Source of the DNA: Microbotryomycetes sp. JL201
Taxonomy: Eukaryota; Basidiomycota; Microbotryomycetes
Direction: 5' to 3'
Assembly (NCBI GenBank): GCA_033819885.1
Contig: JAQYUZ010000029.1
Span: 124,001-188,000, forward strand
DNA length: 64,000 nt
Part shown: positions 1-64,000 of the stretch, piece by piece
Position numbering within the stretch: position 1 is the first letter of the stretch
Layout of the letters: every line of letters begins with the position of its first letter
Notes under the pieces: model-generated
What the model was told of the DNA's origin: nothing
The model's database searches: none
What the model saw: the letters and a program-made list of their open reading frames with translations, nothing else
Program-made: the position numbers and the translations under genes

Positions 1-2584
1 TTCAGCAAGCCGACTTGCCACCTTCGCCCACTCCTACGCCGACCGGGCCTTCACATCTCTTGACGGCCATGCGCAACAGAGCCATCTCCCCGCCAACCCC
101 CGCGCCGTCACCACAGCCGCATGGGCAGAGGCAACGCTTGTACTCGAGCCTTGCTTGGTCGTCCCAATCTAGCGACTCGACCGCGCCCAAAGGTTCGCTC
201 GAATCACTCGAATCAGAAGACGTCATCATTCAAGCCATACGAGATCAAGTCGGTGCACTGTCCGGAACGGCAAGACAACGCTTGCTCGCGCTTCTGATAT
301 CCGACTCGCCGCCGTCAGCTCTGTCGCCCTTGCTTCCGCTGATCGCACCTCGGCTTAAGCGTGATTTCCTCAAGACGTTACCAATCGAGCTCGCCTACCA
401 CGTGCTGTCGTTCGTAGATGACGTCAAAACACTCGCACGTGCATCAATGGTCAGCAGATTCTGGCGCGACTTGCTCGAGGACGAAGGCACGTGGCGCAGA
501 ATGTGCTGGCGACGCGGCTTTGGGGACTTGGAAACGGGCATAGATGGTACAGCAACGCCATTTTCCAAAATCAAACACCTTGAATTCGGCGAACGAGAAG
601 ACGACCTTTATACGCCCGCAGGCAGAGAACGCAGAGGCACGCTCGAGCGCGCCAGCTTGCTTCAGTTTGCAGCGCGTGCAGAGTCATTTGGGTTGAGAGC
701 GAATATGGAAGGAGACGACATGGCGATCGACGGCGAGCTTCGCTGGCAGAATGGTTCTGGGTTTGACCTAGACGGAAGCGGCAGTCCAAGACGGGGTTCA
801 ACTGGACTAGGCATCGGCGCCAGCGTCGGAACAGAGCCCGCTTCATTGAAAGCACGGCGAGCTTCAGCCTTGATGACGGCCAATTCGCCCATGTCGGGAT
901 ATTCTGGCTCACAGCAAAGGGAGAACCTCGCGTCCCCGCCACTGCGGCCTTTTCCTGGTGACACACCGTCAGCGTCTCCGGCTTCTGAGCCAGTCACGCG
1001 CCCTTCTTCGTCGAGCCGCAAAACGGTCTCTTACAAAACGCATTTCAAGCGCGCCTATCTGACCGAGTCGGCGTGGCTGCGAGGGCCCGGTCGATTGCTA
1101 TCGACGCAGATGAGCTCTGAAGACGGAGTTGTTACCAGTCTCGGCTTTGACAACGACTGGATCGTCGTTGGAATGGCCACGAGCAAAATTCACGTCTTTG
1201 ACGCCAACAATGGCCATTACAGTAAAACTCTCGAGGGACATGAACTTGGCGTATGGTGTTTGACGTTGGTGACTCGGGGTGGGGGACCGAGAAAGACTGG
1301 GACGAAACTCGCAAATAGGATGCAAGCAGAGTCATTGGACTCTGCAGGCAGAAATTACGCTCTTGATGACACGGCATCACTTTCAGGGGCGAGTCCGCCA
1401 TTGCAACGGCGGCGATCGTTTCAAGGGTTCACGTCAGCTGGGGCAGCCGCCACCGGCCCTGCAACACCGGGACGATCAGGTGGAATGGGTTTGGGAGCGG
1501 GTGGCGAGACCGGCGATGGATCGCACCAGTCTTCTGTATGTGGAACTTCCAGAGGCTGGGGACAAGAGCACTCGATCGTCGTCAGTGGCGGATGCGACAG
1601 GGCCGTTCGTGTCTGGGACGCCGACACTGGGTGAGCGCTTTGCATTCCGGACGCATTTCTCATCCTCTGACCGCTCCTCAGTATCTGTAAACATGTCCTG
1701 CGCGGCCACACGTCGACTGTGCGCTGCATGCGAGTGCTCGACGGCAGACCAATTGCTGTATCTGGCTCTCGGGATTCTACGTTACGTGTGTGGAATATTG
1801 AGACGGGCGAGGCGATACACCAACTCGTCGGCCATGAGCATAGCGTCAGATGTATCGACGTCCATGGGGACAGGGTCGTCAGCGGCAGCTACGATTCAAC
1901 ATGTCGAGTGAGTGCGCCGCAAGAAACGTGATGCGCCAGACGCTTATCATCTTCCTCAGCTCTGGGATCTGAGCACAGGTCAGTGCTTGCAGGTGCTTCA
2001 AGGCCACCAACATCAGATTTATGCTGTCGCGTTCGACGGCATACGCATCGTTACTGGTAGTCTCGATTCGACCGTCAGAGTTTGGTCCGCTGAAACAGGC
2101 CAAGCTCTGGCGCTGCTCCAAGGCCACACCTCTTTGGTCGGCCAGGTCCAAATTGACCCCGTGTCGAATATACTCGTCACTGGTGGATCTGACGGACGAG
2201 TGATCGTCTTTTCGCTCAGCTCGTTTGAGCGAATTCATGGATTGTGCGCGCACGACAATTCGGTAACTTGTCTCCAATTTGATGAGAGGTTTATTGTCAC
2301 CGGTGGCAACGACGGTCGGATCAAGCTGTGGGGTCAGTCCTGAATGTCTCTCAGAATCACGATGCACGCTAACATTTCGGCTTTCAGACTTCAAGACGGG
2401 CGCATACATTCGCGAACTGGCCGAACCATGCGACTCTGTCTGGCGTGCAGTCTTCCGTGACGACAAATGTGTCACGCTATGTCAACGCGACGGCAAGACA
2501 CTCCTTGAAGTCAAGACTTTCAGACCGTCAGATAAACAACTCCATGGCGTTGCATCGGTGAAAAATCAGGCTCAAGTGGCTTAA
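1..2584 (+). CDS. F-box/WD40-repeat protein, Cdc4/Pop1/Fbw7-like (5' partial)
   Basis: Substrate-recognition subunit of an SCF ubiquitin ligase by family knowledge. The frame is open from the window edge, so the N-terminus may lie upstream; an internal ATG is at 69. The F-box is around 376-520 (LPIELAYHVLSFVDD then SRFWRDLLEDEGTWRRMC). A Ser/Pro-rich linker follows, then WD40 repeats with GH and WD signatures (GHELGVWCL, SGGCDRAVRVWD, SGSRDSTLRVWN, TGSLDSTVRVWS, TGGNDGRIKLWD). Exons read as 1-1630, 1682-1907, 1960-2331 and 2388-2584; each join restores a WD repeat, for example DTG/ICKHVLRGH and IKLW/DFKTG. F-box plus about seven WD repeats matches Cdc4/Fbw7 order. The substrate, for example a cyclin or CDK inhibitor, cannot be told. 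It is convergent with the surface-protein gene at 2758. Confidence 0.9.
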
Positions 2585-2757
2585 GACTCTCTGGGCGCAT
2601 TTTTTATTGGCTTCGACCCCTCATCTTCGTTTTTCCGTCCTCATTGCATATTGTTCACCATGTTGTTATTGAACTGATTTCTTATTCCAAGGTCAGACGT
2701 TCAGACGGGAGAAATGCTAAAACGGCAAGGGAGCAGAGCATGGCATAAGCGATCGGA

Positions 2758-3846
2758 TCAGAGGACGATGGCACCGACGATGCCGACCATGCCCAGCAGA
2801 GCAGTAGCCCGAGCGACGTGCTTGTTAGCTGGAGCTGCGCCAGTCAACCTGTTTGAGCTCGTCGATTGAGGGCGTTGAGATCCACCTGATAGTGACAAAG
2901 ACGATTGGGTGGCTGCGCGACTCGTTGGAGGTGCAGTGGTCGGAGTCGCTGGTGGACGAGTGACAGTGTTGGTGGTTGGTGGAGTCGTATTCGGTGCGGC
3001 AGATGTAGAATCGACCATGACGACGGTAGAGGACGTATCGTCCTCGATGGTACTGGTATCAGCTCCGTCCGTTGAAGTGACAGGATCGTCGGAAATGATT
3101 GGATCAGTAGGTTGATCAACCGGATCGGTCGGGTCAGTAGGATCATCCGTGGGATCGGTAGGATCGGTCGGGTCGGTCGGATCAACTGGCACATAGCTGC
3201 ACAGTTGTGCAGCCTCTGCAGAGCGCGTGCACGTTTGTGAGCTTGATGTTCGCGGATTCTTGGTGCGTCAACTTACGCATGGATGCCTCTTCGCCTGCAT
3301 CGCCATAGCATAGACCGCAATTCTTTGGGGTCAAATTTTGTCAGCTCTATGAGCTACACCTTGAAGAGAGGACGGCGCGTACCATCATGTTGGCCACTAC
3401 ATCCGCTCCGCAAGCGCAAGTGCCTAGGGATTGTGCATCTGTCGTGCTGGTGATGCAGTCCTGGAGAACCCAATTCAGAGACGTGTCCAAAGTCCTGTCG
3501 CCCAGTAAGAAAAAGGTCTTACTTGGATTGTGCCCACCCACGGGGCGCACTCGGACTGGCACTCGCCAGTCGCTTGACCTTGAATTGCGGACGCCAACAG
3601 ATTTTGCAGACCGGTGATTGCACCAGAGACGTCGCCTTGACGCTTCCCGAGGCTCAGCGCGCGTCTTTCGAATGCCCGAGTGAGCAAAGTGCCACCGTGA
3701 TTAGGCGCGGGAAGGGCATTGATCACTGCTGCCAGGACCATGATCCGTGATTAGTGCTGCAAAAAATTTTGAGCGTTACTTGGAGGCTGCTTGTGCTCAC
3801 AAGCTGACGCGGCGGCCAGTATGATGACTGCTGACGGGACAAGCAT
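2758..3846 (-). CDS. Secreted eight-cysteine GPI-anchored surface protein, copy 1 (CFEM-like)
   Basis: Five exons. Exon 1 (start ATG at 3846) gives a signal peptide (MLVPSAVIILAAASA). The joined protein has cysteines spaced C-x3-C-x9-C-x12-C-x-C-x10-C-x2-C-x15-C, with a Trp three residues after the second Cys and a CG-x-C pair. A Pro-Thr-Asp repeat stalk (about eight PTD units) and a Ser/Thr-rich region follow. The C-terminus is a short hydrophobic GPI-type tail (ATALLGMVGIVGAIVL). The cysteine number resembles CFEM domains of fungal surface proteins, but the spacing differs from the usual CFEM consensus, so the family name is tentative. It is the first of three tandem paralogues ending at 7531, with introns at matching positions. 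Likely role: cell-wall or surface protein; no ligand can be inferred. Confidence 0.8.
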
Positions 3847-4513
3847 TGTAAAATCGTATGCAAGCGCGAGATGAGGTAAGGGAAAGAGGCGCGCGGAAGT
3901 GTGTTGGATGGAGAAAGAGACAGGTAAACAGGATACTGTTCTCTTTTATGTCTGTGGTGCACGGGAAGCGACATCTGGCCCGAGAGCCACCCTCGAGGCT
4001 CTGAAACACCGCCACGCTGGGGTTACGAAACGAGCTCGGCGTTCAAACACAGCCGCTTGATTCGAAGCTTTGGAGTACTCAAAGTACATGAGGCGGTGCT
4101 ATGGTACCGTATGCTTGCATGTCTTTGCTTCCCGGGGTCTGCTTCACCGAAAGTCACCATCCCGCTAGGATACGAACGGGCGACCGTATCTCCGATGAGC
4201 ATCCGATGGATCTTGCAATGCCACAATGTCGGCTTCGGAAAGCTGACTTGCTCTCACTGTCATTCACCAATCGGTGCCAAACAGTGGAAGAAGTATGAGC
4301 GAGCACGGCTCACTTGGATTTCAAGGAAATACGGCCAGCATGAATACGAAAATTCATCTCGTCTTTTGATTAAAGACCGCCGTTAAAGACGATCTAGAGA
4401 TTCTTTGGGATAATGAAAGGAGAAAAGAGTACGCTTGGTGAGGGACAAGGTCCGGTCGCGGATAATGTGAAATGTGAGAACCAAACATTGGATTGTCTTG
4501 GTTAGGGTCAAGT
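3847..4513. other. Intergenic, upstream of surface-protein copy 1
   Basis: This 667-base gap lies between the start of copy 1 and the stop of copy 2, both minus strand. It should hold the copy 1 promoter and copy 2 terminator. Short ORFs here (for example 4057-4386) lack any recognisable motif, and I see no gene, tRNA or repeat. Confidence 0.5.
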
Positions 4514-5566
4514 TTAGAGAACCAGGGCGCCGACGAAACCAGCGACAGCGAGAACAGCGCCAACGGCGGCACCGTTGTGGTTGGCACCGCTGGTAGGCTG
4601 GGCACTAGGAGAGTTGCTAGGGGCAGCCTGGGTGTTTGAGCCGGTGTTGGCAGCCGAAGAGGGAGCCGAGCCTGAAGCAGTGCGGGACGACGACGATTGA
4701 GCAGGATTTGATGACGACGCAGCAGACGATCCAGCAGACGACCCAGCAGACGAGGCGGCAGATGAGGCGGCAGACGAAGCGGAAGACAGACCGCCCGTCT
4801 GAGCGCTCGAGGGAAGGGCGCTGATTGCCTGCGAACAGATGCTGGCGACGCCTGCGATACGAGAATTGCTCAGCTCGGCATGTCGAGCTGGGTCGACAGA
4901 AATGGCTCACCATCAGCGGCCGAGGACTGCGAAGAGCCGAGGCAAGATCCGCAAGACTGCATTCGAGGCAATCTGTCAGTGAATGTACATGATCGGCTTA
5001 GCGCTCAGGCCGCGCATACCTGCATCGCCGAGACAGTGCTCTGTTGGCACGCGCACAATCCGATGTCTTCGTTGTTTGTGTTGCTCGTGACACAGTTCTG
5101 TCGGAATGCGATTTTGTCTGTCAGCGAGTGACGGGGCGCACGTGCCGCTGCTGCGCGCCGCCGCGCGACGCGAGCCGAGCGCGTTCAGGCGCAAGCTTGT
5201 GACTGACTTGGATTGGCGTGACCCAGCTGCCGCACTCTTGTGAGCATTGTCCGCTGCCTTGGGCTGCCGTCAGGGCGTCCCTCAGGAGGCCCTGCAAGTT
5301 TGCGAGAGTCGACGAAAGGTCTTGGCGGCGCGCGAGTTTCTGATAGAAAGCACTCGACAATGACGTGCCGATCAGCGCGTGGCCACTCGTCTGAGCAGCA
5401 ACGACGGCTAAAGTGCATGTGAGAGACGGTCAGCGCACGTGTTTTTGCATCTAACCCACGCGCGTATACGACTCGCGCATGGGCCGCGGACTTGGCCCAT
5501 CACATGTCATGCGCAATACATACCGGCGGACGCAAGAGCAGCAACAGAAACAGACAGTCTGACCAT
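4514..5566 (-). CDS. Secreted eight-cysteine GPI-anchored surface protein, copy 2
   Basis: Assembled from five exons; most lie in frames without an internal ATG, so simple ORF calling misses them. The signal peptide starts at 5566 (MVRLSVSVAALASA). The cysteine module has exactly the spacing of copy 1: 3-9-12-1-10-2-15 residues between successive cysteines, with ECGSWVTPIQ aligned to ECAPWVGTIQ and the CG-x-C pair kept. A long Ser/Ala stalk with SSAAS-type repeats follows, then a GPI-like hydrophobic tail (GAVLAVAGFVGALVL) ending at 4514. Introns after IQ, after MQ and after the ADG block sit at the same places as in copy 1, which shows tandem duplication of a spliced gene. Probable surface protein; function unknown. 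Confidence 0.8.
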
Positions 5567-5928
5567 GTTGTGCGATTGAGTGTGAGGAAAGAGTAAGAAA
5601 ACGATAAGCGGCGAGCAAAAGTGGGGCAGCGCTCGGCAGCTGCGCCGGAACAGAGCGCAGCCAAAATTAGAAAATTTTCGGTTTCAACCAAGGGTTTCAA
5701 AGAGGACAGGTTTCGAACACGACGTCATTGAAACTTCAATTAAATGTTGTTGGCGACACTCTCGTCCGCAGTCCAGTCCTCTGGACACTCTCCGGACATC
5801 CGCCCCCCTTGAAAAGCGTCTTAGTGGGCATTGGTCAAGACAAAAGCTACAGCAGACAAGAGAAACCGGGTATACTTTCCGTTGGAACTGAATAAGGCTA
5901 CAAGATCATCGTGCGTCCCTGCACTAGG
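5567..5928. other. Intergenic between surface-protein copies 2 and 3
   Basis: This 362-base stretch should contain the copy 2 promoter and the copy 3 3' end. I see no gene or repeat in it. Confidence 0.5.
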
Positions 5929-7531
5929 TTAACGCGGCGACGAATGGGCACTCCGTCCGGCGCTCGACATGAGCGAGCTGCGACGCGAGGTTTCTGCGCT
6001 TACATAACTTGATGCGCGATTCTCATCATTGAATGGAGACATGGCTTCGTTCGCCGGGTCGACAGATTCGTTCCATAAGTTTTCGCGCGGGATCGCAGGC
6101 AATACGGGAGGATCCCTGCTCGTCTGAGTCACGTGCGACCACAAAGACGGACGACGTTCAGACGTTTCCGTCGGGCTGCCACCGCCGAGAATTGGACTGT
6201 TCTGTTGCTGCCTCTGGGTTCGTCGGCGCCTCCTGACAAACATGATGGCAGCGAGGACGAGAGCGAGCAAGACGATGCCACCAATGACACTGCCAGCCGT
6301 GATCGCGCCGATGTTGTTCATGCCCTGACCCGAAGCAGGCGTCGAAGACGCACTAGGCACGGCAGCAACGGCCACATTGTTGGTAGCAGCGGCTGTTCAA
6401 TTTTCCGAAGCATCAGAACGGGTTCATCCGACTGGGCGAACTAAAACTTGCCACTGAGCGGTGTGGTTTCGCTGATGGGCACGACAGCTTCCATTTGCAG
6501 AGACGCAGTCGTTGAAGAAGCTGGAGCAGAGGTCGCGGACGACCTGCTAGCGATTGGAACGTACGTGATGCTCGCGCGCGAGGCCGACGAGGCCTGAAGG
6601 GAGGCCAATGATCCGATCGATGACACTGAGGCTGTCAGGTAGCCCTTTCAGTGCACGGCTCCTTGACATGAATATTTGTCTTACAGCTAGCGACTCGCGA
6701 GTTAGATGCGATCGTAGGAACGATGTGATTCGCGCAGTATCTCGAAACGTCTGTGGCAGGTCGCTCATCAGTACGGGCGTGATTCGATCAGAAAATCTTG
6801 ACATACCCAGAGCACTCTGGTAGTTCAAAGGGCCAAAGCACTGACCGCATGTCTAACGAAATTATTGTCAGCTTAGCAGATCGAGTCTGCAATCTTCGAC
6901 CAGAACGCACCTCCATACTCTGGACTACACTGCTGGAACAGGCGCACGCTTCCACCGCTCCTACATCTGTATTGGTGTACACGCATTGCTATTCAACACC
7001 AGCCAAGAATTTCCCAGTTAGTGACGTGTCCCTCAGCGCGAGGCAACTTGAGCACTCGGGCCGGCACAAATTGCCCAGATGGGAAACTCGTGAGCGGGCC
7101 CTCTGTTTACTTGATTCGTGCAAGCTCGGCCCTCATTCAATACGAAATGTGGGACAATGGGAAAGGGTACTCACCCTGACTGCGAGAACCCAGGGTGAAC
7201 AAGCTTGAGTGCAAATATTGGTCGCCTGACCGGCAATGGCCATCTGCAGCAGATCTTGGAGATCACTTGCGGCTTGAGCGAGGTCTTGTGGTACATTTTG
7301 ACGTTTGGTGAATACACGTAACAAAGCAGCACTGTCCATGTCATTTGCTTCCGGCGCGAGCGCCATTGCCAGAGCCGCTTTAAAGCGAGACATTTCAAGC
7401 GGGACGAAGACGGGTCGAACGATCAAGGGTTTTGAGCATGTCAATGCCGTGCAAGAACGCACCGAGATGGCTGTTGACATGTACTTACGGAATGCAGCCA
7501 CCGCAATCAGTTTGGTCGCTGCACCTCGCAT
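5929..7531 (-). CDS. Eight-cysteine surface protein with transmembrane helix and cytoplasmic tail, copy 3
   Basis: Third tandem paralogue, about seven exons, start at 7531 with signal peptide MRGAATKLIAVAAF. The module keeps all eight cysteines with spacing 3-9-12-1-10-2-16 when the third intron ends at TTAG before ACATGC, giving ETCGQC. A Ser/Ala stalk follows. Instead of a GPI tail it carries a hydrophobic helix (AGSVIGGIVLLALVLAAIMF) followed by RRRRR and about 90 polar, Ser-rich residues, which is typical of a single-pass type I protein with a cytosolic tail. The intron joining stalk to helix (6393-6451) begins with GC (GCAAGT donor); the join LS/AAATNNVAV keeps the frame. By its shape it could be a wall sensor or receptor; this is inference from architecture only. 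Confidence 0.75.
6393..6451 (-). other. GC-AG intron in surface-protein copy 3
   Basis: The donor reads GCAAGT and the acceptor ends AACAG. Removing these 59 bases joins the Ser/Ala stalk to the transmembrane exon in frame. No GT donor nearby does so while avoiding the stop at 6441. Confidence 0.75.
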
Positions 7532-7856
7532 GGCTGTTGTAGCAGAAGACGACGAAAGAGAAGACCTCTCGCGATGAAGGGGCCCAAGCACTTTCGATCG
7601 GAACCTCGACCTCATGGCGCGAGGCTCCATTTTCAAAGATGCAGATCCGGGAAAGCATCTGCAACAAAGGTCACCCTCCTTTTTGCTATCTGCTTGGCGT
7701 TGGTAACGTGATCTAGATGCAAAGAAGAAACTCCGCGGAATTGCGGCAGCCGCCTACGTGCATACCGACGAATGCAGAACGGATTGACCTGGTATGCAGC
7801 CAACAAAAATAAAAGAACGGATGCACTCAAAACACAGTACATCCGAGCAAAAAAAT
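7532..7856. other. Intergenic between surface-protein copy 3 and tRNA-Leu
   Basis: About 325 bases holding the presumed copy 3 promoter. The T-run on the minus strand at 7850-7856 belongs to the tRNA terminator. I see nothing else in it. Confidence 0.5.
7850..7856 (-). terminator. Pol III terminator of tRNA-Leu
   Basis: A run of seven A on the plus strand is T7 downstream of the tRNA 3' end on the transcribed strand, the standard RNA polymerase III stop signal. Confidence 0.85.
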
Positions 7857-7952
7857 TGACGAGAGTGGGATTCGAACCCACGCCCTTTCGGACTGCGGTA
7901 CCAGTCGATGAAAACCTTAACACAGCGCCTTAGACCGCTCGGCCATCTCGCC
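7857..7952 (-). tRNA. tRNA-Leu(AAG) with a 16-nt intron
   Basis: On the minus strand the acceptor arms GGCGAGA and TCTCGTC pair, including one G-T. The D arm is GCC...GGC with the A-box GGCCGAGCGGTC. The anticodon stem is CTGTG/CGCAG with loop TTAAGG...C, so the anticodon is AAG. A 16-base intron (TTTTCATCGACTGGTA) follows position 37, the usual site of nuclear tRNA introns. The long variable arm (TCCGAAAGGGCG) and T arm with GGTTCGAATCC are typical of leucine tRNAs. Seven T residues on the transcript strand (7850-7856) directly follow and fit a Pol III terminator. Confidence 0.93.
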
Positions 7953-9102
7953 TATAGCCAATTCTGGCTACTTGTGCATATATATAGTGTTGCGTAAAAG
8001 CCCGAAATTATGTCTTCTGATCACTCTCAAACTTTGTCCTGAGCTTTTGCGACATTTTCAAAATGCAGGGGGGAGGGCGGCGACAAAACACCTCCTGTCT
8101 TTGTTTCCGGCGCTCCGAGCCTGTCCATCTCCACCTATACGGTCAGACCCAGGAAACGCTCAGGGCGGAAGAGGATGAAGGCGTCTTGCAGCTCCACAGT
8201 TTGTCAACTCTATCGCACGTCAACTAGTGCGCTTGGGCATGCTTGATGAGTGATTCGATCGGGATTCTGCTATACGTAGTCGTGGACCAGATGATCCTCA
8301 ATTCCGTCGAGGGGTTCGAATATTGCAACTATTCGTTCGATAGTTCAATAGCGAGTTGCAGCAAGCGAGTTCAGCGACGCGGGATCGGGCGGGTCACAAA
8401 ACTGGTCACGAAAAGAACACGAGCAAACGCAAACGTTATATGACCTACCGTTTCGCTCGCGGATTGAGCATGACATACATGTTCACAGTTCTAGCAAGCA
8501 ATGGCATGAAGTTGAAGCAAACAAGACACTCACGATGACGGAAAGCATGATTGAACAGACTCAAGCTGCCTGTCGCTCAGTGTAATCAATCACCTTCGCT
8601 CCCCATCCGGGGACGCGGAAACGCGAATTTAGCCTGCTTTCGAGCTGCGCAGGCTTGAGTCGGATCGCAGGCGTCTGATAGATGCACCTTGATCGCGCAA
8701 TCGACAAGGCATTGTGAGCGTCTTGATTAACACGTTGAGCAGGGGGAAACGGGATTTATGAGCTATGCGTTATACCACAGCATAGCATTACCCACCAATG
8801 GATGTGCAAGTTCCAGCGAGCTCTCAAAGCATAGTTCGACGTGACGTCGAATGAATCTGTCTTCAGGAGTTCGAGCTGGACCATGTGCTTCTGTACTGAA
8901 AGCAGCAGATGTTCGAGACCTAGCTCTCAAGATGAAAGTACATGAGAATGTCTCTCGCATGTATTTCCAAGACAGGAGGTGCCGACTTCGGGCGACTCGG
9001 AGGTCGTCTGAGCGGTGCGAGCGCCGTTTCTGTCGTCGATCGCGACGCCGAGACACTTCTCCCACTTGAAGTTCGGCTGCTGTGGGCTCTATACGGCTCG
9101 CC
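7953..9102. other. Intergenic region upstream of tRNA-Leu and BRF1
   Basis: About 1.15 kb. Several small ORFs (8243-8443, 8763-9104 minus, 8851-9069) show no domain and mostly overlap each other. The last 300 bases should hold the BRF1 promoter. I cannot support a gene here. Confidence 0.45.
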
Positions 9103-11650
9103 ATGTCGACGCGGTTCTGCTATAGCTGCGAAGAGGACCGACTGGTCGACACTGATGGCGCTCAAACGGTCTGCACGGCATGTGGCATGGTGAGTCGCGA
9201 CTTGGGCCATTTCAGCCTGAGCTGCGAGGCGCTGTACACTGAACTTGTGCCGTCGTTGGGTGGCTGTCGCTGATTCTCTTGCCCACGGCTGTTTTGGACG
9301 TGCCGTTGCACCGCTTGCACGCGTTTTGTTCGCCTACCAGGTCCTCGAGGATAATGCTATAGTGTCTGAAATCACTTTCGGCGAAGCTGGATCAGGCGCA
9401 GCGGTAGTGCAAGGCTCGTACATTGGCGCCGATCAGAGTCAGTCGGCATCTGCTACGCGTGGAAGGCCAGAATACACGTTGCTGACAATGTGGCACCACT
9501 TTGTCCCGCCCACTAGCCCGTGCCAGAGCGCCGGCAGGCTACAGGGGTCGAGGAGGCGGTCAGGAGTCACGTGAGCAGACACTCGCCAATGGCAAGTTGA
9601 TCTCAATGTGCCCTCAGTCAGCGAACCTGTGCTAATGGTATGTCGCTTTCAGGACGCAACGAAATCAATAGGCTCGCGCACAGCTTACGCTTGCCTGAAC
9701 GTTTGGCCGACGCCGGCTTGCGATACTTCAACTTGGCGGTCAACATGAACTTTACGAAAGGCAGGCGCACCACGTACGTCGTAGCGGCGTGTCTTTATTG
9801 CGCTTGCAGGATGGACAAGACGAGCCACATGCTCATAGATTTTTCGGACCCGCTAGCGGTGAAGTTTGCTGCTCGGACGTAAGCGATTCGCTCTCACTGA
9901 CTCTCGTTCGACTTCAGATCAACGTCTTTGTTCTCGGATCCACCTACCTCAAGCTCGTACGCGAACTATCGCTGCAGCTTCCAGTCGTGGATCCGTCACT
10001 TTACATTTCGCGCTTCGCTTCCATGCTAGACTTTGGTGAGGAAACTCAAAAAGTGGCCCAAGACGCCGTTCGTCTGGTCGCTCGCATGGGTCGAGACTGG
10101 ATGCACATCGGTCGACGACCAGCCGGCATCTGTGGCGCCTGTCTCTTGCTGGCTGCTCGCATGAACAACTTTCGTCGGTCCGTGGCAGAGATTGTTCAAG
10201 TCGTCAAGATTGCCGACCAGACGCTAAGAAAAAGGTTGAAAGAATTTCGAGAGACGCCAAGCAGTACATTGTCAGTAACGGCGTTTAGGACGCTGTGGTT
10301 AGACGAGACAGCGGATCCTCCAGCATTCACGAAGAATAAGAAGGCGAACGAAGAGCCAACCGGTTTGAGAAGGGTGCGCAAGGCTGCTGCTACTGGCGGA
10401 GACAAAAGCGTCGGTACTGGCCCAGAAAAGGATGCTGCTGCTGGCGAAGACCAGAGCCTTGCAGTGGATCTTGCTGTGCCGTCTTCCGATGCAGACCAGC
10501 AAGAGGACGCGGAGCATGGGGAAAGGCTGGACGACCTCAATGCTTTGGCCGATGCTGCCGAAGAGGCTGCCTCACGTCAATCAATGCCACCGCCGCCTGT
10601 GCCATCAGCAAAGTCTCTCGGCAAACGCAAGCGTGTCTCGCTGTTCAAAGCCGACGACAACGAACAGTCGGACCCGGAAGATACGGAACACGATGACGAT
10701 GCGCAAGAGTCGGATGACGACGACGAGGCACATTTAGACGCACCTGCATTGGACGATGCCATTCGCGAGGAAATGAACGAGACGCTTGAAGGCGCAGATG
10801 GACAAGCATTGACCCACGAGCTGGACGAGGCGGATGCCAAGAGACAAGCCGAAGTATTGCAGAGGAATGCTCTGTACAACTCGCAGCCGCTCGACAGCTC
10901 CACTCGCTTGGACGACTTGGATGAGGAAGAGCTGGACGCTTTCATTCTCACACCGGAAGAGGTCGAGGCAAAAAGTCGTTTGTGGATGGAGTTTAACAAG
11001 GACTATCTCAAGCAGCTTGCAGGTCCGTGTCCGGACTCTTGAAGACGCGTGAACGTTTGACTGATCCGACAAAGTACAGATAAACAAACCGGACCGGATG
11101 GCGAGCTGAAACCAGTGACTGCGCGTCGCCCAGTGAGTACGAACGATCTGATGCGAGGTCAACGCACTGAACATGAATGTAAAATTCCCTGCAGCGCAAG
11201 AAAATCAAGCCGCGAGATTCGAGCACGCCTCAGGGCGTCTCCGCGGCTGATGCGACCAAGCAGCTCTTGACCAAGAAAAAGTTTTCCAAGAAAATCAACT
11301 ATTCTGCGATCGAGGATCTATTTGGTCGAGATTCTGCAGCGTCTTCTGTCGCTGGCAGTGACGACGAGAACGAAGATCCTGCTCAAAGCAGGTCCCGCAG
11401 GAGTGCGAGCGTTTCCAGTCGAGCGTCGCAGAGAATCAATTACCCTACTCCGACATTCAGAGGTCGGTCACGAGCTCAGTCGCGAGCAAGCAGTATTGCT
11501 CCGTCGTTGCCGCCGACGCCGTCAATGAACTCGCGTCACTTGGGCGCTGACGAGTTTGAAGAACATGAAGAGCAAGAGGTCCCAGAATGGCGCAGAATGT
11601 TTGGCCGAGGCAACCAAGATGCAGAAGAAGAGACGTGGGATGAGTTGTGA
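9103..11650 (+). CDS. BRF1: TFIIIB subunit Brf1 (TFIIB-related factor)
   Basis: Recruits RNA polymerase III with TBP and Bdp1. Seven exons (9103-9189, 9341-9437, 9538-9591, 9653-9858, 9918-11022, 11080-11132, 11195-11650) give about 685 residues with all phases consistent. N-terminal zinc ribbon: FCYSC...TVCTACG. The Brf1 hallmark SREQTLANG is followed by two cyclin folds (TKGRRTTYVVAACLY, then RDWMHIGRRPAGICGACLL). The second fold ends LRKRLKEF. A long acidic region follows, then the C-terminal Brf1 block KKINYSAIEDLF around 11289-11325, which binds TBP. The third intron (9592-9652) has a GC donor. The Pol III-transcribed tRNA-Leu upstream is probably a coincidental neighbour. Confidence 0.95.
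9592..9652 (+). other. GC-AG intron in BRF1
   Basis: The donor GCAAGT and acceptor CTTTCAG join the conserved motif EQTLANG to RNEINRLAH, matching the continuous NGRR...L block of other Brf1 proteins. Conservation across the join makes this the best-supported GC-AG intron here. Confidence 0.88.
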
Positions 11651-11833
11651 ATTGGGAATTGATAAGTTTCAGATTATGATAGGTTTTTTCGCGTTTCAAG
11701 GCTCTAGTTTCTTGCTTGTTGTCGTCATCATCGCCATTATTTGAAAAGTCTCTATGTACTTTGCATGACAATAACATTTGAAATTACAGTACCAACAGAC
11801 AGTCTCAAGGATGCTTCAAGATACTCATTGCCT

Positions 11834-12545
11834 CTAAGAATGTTTGCTCCGTTTGCTCGCATTAGAACTCGCCGCACTTGGAGGTCGTTCGCCATCGATG
11901 CTCATGTCATCAGTTGTCGACCGTCGCTTGGCCGAGAATCGTTCTGCCGATTCGTTCAGGCGGTCGTCTCGAATGTCTGACTTTGGTACACTAGTTGCGC
12001 TCGACTGAGTTTGCTGCTGTTGCTGATGTTGTTGTTGTTGTTGCTGCATGACGGGCCATTGAAACACTTGTCGACCGTCATCACCATTCGTCATTGCAAT
12101 CGCCGTATTCAATCCCGACATGCTCGAATAAGGCACTCCCGAAGCGTAAATGACATCATTCAGAAATCCGGAAGGTGAAGGCAACAAGTCTGTCGCGAAT
12201 CGTGCCGACTGTTGATGCAAAGGATGGGCCGTTCGACTGCCGTCGTCGTCTTGCATCTGGCTCGTGCCCGTCGCATGCAGGGCAGGCGCTTGCCCATTTT
12301 GAGCGCCAGATTCGTCAGGAGGAATATTGACGCTCAATTTTGGTTTGTTGGCGTTGAGAGAGTCGCTCCGACTGGGCGGTTCACGTGAACGACCAGTGTT
12401 GGGGGTAGCAGCGGCTGACTGATCACTGTCATCTCGCGACACACTGTCAACATCTGGTGTGCCACGCTGGGAAGACGATTGAGGTGACGACGTCAACTGC
12501 CCTTGATGCTGAGCCAGGTGTGCCTGAGCTGAGTTCTGAGGGGGC

Positions 12546-12578
<33 letters not shown>

Positions 12579-13668
12579 CCAAAGTACATGGAATGTGCCG
12601 GGGGCAAGTTTGGTAAGCCGGGAAAGAACGGTGCAGATGCCGGTGGAGGTTGTTGACTCTGCTGATACGCTTGCTGCAACATGCCAAAGTCGGGCACGCC
12701 TCCGAGCGGAGGCAACTGGTACGAAGAGGTGGCAATTGGTTGCATGTTACCGTTTGGTGCAGTACCAGCTGCCGCAGCTGCGGCTGCAGAGTACAAGTTT
12801 TGCATCGCCCACTGGGAAATGTTTTGAGGCTGCGCGCCAGGCTGAAGCCAGGGATTGACCATGGGCATTGTCGATGCGCGCTGAGGCATGCCTGGGAGAG
12901 CAGGCGGCAAACTATAGCCGTTTGTAGGCTGATTCGGCCATTGCCCCGGCTGCTGTTGGTTGTAATTTGGGTACTGCGGCAGGCTTGGTTGACTGAAACT
13001 GCTCGCGTCCTGCAGAGCATGAAGCGTGAGTCAACAGCACGTGTCAATACTTTCGTCAATAAGCTCACACGCTGGGATGGACCGTCTTGTGCGCCGCGAG
13101 AAGCTGGCATCGGCTTGCCTGCTCGCTTGCCGTTCTTTTTGGCGGCGGCAGGTTTCTCGTCCAAGCTATCGTCGCTACCGACCTCGTCATCGTCGTCGTC
13201 GCCTAGAGAATGGTCGTTCACCGTCATTTTGCCGCCGGCTCCGGCTTTCGCCATCTCGGCTTGATTTTTGGCGGCAAAGTCTTCTGGTCCTTTTTTCTCG
13301 TAAGCTGGGCCAGAGTACTGCAATCCCAAGTCAGGTGTAATACCAAGTCAGGTCAGGAACAGGTCAAAGGGAACGAGCCTCGAATCCTCACGTGCGAGTA
13401 GCGCAACAGGATTTGATCCATGTCGCCACTGTGAAACCTGTGTGCGAGCACTGTCAGGTTCGGTACAGTCTCGTTGACAAATTGATTCAGCAATAGCTCA
13501 CTCGTAGAGCTTTCCAGCATTGTTGAAGACAATGACGGCGACGTCCGCCGAACACAGTACGCCGAGCTCGTATGCTTTTTTGAACAAGCCGTTCTTGCGT
13601 TTCAGAAACGTGACGGACCTGTTGCGGTCATCTGCGATTGGCGCGATTGAGATCTTTCTTCGTCCCAT
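11834..13668 (-). CDS. MADS-box transcription factor, MEF2/Rlm1 type
   Basis: Four exons (13502-13668, 13392-13437, 13069-13317, 11834-13009) give about 545 residues. It begins [20 protein letters not shown] and continues [20 protein letters not shown], the DNA-binding MADS helix, then [16 protein letters not shown]. The next exon gives [15 protein letters not shown], the MEF2-type extension. The rest is low complexity: an acidic DDDDDE patch, Lys/Pro stretches and Gln-rich tracts, one encoded by a CTG/CAG run near 12549-12578 and another near 12007-12050. The C-terminus is SKRSKHS. In yeasts this class (Rlm1, Smp1) acts below the cell-wall-integrity MAP kinase; that role here is inference. 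It is convergent with BRF1, 183 bp apart. Confidence 0.92.
12547..12579 (-). repeat. CAG/CTG trinucleotide run encoding polyglutamine
   Basis: About ten consecutive CTG units on the plus strand encode a Gln run in the MADS factor. A second, less pure Gln stretch lies at 12007-12050. Such runs are length-variable activation-domain spacers. Confidence 0.9.
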
Positions 13669-14682
13669 GCTGCCTGTGTCTGTTGAACATTCGAAGACGA
13701 CAACGAAGCCGACAGCGGTGAGTTGTGATACGCTGGAACAGCGCAATGCACGGCGTTTAGCTCACGGAGAATGTAAAATGTTCGGTCGCCGGGTTGCTAT
13801 AGCTGCTGCTGCGCGATGCGTATTGTGTGCTGGCGCTCTTGTCGTACGCGAGCGGGATGTCTGCTCGGTGCGTTGAGATGATCGCTCGCCGTGTTCGGTC
13901 GGAGATCTCGCGTGCGTGGACTCCCCGATGGCGGTGATTGAACGCACAAGGTGGAGCAAGCTGGGTGCCAGGACCTCGGCTGTGAGGACGTCTGTGTCCG
14001 TGTCACGCTGCAACGGCTTGTAGAAAGGCGATGCGGGCGACAGTTCGGTGTCTCGCGTGACCGCGGACTAGCGTCGCTGGGTCGGTCGTATTCAAAGCCC
14101 AGCAGGGAAGCCGTGCGTCGTCGGGTCGGCGTGTGATACAAGTCGCCGAGAGTGTGCCCGCCGCCCGCGTTGCCTGCGCGTTGCTGAAACGAGAGGCGCC
14201 CATGTGACGGAAAAAGCAACGCGCACCCAAAATAGTCCAACAGGAGGCGGTGTGAGACATTAGACGCTGCCGACACCAGACTCGACTCTGCGAATCACAA
14301 ACAGCTACAGGACCACAGTCTCATGGCCATACGATCACGTCCGTTCTGCACCGCCTGACGCCCTGAGCGGGGAATTGCGCACGAAGAATGCCGGGCGGAG
14401 GGGCGGAGGGAATATTGTGAATTTCATAATAAACCACTTGGCTTTCAATCACATTGCATCGGATATTTGCCGCTCGCAGAGCTATGCAGCCGGCGAACCC
14501 CTGTCGCGTTTAAGCGGTCTCCCAAAGATGCACGGTCGCGCACTGTCGCCCCGCTGTCGTATCCACTACATAATCTCAGAGGCTTCACCTCTCGGCACAG
14601 ACCCACGCACGTCAAACTCGGCACTCGTACCCTTTGACGTCAGCCCACCGCTGGCACGTGATTTGACCGCGGATTAGCAGCC
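13669..14682. other. Divergent promoter region between MADS gene and small gene
   Basis: About 1 kb between two genes transcribed away from each other. A 159-codon minus-strand ORF (13797-14276) and overlapping ones have biased Arg/Ser composition and no motif; I treat them as chance ORFs. Confidence 0.45.
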
Positions 14683-15321
14683 ATGGTACCTCTGGCGCCG
14701 CCCTTGCTCCTCTGACTACGCTCAAATTTGACTGATTTTGCTCACGTGCTTCCTGATAGTCTGCTCCATCGTTCTCGACCGACTCGGCGACAGTGCAGGC
14801 AGCAGCGTCCGATCCACAGCCAACACAAACGAAGCCTTCAGGCGCAGAATTGGCTCAAGATTTCAAACAGACATTTGGACAGCATGAGACTGGGTCCAGA
14901 GCGGGATCGACAGAGCAACAAGTCGGCGGACAAGTCGGCGGCCACTTCAAGTCAGCTGTGTAGTCAGTAGACACCGCATGTGATGCTGACTCGAGCGAGC
15001 TGTACAGCCGAATTACAAAAAGATGGGAGAGGGATGACGAGTACGTTGTCGACACTACTCAGAACGCGAGCACGATGCCAGAAGACGAGGCGAACGACAG
15101 TGATGGTGAGCTGAGATGTTTAGGAACCATGATCGCCTCACCATCTAAACGAGGCGAGACACGATCAAAGCTGACGGACACGCTCTTCTGGACGCAGGAC
15201 CCAAGAAAGGCTTCTCGCTCAAAAAGGTCAGTCAGCCATGACGAGAGCTGCAAAGGGATAGAGCCCTGACGCGCGCTGTACTGCAACTTTCATTGCACAC
15301 GTCTAGCTCTTGGGCAAGTAA
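14683..15321 (+). CDS. Small five-exon gene, 115-residue hydrophilic protein of unknown family
   Basis: No long ORF marks this gene; it appears only when splice sites are joined. Exons: 14683-14685 (the ATG alone), 14760-14962, 15008-15105, 15198-15226, 15307-15321. Total 348 nt, all phases consistent. The donors are GT, and branch-like CTGAC elements are present. The protein starts MSAPSFSTDS and runs through Gln/Ala/Thr-rich sequence. It then has FKQTFGQHETGSRAG, a VGGQVGGHF segment and a charged block (RITKRWERDDEYVVD). The end is basic: KKGFSLKKLLGK. No signal peptide or membrane segment. I do not recognise the family. The clean frame through four introns and the sensible C-terminus are the evidence; an ATG-only first exon is the weakest part. 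Confidence 0.6.
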
Positions 15322-16224
15322 TACGCAAAGCGTTCGCGGCTAGTCGGATTGAGAGCCAAGTGTTGTAAATACTTCTACGCTTTTCCCGTCGAGTGTGCTC
15401 GCCTGGTCACTGCGGAACATTGATGGATACGGAAGCAGCTTAGTGCAGCTAAATACTGTCTACAAAAGGGGAAGCAGTTGGGAGTTCTGCGGGTGCCACT
15501 GGTCAAATCTCATACAAAGGTCACTCAACTACAGGTGTAGTGAATAGCTTGCAAGAATGACTGGGAGCGGCGCGATCGGACCGCTGCCAAGGAGACATGG
15601 TTGATCCGTTCGTGTGAGTCAGCCTCAGATCGCATTTGAAGCGGGCTGACGGGCCGCAAATCGCAAATCGGAACCTTCGCGAGATCAGATTGCGGCCCTT
15701 GCTGCCGGTGACTCGGAAAATATTTATAACGATCTCTATAGCAAATTCAAGTCAATTATTCCAATGGGGACAGCGGCTGTAGCGGCGTGCGCGAACACAT
15801 TCAGCGGCGAGCGGTCCGCCTCGTGTCGAAGCTTCAGCTTCCCAAGCTAGACCCGAGGCGGGATGCCGCCTGTATTGTGCCATGCTATACCGTCGTGATA
15901 CAGGCAGTGTTTTCTTTCTAAAATCCTGCTACACAGCCTTTTCAAGTATCACAATAACGCGTTTGTTTGAGACGGGCGCCGAAAGCCTTGTAATACTGCA
16001 AATTGTAGCTCTTCATAAAACGCTATTCATCGAGCTTCGACAACGAAGGCGGCCCGCTGACCGTCTCTGTCGGTCCAAAGCGCCACTCGGGAATGTGGGG
16101 GACCCCGCAAAACAAGTCAGCGCTGCGCTCCGGTGCCCCGGACCGCGGATCCGTCACGAGCTTGGCAAGCTAAAATCGACTACACTCTTGCACGCTCTTC
16201 TCTTTTCGCTCGAACGCACTCAGT
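15322..16224. other. Intergenic region upstream of transporter
   Basis: About 900 bases with no supportable gene. It holds an imperfect 11-12 bp inverted repeat (arms 15651-15662 and 15688-15698) and an AT-rich TATTTATAAC element near 15720. The transporter promoter should lie at the right end. Confidence 0.45.
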
Positions 16225-18470
16225 ATGGATACCAAGGTCGAGCAACACCACGTCGACGCGTCTTCGGACAAGGCTTCGCTCGAACATGCAGAAGTGGCGC
16301 GCGGCGTGCCTGGCGACAACGGCGCGGTGACGGATGGCACGGGGCGAGTGCTCGTCACACAGGAAGACAGCAAGCGTATTTGCAGGCGAACCGACATCTA
16401 CTTGCTGCTGTGAGCTCCCCGTCCGATAACTCATTGATCTGGTGTCTCGTGTGAACCTGGAACGCAAATCCGCTGACGCAACACCGGCGCCGGGTTCATT
16501 ACCGGATCTCCGAAACACAGGCTGCTCGTCTATATCTAGTGAGTCTTTGACGTGACGTGGGATCAATCACCTTCAATCAGGGCTCATACTCGCTTGCTGT
16601 CCATTCTAGCTTTTTGCAAATCGCCGACAAGTGAGTTTCGGTGGCGGCGTCGGCCTGAATCTCGGTCTCACTAACTCGTTCCGCTCTCGTAGACAAATCG
16701 TGTCATGTAAGCAGCAGCATTGACGTCCCGGTGGCTGTGGCCCAAAGTTGGCACAGCATGAAGCGGATCGCCCACATTGGACAATCGTCGGGATTGCCGT
16801 TGCGCAGCGAAACGCTTTCAAGACTGACTCGTATCTGCTGCTCTGTAGACAGCACCGTGTTTGGACTCAAGGAAGATGCCAACCTCGTTGGTGACCAATA
16901 CAGCCAAATCGGCTCTGCCGGATACTACGCCCAGCTAGCTGCACAACCCATCGGCTCGTACCTGCTCGTCAAATTTTCGCCCAAATACATCATGACCGGC
17001 TCAGTCGCCTTGTGGGGCGTCTCTCTCATCGGTATGGCCGCATCAGAGTCGTTTGGAGCACTCTTTGCCACTCGGTTCTTGCTCGGCTGGTTCGAGGCGA
17101 TTGCGATCCCACTCTTCAGTCTCATCACGTCGCTGTACTATCTGCGTTCAGAACAACCTCTCCGAATTGCAACTTGGTATGCAAGCAACGGATGGGGTGC
17201 CATGATTGGCAGTATTTCAGTGTACGGCCTCGGCCACATCAACTCTTCAACACTTCACTCGTACCAAATCGTCTTTCTTTTCTACGCACTTTTGACCGTC
17301 GTACTGGCGCCGTTCCTCTAGTGAGTTTGTGCAACTGGGCTGCAGCTTGGCGGCCGCGTTCCTGATCACGAGCATCTTTACAGCTGGCTTATCCCGCACA
17401 ATGTCGGCACCGCGTATTTCCTGACACCCGAAGACCGCGTGAAGGCTGTCGAACGTTTACGTGCCAACAACACTGGTACCGGTGAAAAGCAGTCCTTCAA
17501 GTGGCGCCAAGTTCTCGAGCTCTTCTCCGAACCAAAGACGTATCTCTTCCTGCTCATGTCTGTGCGTTGGCGCCTTTGATTCTTGAAATGTCATGCCGGT
17601 GAAAATGCTGACACGAGTGGCATATCACAGATCTGTGTCAACATGGGCGCTTCTGTCGTCTCTGTCTTTTCGCCGTTGATCCTCCAAGGTTTGGCCGGAT
17701 TCGACAAGTACCAGACGACGCTCCTCAACATTCCCTTTGGTGCATTGCAAGTCGTCGTCATCTACCTGGCATCGTACGTTGCCACGAGGTTCAAATCAAA
17801 GTCGATCGCCTTTTCGTGCTTTATGCTCCCGGTCGTTGTCGGTTGCGCACTGTTGATGGGTTTGCAGAGAACTCCAGACAACAAGTCTGCACTGTTGTTT
17901 GGATACTACATGCTCGCCTTTATTTTTTCGGCAAATCCTATCATTGTCGCATGGATGACGTCGTGCGTTGCCGGTCAAACTAAAAAGTCGGCCATGTTTA
18001 CCAGTTTCAACGCCGCGTCCGCTGTCGGTGAGTTTGAATTTTGTTGATTGGTGTCAGCAGTCGGAAACGTACAAACTGCTCACAATGTATCTCATATCAG
18101 GCAACATCATCGCTCCTCAAATTTTCAAAGCAAAGGACGCACCAGCTTACAAGCCCGGACTGTCTGCCACTTTGGGTTTCTTTGTCGCACTTGAAGTCTT
18201 TATTGGTCTTCAAGTACTCAATTTGATGTGGCTCAACAAACGCAAAGAAAATGAGCGAGAGCGAAATGGCAAACCTCGCAAGATCAAGGACTTGTCGATG
18301 CAGCGCAAATTTGACAACTCTGAGGTGTTGGGTACAAACTTGGGCAAGAATGCCGACATGGATCTGACGGATGCTGTGAGTACTTGTTCTTTCGTCAAGG
18401 CAAGTGCGATGAAAACTGATTATTTCGGGCGCAAATATAGGGCAATGACGAGTTTGTCTACGTGTATTAA
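16225..18470 (+). CDS. Major facilitator transporter, anion:cation symporter (Dal5/allantoate permease) family
   Basis: Nine exons: 16225-16409, 16521-16538, 16610-16630, 16693-16706, 16849-17320, 17384-17561, 17631-18027, 18101-18375, 18441-18470. They give about 529 residues with consistent phases. Helix 1 is split over three microexons of 18, 21 and 14 nt, giving LLLLLVYIYFLQIADKQI. The family motifs follow: SYSTVFGLKED, GSAGYYAQLAAQP, FLLGWFEA. About 12 hydrophobic segments are present. The C-terminus DLTDAGNDEFVYVY matches the Dal5-type ending. Family members take up allantoate, nicotinate, biotin precursors, pantothenate or similar organic anions at the plasma membrane; the substrate cannot be assigned. 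Convergent with the methyltransferase, 133 bp apart. Confidence 0.9.
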
Positions 18471-18603
18471 GTCGTGTCCACTTGTTGCCTTGCGTTTATT
18501 TGGTTCTTGGGAGGTCATTCGGTTCTGATGTATTTGTGCAATGTTCACGAACAAGGCGTACACACGATCGCTGTCACAGCCCCTCCTCGCTTGCGGGAAC
18601 ATG

Positions 18604-19882
18604 CTACTCTGTAATTCCGCACCATTCCTCTTCTTGACCATCTTGACCTTCGTCAGAGATACCGTTCCACTCGTCTGCGTCATCGTTCTCGCCAATTGCG
18701 TCCTCGGTACCTTTGTGAGCATTCCCCAATTCTCTTGTCAACTCGACAGCTCTCTTGGCACACTCTTCGTCGACAATAATGCAAAAATTATTTCTCTGTA
18801 CTCCAGACCTGACTTGGTCTCTCTTGCACGTTTGACCGTCCGCAACGGTTCTTTGACAGAGCCAGTATGTCAGTTTAGCGCTATCGTGTTTTCTGACGGG
18901 TTTCCATCCTGTTGATTTGAGAATTTGTTCCAATCGTTCGTGAGAAGTGTAACGAGAGTTTGTAAGGCAAGGGAGAGGGAGGACGAGGTACAAAAGACCT
19001 TCTGGTTTGAGGTAGCGGTGGGCATGGACGAGCATTTCGGCTTGCGAGTCGAATGAATCAGTCACAAGAGTGTTTCGTCAGCGCTGACTATGACGACATA
19101 CCTCGTTTCGTCAAGCTGCCTTCAAAGTTGACGACCAAGGACAGACCGACAACGTCAAATTTGCGTTCTGGCACCGGAAACTCGAAGAAATCGCATTGAA
19201 TGACGTTGTCTGAACCCGAATTGAGATCGATCGACGTAGTTTCGATCCATTTGTATCCGCTGTACGACGTGCCGTTGATTGCTCCTACGTCAAGCAGCCT
19301 TAGTTTGTCTCGTTGCTGCTTTGGCCAGGTTTTTGTGCCGTCGGCGTTGATCGTCGGCTCTACTGCCTTTTGTTTGCCTTTCGAGTCGGATGCGATGGAT
19401 GACGAGGGCAAGCCGACTTTCAGTTCCTTGAGCTGCTTGACACACCATTTGCCAGTCTCGCCTCCTCTCGCCTTGTCGCCGCCGTGCACCGACGCGCCTT
19501 GGTACGCTCTCAAGCCGCCGAGCTCTTGTTGCCTGTTAATGAGCCGTTGTCGTTCTGCCGGATCGACCAAAGCCGGACTAGCCAGTTGTTTCTCGATCGT
19601 ATGAAACTCGCGAATCAGTTTAACTTTGGCCGCTCGCGACTCGTCGTCTCGTCCTGCTACTGATTCACTGTCACCATCTTCTTCGTGGCCATCTTTCGTC
19701 GTCGTCGTCTTGTTCTTGTTGGCGGCAGTGTTCTTCTGCAAGAATTTTGGCTTGTTGCCGGCTCGTTTGGCTTTGCGCGACGCCGGATTGGCGAAACGGT
19801 TGTTGGTGTGAGGCCTGGGAGTGAAGAACAATTTGATGGTGAGTTTGTGTGCTGCTTCCTTAGTGCGAGAATCTGCGTACAT
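18604..19882 (-). CDS. BMT2: 25S rRNA adenine N1-methyltransferase, Bmt2-like
   Basis: SAM-dependent nucleolar methyltransferase by similarity. The first exon has a basic Lys/Arg/Asn-rich N-terminus, then motif I as LRLLDVGAINGTSYSGY, then IETTSIDLNS and the DFFEFPVP block. VVGLSLVVNFE precedes the only intron (about 19047-19101). Exon 2 continues EMLVHAHRYLKPEGLLYLVLPLPCL and SRYTSHERLEQIL, characteristic of Bmt2. A Glu/Asp-rich tail ends at 18604. The start at 19882 is the first in-frame ATG, but an upstream exon cannot be excluded. It is divergent from the SRP receptor gene with about 324 bp between starts. In yeast Bmt2 makes m1A in 25S rRNA. Confidence 0.87.
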
Positions 19883-20206
19883 GGGCGTGGTGCGGTCCGA
19901 GCGCGGCCAAAACGAAAGAGAGAAAACTAGTTAAACGGGTAGACCAGATGCACGCCAACACACGACGCTGAAGCACGCAAGGTCGGCTATCTGTCGTGCT
20001 ATCGCGATAGTTTGTGTTGGTGTAAGCGTGGTGGTGGTGATGAGCGATGCGCGTTGGACCTGTTCTTTTTCTAAAGGATTACCCCACATTCTTTGAAAAA
20101 GCTACCTGTCTCCCCTCCCGAGCGCTTGCTTGCAATCATCGTCAATCCGTCGCCTGCGAAACCCAGCAAGCGCGCGATTGCTGCGCATTACACTTTACCA
20201 CGCGAC
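19883..20206. promoter_or_regulatory. Divergent promoter of BMT2-like and SRP receptor genes
   Basis: 324 bases between two start codons facing away from each other, with no ORF of note; it must carry both promoters. No specific element is clear. Confidence 0.5.
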
Positions 20207-22763
20207 ATGCTCGACCATTTCACGATAGTGTGAGTCCGAGTAGCAGGCGCGCCAGTCTCGATTTATACACATCTGACCTTGCTGTATGCCATGCCAGCAC
20301 GCAAGGCGGTGTCGTGCTGTGGTCGCGCTCGTTCACGCCTGCGCCTTCGCCCGTCGATGCCTTGATCCGCGAGGCGCTGATCGAGGAGCGCGCAACAGCA
20401 GCAACATCAGACGACTCGTCACTGTCATCCGTGTCGACCTGGCACAAGGACGGCTACGCGCTCGTCTGGACGCTCGCCAACAACCTCCAGCTCGTGTTCG
20501 TCGTCGCATACCAGCGCATCCTGCAACTCGCATACGCCCAAGACTTGGTCCAACATGTCAAGCGCGCCTTTGTCGCCGCCTACGCAGACACAGTCCAGCA
20601 CGTCATCGAGTCGACGTCTGGCAAATCCTCGACATCGACAGAGCACCTCGTCAGAGCCTTGCAATCAGGCTCGGGCTGGTCAGCTCTGTTCAAAGGCTGG
20701 GACGACACGTTCAACAAGATACTGAGAGATTTGGAGGCCGCGAGCGCTCAAAAGGCAGGCCGGGCGCACATCGCCACTTTGGTCTCGTTCGTGCTGACCT
20801 GTGGCTGTCGTCATCTTGAACAGGCAAAGAGGACACCAAAACCCAAAACAATTGCAGTTGAAGATACTCTACCGAGTCAGACTGCTTCAGAAGCCAACAG
20901 CAAGTATCTTGCCACCGAGCTCCAGCAACAGATTGACTGACGATGAAGCATTGGCCCGACTACAGCGCCAGGTCAACAAGAGCAACAGGAGACACTAGAC
21001 GCCCAAACAATAGCGAGAAATATTGCGGCTCTCAAGGCAAGACAGAAAGCAAAAGGCAGGAAATCGGGCGCAGCAGCCGACGCCGCAGCCGCAGACACGG
21101 GCTCAGAGTGAGTGCACCCGACATCTTGTCGACGAAAATTCGGCCATTTTGATCTCTTGTGTTCAAATAGCACCGACGGCAGTCGACCGACTACGCCGGC
21201 GAAAAAGGCAGCGACGAAATGGGCAGACTCGAAGGTGACGGCTGCAGACATGGCCGCATACGATTACTCTTCAGACGCACCATCTTCAGGAGCAGCTACT
21301 CCAAGCAAAAATTTAGTGTCATCTGCTGCGCTCGGCAAGCGATCCAAATCGGGATTGTATGAAGTGGCGGACTATGCGACGGCGAATCCTGACGGGGACG
21401 ACGATGGTGATGACATTGATGGCAAGCCTGCTCAGAGCACTTCGGCCTTGTCATCCTTGTTCTCAAAGTTGTCGCTCACCTCGAAAGCATTGACGAAATC
21501 CGATCTGCAACCGGCGCTCGAGCAGATGAGACAACATCTCATGTCCAAGAACGTTGCCAGAGATATTGCAGAAAAAGTCTGCGACTCTGTCGGTAAATCT
21601 CTTGAGGGCCGCAAAGTGTCCGGGTTCAGCGCTGTCAAAAAGGAAGTCAGGCGCGCCATGGAAGACGCGCTCGTTCGCATCCTCACACCAAAGTCTAGCA
21701 CAGACATTTTGCTTGAAGTACAAAGGAAGAAAGCCATGTCGACGACGATGGCTCTCAAGAGAGCACCGTCGTCATCGGACAAGGGCAAGACGACGGGGGT
21801 TGATCCGTACACGATCACGTTTGTTGGCGTCAACGGCGTCGGCAAGTCGACCAACTTGTCGAAAGTTGCTTTCTGGTTGCTTCAGAACAGGCTGCGTGTC
21901 TTGATTGCCGCATGCGACACGTTCAGATCTGGCGCTGTCGAGCAGTTGCGCGTGCATGTGAGAAATTTGGGTCAGCTTGGACAAGACCTTGGTGGCGTGG
22001 GCGTTGTCAGCGAAGATGGGACGCAAATGATTGAACTCTATGAGAAGGGTTATGGCAAAGATGCTGCAGGCATCGCGAAAGAGGCAATAGCGTACGGTCA
22101 GTCGATGCGTGCTGATGCCCTTCATTGTCGAGTTGAATCTCACAGGTGGCGACACTGCTTGCAGGCAAGGACAAAGGGTTTGATGTCGTATTGATTGACA
22201 CTGCCGGTCGGATGCAAGACAATGAGCCTCTTATGCGTGCACTCGCCAAGGTCAGCATTCGCGCGCGCATACCCACGTTGTTTGAATGGGTTCTTGTTGC
22301 TGACGCTCTTATTCCTACTTTCAGCTCGTCACTGTCAATAATCCCGACAAGATTGTTTTCGTCGGCGAAGCTCTCGTCGGCAATGAGGCAGTCGACCAAT
22401 TGACAAAGTTCAACCGGTCTTTGCGAGACTTTTCGGGACAGGGAAATGCCCGTGGTATCGACGGCATGATTCTAACAAAGTGAGTTCTATCTGTCCTTCT
22501 TTCTTCCGCTGATCTTGTCAAGCTAAGCTGCATTTGGGGCTCAGGTTTGACACGATCGACGACAAGGTGAGAGCGCTCGGCGCCCTCCACGCACTTTGGC
22601 CGATATGAAACTAACTCCCTTTTGCATGTGGCAGGTCGGTGCAGCTCTATCAATGACATACGTGACCGGCCAGCCTATTCTGTTCGTCGGTACGGGCCAG
22701 ACGTATTCTGATCTGAGGGCACTGCGCGTACAGCACATTGTACAAGCTTTGTTGCAAGAGTGA
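20207..22763 (+). CDS. SRP101: Signal recognition particle receptor subunit alpha
   Basis: GTPase that docks SRP-ribosome complexes at the ER. Exon 1 (20207-20229) encodes MLDHFTIV, the conserved start of SR-alpha; exon 2 from 20298 continues [27 protein letters not shown] charged linker follows, crossed by an intron read as 20875-20967. The NG domain has the P-loop [41 protein letters not shown] (split by an intron) and the closing [16 protein letters not shown]. Later exons are short, including a 22-nt exon at about 22545-22566. The stop is at 22761-22763. It partners with SR-beta, which anchors it. Exon limits in the linker are the least certain part. Confidence 0.93.
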
Positions 22764-23058
22764 CATTGTAATTCTGTCTATGGTGTCTGTGTAGCCAGCC
22801 TTGCTTGCAAGCAGCTCATATGAGATGATTGCCTCCTGTCCCCAAGAACGAGAGGCCAAAGCGCGCATCGCGTCTCGTGACAACATCCCAATTGGTGCGC
22901 GCGACCTTGTCCAACAACTTGCGGTGTATCAGAGACTCTCCCAGGCTCGCGTGTGCTCGCAGGTGTGAGCTCGTCAAGCTGCAGAGGCGCGGTGTTTTGC
23001 GTCATTCAACAAACAATCCCGAGCGAGCTAGAGGACGTGCACAGACAGAGTCGACACG

Positions 23059-25070
23059 ATGCAGCAAGACATTGGTGTCGATGCTTCATTGGCGCACTTG
23101 ACACACGAGCTCGTATCGTTGGGTTTGGTCACGCGTTCGTTCGACTTTGCTGCGGCCGTGTCTCGTGGTTGTCCTGTAGAACACGCTCCTACACACTCGC
23201 GAGACAGCGCGCAAGATGTACTGGACCGACAACATCAACTGCAGCAGCACCACAAGGCGAGGGACCAGCTCGTGAGATGTTTGTGGACAATGTTGAGTCA
23301 ACGCAAAGATGCCAACGAAAGGCTCGAGCAAGCGACTGCAGCGCACAACGTCACCTTGTACGAGCTGGACAGGGTGAAGGCTCAGTGTGACCACGAGCGC
23401 AAGGCCAAACTCACTAGCCAAAAGGACAAGCAATCCGCAGAGGCTAAACTCAAGTGAGCCATGTAACACATAGGCACCTGCAATGACCCTGCAATGACTT
23501 ACTGAACGCGCTTCGTCACCCAGATCAACAGAGACTGCGCTCGCTCGAGAGCAAGACAGGCACAAGCACGCCAGGGACGAGCTCGTCAAGGCTAGGTCGG
23601 CCTTGCAAATGGTCAGGACCCAAGCGCTCGTGAGTTACGCAGCGTTCAGCACATGATTCTTGCCTCCTTATACTAACGATAATTGTTCGTAGCATGACCA
23701 AAAACGACGTGAAGCAGAAATGGCCTCGACAATGGCGAGGTTGCAGAGAATGACATCCGATGCTACCCAATCAAAGTTTGTCGTTCTCAATGCGCAAGCG
23801 CTCAACGTAACTACAACTTTCAGAGGCAATAACGGTGCGCCCAAGTCTTCGTCAAAGGCCGAGACGGCCTTGTTGCAGTCCGCCCTTGACGAGTGCGACA
23901 AGGAACGGAAAAGATGCGAGCAGGAATGTTCTAAACTGAGGGCTTTGATCGGACAAGTAGACGAGTGGGCAGAGAGTGTCATGGACATTGAAGCGATTGC
24001 TCGTCAAGAACAGTTCGAGAAGCAGAGACGCGAAGAACAGGACGAGGTGTGTGCAGCCTGATTGTGTTGAATCAAACGCCAGTCACCAACTAATCGGTCT
24101 TGCTGCAGTCATTCCATATTCCCAACCCTCACCTCGTGCTACCCGTCATCGAACTAGCTGGACCTCTGCACCGCAAGCTCGGTCAGATCAAACTCGGCGT
24201 GACCTCTTTGGCCGACACGGCGGAATCTATGATTCAAGAAGCACGCGCAGAGCTTGTTGAAGAGCTCGAACGAGAAAGAAGCGACCGACGCGACATTGAC
24301 CAGAGAAGAAAGGAAGCCGAACAAGAACTCGGTGAGGTTCACTGAACAGAAACAGTGCAGTCTTCGAAACTGACTACAACATGCTGTAGAGCAAGCACGC
24401 CAACAGTTGGTTGCATCGGAGCAGCTCGTCAAGGATTTCGCCGATAGGCAGTTGGCGGCGACGGCGGCGGCAGTCGCTTTGCCTGATGATTCAGAGTAAG
24501 CATAGTGTGTCGTACTCACAGTCGGCAGCTGATCCAAGCCGTTGTCACAGCGATGAGATTGTACCTGTCAAGCAAGCATTGACCAGGCCCGTGACCAAGC
24601 CTGTCAACGAGAGAAAGGACCGAATCGAAACGAAGCGGGCCAGGAACGTCGCTTCGTTCCTCGAGGACTTGGGCATCGACTCGCCTGCCTTGCCGTCTGC
24701 CAGAACGCTACCGAGCATTGCGGCAGCGTCCGAGGCGTCCTCGCGTGAGAGACAGCCTGTGAAGAGCGCTGCTGTTGCAGCATCAAAGCGGACTGTCGAC
24801 AAAGAGAACGCTCCAAGGATACGTGTCTCGCCAATCTTGGATGCGAGCAAAAAGGTGGGGACCGAGGCGCGTGTGTCTACTGTACCTTTGGCACGGTCTG
24901 CCTTGTCGGACATTCTCAGTATGGCCAACAGTCCGCCTGTCCAATCGTCCGTACAGTCCAAGACGGTGCTCAGCGATGTTACCGCGAGACCTTTGTCTGG
25001 CGCTGCAGCCAAGATTGCGGCGGCGAGGGAACGAGCTCTGGCGAGAAGCGCAAGTAGACAGAGACCTTGA
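23059..25070 (+). CDS. Coiled-coil protein of the ADIP/SSX2IP (Msd1/TinC) family
   Basis: Six exons starting at 23059, 23524, 23693, about 24109, 24389 and 24548. The N-terminus (HLTHELVSLGLVTRSFDF) resembles the short folded start of ADIP proteins. Long heptad-rich regions follow (ARDQLVRCLWTMLSQRKDAN, then RDELVKARSALQMVRTQAL). The join at 23629/23693 restores HDQKRREAEM, close to the HDxKRKEREY motif of SSX2IP. The middle has ELERERSDRRDIDQRRKEAE. The last exon is basic and Ser/Ala-rich with the KENAP motif and ends ARSASRQRP. Fission-yeast Msd1 anchors microtubule minus ends at spindle poles with gamma-tubulin complex; that role is inferred. Another coiled-coil family remains possible. 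The second intron has a perfect TACTAAC branch site. Confidence 0.65.
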
Positions 25071-25218
25071 TTCGGAAAGCTCGATGATTGACCGCTGGAG
25101 TAGATGTACAGACGTGGGATACTGTTGTTACAAGAGACATGAGCTAATGTATTGAAGCAGCGGGACTGATTGTGTAGAGAGTGGCCGGAACATCTGCAGA
25201 GACTATCTAAGAGTGCCG

Positions 25219-26949
25219 TCACACCTTCATCTCTTCTGACGCTCCGTCGCCTGGAGGAAAAGTGACGTGTCTCTCGAACGGAAAAGCATCCAACTCGAAA
25301 GCATCCTGTCTCGGTGTTGTACCAAGTGGCGTGATTGGCGAATTGAGCTGTGACAACGTTTGCCCTGCGCACATGATTGAAATGCTCTGTGCACCTGCGC
25401 CACCAGCCCTCAAACCTCTTGGCGGTGCGCTCGATTTCTTGCTGTCGCACGCCTTGTTTTTGAGCTTTTGAGCCCACGAACTCGTGTCTGGTCCACTGTA
25501 ACTGCTCGTGCCTGATCTTGCATTGGTTGCGCCTCCGTTTCCAGAGCCGCCTGCGGATCCGTCATTGTTGGCCCTGTTCAACCTCCAACCTTCGAAGCTC
25601 AATGTGAACAACAAGATGGCGGTTGGTAAACCGAATATGGCAATGTTGTACAAAGGCAACAACGTAGTCACCTCTATAGGTCCTTTTAACGTAAAAGATT
25701 GTCTAGGTTTGATGGCGACGTATGAACAAATTCCGATAAAACATAATGCGATGGACGAGAATGAGATGATTGTCCATTTGAGGTTGTGGTAACTTCGCAA
25801 GAGGGCTTTGTCGCGCGAATTTGTTGATTCGAGAGAGGTGACGAGGTGTTTGGTTCGAGAGAGTGCTCGAGTTAGAGCTGTGAGTTGAATCGAGGAGATT
25901 GTGACGAGAGCCTGCATAGCAAATGTCAGCAACAAAGTCGAGTGACTGATTACTTTGACTGACTGCAACGAGGCCGGTCGAGCAAGCGGCGAGCACAATG
26001 AAGACTTTGCGGACCTCAACGAGCGCGGCATCTAAATGATCTTGCATGTCGCCGAGCAAGTCTCCATACGGCAACAAGTCGACAATCGAGAATTTACCGG
26101 TAAACTTTGACGAGTTGACTTGCATTGCGACCAGCAAAGTCTCGAAATTGGAAAGAAATGCCCTATATTTGATCGAGGAACGTATCCAGAACGGCAACAG
26201 TGCGCCGAGGAACATAGCCGGCACGAGAATTGCAAAGGTATTGGACATAATCGTCATAGGACGAGAGATGGCAGAATTCCCGGCAGTGTTGAGGATATAG
26301 CTCGTGATGAGTCCCCAGCAAGCGACGGCGCCTCCGATCCAGGAAAAGATCCTGTTGTATAATTTCTTTAGTCGAGGTGTAAAACGTGCACTTGATTGAA
26401 GGACCTGCCATGGTAGCAACTTGAAATCCACGAGACCGTAGACAAGCACGCGATGCGACCATTGCCATGTCGTCCACACTTGAACCTGCAAAACTGCGCG
26501 CGAAACGCCACTCGCGTCCGTGAGCGAACGTCCGTCCGCCAGACAGTCCAAGCAATTTCGTTCAATTCAAACTCACACAAGAGTAGGAACAGTGCAAACG
26601 AACTCCACCCCAGGCTCCAATGGGGTCGCCAGAGTCCATTTCGACTGCGCACGAGCCAAAAATTTCCCGCGACCGCCTGGATGACCATTGACGCGACAAC
26701 AAGGATGAAACAGCTGTTCGTCTGAGAAGTCAGCTTGTGGAATTTAGTCACTTTACTTTCCAGGCGCACTCACAGTCCAAATACTCCGCTTAATGCAAAC
26801 ATTTGCAATTCGAAGCTTTTTGGCAAGTCTGGGACGAGGGCGATCCACAGCGACTCTGCCAGAACGGCATAAGGATTGGAATTTGGTGGGAGATTTTGCA
26901 AGACTTTGAGTGCTTCGTGCAAGGCGCCGTTACTGGTGCTGAGGGCCAT
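25219..26949 (-). CDS. Multispan membrane protein, unknown function (7-8 helices)
   Basis: The start is ATG at 26949, with introns near 26727-26776, 26505-26570 and around 25930-25970 read from frame changes. The joined protein has hydrophobic stretches such as CFILVVASMVIQAVAG, WSSFALFLLL, WIGGAVACWGLITSYIL, FAILVPAMFLGALLPFWI, KVFIVLAACSTGLVAV, IISFSSIALCFIGICSYVAI and NIAIFGLPTAILLFTLSF. The hydrophilic C-terminus is Gly/Ser-rich with KLKNKACDSKKSSAPPRG and many Ser/Thr-Pro sites. Seven or eight spans and a long cytosolic-looking tail are compatible with a fungal receptor-like or channel-like protein, but I recognise no family motif. Convergent with the coiled-coil gene, about 150 bp apart. 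Confidence 0.7.
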
Positions 26950-27774
26950 TCTTGCCTTTGAATCCCTTGTTACGGCAGGGGGTTTGCCACCAGCTCTCGT
27001 AGAGAATTTAGAGCGGCAAAGAGGGAAGTAGAGCGAAGGTGTGCGAAGCAGATTGACTTAAGGGAGGATCCGGCAGGAGGCAAGCGTGGCCGACGCGATT
27101 CGTGATCGACGCAAGGTTCGCGCGTCGCTCAGGCATTCGTCGAATGAATAGCGCCAACTGCGAATTTGGAGGGCGGCATATAGGCCTGGTCATGATGATA
27201 GCATTCAAATACAGCGATTTTTTCAACGCTTGCATGGCAATGGCTTAGAATTGGCACATTTTGCTTGTAGTCCGCCTGCGGTTCCCCAGATTGATCGGTC
27301 GTTTGCGTGTCCCTTATGCCGTGCTTGTCTCGGTTTGCAATGTTATCCAATCAATGCAGTGGTGATCAGTATTTTCCTCCCGTGACAGTTGCTTGTCCCG
27401 ACTATTGCCGACGCCCAAGTGCACATGCCTGTGCCGACATTGGCAGTCCGAGCGCTTTGGGCCTCATGAATGCGGCAGACATGCCAAGGTATGATATGCT
27501 TGAAACTCTGACGAAATGCTGTGCTTGCCGCGGGCCGGGTCCGCCTCCGCGGCGTTGAGCTCAACAAAGACTTGCCCCTGTCTGTCGCATCTCTATCCTG
27601 CGCAGCATTCAACGCAGTCCATATGAGAATGGATCGCCATTGTTCTAAGTGCATTGATCGCCAAAGCCCGTGCTCGCAAGCTTTCAACACTGAAATGAGG
27701 TCAGAGCATCAGCTCGAGGCAAAACAAACGAGCACGAACGGATCACTCTTTTCTTTCCTGACCTACAAGCACAG
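26950..27774. other. Divergent promoter region
   Basis: About 825 bases between the membrane-protein gene and the carboxylesterase, transcribed apart. ORFs at 27307-27558 and 27343-27690 overlap antisense and lack motifs. I see no RNA gene or repeat. Confidence 0.45.
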
Positions 27775-29767
27775 ATGGCCTTCACAGACGGAGTCGTTAT
27801 TTCTTGGCTGTGCAGAATCCTTCTCTTGACTGGCATGACCGTGCCTGCATGCGAAGCTCTGCCAGGCGCCACTCCGCTCGCTCGGGTCACCACAACAAAG
27901 GGAGAAATCCAAGGCAGACAAGGCAAGTTCCAACGAACCGGCCGGTACGAAACAACTACTGACTGTTTTGCTCGCAGCCGGCCGCGTTCGCCGGTTCGCT
28001 GTACCCTATGCTCAGCCGCCATTGGGTTCTCTTCGTTTCAAGGATCCAAGTCCGATCGGATCACTGGCCAAGTAAAACTAGATATTCCTCGCACGAGTTC
28101 TGCATCTGACTCTGTCTCTTGGCAGTTATGATGCTTCGGGACTGCCTCCTGCCTGCCCGCAGCCGTTGCCTGTTGCCACCTCGGAAGATTGCCTTTACAT
28201 GACGTGAGCGAGCTCGAGAAGAACCTTGAGTCTTTGTTTGACACCTTTTGGTCTTAGTGTATACACCCCTGACAACGCTACGAGTCGATCAAATTTGCCG
28301 GTCCTTGTCTGGGTATGACACATACTTGTCCTGGCTCGCTCTGCGCTGATTAAAAAGCTCCATACAGCTTCACGGAGGCTCGTTCTACTATGGATCGACG
28401 ACAGCGTACGGTATCGATGGCTCGGACCTTGTCAAGAGAGAAAATGTTGTCGTCGTCACGGTGCAGTATCGGCTTGGCGCTTTGGGCTTTGCAAAGAGCG
28501 CTGCCCTTGGCCTGACTGGCAACTACGGAGTCAAGGATGTACGTCTCATGACAAGCTCATGATACACAGATACTGACGGGGCCCGTGTCATAGGTCATTG
28601 CTGCCTTGCGTGAGCATCATTGCACGTTTTTTAGACGCCTGCGAGCTCACTGACCGCCAATCACAATGTCCAGAATTCATGCAATCCGACATCAGAGCTT
28701 TTGGCGGTGATCCTTCAAAAGTCACTCTCGCTGGACAAAGCTCTGGCGCCGAGCTCGTCAACACCTTGCTTGCCACTCCATCCGCTTCTAACCTGTTTCA
28801 TCGCGCTATTTTGCAATCTGCGCCTCTCGACTTTACCGACCAATCGTCAGAGACAGCTTCAGAAGTAGGAAAGATGTTTACGTCGCAGTTGCAGTGTTTG
28901 ACGCAAGAGTGTCTGACTCGTGCGCCTGTCGAGGCTGTTCTTGGCGCTCAAGCATCAGTCATGGGCGTCGGTGCCAACGGAGGCCTGCCTGGCATACCAA
29001 TGCTCGACAGCGTGTTTCGTCCAGTCGTTGACGGAACACTCGTCACTCACACCGTTCGCGATGGTGCTGCTCGCTCGACTGACAAGGCAGTTTTGATGAC
29101 GACGATGCGAGACGAAGCCGCTCAGCACCTTGCATACTACTTTCCATCACCACAGCCTCAATACATGTTTGAGCCGCTCGTATCGACATTCTTCCCTTCT
29201 CGTGTACGCTCCATCGTCACCTCTGGATTGTACGATCCTGCGACAAAGTTTTCGGGCAACGACCGAGTCAGAGACGCGTTTACGAGAATCGCTACGGATT
29301 ACATGTGGACGTGCTCAAATCAAAGGTTGGCGCTCGACATGGCTACACAGGGACAACAGGTTTACCTTGGCCAATTCGATCTCGGCATTTCGTACTCGAA
29401 CAAGACTGTCGCGTACACCGCTGACAAGCCTGTTCACGAGTGAGTTTCCTACGCATGCGAGCGGTGCGCCTGTATACCTGACGCAGTCATAATCAGGGAC
29501 GATCTCTTGACCCTGTTCCGACCAGCTGGGCTAGCCATGACACGTCAGCAGCAAGCGGTGGCAGACGAAGTCCAAAAGCGGTGGACTTCGTTCATGAAGA
29601 CGGGCTCGCCTAATAGACCAGGGCTCGTGCAATGGAACCCAGTTGTGGCAGACAATCACCTCAATTTGCTCGTGTTGGGCGCAGCGTCGAGCGGACGCAG
29701 CCGAATTGACAGTTCGCAGCGTCTCGAAGTATGCGCGATCAACGGCGGCGTTTACACATATGCCTAG
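27775..29767 (+). CDS. Secreted type-B carboxylesterase/lipase
   Basis: Eight exons (27775-27922, 27978-28071, 28126-28203, 28258-28312, 28368-28538, 28594-28609, 28674-29439, 29497-29767) give about 532 residues with consistent phases. The hydrophobic N-terminus ending ACEALPG suggests secretion. Family landmarks: RFAVPYAQPPLGSLRF, SEDCLYM, oxyanion-hole LHGGSFYYGS, VVVTVQYRLGALGF, nucleophile motif LAGQSSGAEL (Ser in G-x-S-x-G) and IRAFGGDPSKV. The likely catalytic His is in DKPVHEDDL near the exon 7/8 join. The first intron has a GC donor, and exon 6 is a 16-nt microexon inside the conserved ALQ(F/W)VQ helix. Hydrolyses ester bonds; substrate unknown. Convergent with the GMC gene, 144 bp apart. 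Confidence 0.92.
27923..27977 (+). other. GC-AG intron in carboxylesterase
   Basis: Donor GCAAGT, acceptor GCTCGCAG. The join gives GRQAGRVRRFAVPYA, matching the conserved N-terminal strand of the family. No GT donor gives this frame. Confidence 0.8.
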
Positions 29768-29911
29768 CTCGATCGTGGTCTACTGCATTGCTCGTGTACA
29801 GTCTGCTTTGATGCTGGATATGAAACTGCTTTGCATTGCGATATTTTGAAACAAGCACAACGAGACACCATCACCCTTCAGAGACAAGAAAAGCCCATGC
29901 ACGAAATCACA

Positions 29912-32118
29912 ATCAGACCTTGATGCCGAGATCCTCGCCGAGCAAAACGGCAGCTTTTTCACCGACAGTGAGCGCGACACTGTACGTGTTGCTGCCCATG
30001 TTGGAAGGACAGATGGACAAATCCTGAAAACACGAGAGCGAAAATCAGCAAAGATTGTCCAAAAGCAGAAACAGCCCGACGTACAGCCAACTTGAGACCT
30101 TGCGTGCCGTACACGTTCAAGCGCTTGTCCACGACGCCACCCTTCTCTTTCGGCTTCATCGGGCAAGTTGCCATCGAATGCCATGTCGTTCCAATGTTTT
30201 GCCTCACCCATTTTTCGATCGCAGCGTCGTCCTCCTTCGTGTACTCAATGTCCTTGATGTTGCCACTCTTGGTCAGAGCGATAGCTTCTTCCTCATTCAA
30301 GCATTTCGCAGCCGAGCCCTCGGGGAACTCGGGTCCTGCCAATTCGCCACGGTAGCTCGGCATACGACGAGCAATCTCGCGCAAGACCTTCCAAGCCCAG
30401 ATGTGGGGCGCAACGTCGTGTTGCTCTTTGCAGAAACCGGCATCGAAATCGGGAGCGGCGAACGGATCGCTTGACGTGATGTGTACCGAACCGCGAGACA
30501 GCGGGTATTCGGAGAACGCGCCGAGCATGCCAAAGCGCTTGCCAGGAGGCAGCAACGAGTGGTCGCCAAGGAAGGTCGATACGAGGCCACCAAACATGAG
30601 GGGCTTGTCAGGCTTGTCGCGATAGTCTCGATTATACATTTCCTTAAAGCCGGGCGAGTACGCTTCCATCTGGTCAAGTTCATCTTCGGTTGGCCTCATC
30701 TTCATGCCAGCATCAATGTGATTGGTTGCGACCAATCCCTTGCCCGTCTCTGCCCATTGAGGTCCGACCTTTGCATGCACTTCAGGATTGCCGCGCAAAT
30801 ACTCGTCAGCCGTATCGGCGTTGTCGTCAAGCATGACGATGCCGAGTGCGAGCTGGTGATCTTGGTACTCTGCTCCGACGCCATCGAGCTCAACTTTGCA
30901 CTCGACGCCTGCTTTCTTCAGGATCTCCTTGTTGCCGACTCCTGAACGCTCGAGCACACCCGGAGTGCCCAAAGCACCGGCCGAAACAACTACATACTTT
31001 CTGGCCTTCATTGTCTCGATCTTGTCGGCCTTGGGTGGCTGCTCCGGATTCAAAGGCGCAGTGGCGAGCGGGTTGGCACAATACTCGACACCGATGGCGC
31101 GAGGCGGAGTTGAGTCGTCAAACAAAACACGGACGGTGCGGCTCTCGCAAATGACGTGCAAGTTGTCTTGCTTCTCGACGACCGGATGAACGTAGCCGTT
31201 TGCGGCATCGGAGCGGCGGCCGGTCTTGGGATTGATCCACTTTTGCCACTTGGTGACGCCATGACCGGTCTTGAAGTCTTGCAAGTCATCGGTATAGGGT
31301 ACGTCGTAGCATTTTTTCGTCGCCTCGAGGAATTCGTCGGCGAGCGCGGAGCGGTAGCCTCCCTCAGACACGTGAAGAGGACCGCTGTTGCCATGCAATT
31401 TTGGATTGGCACCACTAGGGTGGTATGTCTCCATTTTTCGAGCCAAGGGAAGAATGTCGTCGTAGGTCCAACCTAAAATGGCCGGTCAGCCACTGTGCGG
31501 CCCGGTCAGACTCTCAAGTCGCTCACCCTCAGTGTCCCAATCATCATAGTCACTTTTAGAACCTCTTGTATACATCAAAAAGTTCAGGGAAGAACCGCCA
31601 CCAAGTAAACCACCCGATGGTACGATGCAGGCCCTTCCGTTGACGTCTTTCGACTCTTTGGCCGCCCAGAAGTGGGCCGTGGTTGAGTCAGGCGCAAGAT
31701 GACTGATGTACAGAGCGGGCTGCTCTGATGTCGCGACGCCCTTGTTATTGATTCCGCCTGCAGCGAAAAGGTCAGCGCGGACTCTTCTCGCACGAAAGTG
31801 GGGCGCCACAATTTGCGGCGCCACCACGTGCCCGTGCTTACTCTCGATGACGGCGATCTGCAGGTTCGGGTCGGCTTGAGCGAGGCGTCCAGCGACGACG
31901 CAACCGGCGGCGCCACCTGCACGTGATCACAAGCGGGGATCGGTAACACGGACGACGAGAGCCGGACGAGAGCGGTGGCAGAAACAGTGACGAGAATTAT
32001 GAAAGCAGCGTCAGTACCGTCAGCATGTATCAACACCGTCATCAAGGCACTACTGACCCCCGCAAATGATCACGTCCACCTCTGAGGGCGGTGGGCGATT
32101 CTTGATTGTCTGAACCAT
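29912..32118 (-). CDS. GMC oxidoreductase, alcohol (methanol) oxidase-like
   Basis: FAD-dependent oxidase giving aldehyde and H2O2. Starts MVQTIKNRPPPSEVDVIICG; removing intron 1 gives ICGGGAAGCVVAGRLA, the dinucleotide-binding motif. Next are NGRACIVPSGGLLGGGSSLN and the GMC signature around DDWDTEG/WTYDDILP. The segment TDDLQDFKTGHG...KWINPKTGRRSDAA is close to yeast alcohol oxidases. The catalytic His lies in NIGTTWHSMATCPM. The last exon gives DLSICPSNMGSNTYSVALTVGEKAA and stops at EDLGIKV. About 30 C-terminal residues typical of alcohol oxidases, including the peroxisomal ARF-type signal, are absent. Five exons, four introns. Could equally be an aryl- or other alcohol oxidase; AOX likeness is the best reading. 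Confidence 0.88.
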
Positions 32119-32489
32119 GTTGCAGCGAGTGCTCGTGTGTATTGTTTGGGTGTGTGCGCTCGACTCGGAAGAAATGCAAGTGATGCGGTGAGCCGGCGCA
32201 GTGATGTAGAAAAGAGAGAGCAGCGAGTGTGGAGACCCGCGCTCGAGTTGGGTTTCGCCCTGCGAAGACGGCGCGGCTGCGACGGTCCCGCGCTTGCGCG
32301 TGCGGGGCACCTCATTTTTTTAGTGTCCTTTTTTGGACACAAGTTTCCGCGGCAGCCTCCGCACCAACTAGCACAGTACTGGTCGCTGCTGACAAATTAA
32401 TATAGTGGACAACAGTTCAGACCATGAGGGCGTTACCTGAAAAGCTACACCCTCGAGCGAGGTGCATTCCGCTCGCTTGTCTGTCAACT

Positions 32490-34085
32490 AAGTTTAGTGC
32501 GGCTAGCGTTGCAACAAGGTTGATCAGCTATCTAACTCGTGTAGCAGCAGCGTTATACGATTATTCATTTGGTAGCGTCGGCCTGTCCAGCGAAGAAAAC
32601 GGTAGACGAGGCCTCGACCCACCTCGTCGAAGAAACAAGCCGTTCGCTAGACTACCCGACAAATCACAATGTCGCGTGCACACGACAGCCTCCAGCAGGC
32701 CGCCGCGGACATGTTGCGCAACTACCCACTGGGGCCAGTGGGCGACAACTACCACGCCTTCCGGGAGGACCTCCGCGTCGTGCTCGACGAGGCGGGATTC
32801 GCATCCATCGTCAACGGCAAACTTACTTGCACGTCGGAGGCGACCCTCGACGAGTTGCGCCGTGACGCGGAGCAAACCGACCTCCCCAAAGAAAAACGAG
32901 AGCTGTTGAAGGAGATCTATGACCTCCAAAAAGATAACGACGCCTGGCGAAAACACAGATGCGACACTTTGAAACTGGTCCGCATCTGCCTGGGTCCCCG
33001 TAACGACGGCGTCACTCTACCTGAGGACATCACCCAGCTGTTCGCCTCGCTCGACACCCAATTTGCTGCTGGCGAAGATGGAGACTGACGACTGGCCATG
33101 ATGAACGCACAGAACGTATTTCACAACATGCCCACCTTCACAGGCTCGGGCATGACCATGCGAGCATGGACACGCGAGTTCAAGAAACGCGCAGACCAGT
33201 GCGAGGCAGCCTATCGCTCTCGAGAGTGGCGGCGACACCTGAGCAAAGAGCCACAAGCCGTGTATCATGAATGGATCGTCAAGGAGAAAGCTGAGGCAAT
33301 CAGAGACATTGTCCTGGATTTGCTACTAGGCGCGACGGAAACGAAGGCGGGCAAATTCTTTCAACCCGTTTTCGATCAACATCTGGCCACGACAGGCGAC
33401 GTCTCATGGACCCGGCTAGCGGGCGCCCTCGTCTTATATGCCGGCGACGAAGACGTTTGCGTCAAAGACGAAATTGCGCCCCGCAAACGTCGCTCCAGCC
33501 GCAGCCTTCTCCGCGCCGCCGGCAGATGCACCTCACAAGACCAAGAAGCAAGGTCCATTGACTAAACATGGCATCGTCATGGAAGCCACCGGCGTCCGGC
33601 TACGCGGCAGCTGACTGGTCCGCATCTGTTTTCGCCGGGCGTCGTTATCTTTTTGGAGGTCATAGATCTCCTTCATCAGCTCTCGTTTTTCTTTGGGGAG
33701 GTCGGTTTGCTCCGCGTCACGGCGCAACTCGTCGAGGGTCGCCTCCGACGTGCAAGTAAGTTTGCCGTTGACGATGGATGCGAATCCCGCCTCGTCGAGC
33801 ACGACGCGGAGGTCCTCCCGGAAGGCGTGGTAGTTGTCGCCCACTGGCCCCAGTGGGTAGTTGCGCAACATGTCCGCGGCGGCCTGCTGGAGGCTGTCGT
33901 GTGCACGCGACATTGTGATTTGTCGGGTAGCCTAGCGAACGGTTTGTTTCTTCGACGAGGTGGGTCGAGGCCTCGTCTACCGTTTTCTTCGCTGGACAGG
34001 CCGACGCTACCAAATGAATGGCCTTGTAACGTGATTACACGAGTTAGATAAATGATTAACCTTGTTGCAACGCTAGCCGCACTAA
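32490..34085. mobile_element. Palindromic retroelement-like fossil with gag-like ORFs
   Basis: A left arm (about 32490-32960, plus) and right arm (about 33600-34085, minus) are nearly identical in inverted orientation. Both encode the same polypeptide start (MSRAHDSLQQAAADMLRNYP). The outer flanks are also mirrored (CAACAAGGTT on the left, AACCTTGTTG on the right). Between the arms lies a second gag-like reading frame (about 33098-33565) containing MPTFTGSGMTMRAWTREFKK, reminiscent of retrotransposon capsid sequences. No protease, reverse transcriptase or integrase is seen, so the element is incomplete and the LTR-retrotransposon assignment is inference. The high arm identity suggests a recent event. 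It is broken. Confidence 0.6.
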
Positions 34086-35199
34086 CCTGCTACACGAGTT
34101 GGATAGATGATCAACGGAGAAAAAGCCTCCGTCGGAACTCGCGTAGCCGAAGGGCCAATGCCTCCTGTCCTGTTGACGCCTGCTCATGCCGTGCCTTCTA
34201 ACCAACCAAAGAGGTCGGAGTCGCATAGCTTGAGGACCTTGCAATGTCTTTTGTGGACGGATCTGTCGGAGTACAGTCCAGAGACGCCACCCAAACGGCC
34301 GCCGCGAACGAATTAGAGCGTTCCCCACATTGACACACTGCACAACGATCTCCATCCCCGATGTGCCCTCAATCAAGCAAAGATGCCACCATCAGGGCCA
34401 GGCAGATTTTTGGAGTGCTTTGTTGTTCGTGATCATGCCAGTGGCTGTCTTGACTCTGCGCATTTAGCCGACCGTGCGATTCGAAGCAAAGACGTGCAAG
34501 TCGCGCTTGCCCTCTTGAATACTGAACATCACGGATACACTAGCTTCCAGCCGCACGAGACTGGCGCACTCGATGCACAACGGCGCTTGCAGGACGGCTT
34601 TTTGTCTCCCGTTCGCTAAATTTTTGTCCACCGGTTGCCCTCAAACCAGAAAGCTGAACGAAGAGGGAGCCACAGAACACTAAAGGTTGCGCTACAAGGT
34701 AGAATGCCAACGACCTCGGGTCCTTGCGAATTCGGGGCGGGAGGCGTCAGACGGTATCAGACCAGACTGGCGCGCTTTTTCATATCGCTCGGCCCTTTCA
34801 CTAGCGTTCGGTGCAGTATCAATCTACCGACGTGCTCCCACCTTGCTATTCTTGCACGACACTACTCCTCTTTCCCGAGTTCCTCGCAGCTGAGCACTAC
34901 CAGCGCATGGATCCAACGTCGGTCCTGAAATTGCGAACCAGATACAAGGCTACTTGGTCAAAATGCTAGTGTGTCAAAAGTAGGCGCATCCATCTTCGCA
35001 CAAGCAAGCCAGTCTTCATCGAGACCTTCGGGGCTTCGACGCGGGAAAATATGTCTTTCGGCTACTCGCCAGGCACAGTCATATCCCGACTGAACGTGAA
35101 TCTTCGAGCTGCCGCCCGATGGAACGAGCCGTGTTCCTTCGAGGCATAGGCCAAGGCTGAAGCCGCATGTAAATCTGATCGAGCGCACTGCAGCAGCTT
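34086..35199. other. Unassigned accessory region
   Basis: No supportable complete gene. A short near-repeat of the fossil's outer flank occurs at about 34093-34118. ORFs at 34383-34619 and 34107-34316 have no motif. Around 34985-35140 one frame reads protein-like (FGYSPGTVISRLNVNLRAAA), possibly an upstream exon of the duplicated gene that follows. Confidence 0.35.
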
Positions 35200-35214
35200 G
35201 GCCAATGCGGGATA

Positions 35215-35800
35215 TCGATCAGCGGCAATGCCGTACCTCCTCGAAGTATCGACTTCCGAGCGATGGGCGAAGCCGGTATCCGATAGAACGACCGTCGTTC
35301 GTGTCTTCCAGGCGCAACGACACCGCGACTCGGTACCTTGCCAGATGATGCTATGGCAGGAGAACCTCGTGACAGGTGAACACGAGCTGGCTAATTTTTA
35401 TAGCCAGAGCGGCTAACGCTCCGCTTCGGCTGACAGGGTTCTTGGAATGTTTGCGCGAAGCGACTAGCATTTCTAAGCAAATGCTAGTCGAGACAACAGA
35501 CTTTGCGCCGACCTGGGACCTTTGGTTCTGGTCGCAGCCGCTCGACGCTCTGGCCTACCAATTTGCCGTGCCTTTCGTCGCAGCTCCTTCCACCCAGAAA
35601 GCCCTTGTACGCTTCGGCGACTCGGGCGACTGCGCCAGGCTGTGCAAGAGCCTTGAGGTGCTTGGCCAAGACGAGAAGCGTGGCGTCATTTATCTGAAGT
35701 ATGGCCCGCCGAGCGAGGAGTACGGGGGTAATATCATTGCCTCAATGCTTGGAGAGTCGATTGAAATTCAGTTTGGCGCGTACAATGGACAGGCCATCCG
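35215..35800 (+). pseudogene. Unknown gene family, plus-strand copy
   Basis: Conserved blocks shared with the opposite copy are LLEVSTSERWAKPVSDRTTV, VFQAQRHRDSVPCQMMLWQ, LWFWSQPLDALAYQFAVPFV and VRFGDSGDCARLCKSLEVLG. EKRGVIYLKYGPPSEEYGGN and IIASMLGES follow. The blocks lie in two frames (35198-35416 and 35376-35885), so either an intron near 35370-35460 joins them or the copy is damaged. There is no signal peptide or membrane helix in the visible part. I do not recognise the family. A true start is not evident. Because conservation between the arms is at protein level (many synonymous differences), it was under selection at some time. Confidence 0.5.
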
Positions 35801-35819
35801 CGCTATTAAGAGAATGAAT

Positions 35820-36410
35820 GGTCACAACAGCTCAAGAAACGTGAGCTCAATCGCTCGACCGACTCTCCAAGCATTGAGGCAATGATATTTCCCCCGTACT
35901 CCTCGCTCGGCGAGCCATACTTCAGATAAATGACGCCACGCTTCTCGTCTTGGCCGAGCACCTCAAGGCTCTTACATAGCCTCTCCCAGTCGCCCGAGTC
36001 GCCGAAGCGTACACTGGCCTTCTGGTTGGACGGAAGACCGACGAACGGCACGGCAAATTGGACGGCCAGAGCGTCGAGCGGCTGGGACCAGAACCATACG
36101 TCCCAGCTCGGTGAATTGTCGAATGCCTCGACTGGCATCTGTTAGTCGATGCTGGTCGACTCGCGCATGTATCCGAAGAATCCTGTCAGCAGAAGCGGAG
36201 TGCCAGCTGAAATTGAGCAAGCTCGTGCTCATCTGTCACCGAAAACTTGCTGCCATAGCATTGTTCTGCAGGGCACCAAGTCCTCATGTCGCTGCGCCTG
36301 AAAGGCACGGACGACGGTCGCTCTGTCGCATATGGGTTTCGCCCAGTCTTCAAAGGTTGACACCTCGAGCAGGCAAGCCGTTGCAGGTGATTTGTATCAC
36401 GCAAAAGTTT
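35820..36410 (-). pseudogene. Unknown gene family, minus-strand copy
   Basis: Mirror copy of the plus-strand gene. Blocks: LLEVSTFEDWAKPICDRATV, AFQAQRHEDLVPCRTMLWQ, VWFWSQPLDALAVQFAVPFV, VRFGDSGDWERLCKSLEVLG and GVIYLKYGSPSEEYGGNIIA. The 3' block is open from 36138 to 35806. The 5' block reads in another frame and meets a stop soon after the LWQ motif, so this copy is probably degenerate unless spliced. Unknown function. Confidence 0.5.
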
Positions 36411-36440
36411 GGAGCTGCTGACCAAGAAGATTTGAGACGG

Positions 36441-37541
36441 GGTTCTTGGCCTGCAAGAGACTAGTCAGCAGCAATCGTAGCAGTGAACGGGCTGAGGAGG
36501 GCTGCCTGCCTACAGGTCTGGCTTGAGCAAGTCACAGAAGAAGCTGAAGACGTAGCTTGGCCAGAAAACTGCCGTTGCGCTCTTTTTGTGCTTGCTAATT
36601 TGCAATTCGTTCAAGCTTGCTTGTCCTTCTTGAACACAACTTTACGACGAGTGCCCAGATGATGTCTGCTAGCAGCCATTCAGCACTTTCATGTTCCTCG
36701 ACGCCACCGAAAACTTGCCACAAGCCGACTTATAGATTGTCATCGCTGGCTCGAACTGCTGCGGAGTCAGGAGCCAAGAGCTGGGACGTGACTCGGCGGT
36801 CAGACCCGATGATACGTCATGCAGTCAGATACTCATGTTGGGCCGAGCGGCATGTGGCAATGACTGTACCGCAAAAGGTCGACCGAGTCAGGCGGTCGCG
36901 CGGTGACGCACAATGCGCCGATGGCTCGGCAATGCGCCTGTGTGCAGATGACTAACACGCCAGAGTCGCATACGGGCTATGTGAGTGAGGGTTGGGGATG
37001 ACAACGAGCGAGCAGGGCCGGCATGAACGAAGAGGCAGGAGACAAAGCCGAAGCGACCCGCGCGTCGACGTTGTTCATCGCATTAGTTCCTTTTTTTAGA
37101 CAAGCAGCAGGACACGAGGTCCAAATATCCACCCGCAGATTCTCTTGGCAGCGAGAAATGTCAGGAAATAGCCGCGTCGCGTTTGAGGCTCCTGAGCCAG
37201 GCGGCTCGAGCGTCAACGGCCGGGCGGCGGCCCGAGCGTGCACGTGACCTCAACACGGTGTGATATGATAGTCGACTTTCGGACGCCTAAGTAAGCGCAA
37301 AGACATTGGATCGTTGGGTCCGTGCAGAGCGACGTGAGCTTGTGGCGGCTGAGAGTGAAGGTCCGGTCGAGCTGTGTGTCCAAAGTCGAGGGTCGAATAA
37401 ACGCTCGCTTGTCGACCTTTAGGTGACATCCATAGGAGCATCATGTTCAACATATTATACAACAACAAACAATTATTAGGAGCGGACGCATCATGTCAAA
37501 GCCAAATATCGCTGCTGGATGTCCGCCTGCTCTCGGGCCGC
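36441..37541. other. Unassigned spacer
   Basis: About 1.1 kb between the inverted duplication and the START-domain gene. ORFs at 36617-36955 and 37023-37247 overlap antisense ORFs and carry no motif. The right end is the 3' flank of the START gene. No gene supported. Confidence 0.4.
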
Positions 37542-40500
37542 CTACTCCTTCTTGACAGCAGCCACGATAAAGTTCCACTTTGACACAAGTGGCAAACGTA
37601 TTTCCAGTAGCCTGCGAGCGGCTCTCCACCTTCGCTGTGGATCAAAAGCCTGCAACAACATGCGCTCGACTTGGCTGTGATCAGACACTTGCTGTGAGTT
37701 ATAGATAATGTAGTCGGCAGCTGCACGCGGGACATTATGAGCACGTTGCGGATTGGAGCTGGTGACTACTCACGCGTGAGCAACGACCGAAGAAACGAGC
37801 CCAAAAGGAACGAAATGATTGCGACGAGCAAGACGAAAGATAGCGTGTAGCTCTGCTTTGTGAATGTTGACGTGTCGCCGATCGTTGGTAAAGCCTCCGC
37901 CATCGATGTTCCCAGCCGTGAAAGAGGGTAGGCGCCTAGGATGCCAGCGAACGAGTTGCCCTGGCCCGATTCGGATGCGGTCGTGTCTCTGCGGGCCACC
38001 TAAAGCGATAATCACACAGTCAGTCAAGCACACGGGCAGCTGTAAACGCAAACTGACCTGTGCGCTGCCCGCCTTAATACCAGCGGCCAAAGACTTTTGC
38101 CCTCCGCCGTCCTCGTCCGAGGGCGTCAGCCGACCAGGCGACTTTGGATCCGGAAACTCGAGCTCGTCTGGCATGGCAATCTCCAGTTTCGGCGCGAGCA
38201 GTCTGGCAGCGACGCCAACGGGCTTTTGCAACTCTTCAGGCAAAGTCGACGTGGGCACGTCCTTTTCCTTCTTCAACTTGCGCGGCACGCTGCATGAAAA
38301 CAGTCAGTACGAGTGTGCGCGATACTGAACGGATCGTCAACTTGCCGACTGATCTTGCGGGCGCGCGATGGCGCTTCCTCGTCTTCCAGTCGAGCGACCA
38401 CCGCTTTGCTATCTTTCTGGCTCGATACCGGTAGTCTTTCACCGTTAAACATGACTCGGGTGACGCGTTCTGCTGGCAAAGGCTTCTTGTCCGCAGCTGT
38501 CGTACCGTTCGCGACAGGTGCCGCATCCTCGGCCGGCAGAGGTACAATTTTGACTTCGACGAGCGCGCCATGTTCCATCAAGTTCTTGTACCAATCAGGC
38601 TTCGTGTCTCGGACGACTTTTCCGTCTCTCAACGGGTCTTGCAACGGATGAGTGATCGGTGAAGTCGGCACGAGAATACGTACGAGATGGTTGTGTCGTT
38701 TCCAAGAGTCAAGCGAAGCCGTCAAGATTGAAGGTAAAGGGGCGTCGTGAGCTGTCGCGCGCAATGGAATCGGTTTAGAGGCGAGCGATCGCAACGAGTC
38801 GAGCGAGACGGGCGCCGTCACAGACTTGTCGCTTGATGGCACTTGGCAGGACGTGCAGGCGATCGAATAGCCGTGGGGATACTGTTTCAAGTCGATGACA
38901 AACTCGGCAACGACAAGATCGTGAGCGTGAGGATCGTTGGCCGCAGACAGTGGCGGCGACCGAGAGCGCGACGCGCTCGAGCTTCCGCCAGTCGTTATGG
39001 CTGGGGCCGGGCTCGACCTCAAGGACGTCCGGCTCGACTTGCGGTGCAACTCGCTCAACGACGTCTTTTTCGACAGCGTTGGGGCCGCAGGCGTAGCGCC
39101 AAGTATCAACGAGGCGCTGCGAGGCAGCTCGCCCTTGATCAATTGACCGACTGGCGACTTTCCAGCCTCGTTCGCACCATTACTCGGCCCAGCTTTGGAT
39201 GTCGTCTTGCCGCCAACCTTGAACAAGGCCCGAAATGTCTTGTCATCGACCGACACGTCCGAACAAAGGACGACCGTTTTTTGCTCTTCAGTTGAGCCAC
39301 CGGGCCTGCCCAGCTTCCATACACACTCTTGATCGCCATCGTCGCTCAAAGGCCCTTCGATCTGTAAGCTGCCGTCTGGCGAGTACACTCTCGGGACAGG
39401 TCCTTTCGTCTTGCCGACCGTCTCGACGTTGCTGATCGTCTTGACCAAGTTGGAATTCATCACAGAGTTCAGAGCAAACGGGATTGAACCACCATGGTCG
39501 ACGCATGCGACGTACGTGCACCGCGTCGAAGGAATTGCAAGCAACGATGACGTGTACGGATCTAGCGTTTCGAGAATCCAACCTTCGAGTAGCACGCGTC
39601 CGCTCAGCAAGTTGGCCGGGTTGATCTTGCTCTGATCAAAGATAGAGTCGACGTCGCAAGATCGCGAAGCGAAAAACAAAACGGTTGACGTGCTCGACGT
39701 GCTCGACGCCGAAGGTACTTTAACCTGAGCATTGACGGATGCCACCGTAAACAGACGACCTTTAAACGGAAACTGCGCTTTGGTCGTCATGGCGCAAGTC
39801 GAGCATCCAGGACCATAACTGGCCAGCAGATTTGCGCTATCGACGCGTTCGTCCCACGCCTTGCGACACCCGACGGATCCGACAATGCCCGCAATCTCTT
39901 CAGCCGTCATCCCTTGGACAATCTTGTCGCCTCTGTAAACCGGAAACGTATCCGAGATGCGTGGGATCGTTTTTTTGCGTACTACGGTGCCAGCTCGCTC
40001 AGACACGTTTGTCCAGCCAGGCGCCGGATCCGTCAACTCAGGTCCTTGCTCGGCGTGGAACGTCTGCAACCACGCGAGAGCTTCCAAAGCGTGTGCAGGT
40101 GGTTCCAGCACTCGATCGATTTGCGTTAGCTCGTTAAGGGTAGAGTCGCCAACCCGAGTCGAGGCGTCGTTTGCGCTTGTCAAAGACTGCGACAATGGCG
40201 ACGAGACAGAAACTGTCGGTACTGACGAGTTCACCTTGTCCTGAGCCGGTTTTGTCCCCCCTGACGGAGTCTCGGATACGCCGGAGTTGACAACGCCGCC
40301 ACCTCCTTCAGGTGGCAATGGAGAACTGCGGCCGCTCGCTGACGGCGTGCGTTGCCACGGTCCAGGACCGCGCGTCGAGTACTGATCTAACGGAATTGGA
40401 CTCGCCTTGACGCGCTTCTTCTGAGCCAACTGCTTGACTTCGTCCTCGCCCAAAGCCTCGACGTCTACCCGCGTCCGCGAGCCATTGATCATCACCGCGC

Positions 40501-43343
40501 CTTTCTCTTTCGAAGCGCCCTTGCGAACAGTGACCATGATGCGCTCGTCGGAATCGACGACATTGGCGTCGTTTTCGATCGTGATCCACAAGCCGCCGCC
40601 GGATGACAGGCGATGTCGCAGCAGACATGACACTTTGGTCGGCGGCGGATCTATGACGACGTCGACGCTTGGTGACCACGTGTTGCAATCACAACGGATC
40701 TCACATTCGATCGTCTGGGCTTCGCTCGTGGCAGACGTCGCCGCGGGAACGACTTGACCCTCGGCAGACTCGCCTGGCAAGGACAGGGCGCTCAGCGCGA
40801 CGGAAGCTTTGACGTACTCAATCTTGAGTTGACCTCTGTTGTGCTCGTACTGACTCAATGTCGACTTGGCACCAAGCATTCGCGTCACGACAGGTGGACC
40901 GCCTTGCTTGAGTGAAAAGTCTCCAACTCCAGCAACGGCTTGGACCATCTGCGTGGGCGTCCAAGACTTGTTGGACCAACCTTTCGGATCAGATTGATCG
41001 AGCAAGGTGATCTGAGTCGTCGTTGGCGACAAGGCTTCAATGGCCCAGCCGTACAGATCCGTCTGCGTTCTAATGACGGGTGGAACGACGTCTGGGATCA
41101 TTGGAAACAGTTGCGAGTCGTCCGTTGAGAATGAGAAAATGTGAACGGACGAAGGCGACTTGTATGAAGTCCTGATCGTGACCGAGTCGCGAGGTCTAGT
41201 CCAGAAACGACAAAAAGTCAGCGTCTCTCAGAGCATGGACGCACGCGGTGACGCACGCCACTGGCCAAGCTGCCTTGGTCTTTGTCTGCCAAAGAGAACT
41301 GAGCTCGTTGACGTCATCAAGTAGCACAGCACCGTCGAAAGACTTGTCCCAGTGCATCCTCGCGCCGGGTGTGCAGATTGTGCTGAACACGTCCCACACA
41401 CCGACGCCGACGAACCGGGCCTCGGCGCGATAAATAGTCAACGTCGGGTCGATAGAATTGAGCTGCGTCACAGTCACACCTCTCGAGTCTGTGACGTGTC
41501 GCCACTTTGCCTCGGGCTCTTGCAACAATGACGTGAAATAGATATAATTGCGACGCAAAAGCGATGCAATCTCCTGAGAAGGTGACGGAGCCTGGTTGCG
41601 CTGTTTCGGTGCCGAAGCGGTCGAATCAAGACTAATGCCCGACGCGTTCGGGTTTGGTGACGAGCCGTTCTCGCTCGCCGCTGACATTGATCTAATGCTC
41701 GGTGTCGGGTCGCGAGCACCGCTTGCTGCGTCATCAACATCAACAATTGCGCGAGCCATCAGAGATGCGTCGCGTGGCTCAATTGGAGACAGCTTGATGG
41801 GCTCGCCATTGACCTTTATCGTCTTGCCGCCGGCGAGTCTTTGGATTGCTACCGTTACACGGACGATCTGTGTCGACTTTGCCAGTTTCGCATGAACGAG
41901 TCGCAAAGTGATGCGACCGTGCTCGTTGATGGCCGACTCTGCAACGGAATGCCAGGTCGTGTCGACCCCTTCGCCGACTGCCTTGACACTGACTTGAACG
42001 TCCCATCCCTCACTACTCGCGAGCGCAAACTCGATGGAACATTCGAGCCTTAGACGCTCCTTTCGTTGAGCCAGCTCGTCCAATGCAATTTCTTTGCCGT
42101 CTTGCACGTCATCGTCCGTCTCGTCGAGCACGATCGCATACTCGACGGTGCGCGTTTCTTGACCTGGGTCGAACGTCGACGAGCTGACTTCAAGTCCACG
42201 ACCGTACGAAGATACAAGAGCGACATGTGCGCCATGCTCGCGTACGTACGAGACAAAGCCAGACACGACTTGGGCGATCTGTTGATGGTGAGTGGCAAAG
42301 ACTGCGCCTTTCAGCGACCATTGCCAGAAGAGCGATATTTTTAGTTTGCGCAGGCCAGCCGTAGCTGTTGAGGACGTTGTTGGTACGAGTTGGATGCACC
42401 ACGCAAGCAGATGAACATGCGAGCGGACATAAGGTGGGGCTGGTCTTAAAAAAGCTGGCTCATCAGACGAGCGCGGCAATGACGTGCTAATGTCAATTAG
42501 CGTAGTAGCGTCCGAGAACGTCTTTGATATTGTGATAGTGTCGCGCGGGCTGCACAAACCCGTCCGCGTCAGCGCGTTTGCGTGAATCAAGGGAAACGAC
42601 TTGCCTCGCTGGCCAACCCAGCCTGTAGTCTGTTTTAGCTATGCGTGTGTGTGGGTCAACCAGCTCGATCGTGTTGGCTGATTCTACCGTCTTGTCCCCT
42701 GTGAGACCGAAACAAAAGTAATGAATGAGCGGCGCCCCACCCGAGTGATCGCCCGGGGAACTGACATGCGCCGCGCAGCTCTGGCGTCTGCAGTACTGCC
42801 TTGAAACTGTCAAAGTCGAAGGTGTCCGAGACTGTTATTTCTACATGAGCCCTGACGATGTCCGCTGCGCCCTTGTCTGCTCGCTTGTGCACAATGACCT
42901 GGCTCGGATCGACCGAGCCAATGCCATGTTTCGTCGCTGCTGCTGACGCACTCGGTGCTTGTCCCGGTTGAGCAGCAGGAGCTGGTTGGAGTAGAGCTGG
43001 TGCGCCCGGCGCAGTATCCTTTGTGGCTGACGACAGTTGATGTTGCGATGAGATTGCGGCGGCGGCGGGCAAACTACGCCACTGCCTCGAGGCGTGCGTC
43101 GCCAGCAGCGACCGAAAGTGTGCGAGAGCCGTGTTGAGGCATGCCTGGTACTGCGCGCTCGTGCTGCGATGCAGTACCGCGCCACAGCATGGCCGCAGGA
43201 GGTTTGTTTGGTGCAGTTCGAGGCGCAAACACGTCAGCTTCGGCCTGACCGTGCGACTGCAGGCCCGGCACCGAGTCCAAGACTTGCCTTTCAAACGTTG
43301 CGGGTGCCGCATGCGCTGACGACTGCTTTGCTGTCGAGGTCAT
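37542..43343 (-). CDS. Very large protein with three START-like lipid-binding domains and a C-terminal membrane anchor
   Basis: About eight exons and roughly 1,780 residues. Start ATG at 43343 (MTSTAKQSSAHAAPATFE). START-like domain 1 (about 42900-42250): ELRGAWDKTVESANTIEL, then GWPASPRDTITISKTFSDAT. START 2 (about 41500-40780): GVGVWDVFSTICTPGARMHW, then AWPVACVTAPRDSVTIRTSY and KSPSSVHIFSFSTDD. START 3 (about 40100-39400): VYRGDKIVQGMTAEEIAGIV, CRKAWDERVDSA. Disordered Ser/Pro linkers separate them. Near the end come a hydrophobic helix (SYTLSFVLLVAIISFLLGSF) and a basic tail to 37542. Three introns have GC donors. START domains bind sterols or phospholipids; with a membrane anchor this may be a lipid-transfer protein at a membrane contact site (inference). 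Confidence 0.85.
38290..38345 (-). other. GC-AG intron in START gene (3' part)
   Basis: Donor GCAAGT, acceptor TGCAG. It joins ARKISR to VPRKLKKEKDVPTS in frame; reading through instead meets a stop within about 25 codons. Confidence 0.72.
42550..42604 (-). other. GC-AG intron in START domain 1
   Basis: Donor GCAAGT, acceptor TGTGCAG. The join restores the START motif GWPASPRD, the same motif as AWPV...APRD in domain 2 of the same protein. Confidence 0.85.
43164..43287 (-). other. GC-AG intron after first exon of START gene
   Basis: Donor GCAAGT, acceptor CATCGCAG. It joins the ATG exon (56 nt) to the QYQACLNTALAHF exon in frame. Longer than most introns here, and the first exon is supported only by the frame, so less certain. 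Confidence 0.55.
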
Positions 43344-43580
43344 CGACGCTGCGGCGCCGGCAGCGCGTGAGCTCGACGACGGCGACGACGGCCGCGTCTA
43401 CTGGCCGTGCAGGCGGGTGATCTACGGAGTTTGACGTGCCGTTGTCCCCGACAGACTGTCTCGTACGCCCGGTGCCTCGCTGACGGACAACGATGATGTC
43501 AGAACTCGACAAACCCGCTGTCGCTGTCGCTGGGACTCGGCGGCACCCTCCCTCTCCTTCCATCGGCACTCCATCGCACC
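43344..43580. promoter_or_regulatory. Divergent promoter of START gene and mitochondrial-type gene
   Basis: 237 bases between two outward-facing starts; this must serve both genes. No element recognised. Confidence 0.45.
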
Positions 43581-44351
43581 ATGGCAGCACCCTCGATGCT
43601 ACGAAGTGTCGCCCGGCAAGCTCTGCCTCGTCCTACGTGCACGCCTCGGCGGAATTTGACAGCGTCCGCGGCACGGCGATCGGCGCAGCGCACATCCCTC
43701 GAACACCCACGCTACCACGGCCTGTATTACCATCCGATCGATCCTCAAGCGTCTTCTTCCTCTGGCAATCCGGCGTACGCGCTCTCGTTCCTAAGCGATC
43801 CGCCACCAGCCCAAGCGAGTCTCAATTCGCTGCCGTCTGTCATTGGCATTCTGCAACAACGCGCTCCGTCGACTCGCACTTCTGGGGAAACTAGTGGTAG
43901 CAATGCCGTGCCAGACCTCGTGCCGCGCAACTTTACAGAGAACAGAGACTTTCGGACAGTCTTGCACGACATACTCAGGCAGGCCGTCACATTTGATGCC
44001 AAGCTACATACCGAGGCTCAGAACAGACAGGACGGCTGGATGTGAGCTCCTTCGTTCGGCTTTAGGCGCATGGAGAGGCGAGCTGATGTTATTTTCAGCC
44101 ATATTGCGGACGCTCGGGCCCCAGCAGATCTGAATCGCGTGCCCGACCCGAGTGATATTATCGCTTCAGTTTTGGTACAAGAAGGTAGAATCGTACCCGA
44201 GTCGTACGAGCCCGGAGGGATGCACAGAATGGTGACGAACGACGGGCTGATGAAGTTGGACGAAGGGTTGATGCCGATAGTGAGGCAAGCATTGGAGCAA
44301 GTGAGGCAGATCGAGCTGCAAGAGTTGAACAACCATGAGCTGCAGGGGTAA
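43581..44351 (+). CDS. Probable mitochondrial protein of unknown function
   Basis: Two exons, about 43581-44040 and 44099-44351. The N-terminus (MAAPSMLRSVARQALPRPTC, then RRNLTASAARRS) is Arg/Ala/Ser-rich without acidic residues, like a mitochondrial presequence. The body contains HPRYHGLYYHPID, PRNFTENRDFRTVLHDILRQ and, after the intron (WI/HIADARAP), DPSDIIASVLVQEGRIVPES. The end is GLMPIVRQALEQVRQIELQE. The conserved look across the join supports a real gene. I recognise no domain; matrix localisation is inferred from the presequence only. Confidence 0.75.
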
Positions 44352-45196
44352 TAGTAGCTGTAGTAGCTAGAGCGGAGCCGACCGTGCTTGAATGACAATG
44401 CAGGCTTGCGCCACCGGTCACGTGTTGCCCATTTCCCCGCTCACCCACTCGGTGTTCACCTATGACTTGAAGTCGCGTTGCTATATTGTAACTGAACGAT
44501 GGGCGCTCCAGTTCTTCTGGCCGCCTCCTGTCAAACTCGCAAGAAAGTGGAACTGTGTCCGTCGCAGACGTGTCGGCGCGCGGCATCTTCTACCGTCGAG
44601 CTCGGTCCGTCGTCGTATCTTTTTCGATTCGATGTAAGTCCAACGGGCGATCTACGGGTGCAAGTGCACCTTTGTGTGGCGCGCTATGGCATTTTCAACT
44701 CGCTGACCAAACCGTCCTCGTGTGCAGGCCCAACGCAAAACGGTCAGGAGCAGCTCAACGAAAAGCGAAAAAGTAAGCTTGCGCAGGACGTCGACCCGTG
44801 CGCATGCCATGGAACGAGTCACGCGACGCGGCGCAAGTAATCGAGCGCGCCAAGTTTCACGGCGGACGTGCTGCACGAGCACAGCGAATCTACTTGGGGG
44901 GCGGAGAGTCGTCACCTGACTCTAATCCGCGCAATCCGGGCTGCTCTAGCTTGCTCGTGCAGCACAAGCGGGGCAATCGGCCTTTGAACGGCTGCGCTTT
45001 CAGCTCGGATATCTCGGCTCGCTTGCAATGCCCCTTTGAACGACAACCTGGCATGCCACAGTTCATACAATCATACATTAGTGCAACAGCTCGCTAACTT
45101 CTTCCCCCATGTCACGTCAAATAAAGAGCTAGAGACGCGGCGGCTTCTGGTTCATCTCCTGCCCAGGGCAACTTTGTACCCTCGGGATCTTTCAAC
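44352..45196. other. Spacer with a possible small multi-exon gene
   Basis: No single ORF is convincing. Two stretches read protein-like on the plus strand: about 44530-44630 (ESGTVSVADVSARGIFYRR) and about 44810-44930 (ESRDAAQVIERAKFHGGRA, then RAQRIYLGGGESSPDSNPRN). CPTQNGQEQLNEKRK is reached through a GT-AG intron of about 96 nt. I could not join all pieces without a 14-nt gap, so I leave it as a candidate, not a gene call. Confidence 0.3.
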
Positions 45197-47303
45197 ATGC
45201 CGAGCGGAGACTTTTCATTTTCATCACCGTCAAAGGCTCGATCTGGCGACGCCGTGAACGGATCGGCTTCCAGATCGCCAAACGGCACAAAACGAGCTGG
45301 TTTCACAGTGCCTTCCGACGACGAAGAGGCAGACGAAAATGGGCAACGTTCGTCAGACGAGAGCGATTCGTCTGTCGAAATACTAGATCCGGTATTGACA
45401 CCTCAACAAAAAATCGAACGCGCCGCCAAAAAGAAAGCCCAAGGCAACGAGTTTTACAAGCGAAAGGAATATGTTTCAGCCACCAAGCTTTACACAGAGG
45501 CAATCGAGCTAGATCCCCAAGAACCTTCCTATTATATGAACAGAGCCGCGTCTAGAATGGAGTCGAAGCAATTTAGGCTGGCGTTGGAGGATCTTTTGGT
45601 GGCGAGCTCGCTTCAAAGATCTCGGCCCCAAGCCAAAACACTGTTGCGGCTCGGAAAGTGCCAGATGGCGCTCGGTATGATCGTGCCGGCGCAACAATCA
45701 CTCGGTGAGCCTCAAATTTGGGAGCAAGGTTCAGTCCAGCTAATCGCTCGTAATCCAGACGATGCCTTCAAACTCGAACCTGCAAACCCTCAGGTTCAGC
45801 AAGAGCGCGCTCGAGCAGGACGACTGGGCAGCCATGTCCAAAGTATTCAGAAATATCTCGCTGCCAAAGACTGGAGCATGGTCTTGCTGGGCGTCGACGC
45901 CGCTGCGAGAGAAGTTGACGAGACGCCGAGGGAATGGAGAAGCTGGAAAGTGCAGGCACTCGTTGGCAAAAAACGATACGAAGAGGCGTCGAGCATGGCA
46001 GCGTGAGTTGAATTTGTGAAGCCATCGGTCGTTTTGGCCTGCGGCACTGACGACCGTACATGGGCTCCGAACAGAGATCTGCTTCGACAGGATCAAAACC
46101 AACCTGACGCGCTGTACTATAGAGGTTTGGCATTGTACTACATGGGCAACCAGGCTCAAGCTATTGCGCACATGCAAAACGCGCTCCGTAACGATCCTGA
46201 TTTTACTCTCGCAAGGTGATTTAATGATCGTGTCTCTTTGTTGTCTCAAGGTTTCGCTCACCTTTGTATGATATGAGCCAGGACTATGCTTAAGCGGATT
46301 CGACAACTCGAGGCTCTCAAGGACGCCGGCAATGAAGAGTTCAAAGCCGGACGATTGCAAGAGGCCATCGCAAAGTACACGGAAGCTCTAGGCGTCGACG
46401 AAGACAATGACGCTTTCAGAGCGACATTGATGAGCAACAGAGCGACGGCTTACCTCAAGGTGCGCGATAGCGAGCGAGATATACAGACAAGACGCCGAGC
46501 TGATTGTCTTTCGGCCAGATGAAAAACTATGATCAAGCGTTGTCAGACTGCAACGCGTGCTTGGAACTTGACGAGTCGTACTTTAAAGCGTACCGCACTC
46601 GCGCACGAACATACATCGCGCTCGAGCAATTCGAAGAGGCCGTCAGAGACATGGAAAAGGCTTATGAACTCGCGCCAAGTGGGTCAAATGATGAAGCGGC
46701 GCTCAAGAGAGAAGTGGAAGACGCTCAAGCAAAACTCAAGAGGAGCAAGATGAAGGTTTGTTGCCCGTGCAAGACGGGGTCCGCTTTGTTGCACTCTGGC
46801 GCTCACACGAAATGTTGGTGCTTGGCCAGGATCACTACAAGATTTTGGGCGTGTCAAGCGAGGCGACAGAAATTGAAATCAAAAAGGCGTACCGGAAACA
46901 ATCCTTGCTGCACCATCCAGACAAAGGTGGCAGTGAAGAAAAGTTTAAAGAGGTAAGCACAACATTTGCCCGCTCCAGGTTCAAGGCAGACTCTCAGGTT
47001 GACCGACGTTCGGATATTGCGTGGTTTTGACAGATCGGACTTGCATATGCCATCTTGTCGGATCCTCAAAGGAGGAGAAAGTTTGACATGGGAATTGACG
47101 AGTCTGATCCGTCATCTGGTATGCAATCTGGTGGCTTTGGTGGCGGCGATGTCAACCTAGAAGACTTGTTTGCCGGAGGTTTCGGCGGGTTTGGAGGTGG
47201 TGGTGGGTTTGGTGGCGGCGGGTTCGGAGGAGGGGGAGGATTTGGCGGAGGAGGATACGGTCACCGACATGGCGGCGGCGGGTTCAGTTCGTACGGGTTC
47301 TGA
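45197..47303 (+). CDS. DnaJ/TPR co-chaperone, DNAJC7-like
   Basis: TPR repeats followed by a J domain is the DNAJC7 (Tpr2) layout, bridging Hsp70 and Hsp90. The N-terminus is polar with [14 protein letters not shown] units include [60 protein letters not shown] and [20 protein letters not shown]. The J domain starts [20 protein letters not shown] and has HPD in [13 protein letters not shown], so Hsp70 stimulation should be intact. The C-terminus is Gly/Phe-rich ([10 protein letters not shown]) and ends SSYGF at 47303. Introns fall near 45703-45758, 46003-46073, 46219-46281, 46460-46516, 46756-46828 and 46953-47031. Convergent with Yar1, only 63 bp apart. Confidence 0.92.
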
Positions 47304-47366
47304 TAACGCAATCACTATGCAATTCAGAATACTTTGAATCAGAGCATGACTATATTGTCTCGACTT

Positions 47367-48266
47367 CTATGACTTGCTTGCTTGCTCTTCCAGCTGTATC
47401 CGCTCTGCCTCCTTTGCCAATCGCTGCATCGTCTCTGCATTGTCCTTGTCAATTTCTGTCGACGACTCTCCGTCCTTGTCACCGTCTTCTTTTAGCTCTG
47501 TGCTTCTCTCCTTGACGCCCAAGCCCATGCACTGCAGCAAGTAACCGACAACCTTTTCTCGCCTGACTCGCTCCTTTGCCCTCGGACTCGTCACGTCGCT
47601 CTCGCCTGTTGGCCCTTGTGATGTTGTTGCAGGTACGATAAAAGACTCTGTCGCCTCTTCAGCTTCTTGCAAAGCCGTCTTGCCTTTCAGGTTTTTGATT
47701 TCAAACGCTGATGGTGGCAATTTCGGACAAACCAGTTGCAGCACGTTCAAGTGAAAGTTGAGTGCGATCCAGTGCAGAGGTGTTGACTGAGCGTTGTTGG
47801 TAGTCGTCAATGCGTCTTCGGTCAAGTGTTGCAGCAGGAACGAGACAATGTCTAATGATTCAAGATAGTCGAGGGGTCAGTTGTCGTGATTTGCGGAAGG
47901 GCCAGCAGCAATCCCGGTGTGAGCACGCTCCGCGACATGTGACCAATTTGTATGATCATACGCAACTGCTTCGGCGTCGCAATGATGGTATTCGTACCCA
48001 GTGTGCGGCCTTTTGCAATTGCGAAACCAAGGAAGCGGCTCACCTGCATGCCCATTGGCCCCTGCGAGATGCAGACACGTGTTGCCGTTGTCGTCTCGTG
48101 CGTCTGCAAGCCATCGTGTGCCGTATTGGGCTGTGAAATGGCGCATGTCGCTCAAGTCTTGCTCATCGCCGTACCGCGCACACAACAGCAGCTCGTCCAG
48201 CTCATCACGCGTCGGCTCAGGGGCAGCCTTGGCATTGTTTGTTGGAGCTTGAGAAGCGGCAGACAT
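47367..48266 (-). CDS. YAR1: Ankyrin-repeat protein, Yar1-like
   Basis: Two exons; start ATG at 48266, intron about 47851-48040. The N-terminus is RDELDELLLCARYGDEQDLS, then the ankyrin units DDNGNTCLHLAGANGHADIV (across the join) and NNAQSTPLHWIALNFHLNVL. A Lys/Glu-rich tail follows (RLAKEAERIQLEEQASKS). Size (about 240 residues) and repeat number fit Yar1, the dedicated chaperone of ribosomal protein Rps3 (uS3). The exact role is inferred from that likeness. A different small ankyrin protein remains possible. Confidence 0.8.
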
Positions 48267-48823
48267 GGCGAGGCAGACGTAGACGGGGCCGGCCTTTCGC
48301 AGCAGAGACGCAACTTTTTTGGACGGGCACCTCCTGTCTTTGGGAGACGAACGAGCTTGTCTCTTTGCATTTTACAAAATTCAACGGTGTTATCTTGACT
48401 CTAGCGCTTTACCAGGAAAAGAAGCGATGGGCGGTCAGCACGTGACTTTGATCGGCGCCGCGCGGTTGCGACGCTCTCGACCTGTTGGCCCTCCCTCGCG
48501 ATTCTGAGAAACAAGCGCGAGCATTCGTTCACCAGGTGAGAGCGTCTCATAGCCGAGATGCGGCTATCACGTGCACCGCGCAGCAGCAACCAGTGTTCTT
48601 CCCCGCCAAAGTCTCGACGAGCGTCAAGGCTGATTCTGTACACTAACCGACTAGACGCTGGCCCGCACGAGTCCCCAATAGGCAAGACTAGCGGTCTGTG
48701 CGTGGGCATAGACCTCGCGCGACTCCACGTTTACGGTTCGGTGGCACAAAGAGCAGAGGCGGTGCACCACACAGCGAAAACCTAATATTCCTGTAGCGGA
48801 CACTCGCAACAGACGCGTTGGAA
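48267..48823. promoter_or_regulatory. Divergent promoter of Yar1-like and fungal unknown gene
   Basis: 557 bases between outward-facing starts. ORFs inside (for example 48401-48709 minus) are antisense pairs without motifs. No specific element recognised. Confidence 0.45.
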
Positions 48824-50768
48824 ATGACTAACATGGACAAACTATCAAGACCGACTTCTGCGCAAGATTCGGCTGCTTCGGAACACGAGCGAGACGATTC
48901 GCTGCCAACGTACTCTGAAACGACATACGCGCCTTCGACCTCGGCGGAACATGCGCCAACGGAAGACTTGTTCTCTGAAGCAGGCGACCAAGCGCCGACC
49001 GAAGAAAGGCCAGCTTACATGAGCGACCTGAACCCAGAGGCGAGAAAGAAGCTCGAGGACGAGTTGCGGCGCTCAGGCACGAGCTCGCAAGATTATGGCT
49101 TTTTGGACGAAGGTCCCCCGACTGAATGCTTACCCTCGTTCGCTGAAACCGAAATGGGCGAAAGACCGCAGTATTCTATCAATCGCAATGGCGACGTTGT
49201 GTCGTAAGTCGGGCCAGACTTGCGGTTTCATTTATGCCCCACTCTGATACACATTCTTCACGCAGGCACGACCCTCGATTAAACTCGAATCCTGCTTTCC
49301 TCTTGCGCTTTTTGCGACAGCACGCGTCGTCTCCGCCAATGTTCACCGTCTCGATGCGCGGCTCGCACATCGAGTGGAAAGAGCAGTCGAACTGGCACAA
49401 GAATAGCGACGGATCCTACCGCGAACACAGGCATCGAGTCAGAGAAGAAGGCGAGACAGACTTTGAGTGCCATGCCTTTAGCGGCGACGTGCTGAAATTC
49501 TCTTGAATTCGCAGTGGAGGACTTTTCGTTCTCGATTGACTGCTCCAAAGAGGTGGAACAGGGGCTCGGCTCGGCGAGAGGTGCAGGTGGCGGCGGAATG
49601 CGCGGTTACTTGTACGCAGTTGGCGATTGGGAAGCAGTTCATCGTGGAGGAGCGTTCAAATCTTGTGCCAAGACTGAAGCAGAGCTTGAAAAGACGACTG
49701 GAACAATTAGGATCCCAGACGAAGAGCAACAAGTTGGTGAAGAGCTGGATCCTGCTATGCAATCGCCAGCAGCTAGCTGGAAAACGGCAGGCGTCAGATC
49801 TCGTCGCCATCTCGTACGTGGAAAGGAAGACAGAGAGAAGCGAGGCTTGCCTAGCTTTGTCGGTGAGCTTTGTTCTTGGACCGTACTGTGAACTCGGCTG
49901 AAGCTTCTCTACAGATCCTGACTTGTTGGACGAGTCAGAAGATGCGGAAGTGACGCGTTGGCTGCTCTCACACTTTGTCGACCTCCTCGAAGTTCATGCC
50001 TCGAATCCGCCAAAGCCGGTAGACCTTGACAGCTGGCCAACGGCATGGAGGCGAGCACAGGCCGAGCGCCATGAGAACGATCAGCGTGTTGAGCAGATCG
50101 TCGCCGAGTATTGCGCGTCGCAGGCTCTCGCAAAAGAATTGTGCGTGTCGCGATCCGAACTCTATGGCTGGGACCTGTCCCAGCTTGAAATGGCTCTGCG
50201 CTCGTACATCGGTCGTTCGTACGGAGGTACCATTTCGATCAGCTTCACCGTCACACCGTCAACCATCATCATCAGGCCAGATAATTGGGTATCAAACGTG
50301 TTTGAACTACCCGTCCTGGCGAAAATTTTGTTGTGGATGTGTTTCGCATATCCCGTCTTGCTCATCTACGACGCAATGTTTGGACAGAAATGGCGAAACA
50401 TTCGATGCGCTTTCCCGTTGACGAGGTGGCGTAGAGTTCCTGTCCCGACGAGCCAGCCTTCCTCGAGCTGTGGCGCTCCCAATATGACAGGGGAGCAAGC
50501 GCAATCTATCGTATCGGAGCTTCAACGTGGGTCCTCGACACCTTGCGTTCACCCACCTCGCATGACAGAGCTATCGTGGCCAAATGGAGGACCGTGGCTG
50601 TACTTGTGCGGAACTCTCGAGGGCGAATGGCTCAAACAATGGGAAGGAGCGATCACCAACGCCGTCAGATCAGGCTCACGCCAACGAACGCTCACAGCAG
50701 AGGATCGAGATCAGGTTGAAGTGCAGCACAGGGATCAACTTAGTCTTCTGAGGGGTTACGATGCATAA
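48824..50768 (+). CDS. Conserved fungal protein with PPxY-like N-terminus and membrane-proximal helix, unknown function
   Basis: Start ATG at 48824 (48818 is not ATG). Exon 1 is acidic and Ser/Pro-rich with DDSLPTYSETTY and ECLPSFAETE, resembling arrestin-adaptor or PPxY-type motifs. Exon 2 from about 49267 gives HDPRLNSNPAFLLRFLRQHA and MFTVSMRGSHIEWKEQSNW; exon 3 gives VEDFSFSIDCSKEV. After an intron ending near 49916 comes DPDLLDESEDAEVTRWL, then YGGTISISFTVTPSTIIIRP. A hydrophobic helix (LPVLAKILLWMCFAYPVLLI) is followed by a Trp-rich C-terminal part. I believe similar proteins exist in other fungi, but I know no function. The intron near 49485-49515 is placed approximately. Confidence 0.75.
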
Positions 50769-50798
50769 GATGGGTCCTGCCAGATTCGAACACGTCTG

Positions 50799-51717
50799 TC
50801 ATTTCTCTTTTGGAATGCCGTTTTGTAAGAGCATGAGGATCATGCTTTGTATATGCTCAAAAGTTTCTGACTTGAATCGTCCGTCGTAAAACTCATACGT
50901 TGGGTCGCATTGCTTTTGGAATTTGTCAAATGAACCACTCTTCAAGGGAATGTATGAGCCAAGTTCCGAAGTCCTCGTCGGCTTGTGACGAACCTCAGAG
51001 AGTAGTGTGGTCGGACAAGGTGGCGACCGAGAGAAAGTGGTCAAGGCATAAGCCGATGCAGAGTCGATGGTCAGTGGTGCAAGGCCCAGCATCAAGTGAC
51101 ACAGGATCGTTGGCCTCGTGGCATAAATGGCGTCTCAGAACAAGGCACAGAAGAAGGCACAAAGTCTCTCAGATTGTCTCGGCGCTGGATTTTCGAATAT
51201 ATTTTTTGATCGTAGCTCGCCGAGGTCTTTTTACTTGACTCCACCACACTGCTATCGAAAGTATCTGTACCGTGCTGAAGACCTGGAGCCTGAATGGAGC
51301 GGGCAGCAAACCATCTTGATCACATCTCGTCAACGACACCTTCTCACCACCACACTGGCGCAGAGACTGGTTCAATCTCGCCAAGCTCAGATCGATTCGC
51401 TTCGTCGTCAGCGCCTGTTTATCATCTCTTTCGAGAGAATAGCCGCTGATTTCGAGAAGGAAATCGTTAAAGTCGGTTCCTGGTCGTCGCGCCTGTTGCA
51501 TGAGCGCGATTAATCCTGTCTGACGATCCTCGGGCACGGAATGATATCCTACGCGCCAATGAAAGGCAATTTCTTGCGGCGCGGCTTCAATAAGCGCATT
51601 GTCCGACATGTCGGGTGCCGAGGGAACCAAGTCTTCCCGAGTCAGAACAGAAGCCCGCAAGTCCACGGGCGGTATGCACATCGACTCCTCAGTGCTAACG
51701 CCGAGAGCGTCTATCAT
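50799..51717 (-). CDS. Unknown family 1, copy A (tandem with 51.93-53.87 kb)
   Basis: The first ATG in the N-terminal frame is at 51717 (MIDALGVSTEESMCIPPVDL). Conserved part: GLIALMQQARRPGTDFNDFL, then LERDDKQALTTKRIDLSLAR. It aligns with ACKPGTDINDWLCGVCGSF and KQRAEFDLRLRQL of copy B. The last exon (50799-51095) has FDKFQKQCDPTYEFYDGRF, matching EEFQKHCGPNQLSYDWRYES of copy B. Introns separate these parts; the exact joins around 51090-51240 are not settled. No signal peptide or confident membrane segment. I do not recognise the domain; the tandem, diverged arrangement suggests a lineage-specific family. Its stop lies 31 bp from the stop of the convergent gene. Confidence 0.6.
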
Positions 51718-51928
51718 CTTGGAGCTTGAGAAACTTTCAAACACTGAAACAGACTTTATTGTTCCGCAAGATTCAGGATAGTCGCTTCATGGAGCGCCAA
51801 GCTGAGGCAGATCAGTACGAGGTGCTTCTGAGTGCTGTTGCCCAGCAAGTCTATCAGCTTGAAGCTTGAGGGACACGCAAAACTGTCAAACTCGCCGAAA
51901 CGAATCATAAGGGATCACTTCAAACTCA

Positions 51929-53871
51929 TCACCAAGCTGCCTTCCAGACCTGAACCCTCGCTCGGCCTCTGTCCTGCAGCTTGTACGGCCTCGACAAAGA
52001 AGCAGAGCTCAAACTGTGGTCTGTATATGGCAAAAATTTGCGAGACTCGTAACGCCAGTCGTATGAGAGCTGGTTCGGACCACAGTGCTTCTGAAACTCT
52101 TCGACCAATTCCGCCTGCATACTCGTGTAAGCAAACCTCTTACTGTATCCTGATTATTTTGGTCAACCTTACCTCGATCAGTAGTAACCTTGCAGCAATG
52201 ACAAGCTGCACCTGCTGCATACGAGTTCGGGCTCCTTGAAAGGCAAGAGCAGCTGTCGCTGGTTGGACGGCATGTGCCAGAGCTTGGGGATTTGCCTCAG
52301 CAAGCCGATTACACAGTGAATGAAAGAGGCGGAATGGAGCCTTTGCATGCTCGGCAACAGGCAAACTGTCCAGAAAGCTCGTGATATGCTCCGAAAAGAG
52401 TCCTGTACTCCTGCAGCCCGTCAGCATTCGCAGCTTGTTCACGAAGCTGACTGACCCATTCTCTCAATTGCGAGGTTCCTGTGGAGCCCGGAAAAGAGCT
52501 TAGTTTATGAGCACTAGGTTAGCTTTGGAACCTTGCGCGATCGATCTTTCAACTTGCAAAGGCAAAGTTCGAGTTGTGTATCGACTTGTAGTCCCTGGCC
52601 GGCGCCCAGAGTGCCTTCACAAGCTGGCTCAAGGCTTCTTGCTCTGCAACACTTTGTGGCGTTGCAGCGTGGGCATGATCACCACTCCACGCTTTGTCAA
52701 CTTGAATGCGTCCAGTTCGAATCAAGTGTGCACATTGTGGCGCCGTCTCGGTCGTAAACTTGTGCCCTTTGTCCTCAATGAATTCCAAGTCGGCCTCTAC
52801 ATGCGGGCCAAGTCGATGATTATTTTGCCTGATAACTCGACCGCGAAGGAAAGCCGTCGTGCGAGGTGATTTGTGGTTTTGAACAAGAGTTGCATGTCGA
52901 CCAAACAGCATATCGACAAATTCTTGTTGCATCACCCCCATGATGTAAATCAAGGACGGGGAAGGGGAAACGGACGACCGAAATGTTGCACAACTGCAAG
53001 TCCATCATCTGGCAACACGGTAGATGCGATAGTCTCAAAGTCTATCGCAGCAAAAGACTCGTCAACGCGCGGGTCGTACGTGAGCGCTGATGGCGTGTGG
53101 TGCACTAGATAGGTCTGACGAGCTGAGGTCAGCGTTCAGCTTTTCGACGCGCCTCGAATGCTGGCTCACATCGTCGACCGCGACCCCACTGAGCATTGCC
53201 TGAAACAACAACTCTTGTCCAGATTCTCGTGCCACAATACGCGCAACAGTGTACAGAACAGGGAATGCAAGCGCAAGAGTGAAGTTGTGCTCGAGGATTG
53301 CTCTGAGACTTTTGCTGCTTTTGTGCTGCAGCCGTATGATTTTTTAATGACGCCAGTCGGACAGCTTGAATCTTGCCCACGCTGCTGGCCCTTGTGCGGC
53401 AGTAATAGCCAGACACGCGTAGATGGAGTCTATGATGGTCATTCTGATTGCGGGGGACCGCTTGTCAAGAAACTGGCCCAGCCCACTCTCTGGTTTCAGT
53501 TGCCGCAGCCTCAAGTCGAACTCGGCCCGTTGCTTTCTGATGCTCCGACGGCGCAACTCGTCATCAGTAATACCCGAATCTTCCCATACAAAGCTGCCAC
53601 AGACTCCGCATAACCAATCGTTGATGTCAGTGCCAGGCTTGCAGGCTTCGCGCATGAGCACGAGAAACCACTGTTTGGCAGGGTCATTGAGCGATTTTAA
53701 CTGTCCGTTCAGGTCGTCGGCGAGCTCCGTCAGAGCCTTCGTGATCCACACCTCATCCATGCCAAGGAACAAATAAAAGACGGGTAAAAAGGGGGTTGCC
53801 GAGCCTGGGAGCAAATTGTAACTGCCGCGGAGGAGTCCGGCAAAACCTCCTAGTTGAGCAGGCGAGCTCAT
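51929..53871 (-). CDS. Unknown family 1, copy B
   Basis: Start ATG at 53871 (MSSPAQLGGFAGLLRGSYNL). The first block runs to about 53344 with WITKALTELADDLNGQLKSL, REACKPGTDINDWLCGVCGS and DKRSPAIRMTIIDSIYACLA. Central exons include 52549-52953 (EFVDMLFGRHATLVQNHKSP and CAHLIRTGRIQVDKAWSGDH). The 3' part has LVEEFQKHCGPNQLSYDWRY near 52080, shared with copy A. Exons between 52140 and 53340 are only partly resolved. Same orientation as copy A, so a direct tandem duplication. Function unknown. Confidence 0.55.
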
Positions 53872-53931
53872 CGTGAATAGACAACATTCGACTTCCGATT
53901 ACAGGAGAAAAGGGATTCACTGAATGTCCCT

Positions 53932-55672
53932 TCAAAGCTTTGAAGGCTCATAAGGCGGGTACCTGAAACTGAGCAAGAACTCTGCCCACATGGGCACCGA
54001 CACTGACGAGCGATGGTGCGTAAACTCGTCGAATCCGCGCTTGCCGTGGTATGCTCCGTAGCCGCTGGCTCCGCTGCCTCCGAATGGCAATTGGAAGGGA
54101 GCGACGTGCATGATCACGTCGTTTTGAGCAATCTGTCCGAGCGCGTCAGTACACTATGCTAGAGTCGAATTATAGCCCTCCCAGACTCACTCCACCACTG
54201 CGTGTCGAATTGAGCACAAGCTTGAAATTATCCGCAGAGGACGTGAACACGTAAAGCGCCAAAGGATTGTCTCGCTCGTTGACGAAGTTGATCATCTCTT
54301 GCACAGATTCGCACGACACGACCGGCAGGATAGGACCAAAGATTTCGCCGGCCATTAATGAATCATCGGCGTCCACGTTCGTGACGACAGTTGGTTCGAT
54401 GCGACGAGTCGACGCGTTTGTGTTGCCACCTACGACAACGTCCCCATGCGTCTCTTCGAGTAATTTAGAAATGCGCTGGAAGTGACGTTCGTTGATGATC
54501 TGTGTGAATCGATTGCTCTCGAGCAGCGATGACTGATCACCGGGAGCCTTCTTGTGGGATTTGGTAAATTCAGCCAAAGCCTTCTTCATTGCTTCGGCCA
54601 GCTTTGGTGCCGTCTTCTTTGAGCATAGAACGTAATCGGGACTGAACGAACGGTGTCAGCGCTCACTGGCGCATCCTTCGAGCTTGGACTCACGCGATAC
54701 AAATCTGTCCCGAATTCAGGTACTTGCCCCAGATGATGCGCTTGCCAGCGACATCAATGTTGGCGTCATCAAACACAATCACGGGCGATTTGCCACCGAG
54801 TTCGAGCGTGCAAGGCGTCAAATGCTTGGCGGCGGCCTCGGCGACGATTCTGCCTACCGTTCCATTACCGGTGTACAAAATGTGATCAAATTTGAGCTTG
54901 AGTAAGGCAGTGGTTTGGTCGACTGCGCCGTTGACGACTTTGACACAATCGTCGAGGTACTTTGGGACCAGCTCGGCCAGAAGCGCAGCTGTGTTTGGGG
55001 CAAGCTCGGACGGCTTGATGATAGCCGGACAGCCCGCTGACAAAGCAGCCATCAGGGGTTGGAGCACGAGCAAGACTGGGAAGTTCCATGCGCCAATGAT
55101 GAGCACGACTCCCTTTGGTTCTTTATTGATCGTTGGTTTCAAAAGAGAGAACTGCAATCCGGCCGAGACCTTGGTTGGCTTGGCCCACTTGCCGACTTTT
55201 TTGATGGCGTCTTGTATTTCGACAGCGAACGGATCAAGCTCTGTCGATGCCGTCTCGAACGCAGGCTTGCCAAAATCGGCTTTGACGGCATCGCACAGTG
55301 TCGTCTTGTTTTCGGTCTACAATCCGATCAGAATATCGGAGAGTTTATAAAAGACAGCTTCGTCAGCGTGGCGCACCTACATTCCCTTGCAGAAGCGAAA
55401 AAGTCACTTGCAATCAATTGCTTCAAAAGCCGAAGCTTGTTCTGGCGCCACTCGACCTTGCGTGTCTTGTGCAACTTGAAGAGTGCCTGCAACTCGTCGT
55501 ACACCTGTGTTGCAATGCGTGTCAGCGTAGCTTTCGATTGTGGGGCCGAGACGATTTCGGTGGTCGCCGAAGGCCGAGCGGCGAGCTCAGGTCCCCTTGA
55601 CATGCATGCACATGCACTCGGTCTGCTTACAGGCTGGATCGCATCAATCTGCGTTTCCTTGAATGGAGCCAT
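53932..55672 (-). CDS. Aldehyde dehydrogenase, class 3/fatty-aldehyde type, without membrane tail
   Basis: NAD(P)-dependent oxidation of aldehydes to acids. Start MAPFKETQIDAIQ at 55672. Landmarks: LFKLHKTRKVEWRQNKLRLL, KPKG-type segment EPKGVVLIIGAWNFPVLLVL, IIKPSELAPNTAALLAELVP, YTGNGTVGRIV, catalytic Glu in TLELGGKSPVIVFDD and catalytic Cys in NSGQICIAPDYVLC. GEIFGPILPV and PFGGSGASGYGAYHGKRGFD follow. It stops right after SFRYPPYEPSKL at 53932, so it lacks the hydrophobic C-terminal tail found in the neighbouring paralogue and is probably soluble. About six introns. Same strand as, and downstream of, its paralogue at 55914-58294. Confidence 0.92.
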
Positions 55673-55913
55673 GATGGTGAAGGGCAGAAAGAACACAAGG
55701 AAGCGGTCGTATGACGAAGTTCCCCGATCGGAACAGCGCTTCGCACGAGCTGCGGCCTAATTTAGCGCGCAACATCAAAGTACAAGTTTTGACCGCCTCT
55801 GAATGCACAAACAAAAGAAAGGGGGGGCCATATCTACAGCATATGAGAATTCTTTAAGACTAGACTGCGAGTATTCGGCAAGCTTGAACAGCCGGTGGCA
55901 ATTCGCCTCCGCC

Positions 55914-58294
55914 TCAGACGAACCGCTTGATCAAAGCAACGAGAGCTGCAATGGTCGCGAGCGTCTTGAACAGCTTGTACAAAGAAGACGGCTCTTTGCG
56001 AATCGTCTCGCCCGTCATCAACAGGAGCATGCGCAGCTTGCCGGGAGTGTAGGGCGGGTAGCGAGAGGCCAACAAAGCATCGGCCCACGTCGGAACAGAG
56101 GCACTGGCGCGTTGGTGCGAAAACACCTGCAGATCTCATCATGTCAGTCGGCGTAATCACTTGAACAACGTGAGGCCAACGCACATCGAACGAGCTGTAG
56201 AAGGAGCACTCGTCAGAATCGCTGCGAGCAAGACAGGCTCTTGAGAAACGAGCGCTCACTATTTTCCGTGATAATTTCCTACGCCCGACTTGCCCGTACC
56301 ACCAAAGGGCAGACCTGGGGATTCACGTCGTTGTCAGCTTTTGACGCCCTGGCTTCGGCATCGGCAGATGCAACTGACCAGGAATGAGGAAGTGAACCAA
56401 GACATCATTTTGTACAAACTGAAACGGCAGACCAGTTAGTGTGTTGCTTGCCTTTCGGCAGAATCTACTTACGCCACCGCTCCTCGTGTGGTCAAAAATG
56501 TATTGCGCGTTCTTCTTGCTTTGCGAAAACACGTAGATGGCCAAAGGCTCATCACCGCGGTTGATGAAATCTGCCATCTCTTCCTTTGTCTCCATCGTGA
56601 TCATCGGAAGCAAGCTGCCGAAAATCTCGTCTAGTGGTTCGATCGTCAGGCCTGAAACCGTTGGATCTCTGCGGCGGAATACACATACTCTCCATGAGCG
56701 AGTCGTCGAATCCAACGTTGCTAACTACGGTGGGTTCCAACTTGTTTGTCGCGTCGTCGCGTTGACCGCCGATGACAATTTCGCCTTTTGTGGCATCGAG
56801 GATCTTTGTCAACCTGTTGTAGTGGTTCTTTGACACAATTTTGGGGAACTGAGGGTTCTGCACCAAAGGCAAACCTTGGCCAGACTCCTTTGAAGGCGCG
56901 TTGAATTCTTTGAGTGCATCTCGAATTGACGCGATCAGCTTCGGTTGCATCTTTTTGCTGCACAAGATGTAGTCGGGTCTGCAAACAGAGGTATGTCAAC
57001 GAGCTGCGTCCGAATAGAAACGAGGCAGCGTACGCGATGCAGATCTGCAAGAGTGTGTCAATACAATACGTCCGATCAAAATCACGGTCGAGCGTACCTG
57101 TCCAGAGTTTGTAAACTTGCCCCAGGCGATGCGACGACCAGCAATCTTTACGTCCGCGTCATCGAGAACAATGCTCGGCGATTTGCCACCGAGCTCGAGA
57201 GTCACGGGTGTCAGGTACTCGGCGGCAGCGCGCGCGATAATGCGACCGATCGATCCTGCGGTGGCCCGGCCGTCAGCAGCCTTGAAAGTCAAAGCACTTC
57301 CTATTCGTTGCTCACCAGATCCGGTGTAAAAGATGTGGTCCCAGTTGAGCTTGAGCAGCGCCGTTGAAGTGTCGACACCACCGGTGACGCATTTGTACGC
57401 AGTCGGGTCGAGGTACTTGGGCACGAGCTGAGCCATCACGGCAGCCGTGTTGGCGGCGACTTCGGAAGGCTATCGATTCCCGGTCCCAAGGTCAGATGAT
57501 GCTGCACCAAAGCAGGTGCAAAAGGTGCAACAAACTTGCCTTGAGAACGGCAGGGCAACCAGCGGAAATGGCTCCGAGCAATGGGCCGAGAGTCAGAGTG
57601 ACAGGAACTATCACACGAGATTAGGACTGTTCATCAATGACAGGGGTATACAAGAGCACTCACAGTTCCACGTGCCAATGACGAGTGCTACGCCTTTTGG
57701 CTGTGGCGTAACCTTGGGGGCGGCGATCATCCAGGTCGCGGCTGTTTTGACTTTTGTTGGCTTTGCCCACTTTTCAACGTGAGCGTAAGCTTCGTTGATC
57801 TGCGGAAAGTAAGGGTTGTCAGCCCGGAGCTGAGACAATCAACAGGCGAAAGTTGGCCTTGCCTCTGCCTTCATCGGGTTGAGCTCTGCGATGACCGTCT
57901 CTGTGCCGTGTCGACCCAAGTCTGCCATGATGGCGTCCTTGAACAGTTGTTCGTTGTCTTGCTGCAAAAGCCAACAGTCAAAACCATACAGAGAGTGGGG
58001 TGCGGTCAGTCTCGGCGATCGGGCCCCTTGTCCAGCTCGACTGACCACCATGAAGCCAAGTTGCTTGATCTGGTGTTTGCGCCATTGCAAGTCGCGAGTC
58101 TTGTGCGTGAAGAATGTTTTGCGCAGCTCGTCAAGGTACTGCAATGCAATGCATCAGCTTGGAATACGATTGTTCGAGAAGCGCACGCAGGCGCGCGAGC
58201 ACTCGCACAGCTGCTGCATCAAAGGACAAAACGGACGCACCTTTGGAATCTCGTCCAGCGGCGTGTCCTTGTGTGATGCAGCTGCCTGGGCCAT
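55914..58294 (-). CDS. Aldehyde dehydrogenase, class 3/fatty-aldehyde type, tail-anchored
   Basis: Start MAQAAASHKDTPLDEIPK at 58294; around ten exons, more than in the paralogue. Landmarks: FFTHKTRDLQWRKHQIKQLG, QPKGVALVIGTWN, PSEVAANTAAVMAQLVPKYL, WDHIFYTGS, TLELGGKSPSIVLDDADVKI and GKFTNSGQ. The catalytic-Cys codon sits in an 11-nt microexon (57034-57044) giving ICIA/PDYILC. The C-terminal part RYPPYTPGKLRMLLLMTG continues into LYKLFKTLATIAALVALIKR, a hydrophobic tail like that of membrane-bound fatty aldehyde dehydrogenases (Hfd1, ALDH3A2). It thus probably acts at ER, lipid-droplet or mitochondrial membranes. A stretch between YTGS and SIGRII (about 57260-57315) may be an intron or an insertion. 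Confidence 0.88.
57034..57044 (-). other. 11-nt microexon with the catalytic cysteine codon
   Basis: On the minus strand TTGCAG precedes and GTACGC follows the 11 bases ATCTGCATCGC. Joined to its neighbours it gives SGQ-ICIA-PDY, the aldehyde dehydrogenase active site. The 3' boundary equals an intron position in the neighbouring paralogue, which has no intron on the 5' side. Confidence 0.85.
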
Positions 58295-58807
58295 TGTCAG
58301 ATGCTGTACGGCTGCGAGAGAAAAGTGGTGTGGGGCAGCAGCGACTGTCTGGGTCAACTGCTTTCGCTGCGGACTTTGCCCGTCGCCGCTGGCGAGCTCT
58401 CGCGCTCGCACTCGCAATCGGACACTCGCACTCGCACGGGCCCCGGCGACTCGACGTTACCGAGTTTGGCAATTTCCTGCATCTCACACACGACCAACAC
58501 GCATGACAGTTTTTCTTCCGTGTGTATGATACTCAGCCGAAGGAGACGTACAAACAATTTTGACAGCACAGCATTGCCACTGCCGGCGGGCGCCAGAGAG
58601 CCAGATCAGCCGGGGAAAGGTCACGTGCCTTGTGTGCGTACAGTGTGCAAGATGGTCGATTTCAACAAAGAGCCGTTCACTCGATGACATCGACATCGCA
58701 TTGCGCAATCGCCAACCGGATCAAAGGAGTCAGTGCCGGGGCACCGCGGACCTGGCTCCAAGCGCGCCGCCTGCCTGTCAACCGTCGATTGGCCTGCGCG
58801 AGACATC
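58295..58807. promoter_or_regulatory. Divergent promoter of tail-anchored ALDH and unknown family 2 copy C
   Basis: About 510 bases between outward-facing starts. It is covered by overlapping antisense ORFs of Arg/Ser-rich composition, which I treat as chance. No specific element recognised. Confidence 0.4.
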
Positions 58808-60482
58808 ATGGACTTGGAGTTTGCTTTCGACACTCTCCGGCGCATGGCTGGCGGTCGTCAATCTCATGTCAACGAAAATCTGCAGACACTTCTCCGCAAA
58901 TGTCAGGCGATGACCTCGATCGAGCGCACTTTGCTCCTGTGTGCGGCGTCGAATCGCTTGCAAATGTCACAGCAGGTGGCAGATCTCGGAGATCCGCCAA
59001 ATCTTGCTCGGGTCGAACGTATGCCGGCTGTTCTTGAAAGTATATTCCGACTCAGTCAACTCGCCGTCCTAGTCATTTTGAGCCAAGAAACATGGCCTTC
59101 AAGGCTGGCATATGTACTACCGGACCCCCGATACGGCTCACGTGTCAGCACAAGCCTTCAACATTATATGACGGCGAGCAACAGCGATTTCCGCACCGTC
59201 AAGCCCGCTTTCGTCGCCACAATGGACCTTGTCTCAAAGCTTGACAGTGTGCAGCAATTGGAAATGTTGTCAAGAATCACGGTGAGCTGATGAGAATCTT
59301 TGACATAGGATACTTCGACGAGATTTCTTACACTGACGATTGTCATTAAGCCCCGGCCAAATCTCTCCAATTTCGAAAACGTTCTGCTGCACGTCCTTTG
59401 TGATTACAAATGTAAGCCACGCGGTTGGAAGCCGATCTTCGTCAACAACACTGTAACTTCGGATACGCGTGCCTTTGTCAACACCGCTCTGCAACTTGTA
59501 TTTGGTTTCTTCGATTGCGTTGGGATCGCAGGCAAGAACGATGGCCACCCCGATTTCATGTCGTGCTCGGCGTATGTCGAAAAGGAGAACTTGAAAGCAG
59601 ACGTCGTTCCTTGGATAAAAGAGCGAATGGATGCATTTGTGGATGCGTTCGAGATCCGACTTCGCAAACTCGTCAAATATGGCACGCCGAGTCCGCAAGA
59701 ATGGGTCACCCACGACAGGCTCAGAAGGTCTGTCGAGTCGGACATCACATGTTTTTGCGCCGACCCAACGAAAAAATATCCGCTGACGGGCCGACAGCCG
59801 TTGAACGAGGTAAGAGGACTCTGACAAGGTTACAGAATACTAAGCACTGACATGAATTGGCAGTTGTTTTCTCATGCGCACTTTCTGGCCTTGATGATGT
59901 GTCAGTGCTTCAGGGCTTCCAAACTGCTTTCTCGAGATCTGACTTGCAATCCCACACAGCCCACTTCGTTCATGCTGCGTCCCGAGCTATGAATGATAAT
60001 GATGTACACTTGCCCAGCATATTTCGGCGCTTTATCCTCCGCATGACACAAAAGGACGGTACTCGATCGAGCCCGAGCGGCGCTTGGAGCGCGGCAAGAA
60101 CTTGGGTTGAATATATCCAGGTTTTTGAAGTCACACGCCTTGTGGTCAAGAATGATGTGAGCTCGCACTCCATTTATCGGGATGTTGACTCATGTCAATC
60201 TTGGCACAGCCGGCCCTTATGCGCACGATCAATCATATTTGTCCTATTCCACTGAATTGGCGATACTCAGCGCATTGTCACATTGATCTGGAGCGATTAA
60301 TGCACGATATCGCTCTCACCGCTCGGTCATACCAAGCTCAAGCAACGCCACCGACAACTTCAGCAGCCTCTGACAGCTTTGTTGCGGAGCTCACGCGTCG
60401 ACAACGAAAGCGTTCTAGCGTTACGCCTGAAATGCTCAGAATGAGGCTACGCAATCCCACTTTCCGTCGATACTATGCCTGA
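58808..60482 (+). CDS. Unknown family 2, copy C (tandem with copy D)
   Basis: Start ATG at 58808 (MDLEFAFDTLRRMAGGRQSH). Blocks: SIERTLLLCAASNRLQMSQQ, RLSQLAVLVILSQETWPSRL. After an intron ending near 59350, NLSNFENVLLHVLCDYKCKP and FVNTALQLVFGFFDCVGIAG follow, then KKYPLTGRQPLNEV. The next joins, near 59809-59862 and 59900-59960, give LFSHAHFLALMM/SHFVHAASRAM. The last parts are EYIQVFEVTRLVVKND and SFVAELTRRQRKRSSVTPEM, ending FRRYYA at 60482. Every block has a counterpart in copy D with introns at the same places, which argues both are functional. No motif recognised; mostly helical, no signal peptide. Confidence 0.68.
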
Positions 60483-60603
60483 AATGAGAACCTGCACCGC
60501 TTTTTAGGGCTCATCAGGAGCCACAACTTGTGTGCCGCGGAAATTGGAGATCGCTTGCTGTTCGCAGAGCGCCCTGCGCTCGACTGCCTTCTTACATCGC
60601 GGA

Positions 60604-62326
60604 ATGGAGCCGGCCCTTCCAATCTCTTTGAAGGCGGCAGATAGTCTTCGGATACTGCGGCAGATGCTTCAAGCACAACCTCCAAATCTGCTAACGGCCC
60701 TGCCAGCAACCTTGGCGCGGTTGCAGGCTACCAATTCAGAACCATATCATCTGCTTATGACAATCGCTGCCGATTCTCAAGCAGTATCCCAGCAACTGGC
60801 TGATCTTGGGAATCCGATACAACTTCATGTTTTCGCCAACAGCCGTGCACTCATCAAGAGTTTGATCCGTCAGAGTCAACTCGCTTTACTTCTAATGAAT
60901 GGGCACAGAGAATGGCCGTCCTGGCTCGCTCGCAAGCTGCCTGAAGCCGAAAAAGGGGCTGTGTTCAATGCCAGCTTGCGTCAATTTCTATCCGCCAGCG
61001 GGTTAGATTTCGACATCGCCCCGCTTGCGGTGGTTGCATCTATGAATGTCATAGACTTTTTCAAATTGTCTCAGCCCTTGAATACGCTGGCCGGATTTGC
61101 GGTGAGTCTCCTTCACAGCTAAGGAAGGTGGAAGTTTTTGCCTCTGCTAACAATAGTGTTCGCGGCTTCAGCCACCGCCTCACCCAGAATCTGAGCTCTC
61201 GTCTTTCGAGAGCGTCCTGCTGCAAGTACTCTGTCATCTCGAGTGCAAGCCGCCCGGTTACCATCCAGCATACATGGACGGCCGGGTCGCCTCTGAAGCG
61301 CTCGCTTTCGTCAACCTAGCTCTCCAACTTGTCTGCGGCTTCTTTGATTGTATGGGCGTGTCTGGTACACATAAAGGGGAGCATGCCTTCTTTAGATTTT
61401 CCGAGGACGAGACTCGCGACGCCCAACTCCAGAATATGTCTCCGTGGATTGAATCGTGCGCGACGAGTTTCACCGTCAATTTCGAGACCAAAATCAGAAC
61501 ATTGATCACCTTTGGAGCACCGTCACTCGGCTCTCGTTCCACTCACAATCAACTTCGCGGAAATGTGGCTTCCATCTTGAACGGCTTTTGCTCGAGCTGC
61601 TCTCCAGCGGCTTGCAGGAAAAAGTATCCTCGCACGGGTCAGCAACCTCTGAACGAGGTGAGTGTTTATTTGAAGTTTTCAGTTAGATCCTGATCTAATT
61701 GGTCCTGTTACAGCTCTTTTCCCATGCCACCTTTTTGTTTGACAAGATGGGTCAGTGCAATTTTCCAACTCAGTGGCAGCCAGATCGGAGCAAAGGATTA
61801 ACATCTGGACCAATGCAGATCACTTCATTACGGTTGCAACTTGGGCAATGAATCCAATTCGCTACCGTGGACATGTGCCTTACAGTTACGGGGCGTTCCT
61901 GCACCGCCTCGCACGCCGGGAGGGTGGCAACTCGAACCCGACTGGGGCCTGGAAAACATCTTTGACCTATTTAGAGCGCATTCAAGTGTTCGAAGTGACC
62001 CGCATGGTGATCAAGAGTGATGTCAGTCCTGGACGAGGCTCGTGTGATTCAGTCGACTGATCATACGCCCTTCTAAGCCTACCCTCGTGCGCTTGGTAAG
62101 CGAGCAATGCTCCGTGAACTGGCAATATTCAGCACAATGCCACGCAGACATTCAACGATTGGTGAAAGATATTATTGATCTCGTCAAAAGCGGAAGTCAT
62201 CATCGTCAGGCTCACAACTCGTCGGGATCGTCTAACAGCAGCTTTGTAGCCGAACTCACACGCCGACAGCGAAAGCGCTTTCGCGTCACGGCTGACATGC
62301 ACGACTTCAAGCTATGTCTATACTAG
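60604..62326 (+). CDS. Unknown family 2, copy D
   Basis: Start ATG at 60604 (MEPALPISLKAADSLRILRQ), 121 bp after copy C ends. Blocks: PYHLLMTIAADSQAVSQQLA, SQLALLLMNGHREWPSWLAR, SSFESVLLQVLCHLECKPPG, FVNLALQLVCGFFDCMGVSG, KKYPRTGQQPLNEV, LFSHATFLFDKM/DHFITVATWAM, ERIQVFEVTRMVIKSD and SFVAELTRRQRKRFRVTADM, ending CLY. Four or five introns match those of copy C; the copies differ at most residues but share spacing, so the duplication is old. The LFSHA and QPLNEV motifs and the basic ELTRRQRKR end are the best handles for a search. Function unknown. Confidence 0.68.
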
Positions 62327-62490
62327 AGTACTCTAGCGGTTATTTCTGAAATGCACCTTCCTCACGCGCCCGCGTTGATGCAGATGAAAGATCGTCGGCG
62401 TTTGAGTACGGAATGGGAATTGGAACTAGGGACTCGTATTGGACTTGACATTTTTCTATTTGGTTTCGGTTTAACCTAGGGTTTTCCTCA

Positions 62491-62632
62491 CTCGCTATTC
62501 GTAACTCATTCGGTCGCATCAGGTTGGTCTCTGTTGCATGCTATACTCGCTATTCGTAACTCATTCGGTCGTATCAGGTTGGTCTCTGTTGCATGCTATA
62601 CTCGCTATTCGTAACTCATTCGGTCGAATCAG
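62491..62632 (+). repeat. 55-bp direct tandem repeat, about 2.6 units, in LTR
   Basis: Units start at 62491, 62546 and 62601, each beginning CTCGCTATTCGTAACTCATT. The first two are nearly identical and the third is cut after about 32 bases where the LTR end begins. Position directly before the primer-binding site places them in the 3' part of the LTR. Confidence 0.92.
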
Positions 62633-62644
62633 ATCACTGCAACA

Positions 62645-62656
62645 GGTTATGAGCCC
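62645..62656 (+). other. Retrotransposon primer-binding site (initiator tRNA-Met anticodon half)
   Basis: GGTTATGAGCCC is the complement of GGGCTCATAACC, the anticodon-loop region with CAU of initiator tRNA-Met. It directly follows an LTR end in CA (GCAACA). Drosophila copia and yeast Ty5 are known to prime from this internal half-tRNA. The same 12-mer is at 63967-63978 on the minus strand. Confidence 0.75.
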
Positions 62657-63966
62657 TTCGCGTGATGCTGCGCAACTGTCGGATGAGGACCGACTATGGG
62701 TGGTACCGCTCCGGAACGCCGGAGACTGGTCCCACTGGTCGTGGGCAGTGCGACATGTCTTGAAAGGAAAAAGACGTCGCACATGTCCTCGTGCCCGCTG
62801 GTGGCGTGTCCCAGCGGTCACAAGCGTCCTCGGACCCGGCGGAAGAAAGAAGCCGACAAAGAGGACTTCAGGATAACCCTTCACCACGCTCAAGTGGCAG
62901 GAAGGCGAGGATCTAGACACGCATTTGGATCTGATGGAGCAATACGTCAGCAACTAGGGGCAGCTCGACTGTGCCTTGCCCGACAAGTTGGCCGAAAGCG
63001 CATTGCAGAACTCGATGCCTGCGTCGTGGCAAGAGTTCTTGTCAACATATTGCCGCACGGGACCGAAGACGAAGACTTTCGACGAGACCAAACAGGCATT
63101 CTCGCAAGAATGGTCGCTTCGTCAGTCGCGAGGTGCCGTTTCGGAGGTCAAGCACGAAATGGGCATGCAGTCGACCACCAAGCACAAGGACGCTCCCTAC
63201 AAGGAGAAACCGCCAGCTAGGCCGGGCAACTGTCGGAACTGCCAGCAGCCTGGTCATTGGGCGCGGGAGTGCCCGAAGGCGCTTGTGACGGCAAATCTCG
63301 TAAAGCAAGCCGACGAGCAGTACAGCGACGATGAAACGGCCAGTCGGATCATCTCGATGGGTGGACTCGCCGCGCTAGACGTCGACATTGTACCCGAGTC
63401 ACCATCGTGTGTCGAACGTGCAAAAGAAGAATGTGTGGATACTGGACTCCGGCAGCGGCAGACACTACCTCGGTGATCGTGGATCCTTGTCACACTACGT
63501 CGAACAGAAGCTCGTCGTCTTGGTGGCGGATGGCCATCATGTCGAAGCCGTCGGTTATGGACGACTCCGTCTTCGTTTCGAGTCCGGCTGGGAGAAGGAG
63601 CTGGTCGTGTGGCACATTCCCGGTGCTGAGCACGGCATACTCTCAGTGGATGCATTGCTCGATGAGAACATCGGTTCAAAGCTCCACAAGGACGAACAGT
63701 CTCGCAAGCACGCTGCTTGACCTCGACAGTGGCAAAGAGTGGAGCAGGCTATGCCGTCCTCCTTGTCGGCTTTTCTTTTGTCCACCGGGTCCGGGGGCGC
63801 TTGTGACCGCCGGGACTCGCCACGAGCGGGCGCGAGGACATGTGCGACGTCTTTTCCTTTCAAGACCTATCGCACTGCCCACGACCAGTGGGACCAGTCT
63901 CCGGCGTTCCGGAGCGGTACCACCCATAGTCGGTCCCCATCCGACAGTTGCGCAGCATCACGCGAA

Positions 63967-63978
63967 GGGCTCATAACC
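63967..63978 (-). other. Primer-binding site of the inverted retrotransposon copy
   Basis: Identical 12-mer in inverted orientation, next to an LTR end reading GCTACA on the minus strand. It confirms that a second, oppositely oriented copy continues past the window end. Confidence 0.75.
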
Positions 63979-64000
63979 TGTAGCAATGATCTGATACGAC

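What the first reader, a model, noticed from the sequence alone, without database searches (positions are those of the whole stretch)
2758..7531. Tandem trio of surface proteins with fixed eight-cysteine spacing but different membrane anchors
Seen directly: copies 1 and 2 share the cysteine spacing 3-9-12-1-10-2-15 exactly and copy 3 differs by one residue (16 at the end). Signal-peptide exons and intron positions match in all three. Stalks are unrelated (PTD repeats, Ser/Ala repeats, Ser/Ala). Two end in GPI tails, while the third has a helix, five arginines and a long Ser-rich cytoplasmic tail. A shared ectodomain with GPI decoys and one transmembrane form is a pattern seen in receptor/sensor clusters. 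The spacing does not match the usual CFEM consensus, so this may be a distinct module.
Basis: partly seen in the sequence, partly recalled or inferred. Interest (0 to 1): 0.72.

Follow-up and report, generated by a model that had tools for sequence, protein, structure and literature searches.

The report
Eight-cysteine fungal surface protein family
Three neighbouring fungal genes make cell-surface proteins that share one eight-cysteine domain but are held to the cell in different ways; they belong to an unnamed family with a second gene cluster elsewhere in the genome, a modest find whose function still has to be tested.

Summary
The first four introns match in position and phase (1-0-0-1). 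Copies 1 and 2 end in GPI-like tails; copy 3 has one transmembrane helix, five arginines and a 102-residue tail. New: a Kex2-like KR/RR-Q site precedes the domain, and the family is larger than the trio. The same genome holds a six-copy tandem array (C56, 5.7 kb) and a probable singleton member (C1), with partly shared intron sites. Similarity beyond cysteines links trio and array (array HMM: c1, c2, c3 each beat all 200 Cys-fixed shuffles) but not the family to CFEM. No Pfam match above cut-off falls on the domain, whereas two CFEM genes of this genome match. By sequence it is a separate family with a CFEM-like cysteine order. The 'GPI decoys' reading is untested. I favour wall-anchored paralogues plus one Wsc-like membrane sensor, an inference. 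Spread in other fungi, structure and ligand could not be tested here.

The parts
2758..3846 (-). copy 1 (c1), 277 aa, 5 exons: 3846-3801, 3728-3523, 3460-3383, 3322-3277, 3215-2758; eight-Cys domain, PTD-repeat stalk, GPI-like tail
   Evidence: model; splice alternatives; hydrophobic last 17 residues; stalk repeat
4514..5566 (-). copy 2 (c2), 234 aa, 5 exons: 5566-5524, 5407-5208, 5097-5020, 4956-4911, 4851-4514; eight-Cys domain, Ser/Ala-repeat stalk, GPI-like tail
5929..7531 (-). copy 3 (c3), 359 aa, 7 exons: 7531-7489, 7377-7175, 6988-6911, 6852-6807, 6750-6685, 6631-6452, 6392-5929; eight-Cys domain, Ser-rich stalk, one transmembrane helix, VRRRRR and a Ser-rich cytoplasmic tail
3199..3561 (-). 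c1 eight-Cys domain, Cys1 to Cys8 with introns (residues 72-131)
4835..5246 (-). c2 eight-Cys domain, Cys1 to Cys8 with introns (residues 69-128)
6734..7213 (-). c3 eight-Cys domain, Cys1 to Cys8 with introns (residues 70-129)
3640..3645 (-). c1 Kex2-like site, Lys44-Arg45 before Gln
5325..5330 (-). c2 Kex2-like site, Arg41-Arg42 before Gln
7301..7306 (-). c3 Kex2-like site, Lys39-Arg40 before Gln
6238..6288 (-). c3 transmembrane helix, residues 241-257 (highest hydropathy); VRRRRR follows from 6237
6393..6451 (-). GC-AG intron (GCAAGT...CAG) of c3, between stalk and juxtamembrane exons
   Evidence: the only frame-keeping choice found within 30 nt
3122..3183 (-). PTD-encoding repeat of the c1 stalk (period 9/18)
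4713..4787 (-). Ser/Ala-encoding 12-bp repeat of the c2 stalk (5-6 copies)

Best explanation
A fungal family of wall-exposed surface proteins made by tandem duplication. Each has a hydrophobic N-terminus taken as a signal peptide (weak in two array copies) and, in c1-c3, the singleton and one array copy, a Kex2-like propeptide site; then a compact module of probably four disulfides, in most members a Ser/Thr-rich and presumably O-mannosylated stalk that reaches through the wall, and an anchor. GPI forms stay in the membrane or are linked into the wall as structural or ligand-binding proteins. The one transmembrane form (c3) most likely works like a Wsc-type sensor: the module engages wall material or a neighbouring GPI copy, tension or crowding is passed along the stalk through the helix, and the arginine- and serine-rich tail recruits or is phosphorylated by signalling partners. 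Shown from sequence: gene models, shared module, intron sites, anchor types by hydropathy, second array. Inferred: Kex2 cleavage, disulfides, glycosylation, GPI processing, and every step of sensing.
For: Trio models, identical spacing and intron sites. Homology beyond cysteines within the trio and from the array HMM to c1, c2, c3, each above all 200 Cys-fixed shuffles (for c2 narrowly, 27.5 against a best shuffle of 26.0 bits). Six-copy array plus singleton, 5 of these 7 with GPI-like tails. Kex2-like KR/RR-Q before the domain in c1, c2, c3, C1 and C56_3. Sequence after Cys8 is 24-37% Ser+Thr in the 8 proteins measured, tails included. c3 has its hydropathy peak at 241-257 followed by VRRRRR, a 102-residue tail with 25% Ser/Thr, and RRPS and RRSS sites. 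The layout of signal peptide, Cys-rich head, Ser/Thr stalk, helix and tail matches Wsc sensors as described in PMC9148135 (passages). The same review says CWI components of C. neoformans are conserved except the sensors (passages), so unrecognised sensors are plausible.
Against: No expression, localisation or phenotype data. A single-pass helix with arginines is common in fungal surface proteins (recalled), and this genome has another such reading frame at C15 with no sign of the domain, so the layout alone proves little. c3 matches no WSC model (E up to 10), and this genome has WSC domains (three matches at C25). The phylum of the fungus was not established: searches for two mating families rang nowhere, not even in controls. 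With the trio HMM, C56b, C56_1, C56_2 and C56_3 are reached by 3, 11, 17 and 12 of 200 of their own shuffles; pairwise, c1-C56a (88 of 1000) and c3-C56b (57 of 1000) are not significant. Splice sites were chosen by eye with the cysteines in view.
Confidence: 0.42

Rival explanations
1. Divergent CFEM-fold proteins: same fold as CFEM, perhaps binding heme, iron or another small ligand, passed from wall-linked GPI copies to the membrane form as in the Candida Rbt5/Pga7 relay.
For: Same order of eight cysteines with a CxC at positions 4-5; c1 3-9-12-1-10-2-15 against 3-9-6-1-11-4-15 for this genome's CFEM1: 4 of 7 gaps equal, a fifth within one residue. The singleton C1 has an Asp three residues before Cys4, as CFEM1 does (read). 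Precedent: ferric reductase N-termini are predicted to take the CFEM fold with six of the eight cysteines and low sequence homology (PMC9635878, passages).
Against: No CFEM Pfam match in 10 of 10 family proteins (3 of them given as N-terminal parts that hold the domain) while 2 of 2 controls match. hhalign probability 0.45 and 0.38%, within permuted controls (22 of 100 reach it). CFEM genes do not exceed their Cys-fixed shuffles with family HMMs. Cys6-Cys7 gap is 2 rather than 3-4 in all 9 intact copies. The consensus Asp spacing is not met in c1-c3, though c2 has an Asp four residues before Cys4. No introns shared. Limits of this negative: the CFEM profile had 3 sequences, and the two true CFEM genes reach each other only weakly in the pairwise test (20 of 1000 shuffles as good).
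Confidence: 0.25
2. Plain wall mannoproteins or adhesins: duplicated, stalk-diversified surface proteins with structural or adhesive roles; the transmembrane copy is only another way of anchoring.
For: GPI-like tails in 7 of the 10 modelled family genes (c1, c2, C1 and four array genes), Ser/Thr-rich stalks with short DNA repeats in c1 and c2, a tandem array with a degenerate member (C56_4).
Against: The 102-residue cytoplasmic tail of c3 with repeated basic-Ser motifs is more than an anchor needs; the tightly kept spacing suggests a constrained module.
Confidence: 0.25
3. Host-interaction proteins (surface effectors) of a plant- or animal-associated fungus.
For: Cysteine-rich, secreted and in tandem arrays; CFEM proteins are often reported in such roles (search listing with abstract starts).
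Against: Most members (8 of 10 modelled) appear anchored; neither the organism nor its lifestyle is known; no host-related evidence in any call.
Confidence: 0.06
4. Artefact of hand-made splicing.
For: No transcript data.
Against: At most 3 frame-keeping alternatives per intron within 30 nt under the donor and length limits used; the trio and array genes separately give homologous intron sites, though the cysteines were in view when sites were chosen.
Confidence: 0.02

Closest known systems
CFEM domain (Pfam PF05730; Rbt5, Pga7 and Csa2 of Candida albicans)
   Same: Fungal, extracellular, eight cysteines in the same order with CxC at Cys4-5; many members GPI-anchored.
   Different: No profile match; Cys3-Cys4 gap 12-14 (8 in C1) without the consensus Asp spacing in c1-c3; Cys6-Cys7 gap 2 instead of 3-4; no P-x-C-[A/G] start; other intron sites than this genome's two CFEM genes.
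Wsc-type cell-wall sensors (WSC domain, Pfam PF01822)
   Same: Layout of c3: signal peptide, Cys-rich head, Ser/Thr-rich stalk, single helix, cytoplasmic tail.
   Different: No WSC match in the head; the head is shared with GPI-anchored paralogues.
HAM-7 of Neurospora crassa
   Same: [quoted passage not shown] shows that a GPI form need not be a decoy.
   Different: Sequence not compared here.
Signalling mucins (Msb2)
   Same: Glycosylated extracellular region, one transmembrane helix, short intracellular tail (PMC9148135 section 2.2); listed for Ustilago maydis and Cryptococcus neoformans (table passage).
   Different: No Cys-rich module mentioned in what I read; sequence not compared here.

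Membership tests
CFEM (PF05730) | Match to the Pfam CFEM model above its curated cut-off | tested here: not met
   0 of 10 family proteins (C56a, C56b and C1 given as N-terminal parts of 117, 117 and 176 aa that hold the domain); 2 of 2 control genes of the same genome match at E 2.9e-10 and 4.2e-9
   0 of 10, also without the P and [A/G] terms and without the Asp rule. Of the two controls, CFEM1 passes only the relaxed forms and CFEM2 none, so the strict pattern is itself a weak test
CFEM (PF05730) | Eight cysteines with CxC at Cys4-5 | tested here: met
   9 of 10 family genes; C56_4 has lost the CxC
CFEM (PF05730) | Sequence-profile relationship to CFEM proteins | tested here: not met
   hhalign probability 0.45 and 0.38%; HMM scores within Cys-fixed shuffles in both directions, nearest C56_3 with the CFEM HMM (3 of 200 reach it) and CFEM2 with the trio HMM (7 of 200); reference profile shallow, 2-3 sequences
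CFEM (PF05730) | Helical heme-binding fold with Asp ligand | not testable with these tools
   Structure prediction admits only proteins read letter for letter from the window; the domain is spliced from four exons. No job was sent
Wsc-type sensor | WSC domain (PF01822) | tested here: not met
   No WSC among c3's matches at E up to 10; the genome has three WSC matches at C25
Wsc-type sensor | Signal peptide, Ser/Thr stalk, single transmembrane helix, cytoplasmic tail | tested here: met
   c3 only, by hydropathy, not by a trained predictor
Wsc-type sensor | Activates the cell-wall-integrity pathway | not testable with these tools
   Needs mutants
GPI-anchored protein | Hydrophobic stretch at the very C-terminus | tested here: met
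   c1 and c2; also C1, C56a (weakest, 1.66), C56b, C56_1, C56_2 (hydropathy); omega sites not predicted

The most novel reading that the evidence does not exclude
The module defines an unrecognised family of fungal wall proteins in which one paralogue of this cluster has gained a transmembrane helix and signalling tail, so that GPI copies and the transmembrane copy form a wall-to-membrane sensing set; this could be one of the missing surface sensors in lineages without clear Wsc/Mid2 sensors.
Probability: 0.1. Interest if true: 0.68.

Novelty: new variant of a known kind. Interest (0 to 1): 0.36.

Why it matters
It gives a clean, testable definition (cysteine spacing, intron sites, gene clusters) of a fungal surface family that the Pfam copy used here does not recognise, and one member has the architecture of a sensor. 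Fungal stress-pathway sensors diverge more than the pathway core (PMC2666651, passages), so unannotated candidates of this kind are where missing sensors could lie. If the domain proves to be a CFEM fold, it would widen that superfamily.

Tried and rejected
Rejected: (1) the 16-residue last gap in copy 3. (2) CFEM membership (see membership table). (3) 'GPI decoys': no evidence. (4) Weak Pfam matches, all below cut-off: c3's DUF6479, EphA2_TM, TM_ErbB1, Sensor, CcmD and MGC-24 cover the helix or its neighbourhood; c2's Plasmodium_Vir (E 1.4) is mostly stalk. On or across the domain: UCR_hinge (0.092) and NIP_1 (0.12) in C56a, DUF5874 (0.042) and zf-TAZ (5.7) in C56_2; REC104 in C56b overlaps only its start and Rv2743c in C1 lies before it. 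I took these as chance. (5) PDB matches of the family profiles (E 0.21-9.7): chance level. (6) Hits at C44:58287 (E 0.036) and C15:233646 (E 0.098): no family pattern seen, so not counted; the patterns need CxC and its neighbours in one reading frame and would miss a gene split like the trio, so this is not proof. For the same reason my pattern scan of the whole window does not exclude further copies.

Led nowhere: relatives in bacterial/archaeal genomes and in viral contigs (97 and 26 pattern matches, none confirmed); neither collection is fungal, so this says nothing about spread. STE3, mating-pheromone and Mid2 searches rang nowhere, including controls. Literature: no paper naming this family was listed (openly licensed PMC papers; listings and abstract starts seen).

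Not done: structure prediction and fold search. The stated rule admits only proteins read letter for letter from the window (or from loci of certain tools); these are spliced, so no job was sent.
Full report
Observation. The three genes were spliced from the minus strand: c1 3846-2758 (5 exons, 277 aa), c2 5566-4514 (5 exons, 234 aa), c3 7531-5929 (7 exons, 359 aa). All 3 of 3 have exactly eight cysteines, spaced 3-9-12-1-10-2-15. For the 14 introns of the trio, one search lists 0 to 3 frame-keeping alternatives each (donors GTNNGN or GCAAGT, any AG, length at least 45), so the models are well constrained, but no RNA data exist and the sites were chosen by eye. Introns 1-4 have phases 1-0-0-1 and the same places in 3 of 3. 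The last intron of c3 is GC-AG.

Anatomy. c1, c2 and c3 carry KR-Q, RR-Q and KR-Q before the domain, a typical Kex2 site (recalled), so the mature head probably starts with Gln. A stretch LQ-x-LL precedes Cys1 in the trio, and LQRLI in the C1 singleton. The stalks differ: a 9/18-bp PTD repeat in c1, a 12-bp Ser/Ala repeat in c2. c1 and c2 end in hydrophobic tails of GPI type; c3 has its hydropathy peak at 241-257, then VRRRRR and a tail of 102 residues with 25% Ser/Thr, RRPS and RRSS (PKA-like, recalled) and four S-P motifs. Signal peptides were judged by hydropathy only; in the array, C56_1 and C56_4 show no N-terminal peak above the threshold used.

Family. Searches of the 17.15-Mb genome led to two more loci. 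On contig C56, six genes on one strand lie in 190682-196379. Five keep the eight cysteines: C56_1 5-9-13-1-10-2-25, C56_2 5-12-12-1-10-2-25, C56_3 5-12-14-1-9-2-25, C56a and C56b 5-9-12-1-10-2-25. C56_4 has lost the CxC. Four have GPI-like tails; C56_3 and C56_4 have no anchor. On contig C1 a singleton reads 3-8-8-1-10-2-29 (plus one Cys in the signal peptide) with a GPI-like tail. The phase-1 intron in the fifth codon before Cys8 is in 3 of 3 trio and 5 of 6 array genes; the phase-0 intron one codon before Cys3 in 3 of 3 and 3 of 6; that one codon before Cys6 in 3 of 3 and 0 of 6; the phase-1 signal-peptide intron in 3 of 3, 5 of 6 (first exon of C56_2 uncertain) and in C1, which shares only that one. 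C56_2 has further cysteines upstream of the domain.

Strength of the link. An HMM of five array copies scores c1, c2 and c3 above all 200 of their Cys-fixed shuffles (c2 narrowly). The trio HMM does so for C56a, C1 and C56_4, but not for C56b (3 of 200 shuffles reach it), C56_1 (11), C56_2 (17) and C56_3 (12). The array HMM does not clearly find C1 (7 of 200; trio plus array 3 of 200) but does find C56_4 (0 of 200). In the pairwise test (C56_1 to C56_4 not included) trio-C56a/b counts were 88 and 5 of 1000 for c1, 0 and 5 for c2, 1 and 57 for c3; trio-C1 counts were 9, 6 and 15; C56a-C1 228 and C56b-C1 7. Membership of the weaker ones therefore rests on array position, cysteine order and introns, and C1 is probable rather than proven.

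CFEM. Two genes of this genome match Pfam CFEM (spliced proteins E 2.9e-10 and 4.2e-9). None of the 10 family proteins does (three given as N-terminal parts). Profile-profile probability is 0.45 and 0.38%, 22 of 100 Cys-keeping and 13 of 100 full column permutations reach the real score. HMM tests in both directions stay within shuffles, the nearest being C56_3 with the CFEM HMM (3 of 200) and CFEM2 with the trio HMM (7 of 200); the lowest family-CFEM count was C56b-CFEM2 (27 of 1000). These tests have limited power: the two true CFEM genes reach each other at only 20 of 1000, and the CFEM profiles had two or three sequences. The two CFEM genes, as modelled, share no intron site with the family. 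The cysteine order is the same, and five of seven gaps are equal to or within one residue of CFEM1 (3-9-6-1-11-4-15); ferric reductases suggest that the CFEM fold can outlive sequence similarity (PMC9635878, passages). Verdict: not CFEM by sequence, fold open.

Mechanism. c3 has the layout of a Wsc-type sensor as described in PMC9148135 (passages; section 2.2 read), but no WSC domain, though WSC domains exist at C25. Another reading frame of this genome, at C15, also shows a helix followed by RRRR without sign of the domain, so the layout is not special to this family. GPI copies may be wall proteins or co-sensors; HAM-7 shows that a GPI protein can itself sit upstream of a MAP kinase. 'Decoy' has no support. 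Sensing by c3 is inference from architecture.

Limits. No fungal collection could be searched, so spread is unknown; scans of prokaryote genomes and viral contigs confirmed nothing and could not be expected to. The phylum is unknown (silent with silent controls); that it is a fungus rests on the two CFEM genes, CFEM being reported as unique to fungi (PMC4530338, passages). Structure prediction was not possible under its rule. The flanks are a WD40 protein gene and a Brf1-like gene, and a tRNA gene.

Verdict. A real family of fungal surface proteins, unnamed in the searches, with an eight-cysteine module whose spacing is identical within the trio and varies moderately elsewhere; a new variant of a known kind. 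Interest is moderate, and would rise if the transmembrane copy proved to be a sensor or if the module were shown widespread.

Noticed in passing
G000:C56:190682-196379 (L025): Six-gene tandem array of the same family, including one copy without anchor (C56_3) and one that has lost the CxC (C56_4).
   Followed up: yes
window 7857-7952, minus strand: tRNA gene just upstream of copy 3; ARAGORN gives no clear anticodon (aagg); by eye a tRNA-Leu(AAG) with a short intron.
   Followed up: partly
G000:C53:35047 (L029): CFEM gene modelled with only six cysteines (CxC reduced), GPI-like tail.
   Followed up: partly
G000:C56:264966 (L028): The eight-cysteine CFEM gene lies on the same contig as the six-copy array, about 68 kb away.
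   Followed up: no
G000:C25:77919-79065: Three WSC-domain matches close together, probably one multi-WSC gene.
   Followed up: no
G000:C15 near 233646, minus strand (L047): A reading frame with a Ser-rich stretch, a hydrophobic helix and RRRRER, like the end of c3 but with no sign of the eight-Cys domain.
   Followed up: partly
window 1-2584 and about 9100-11650, plus strand: Flanking genes: a WD40-repeat protein cut by the window start, and a Brf1-like transcription factor.
   Followed up: partly
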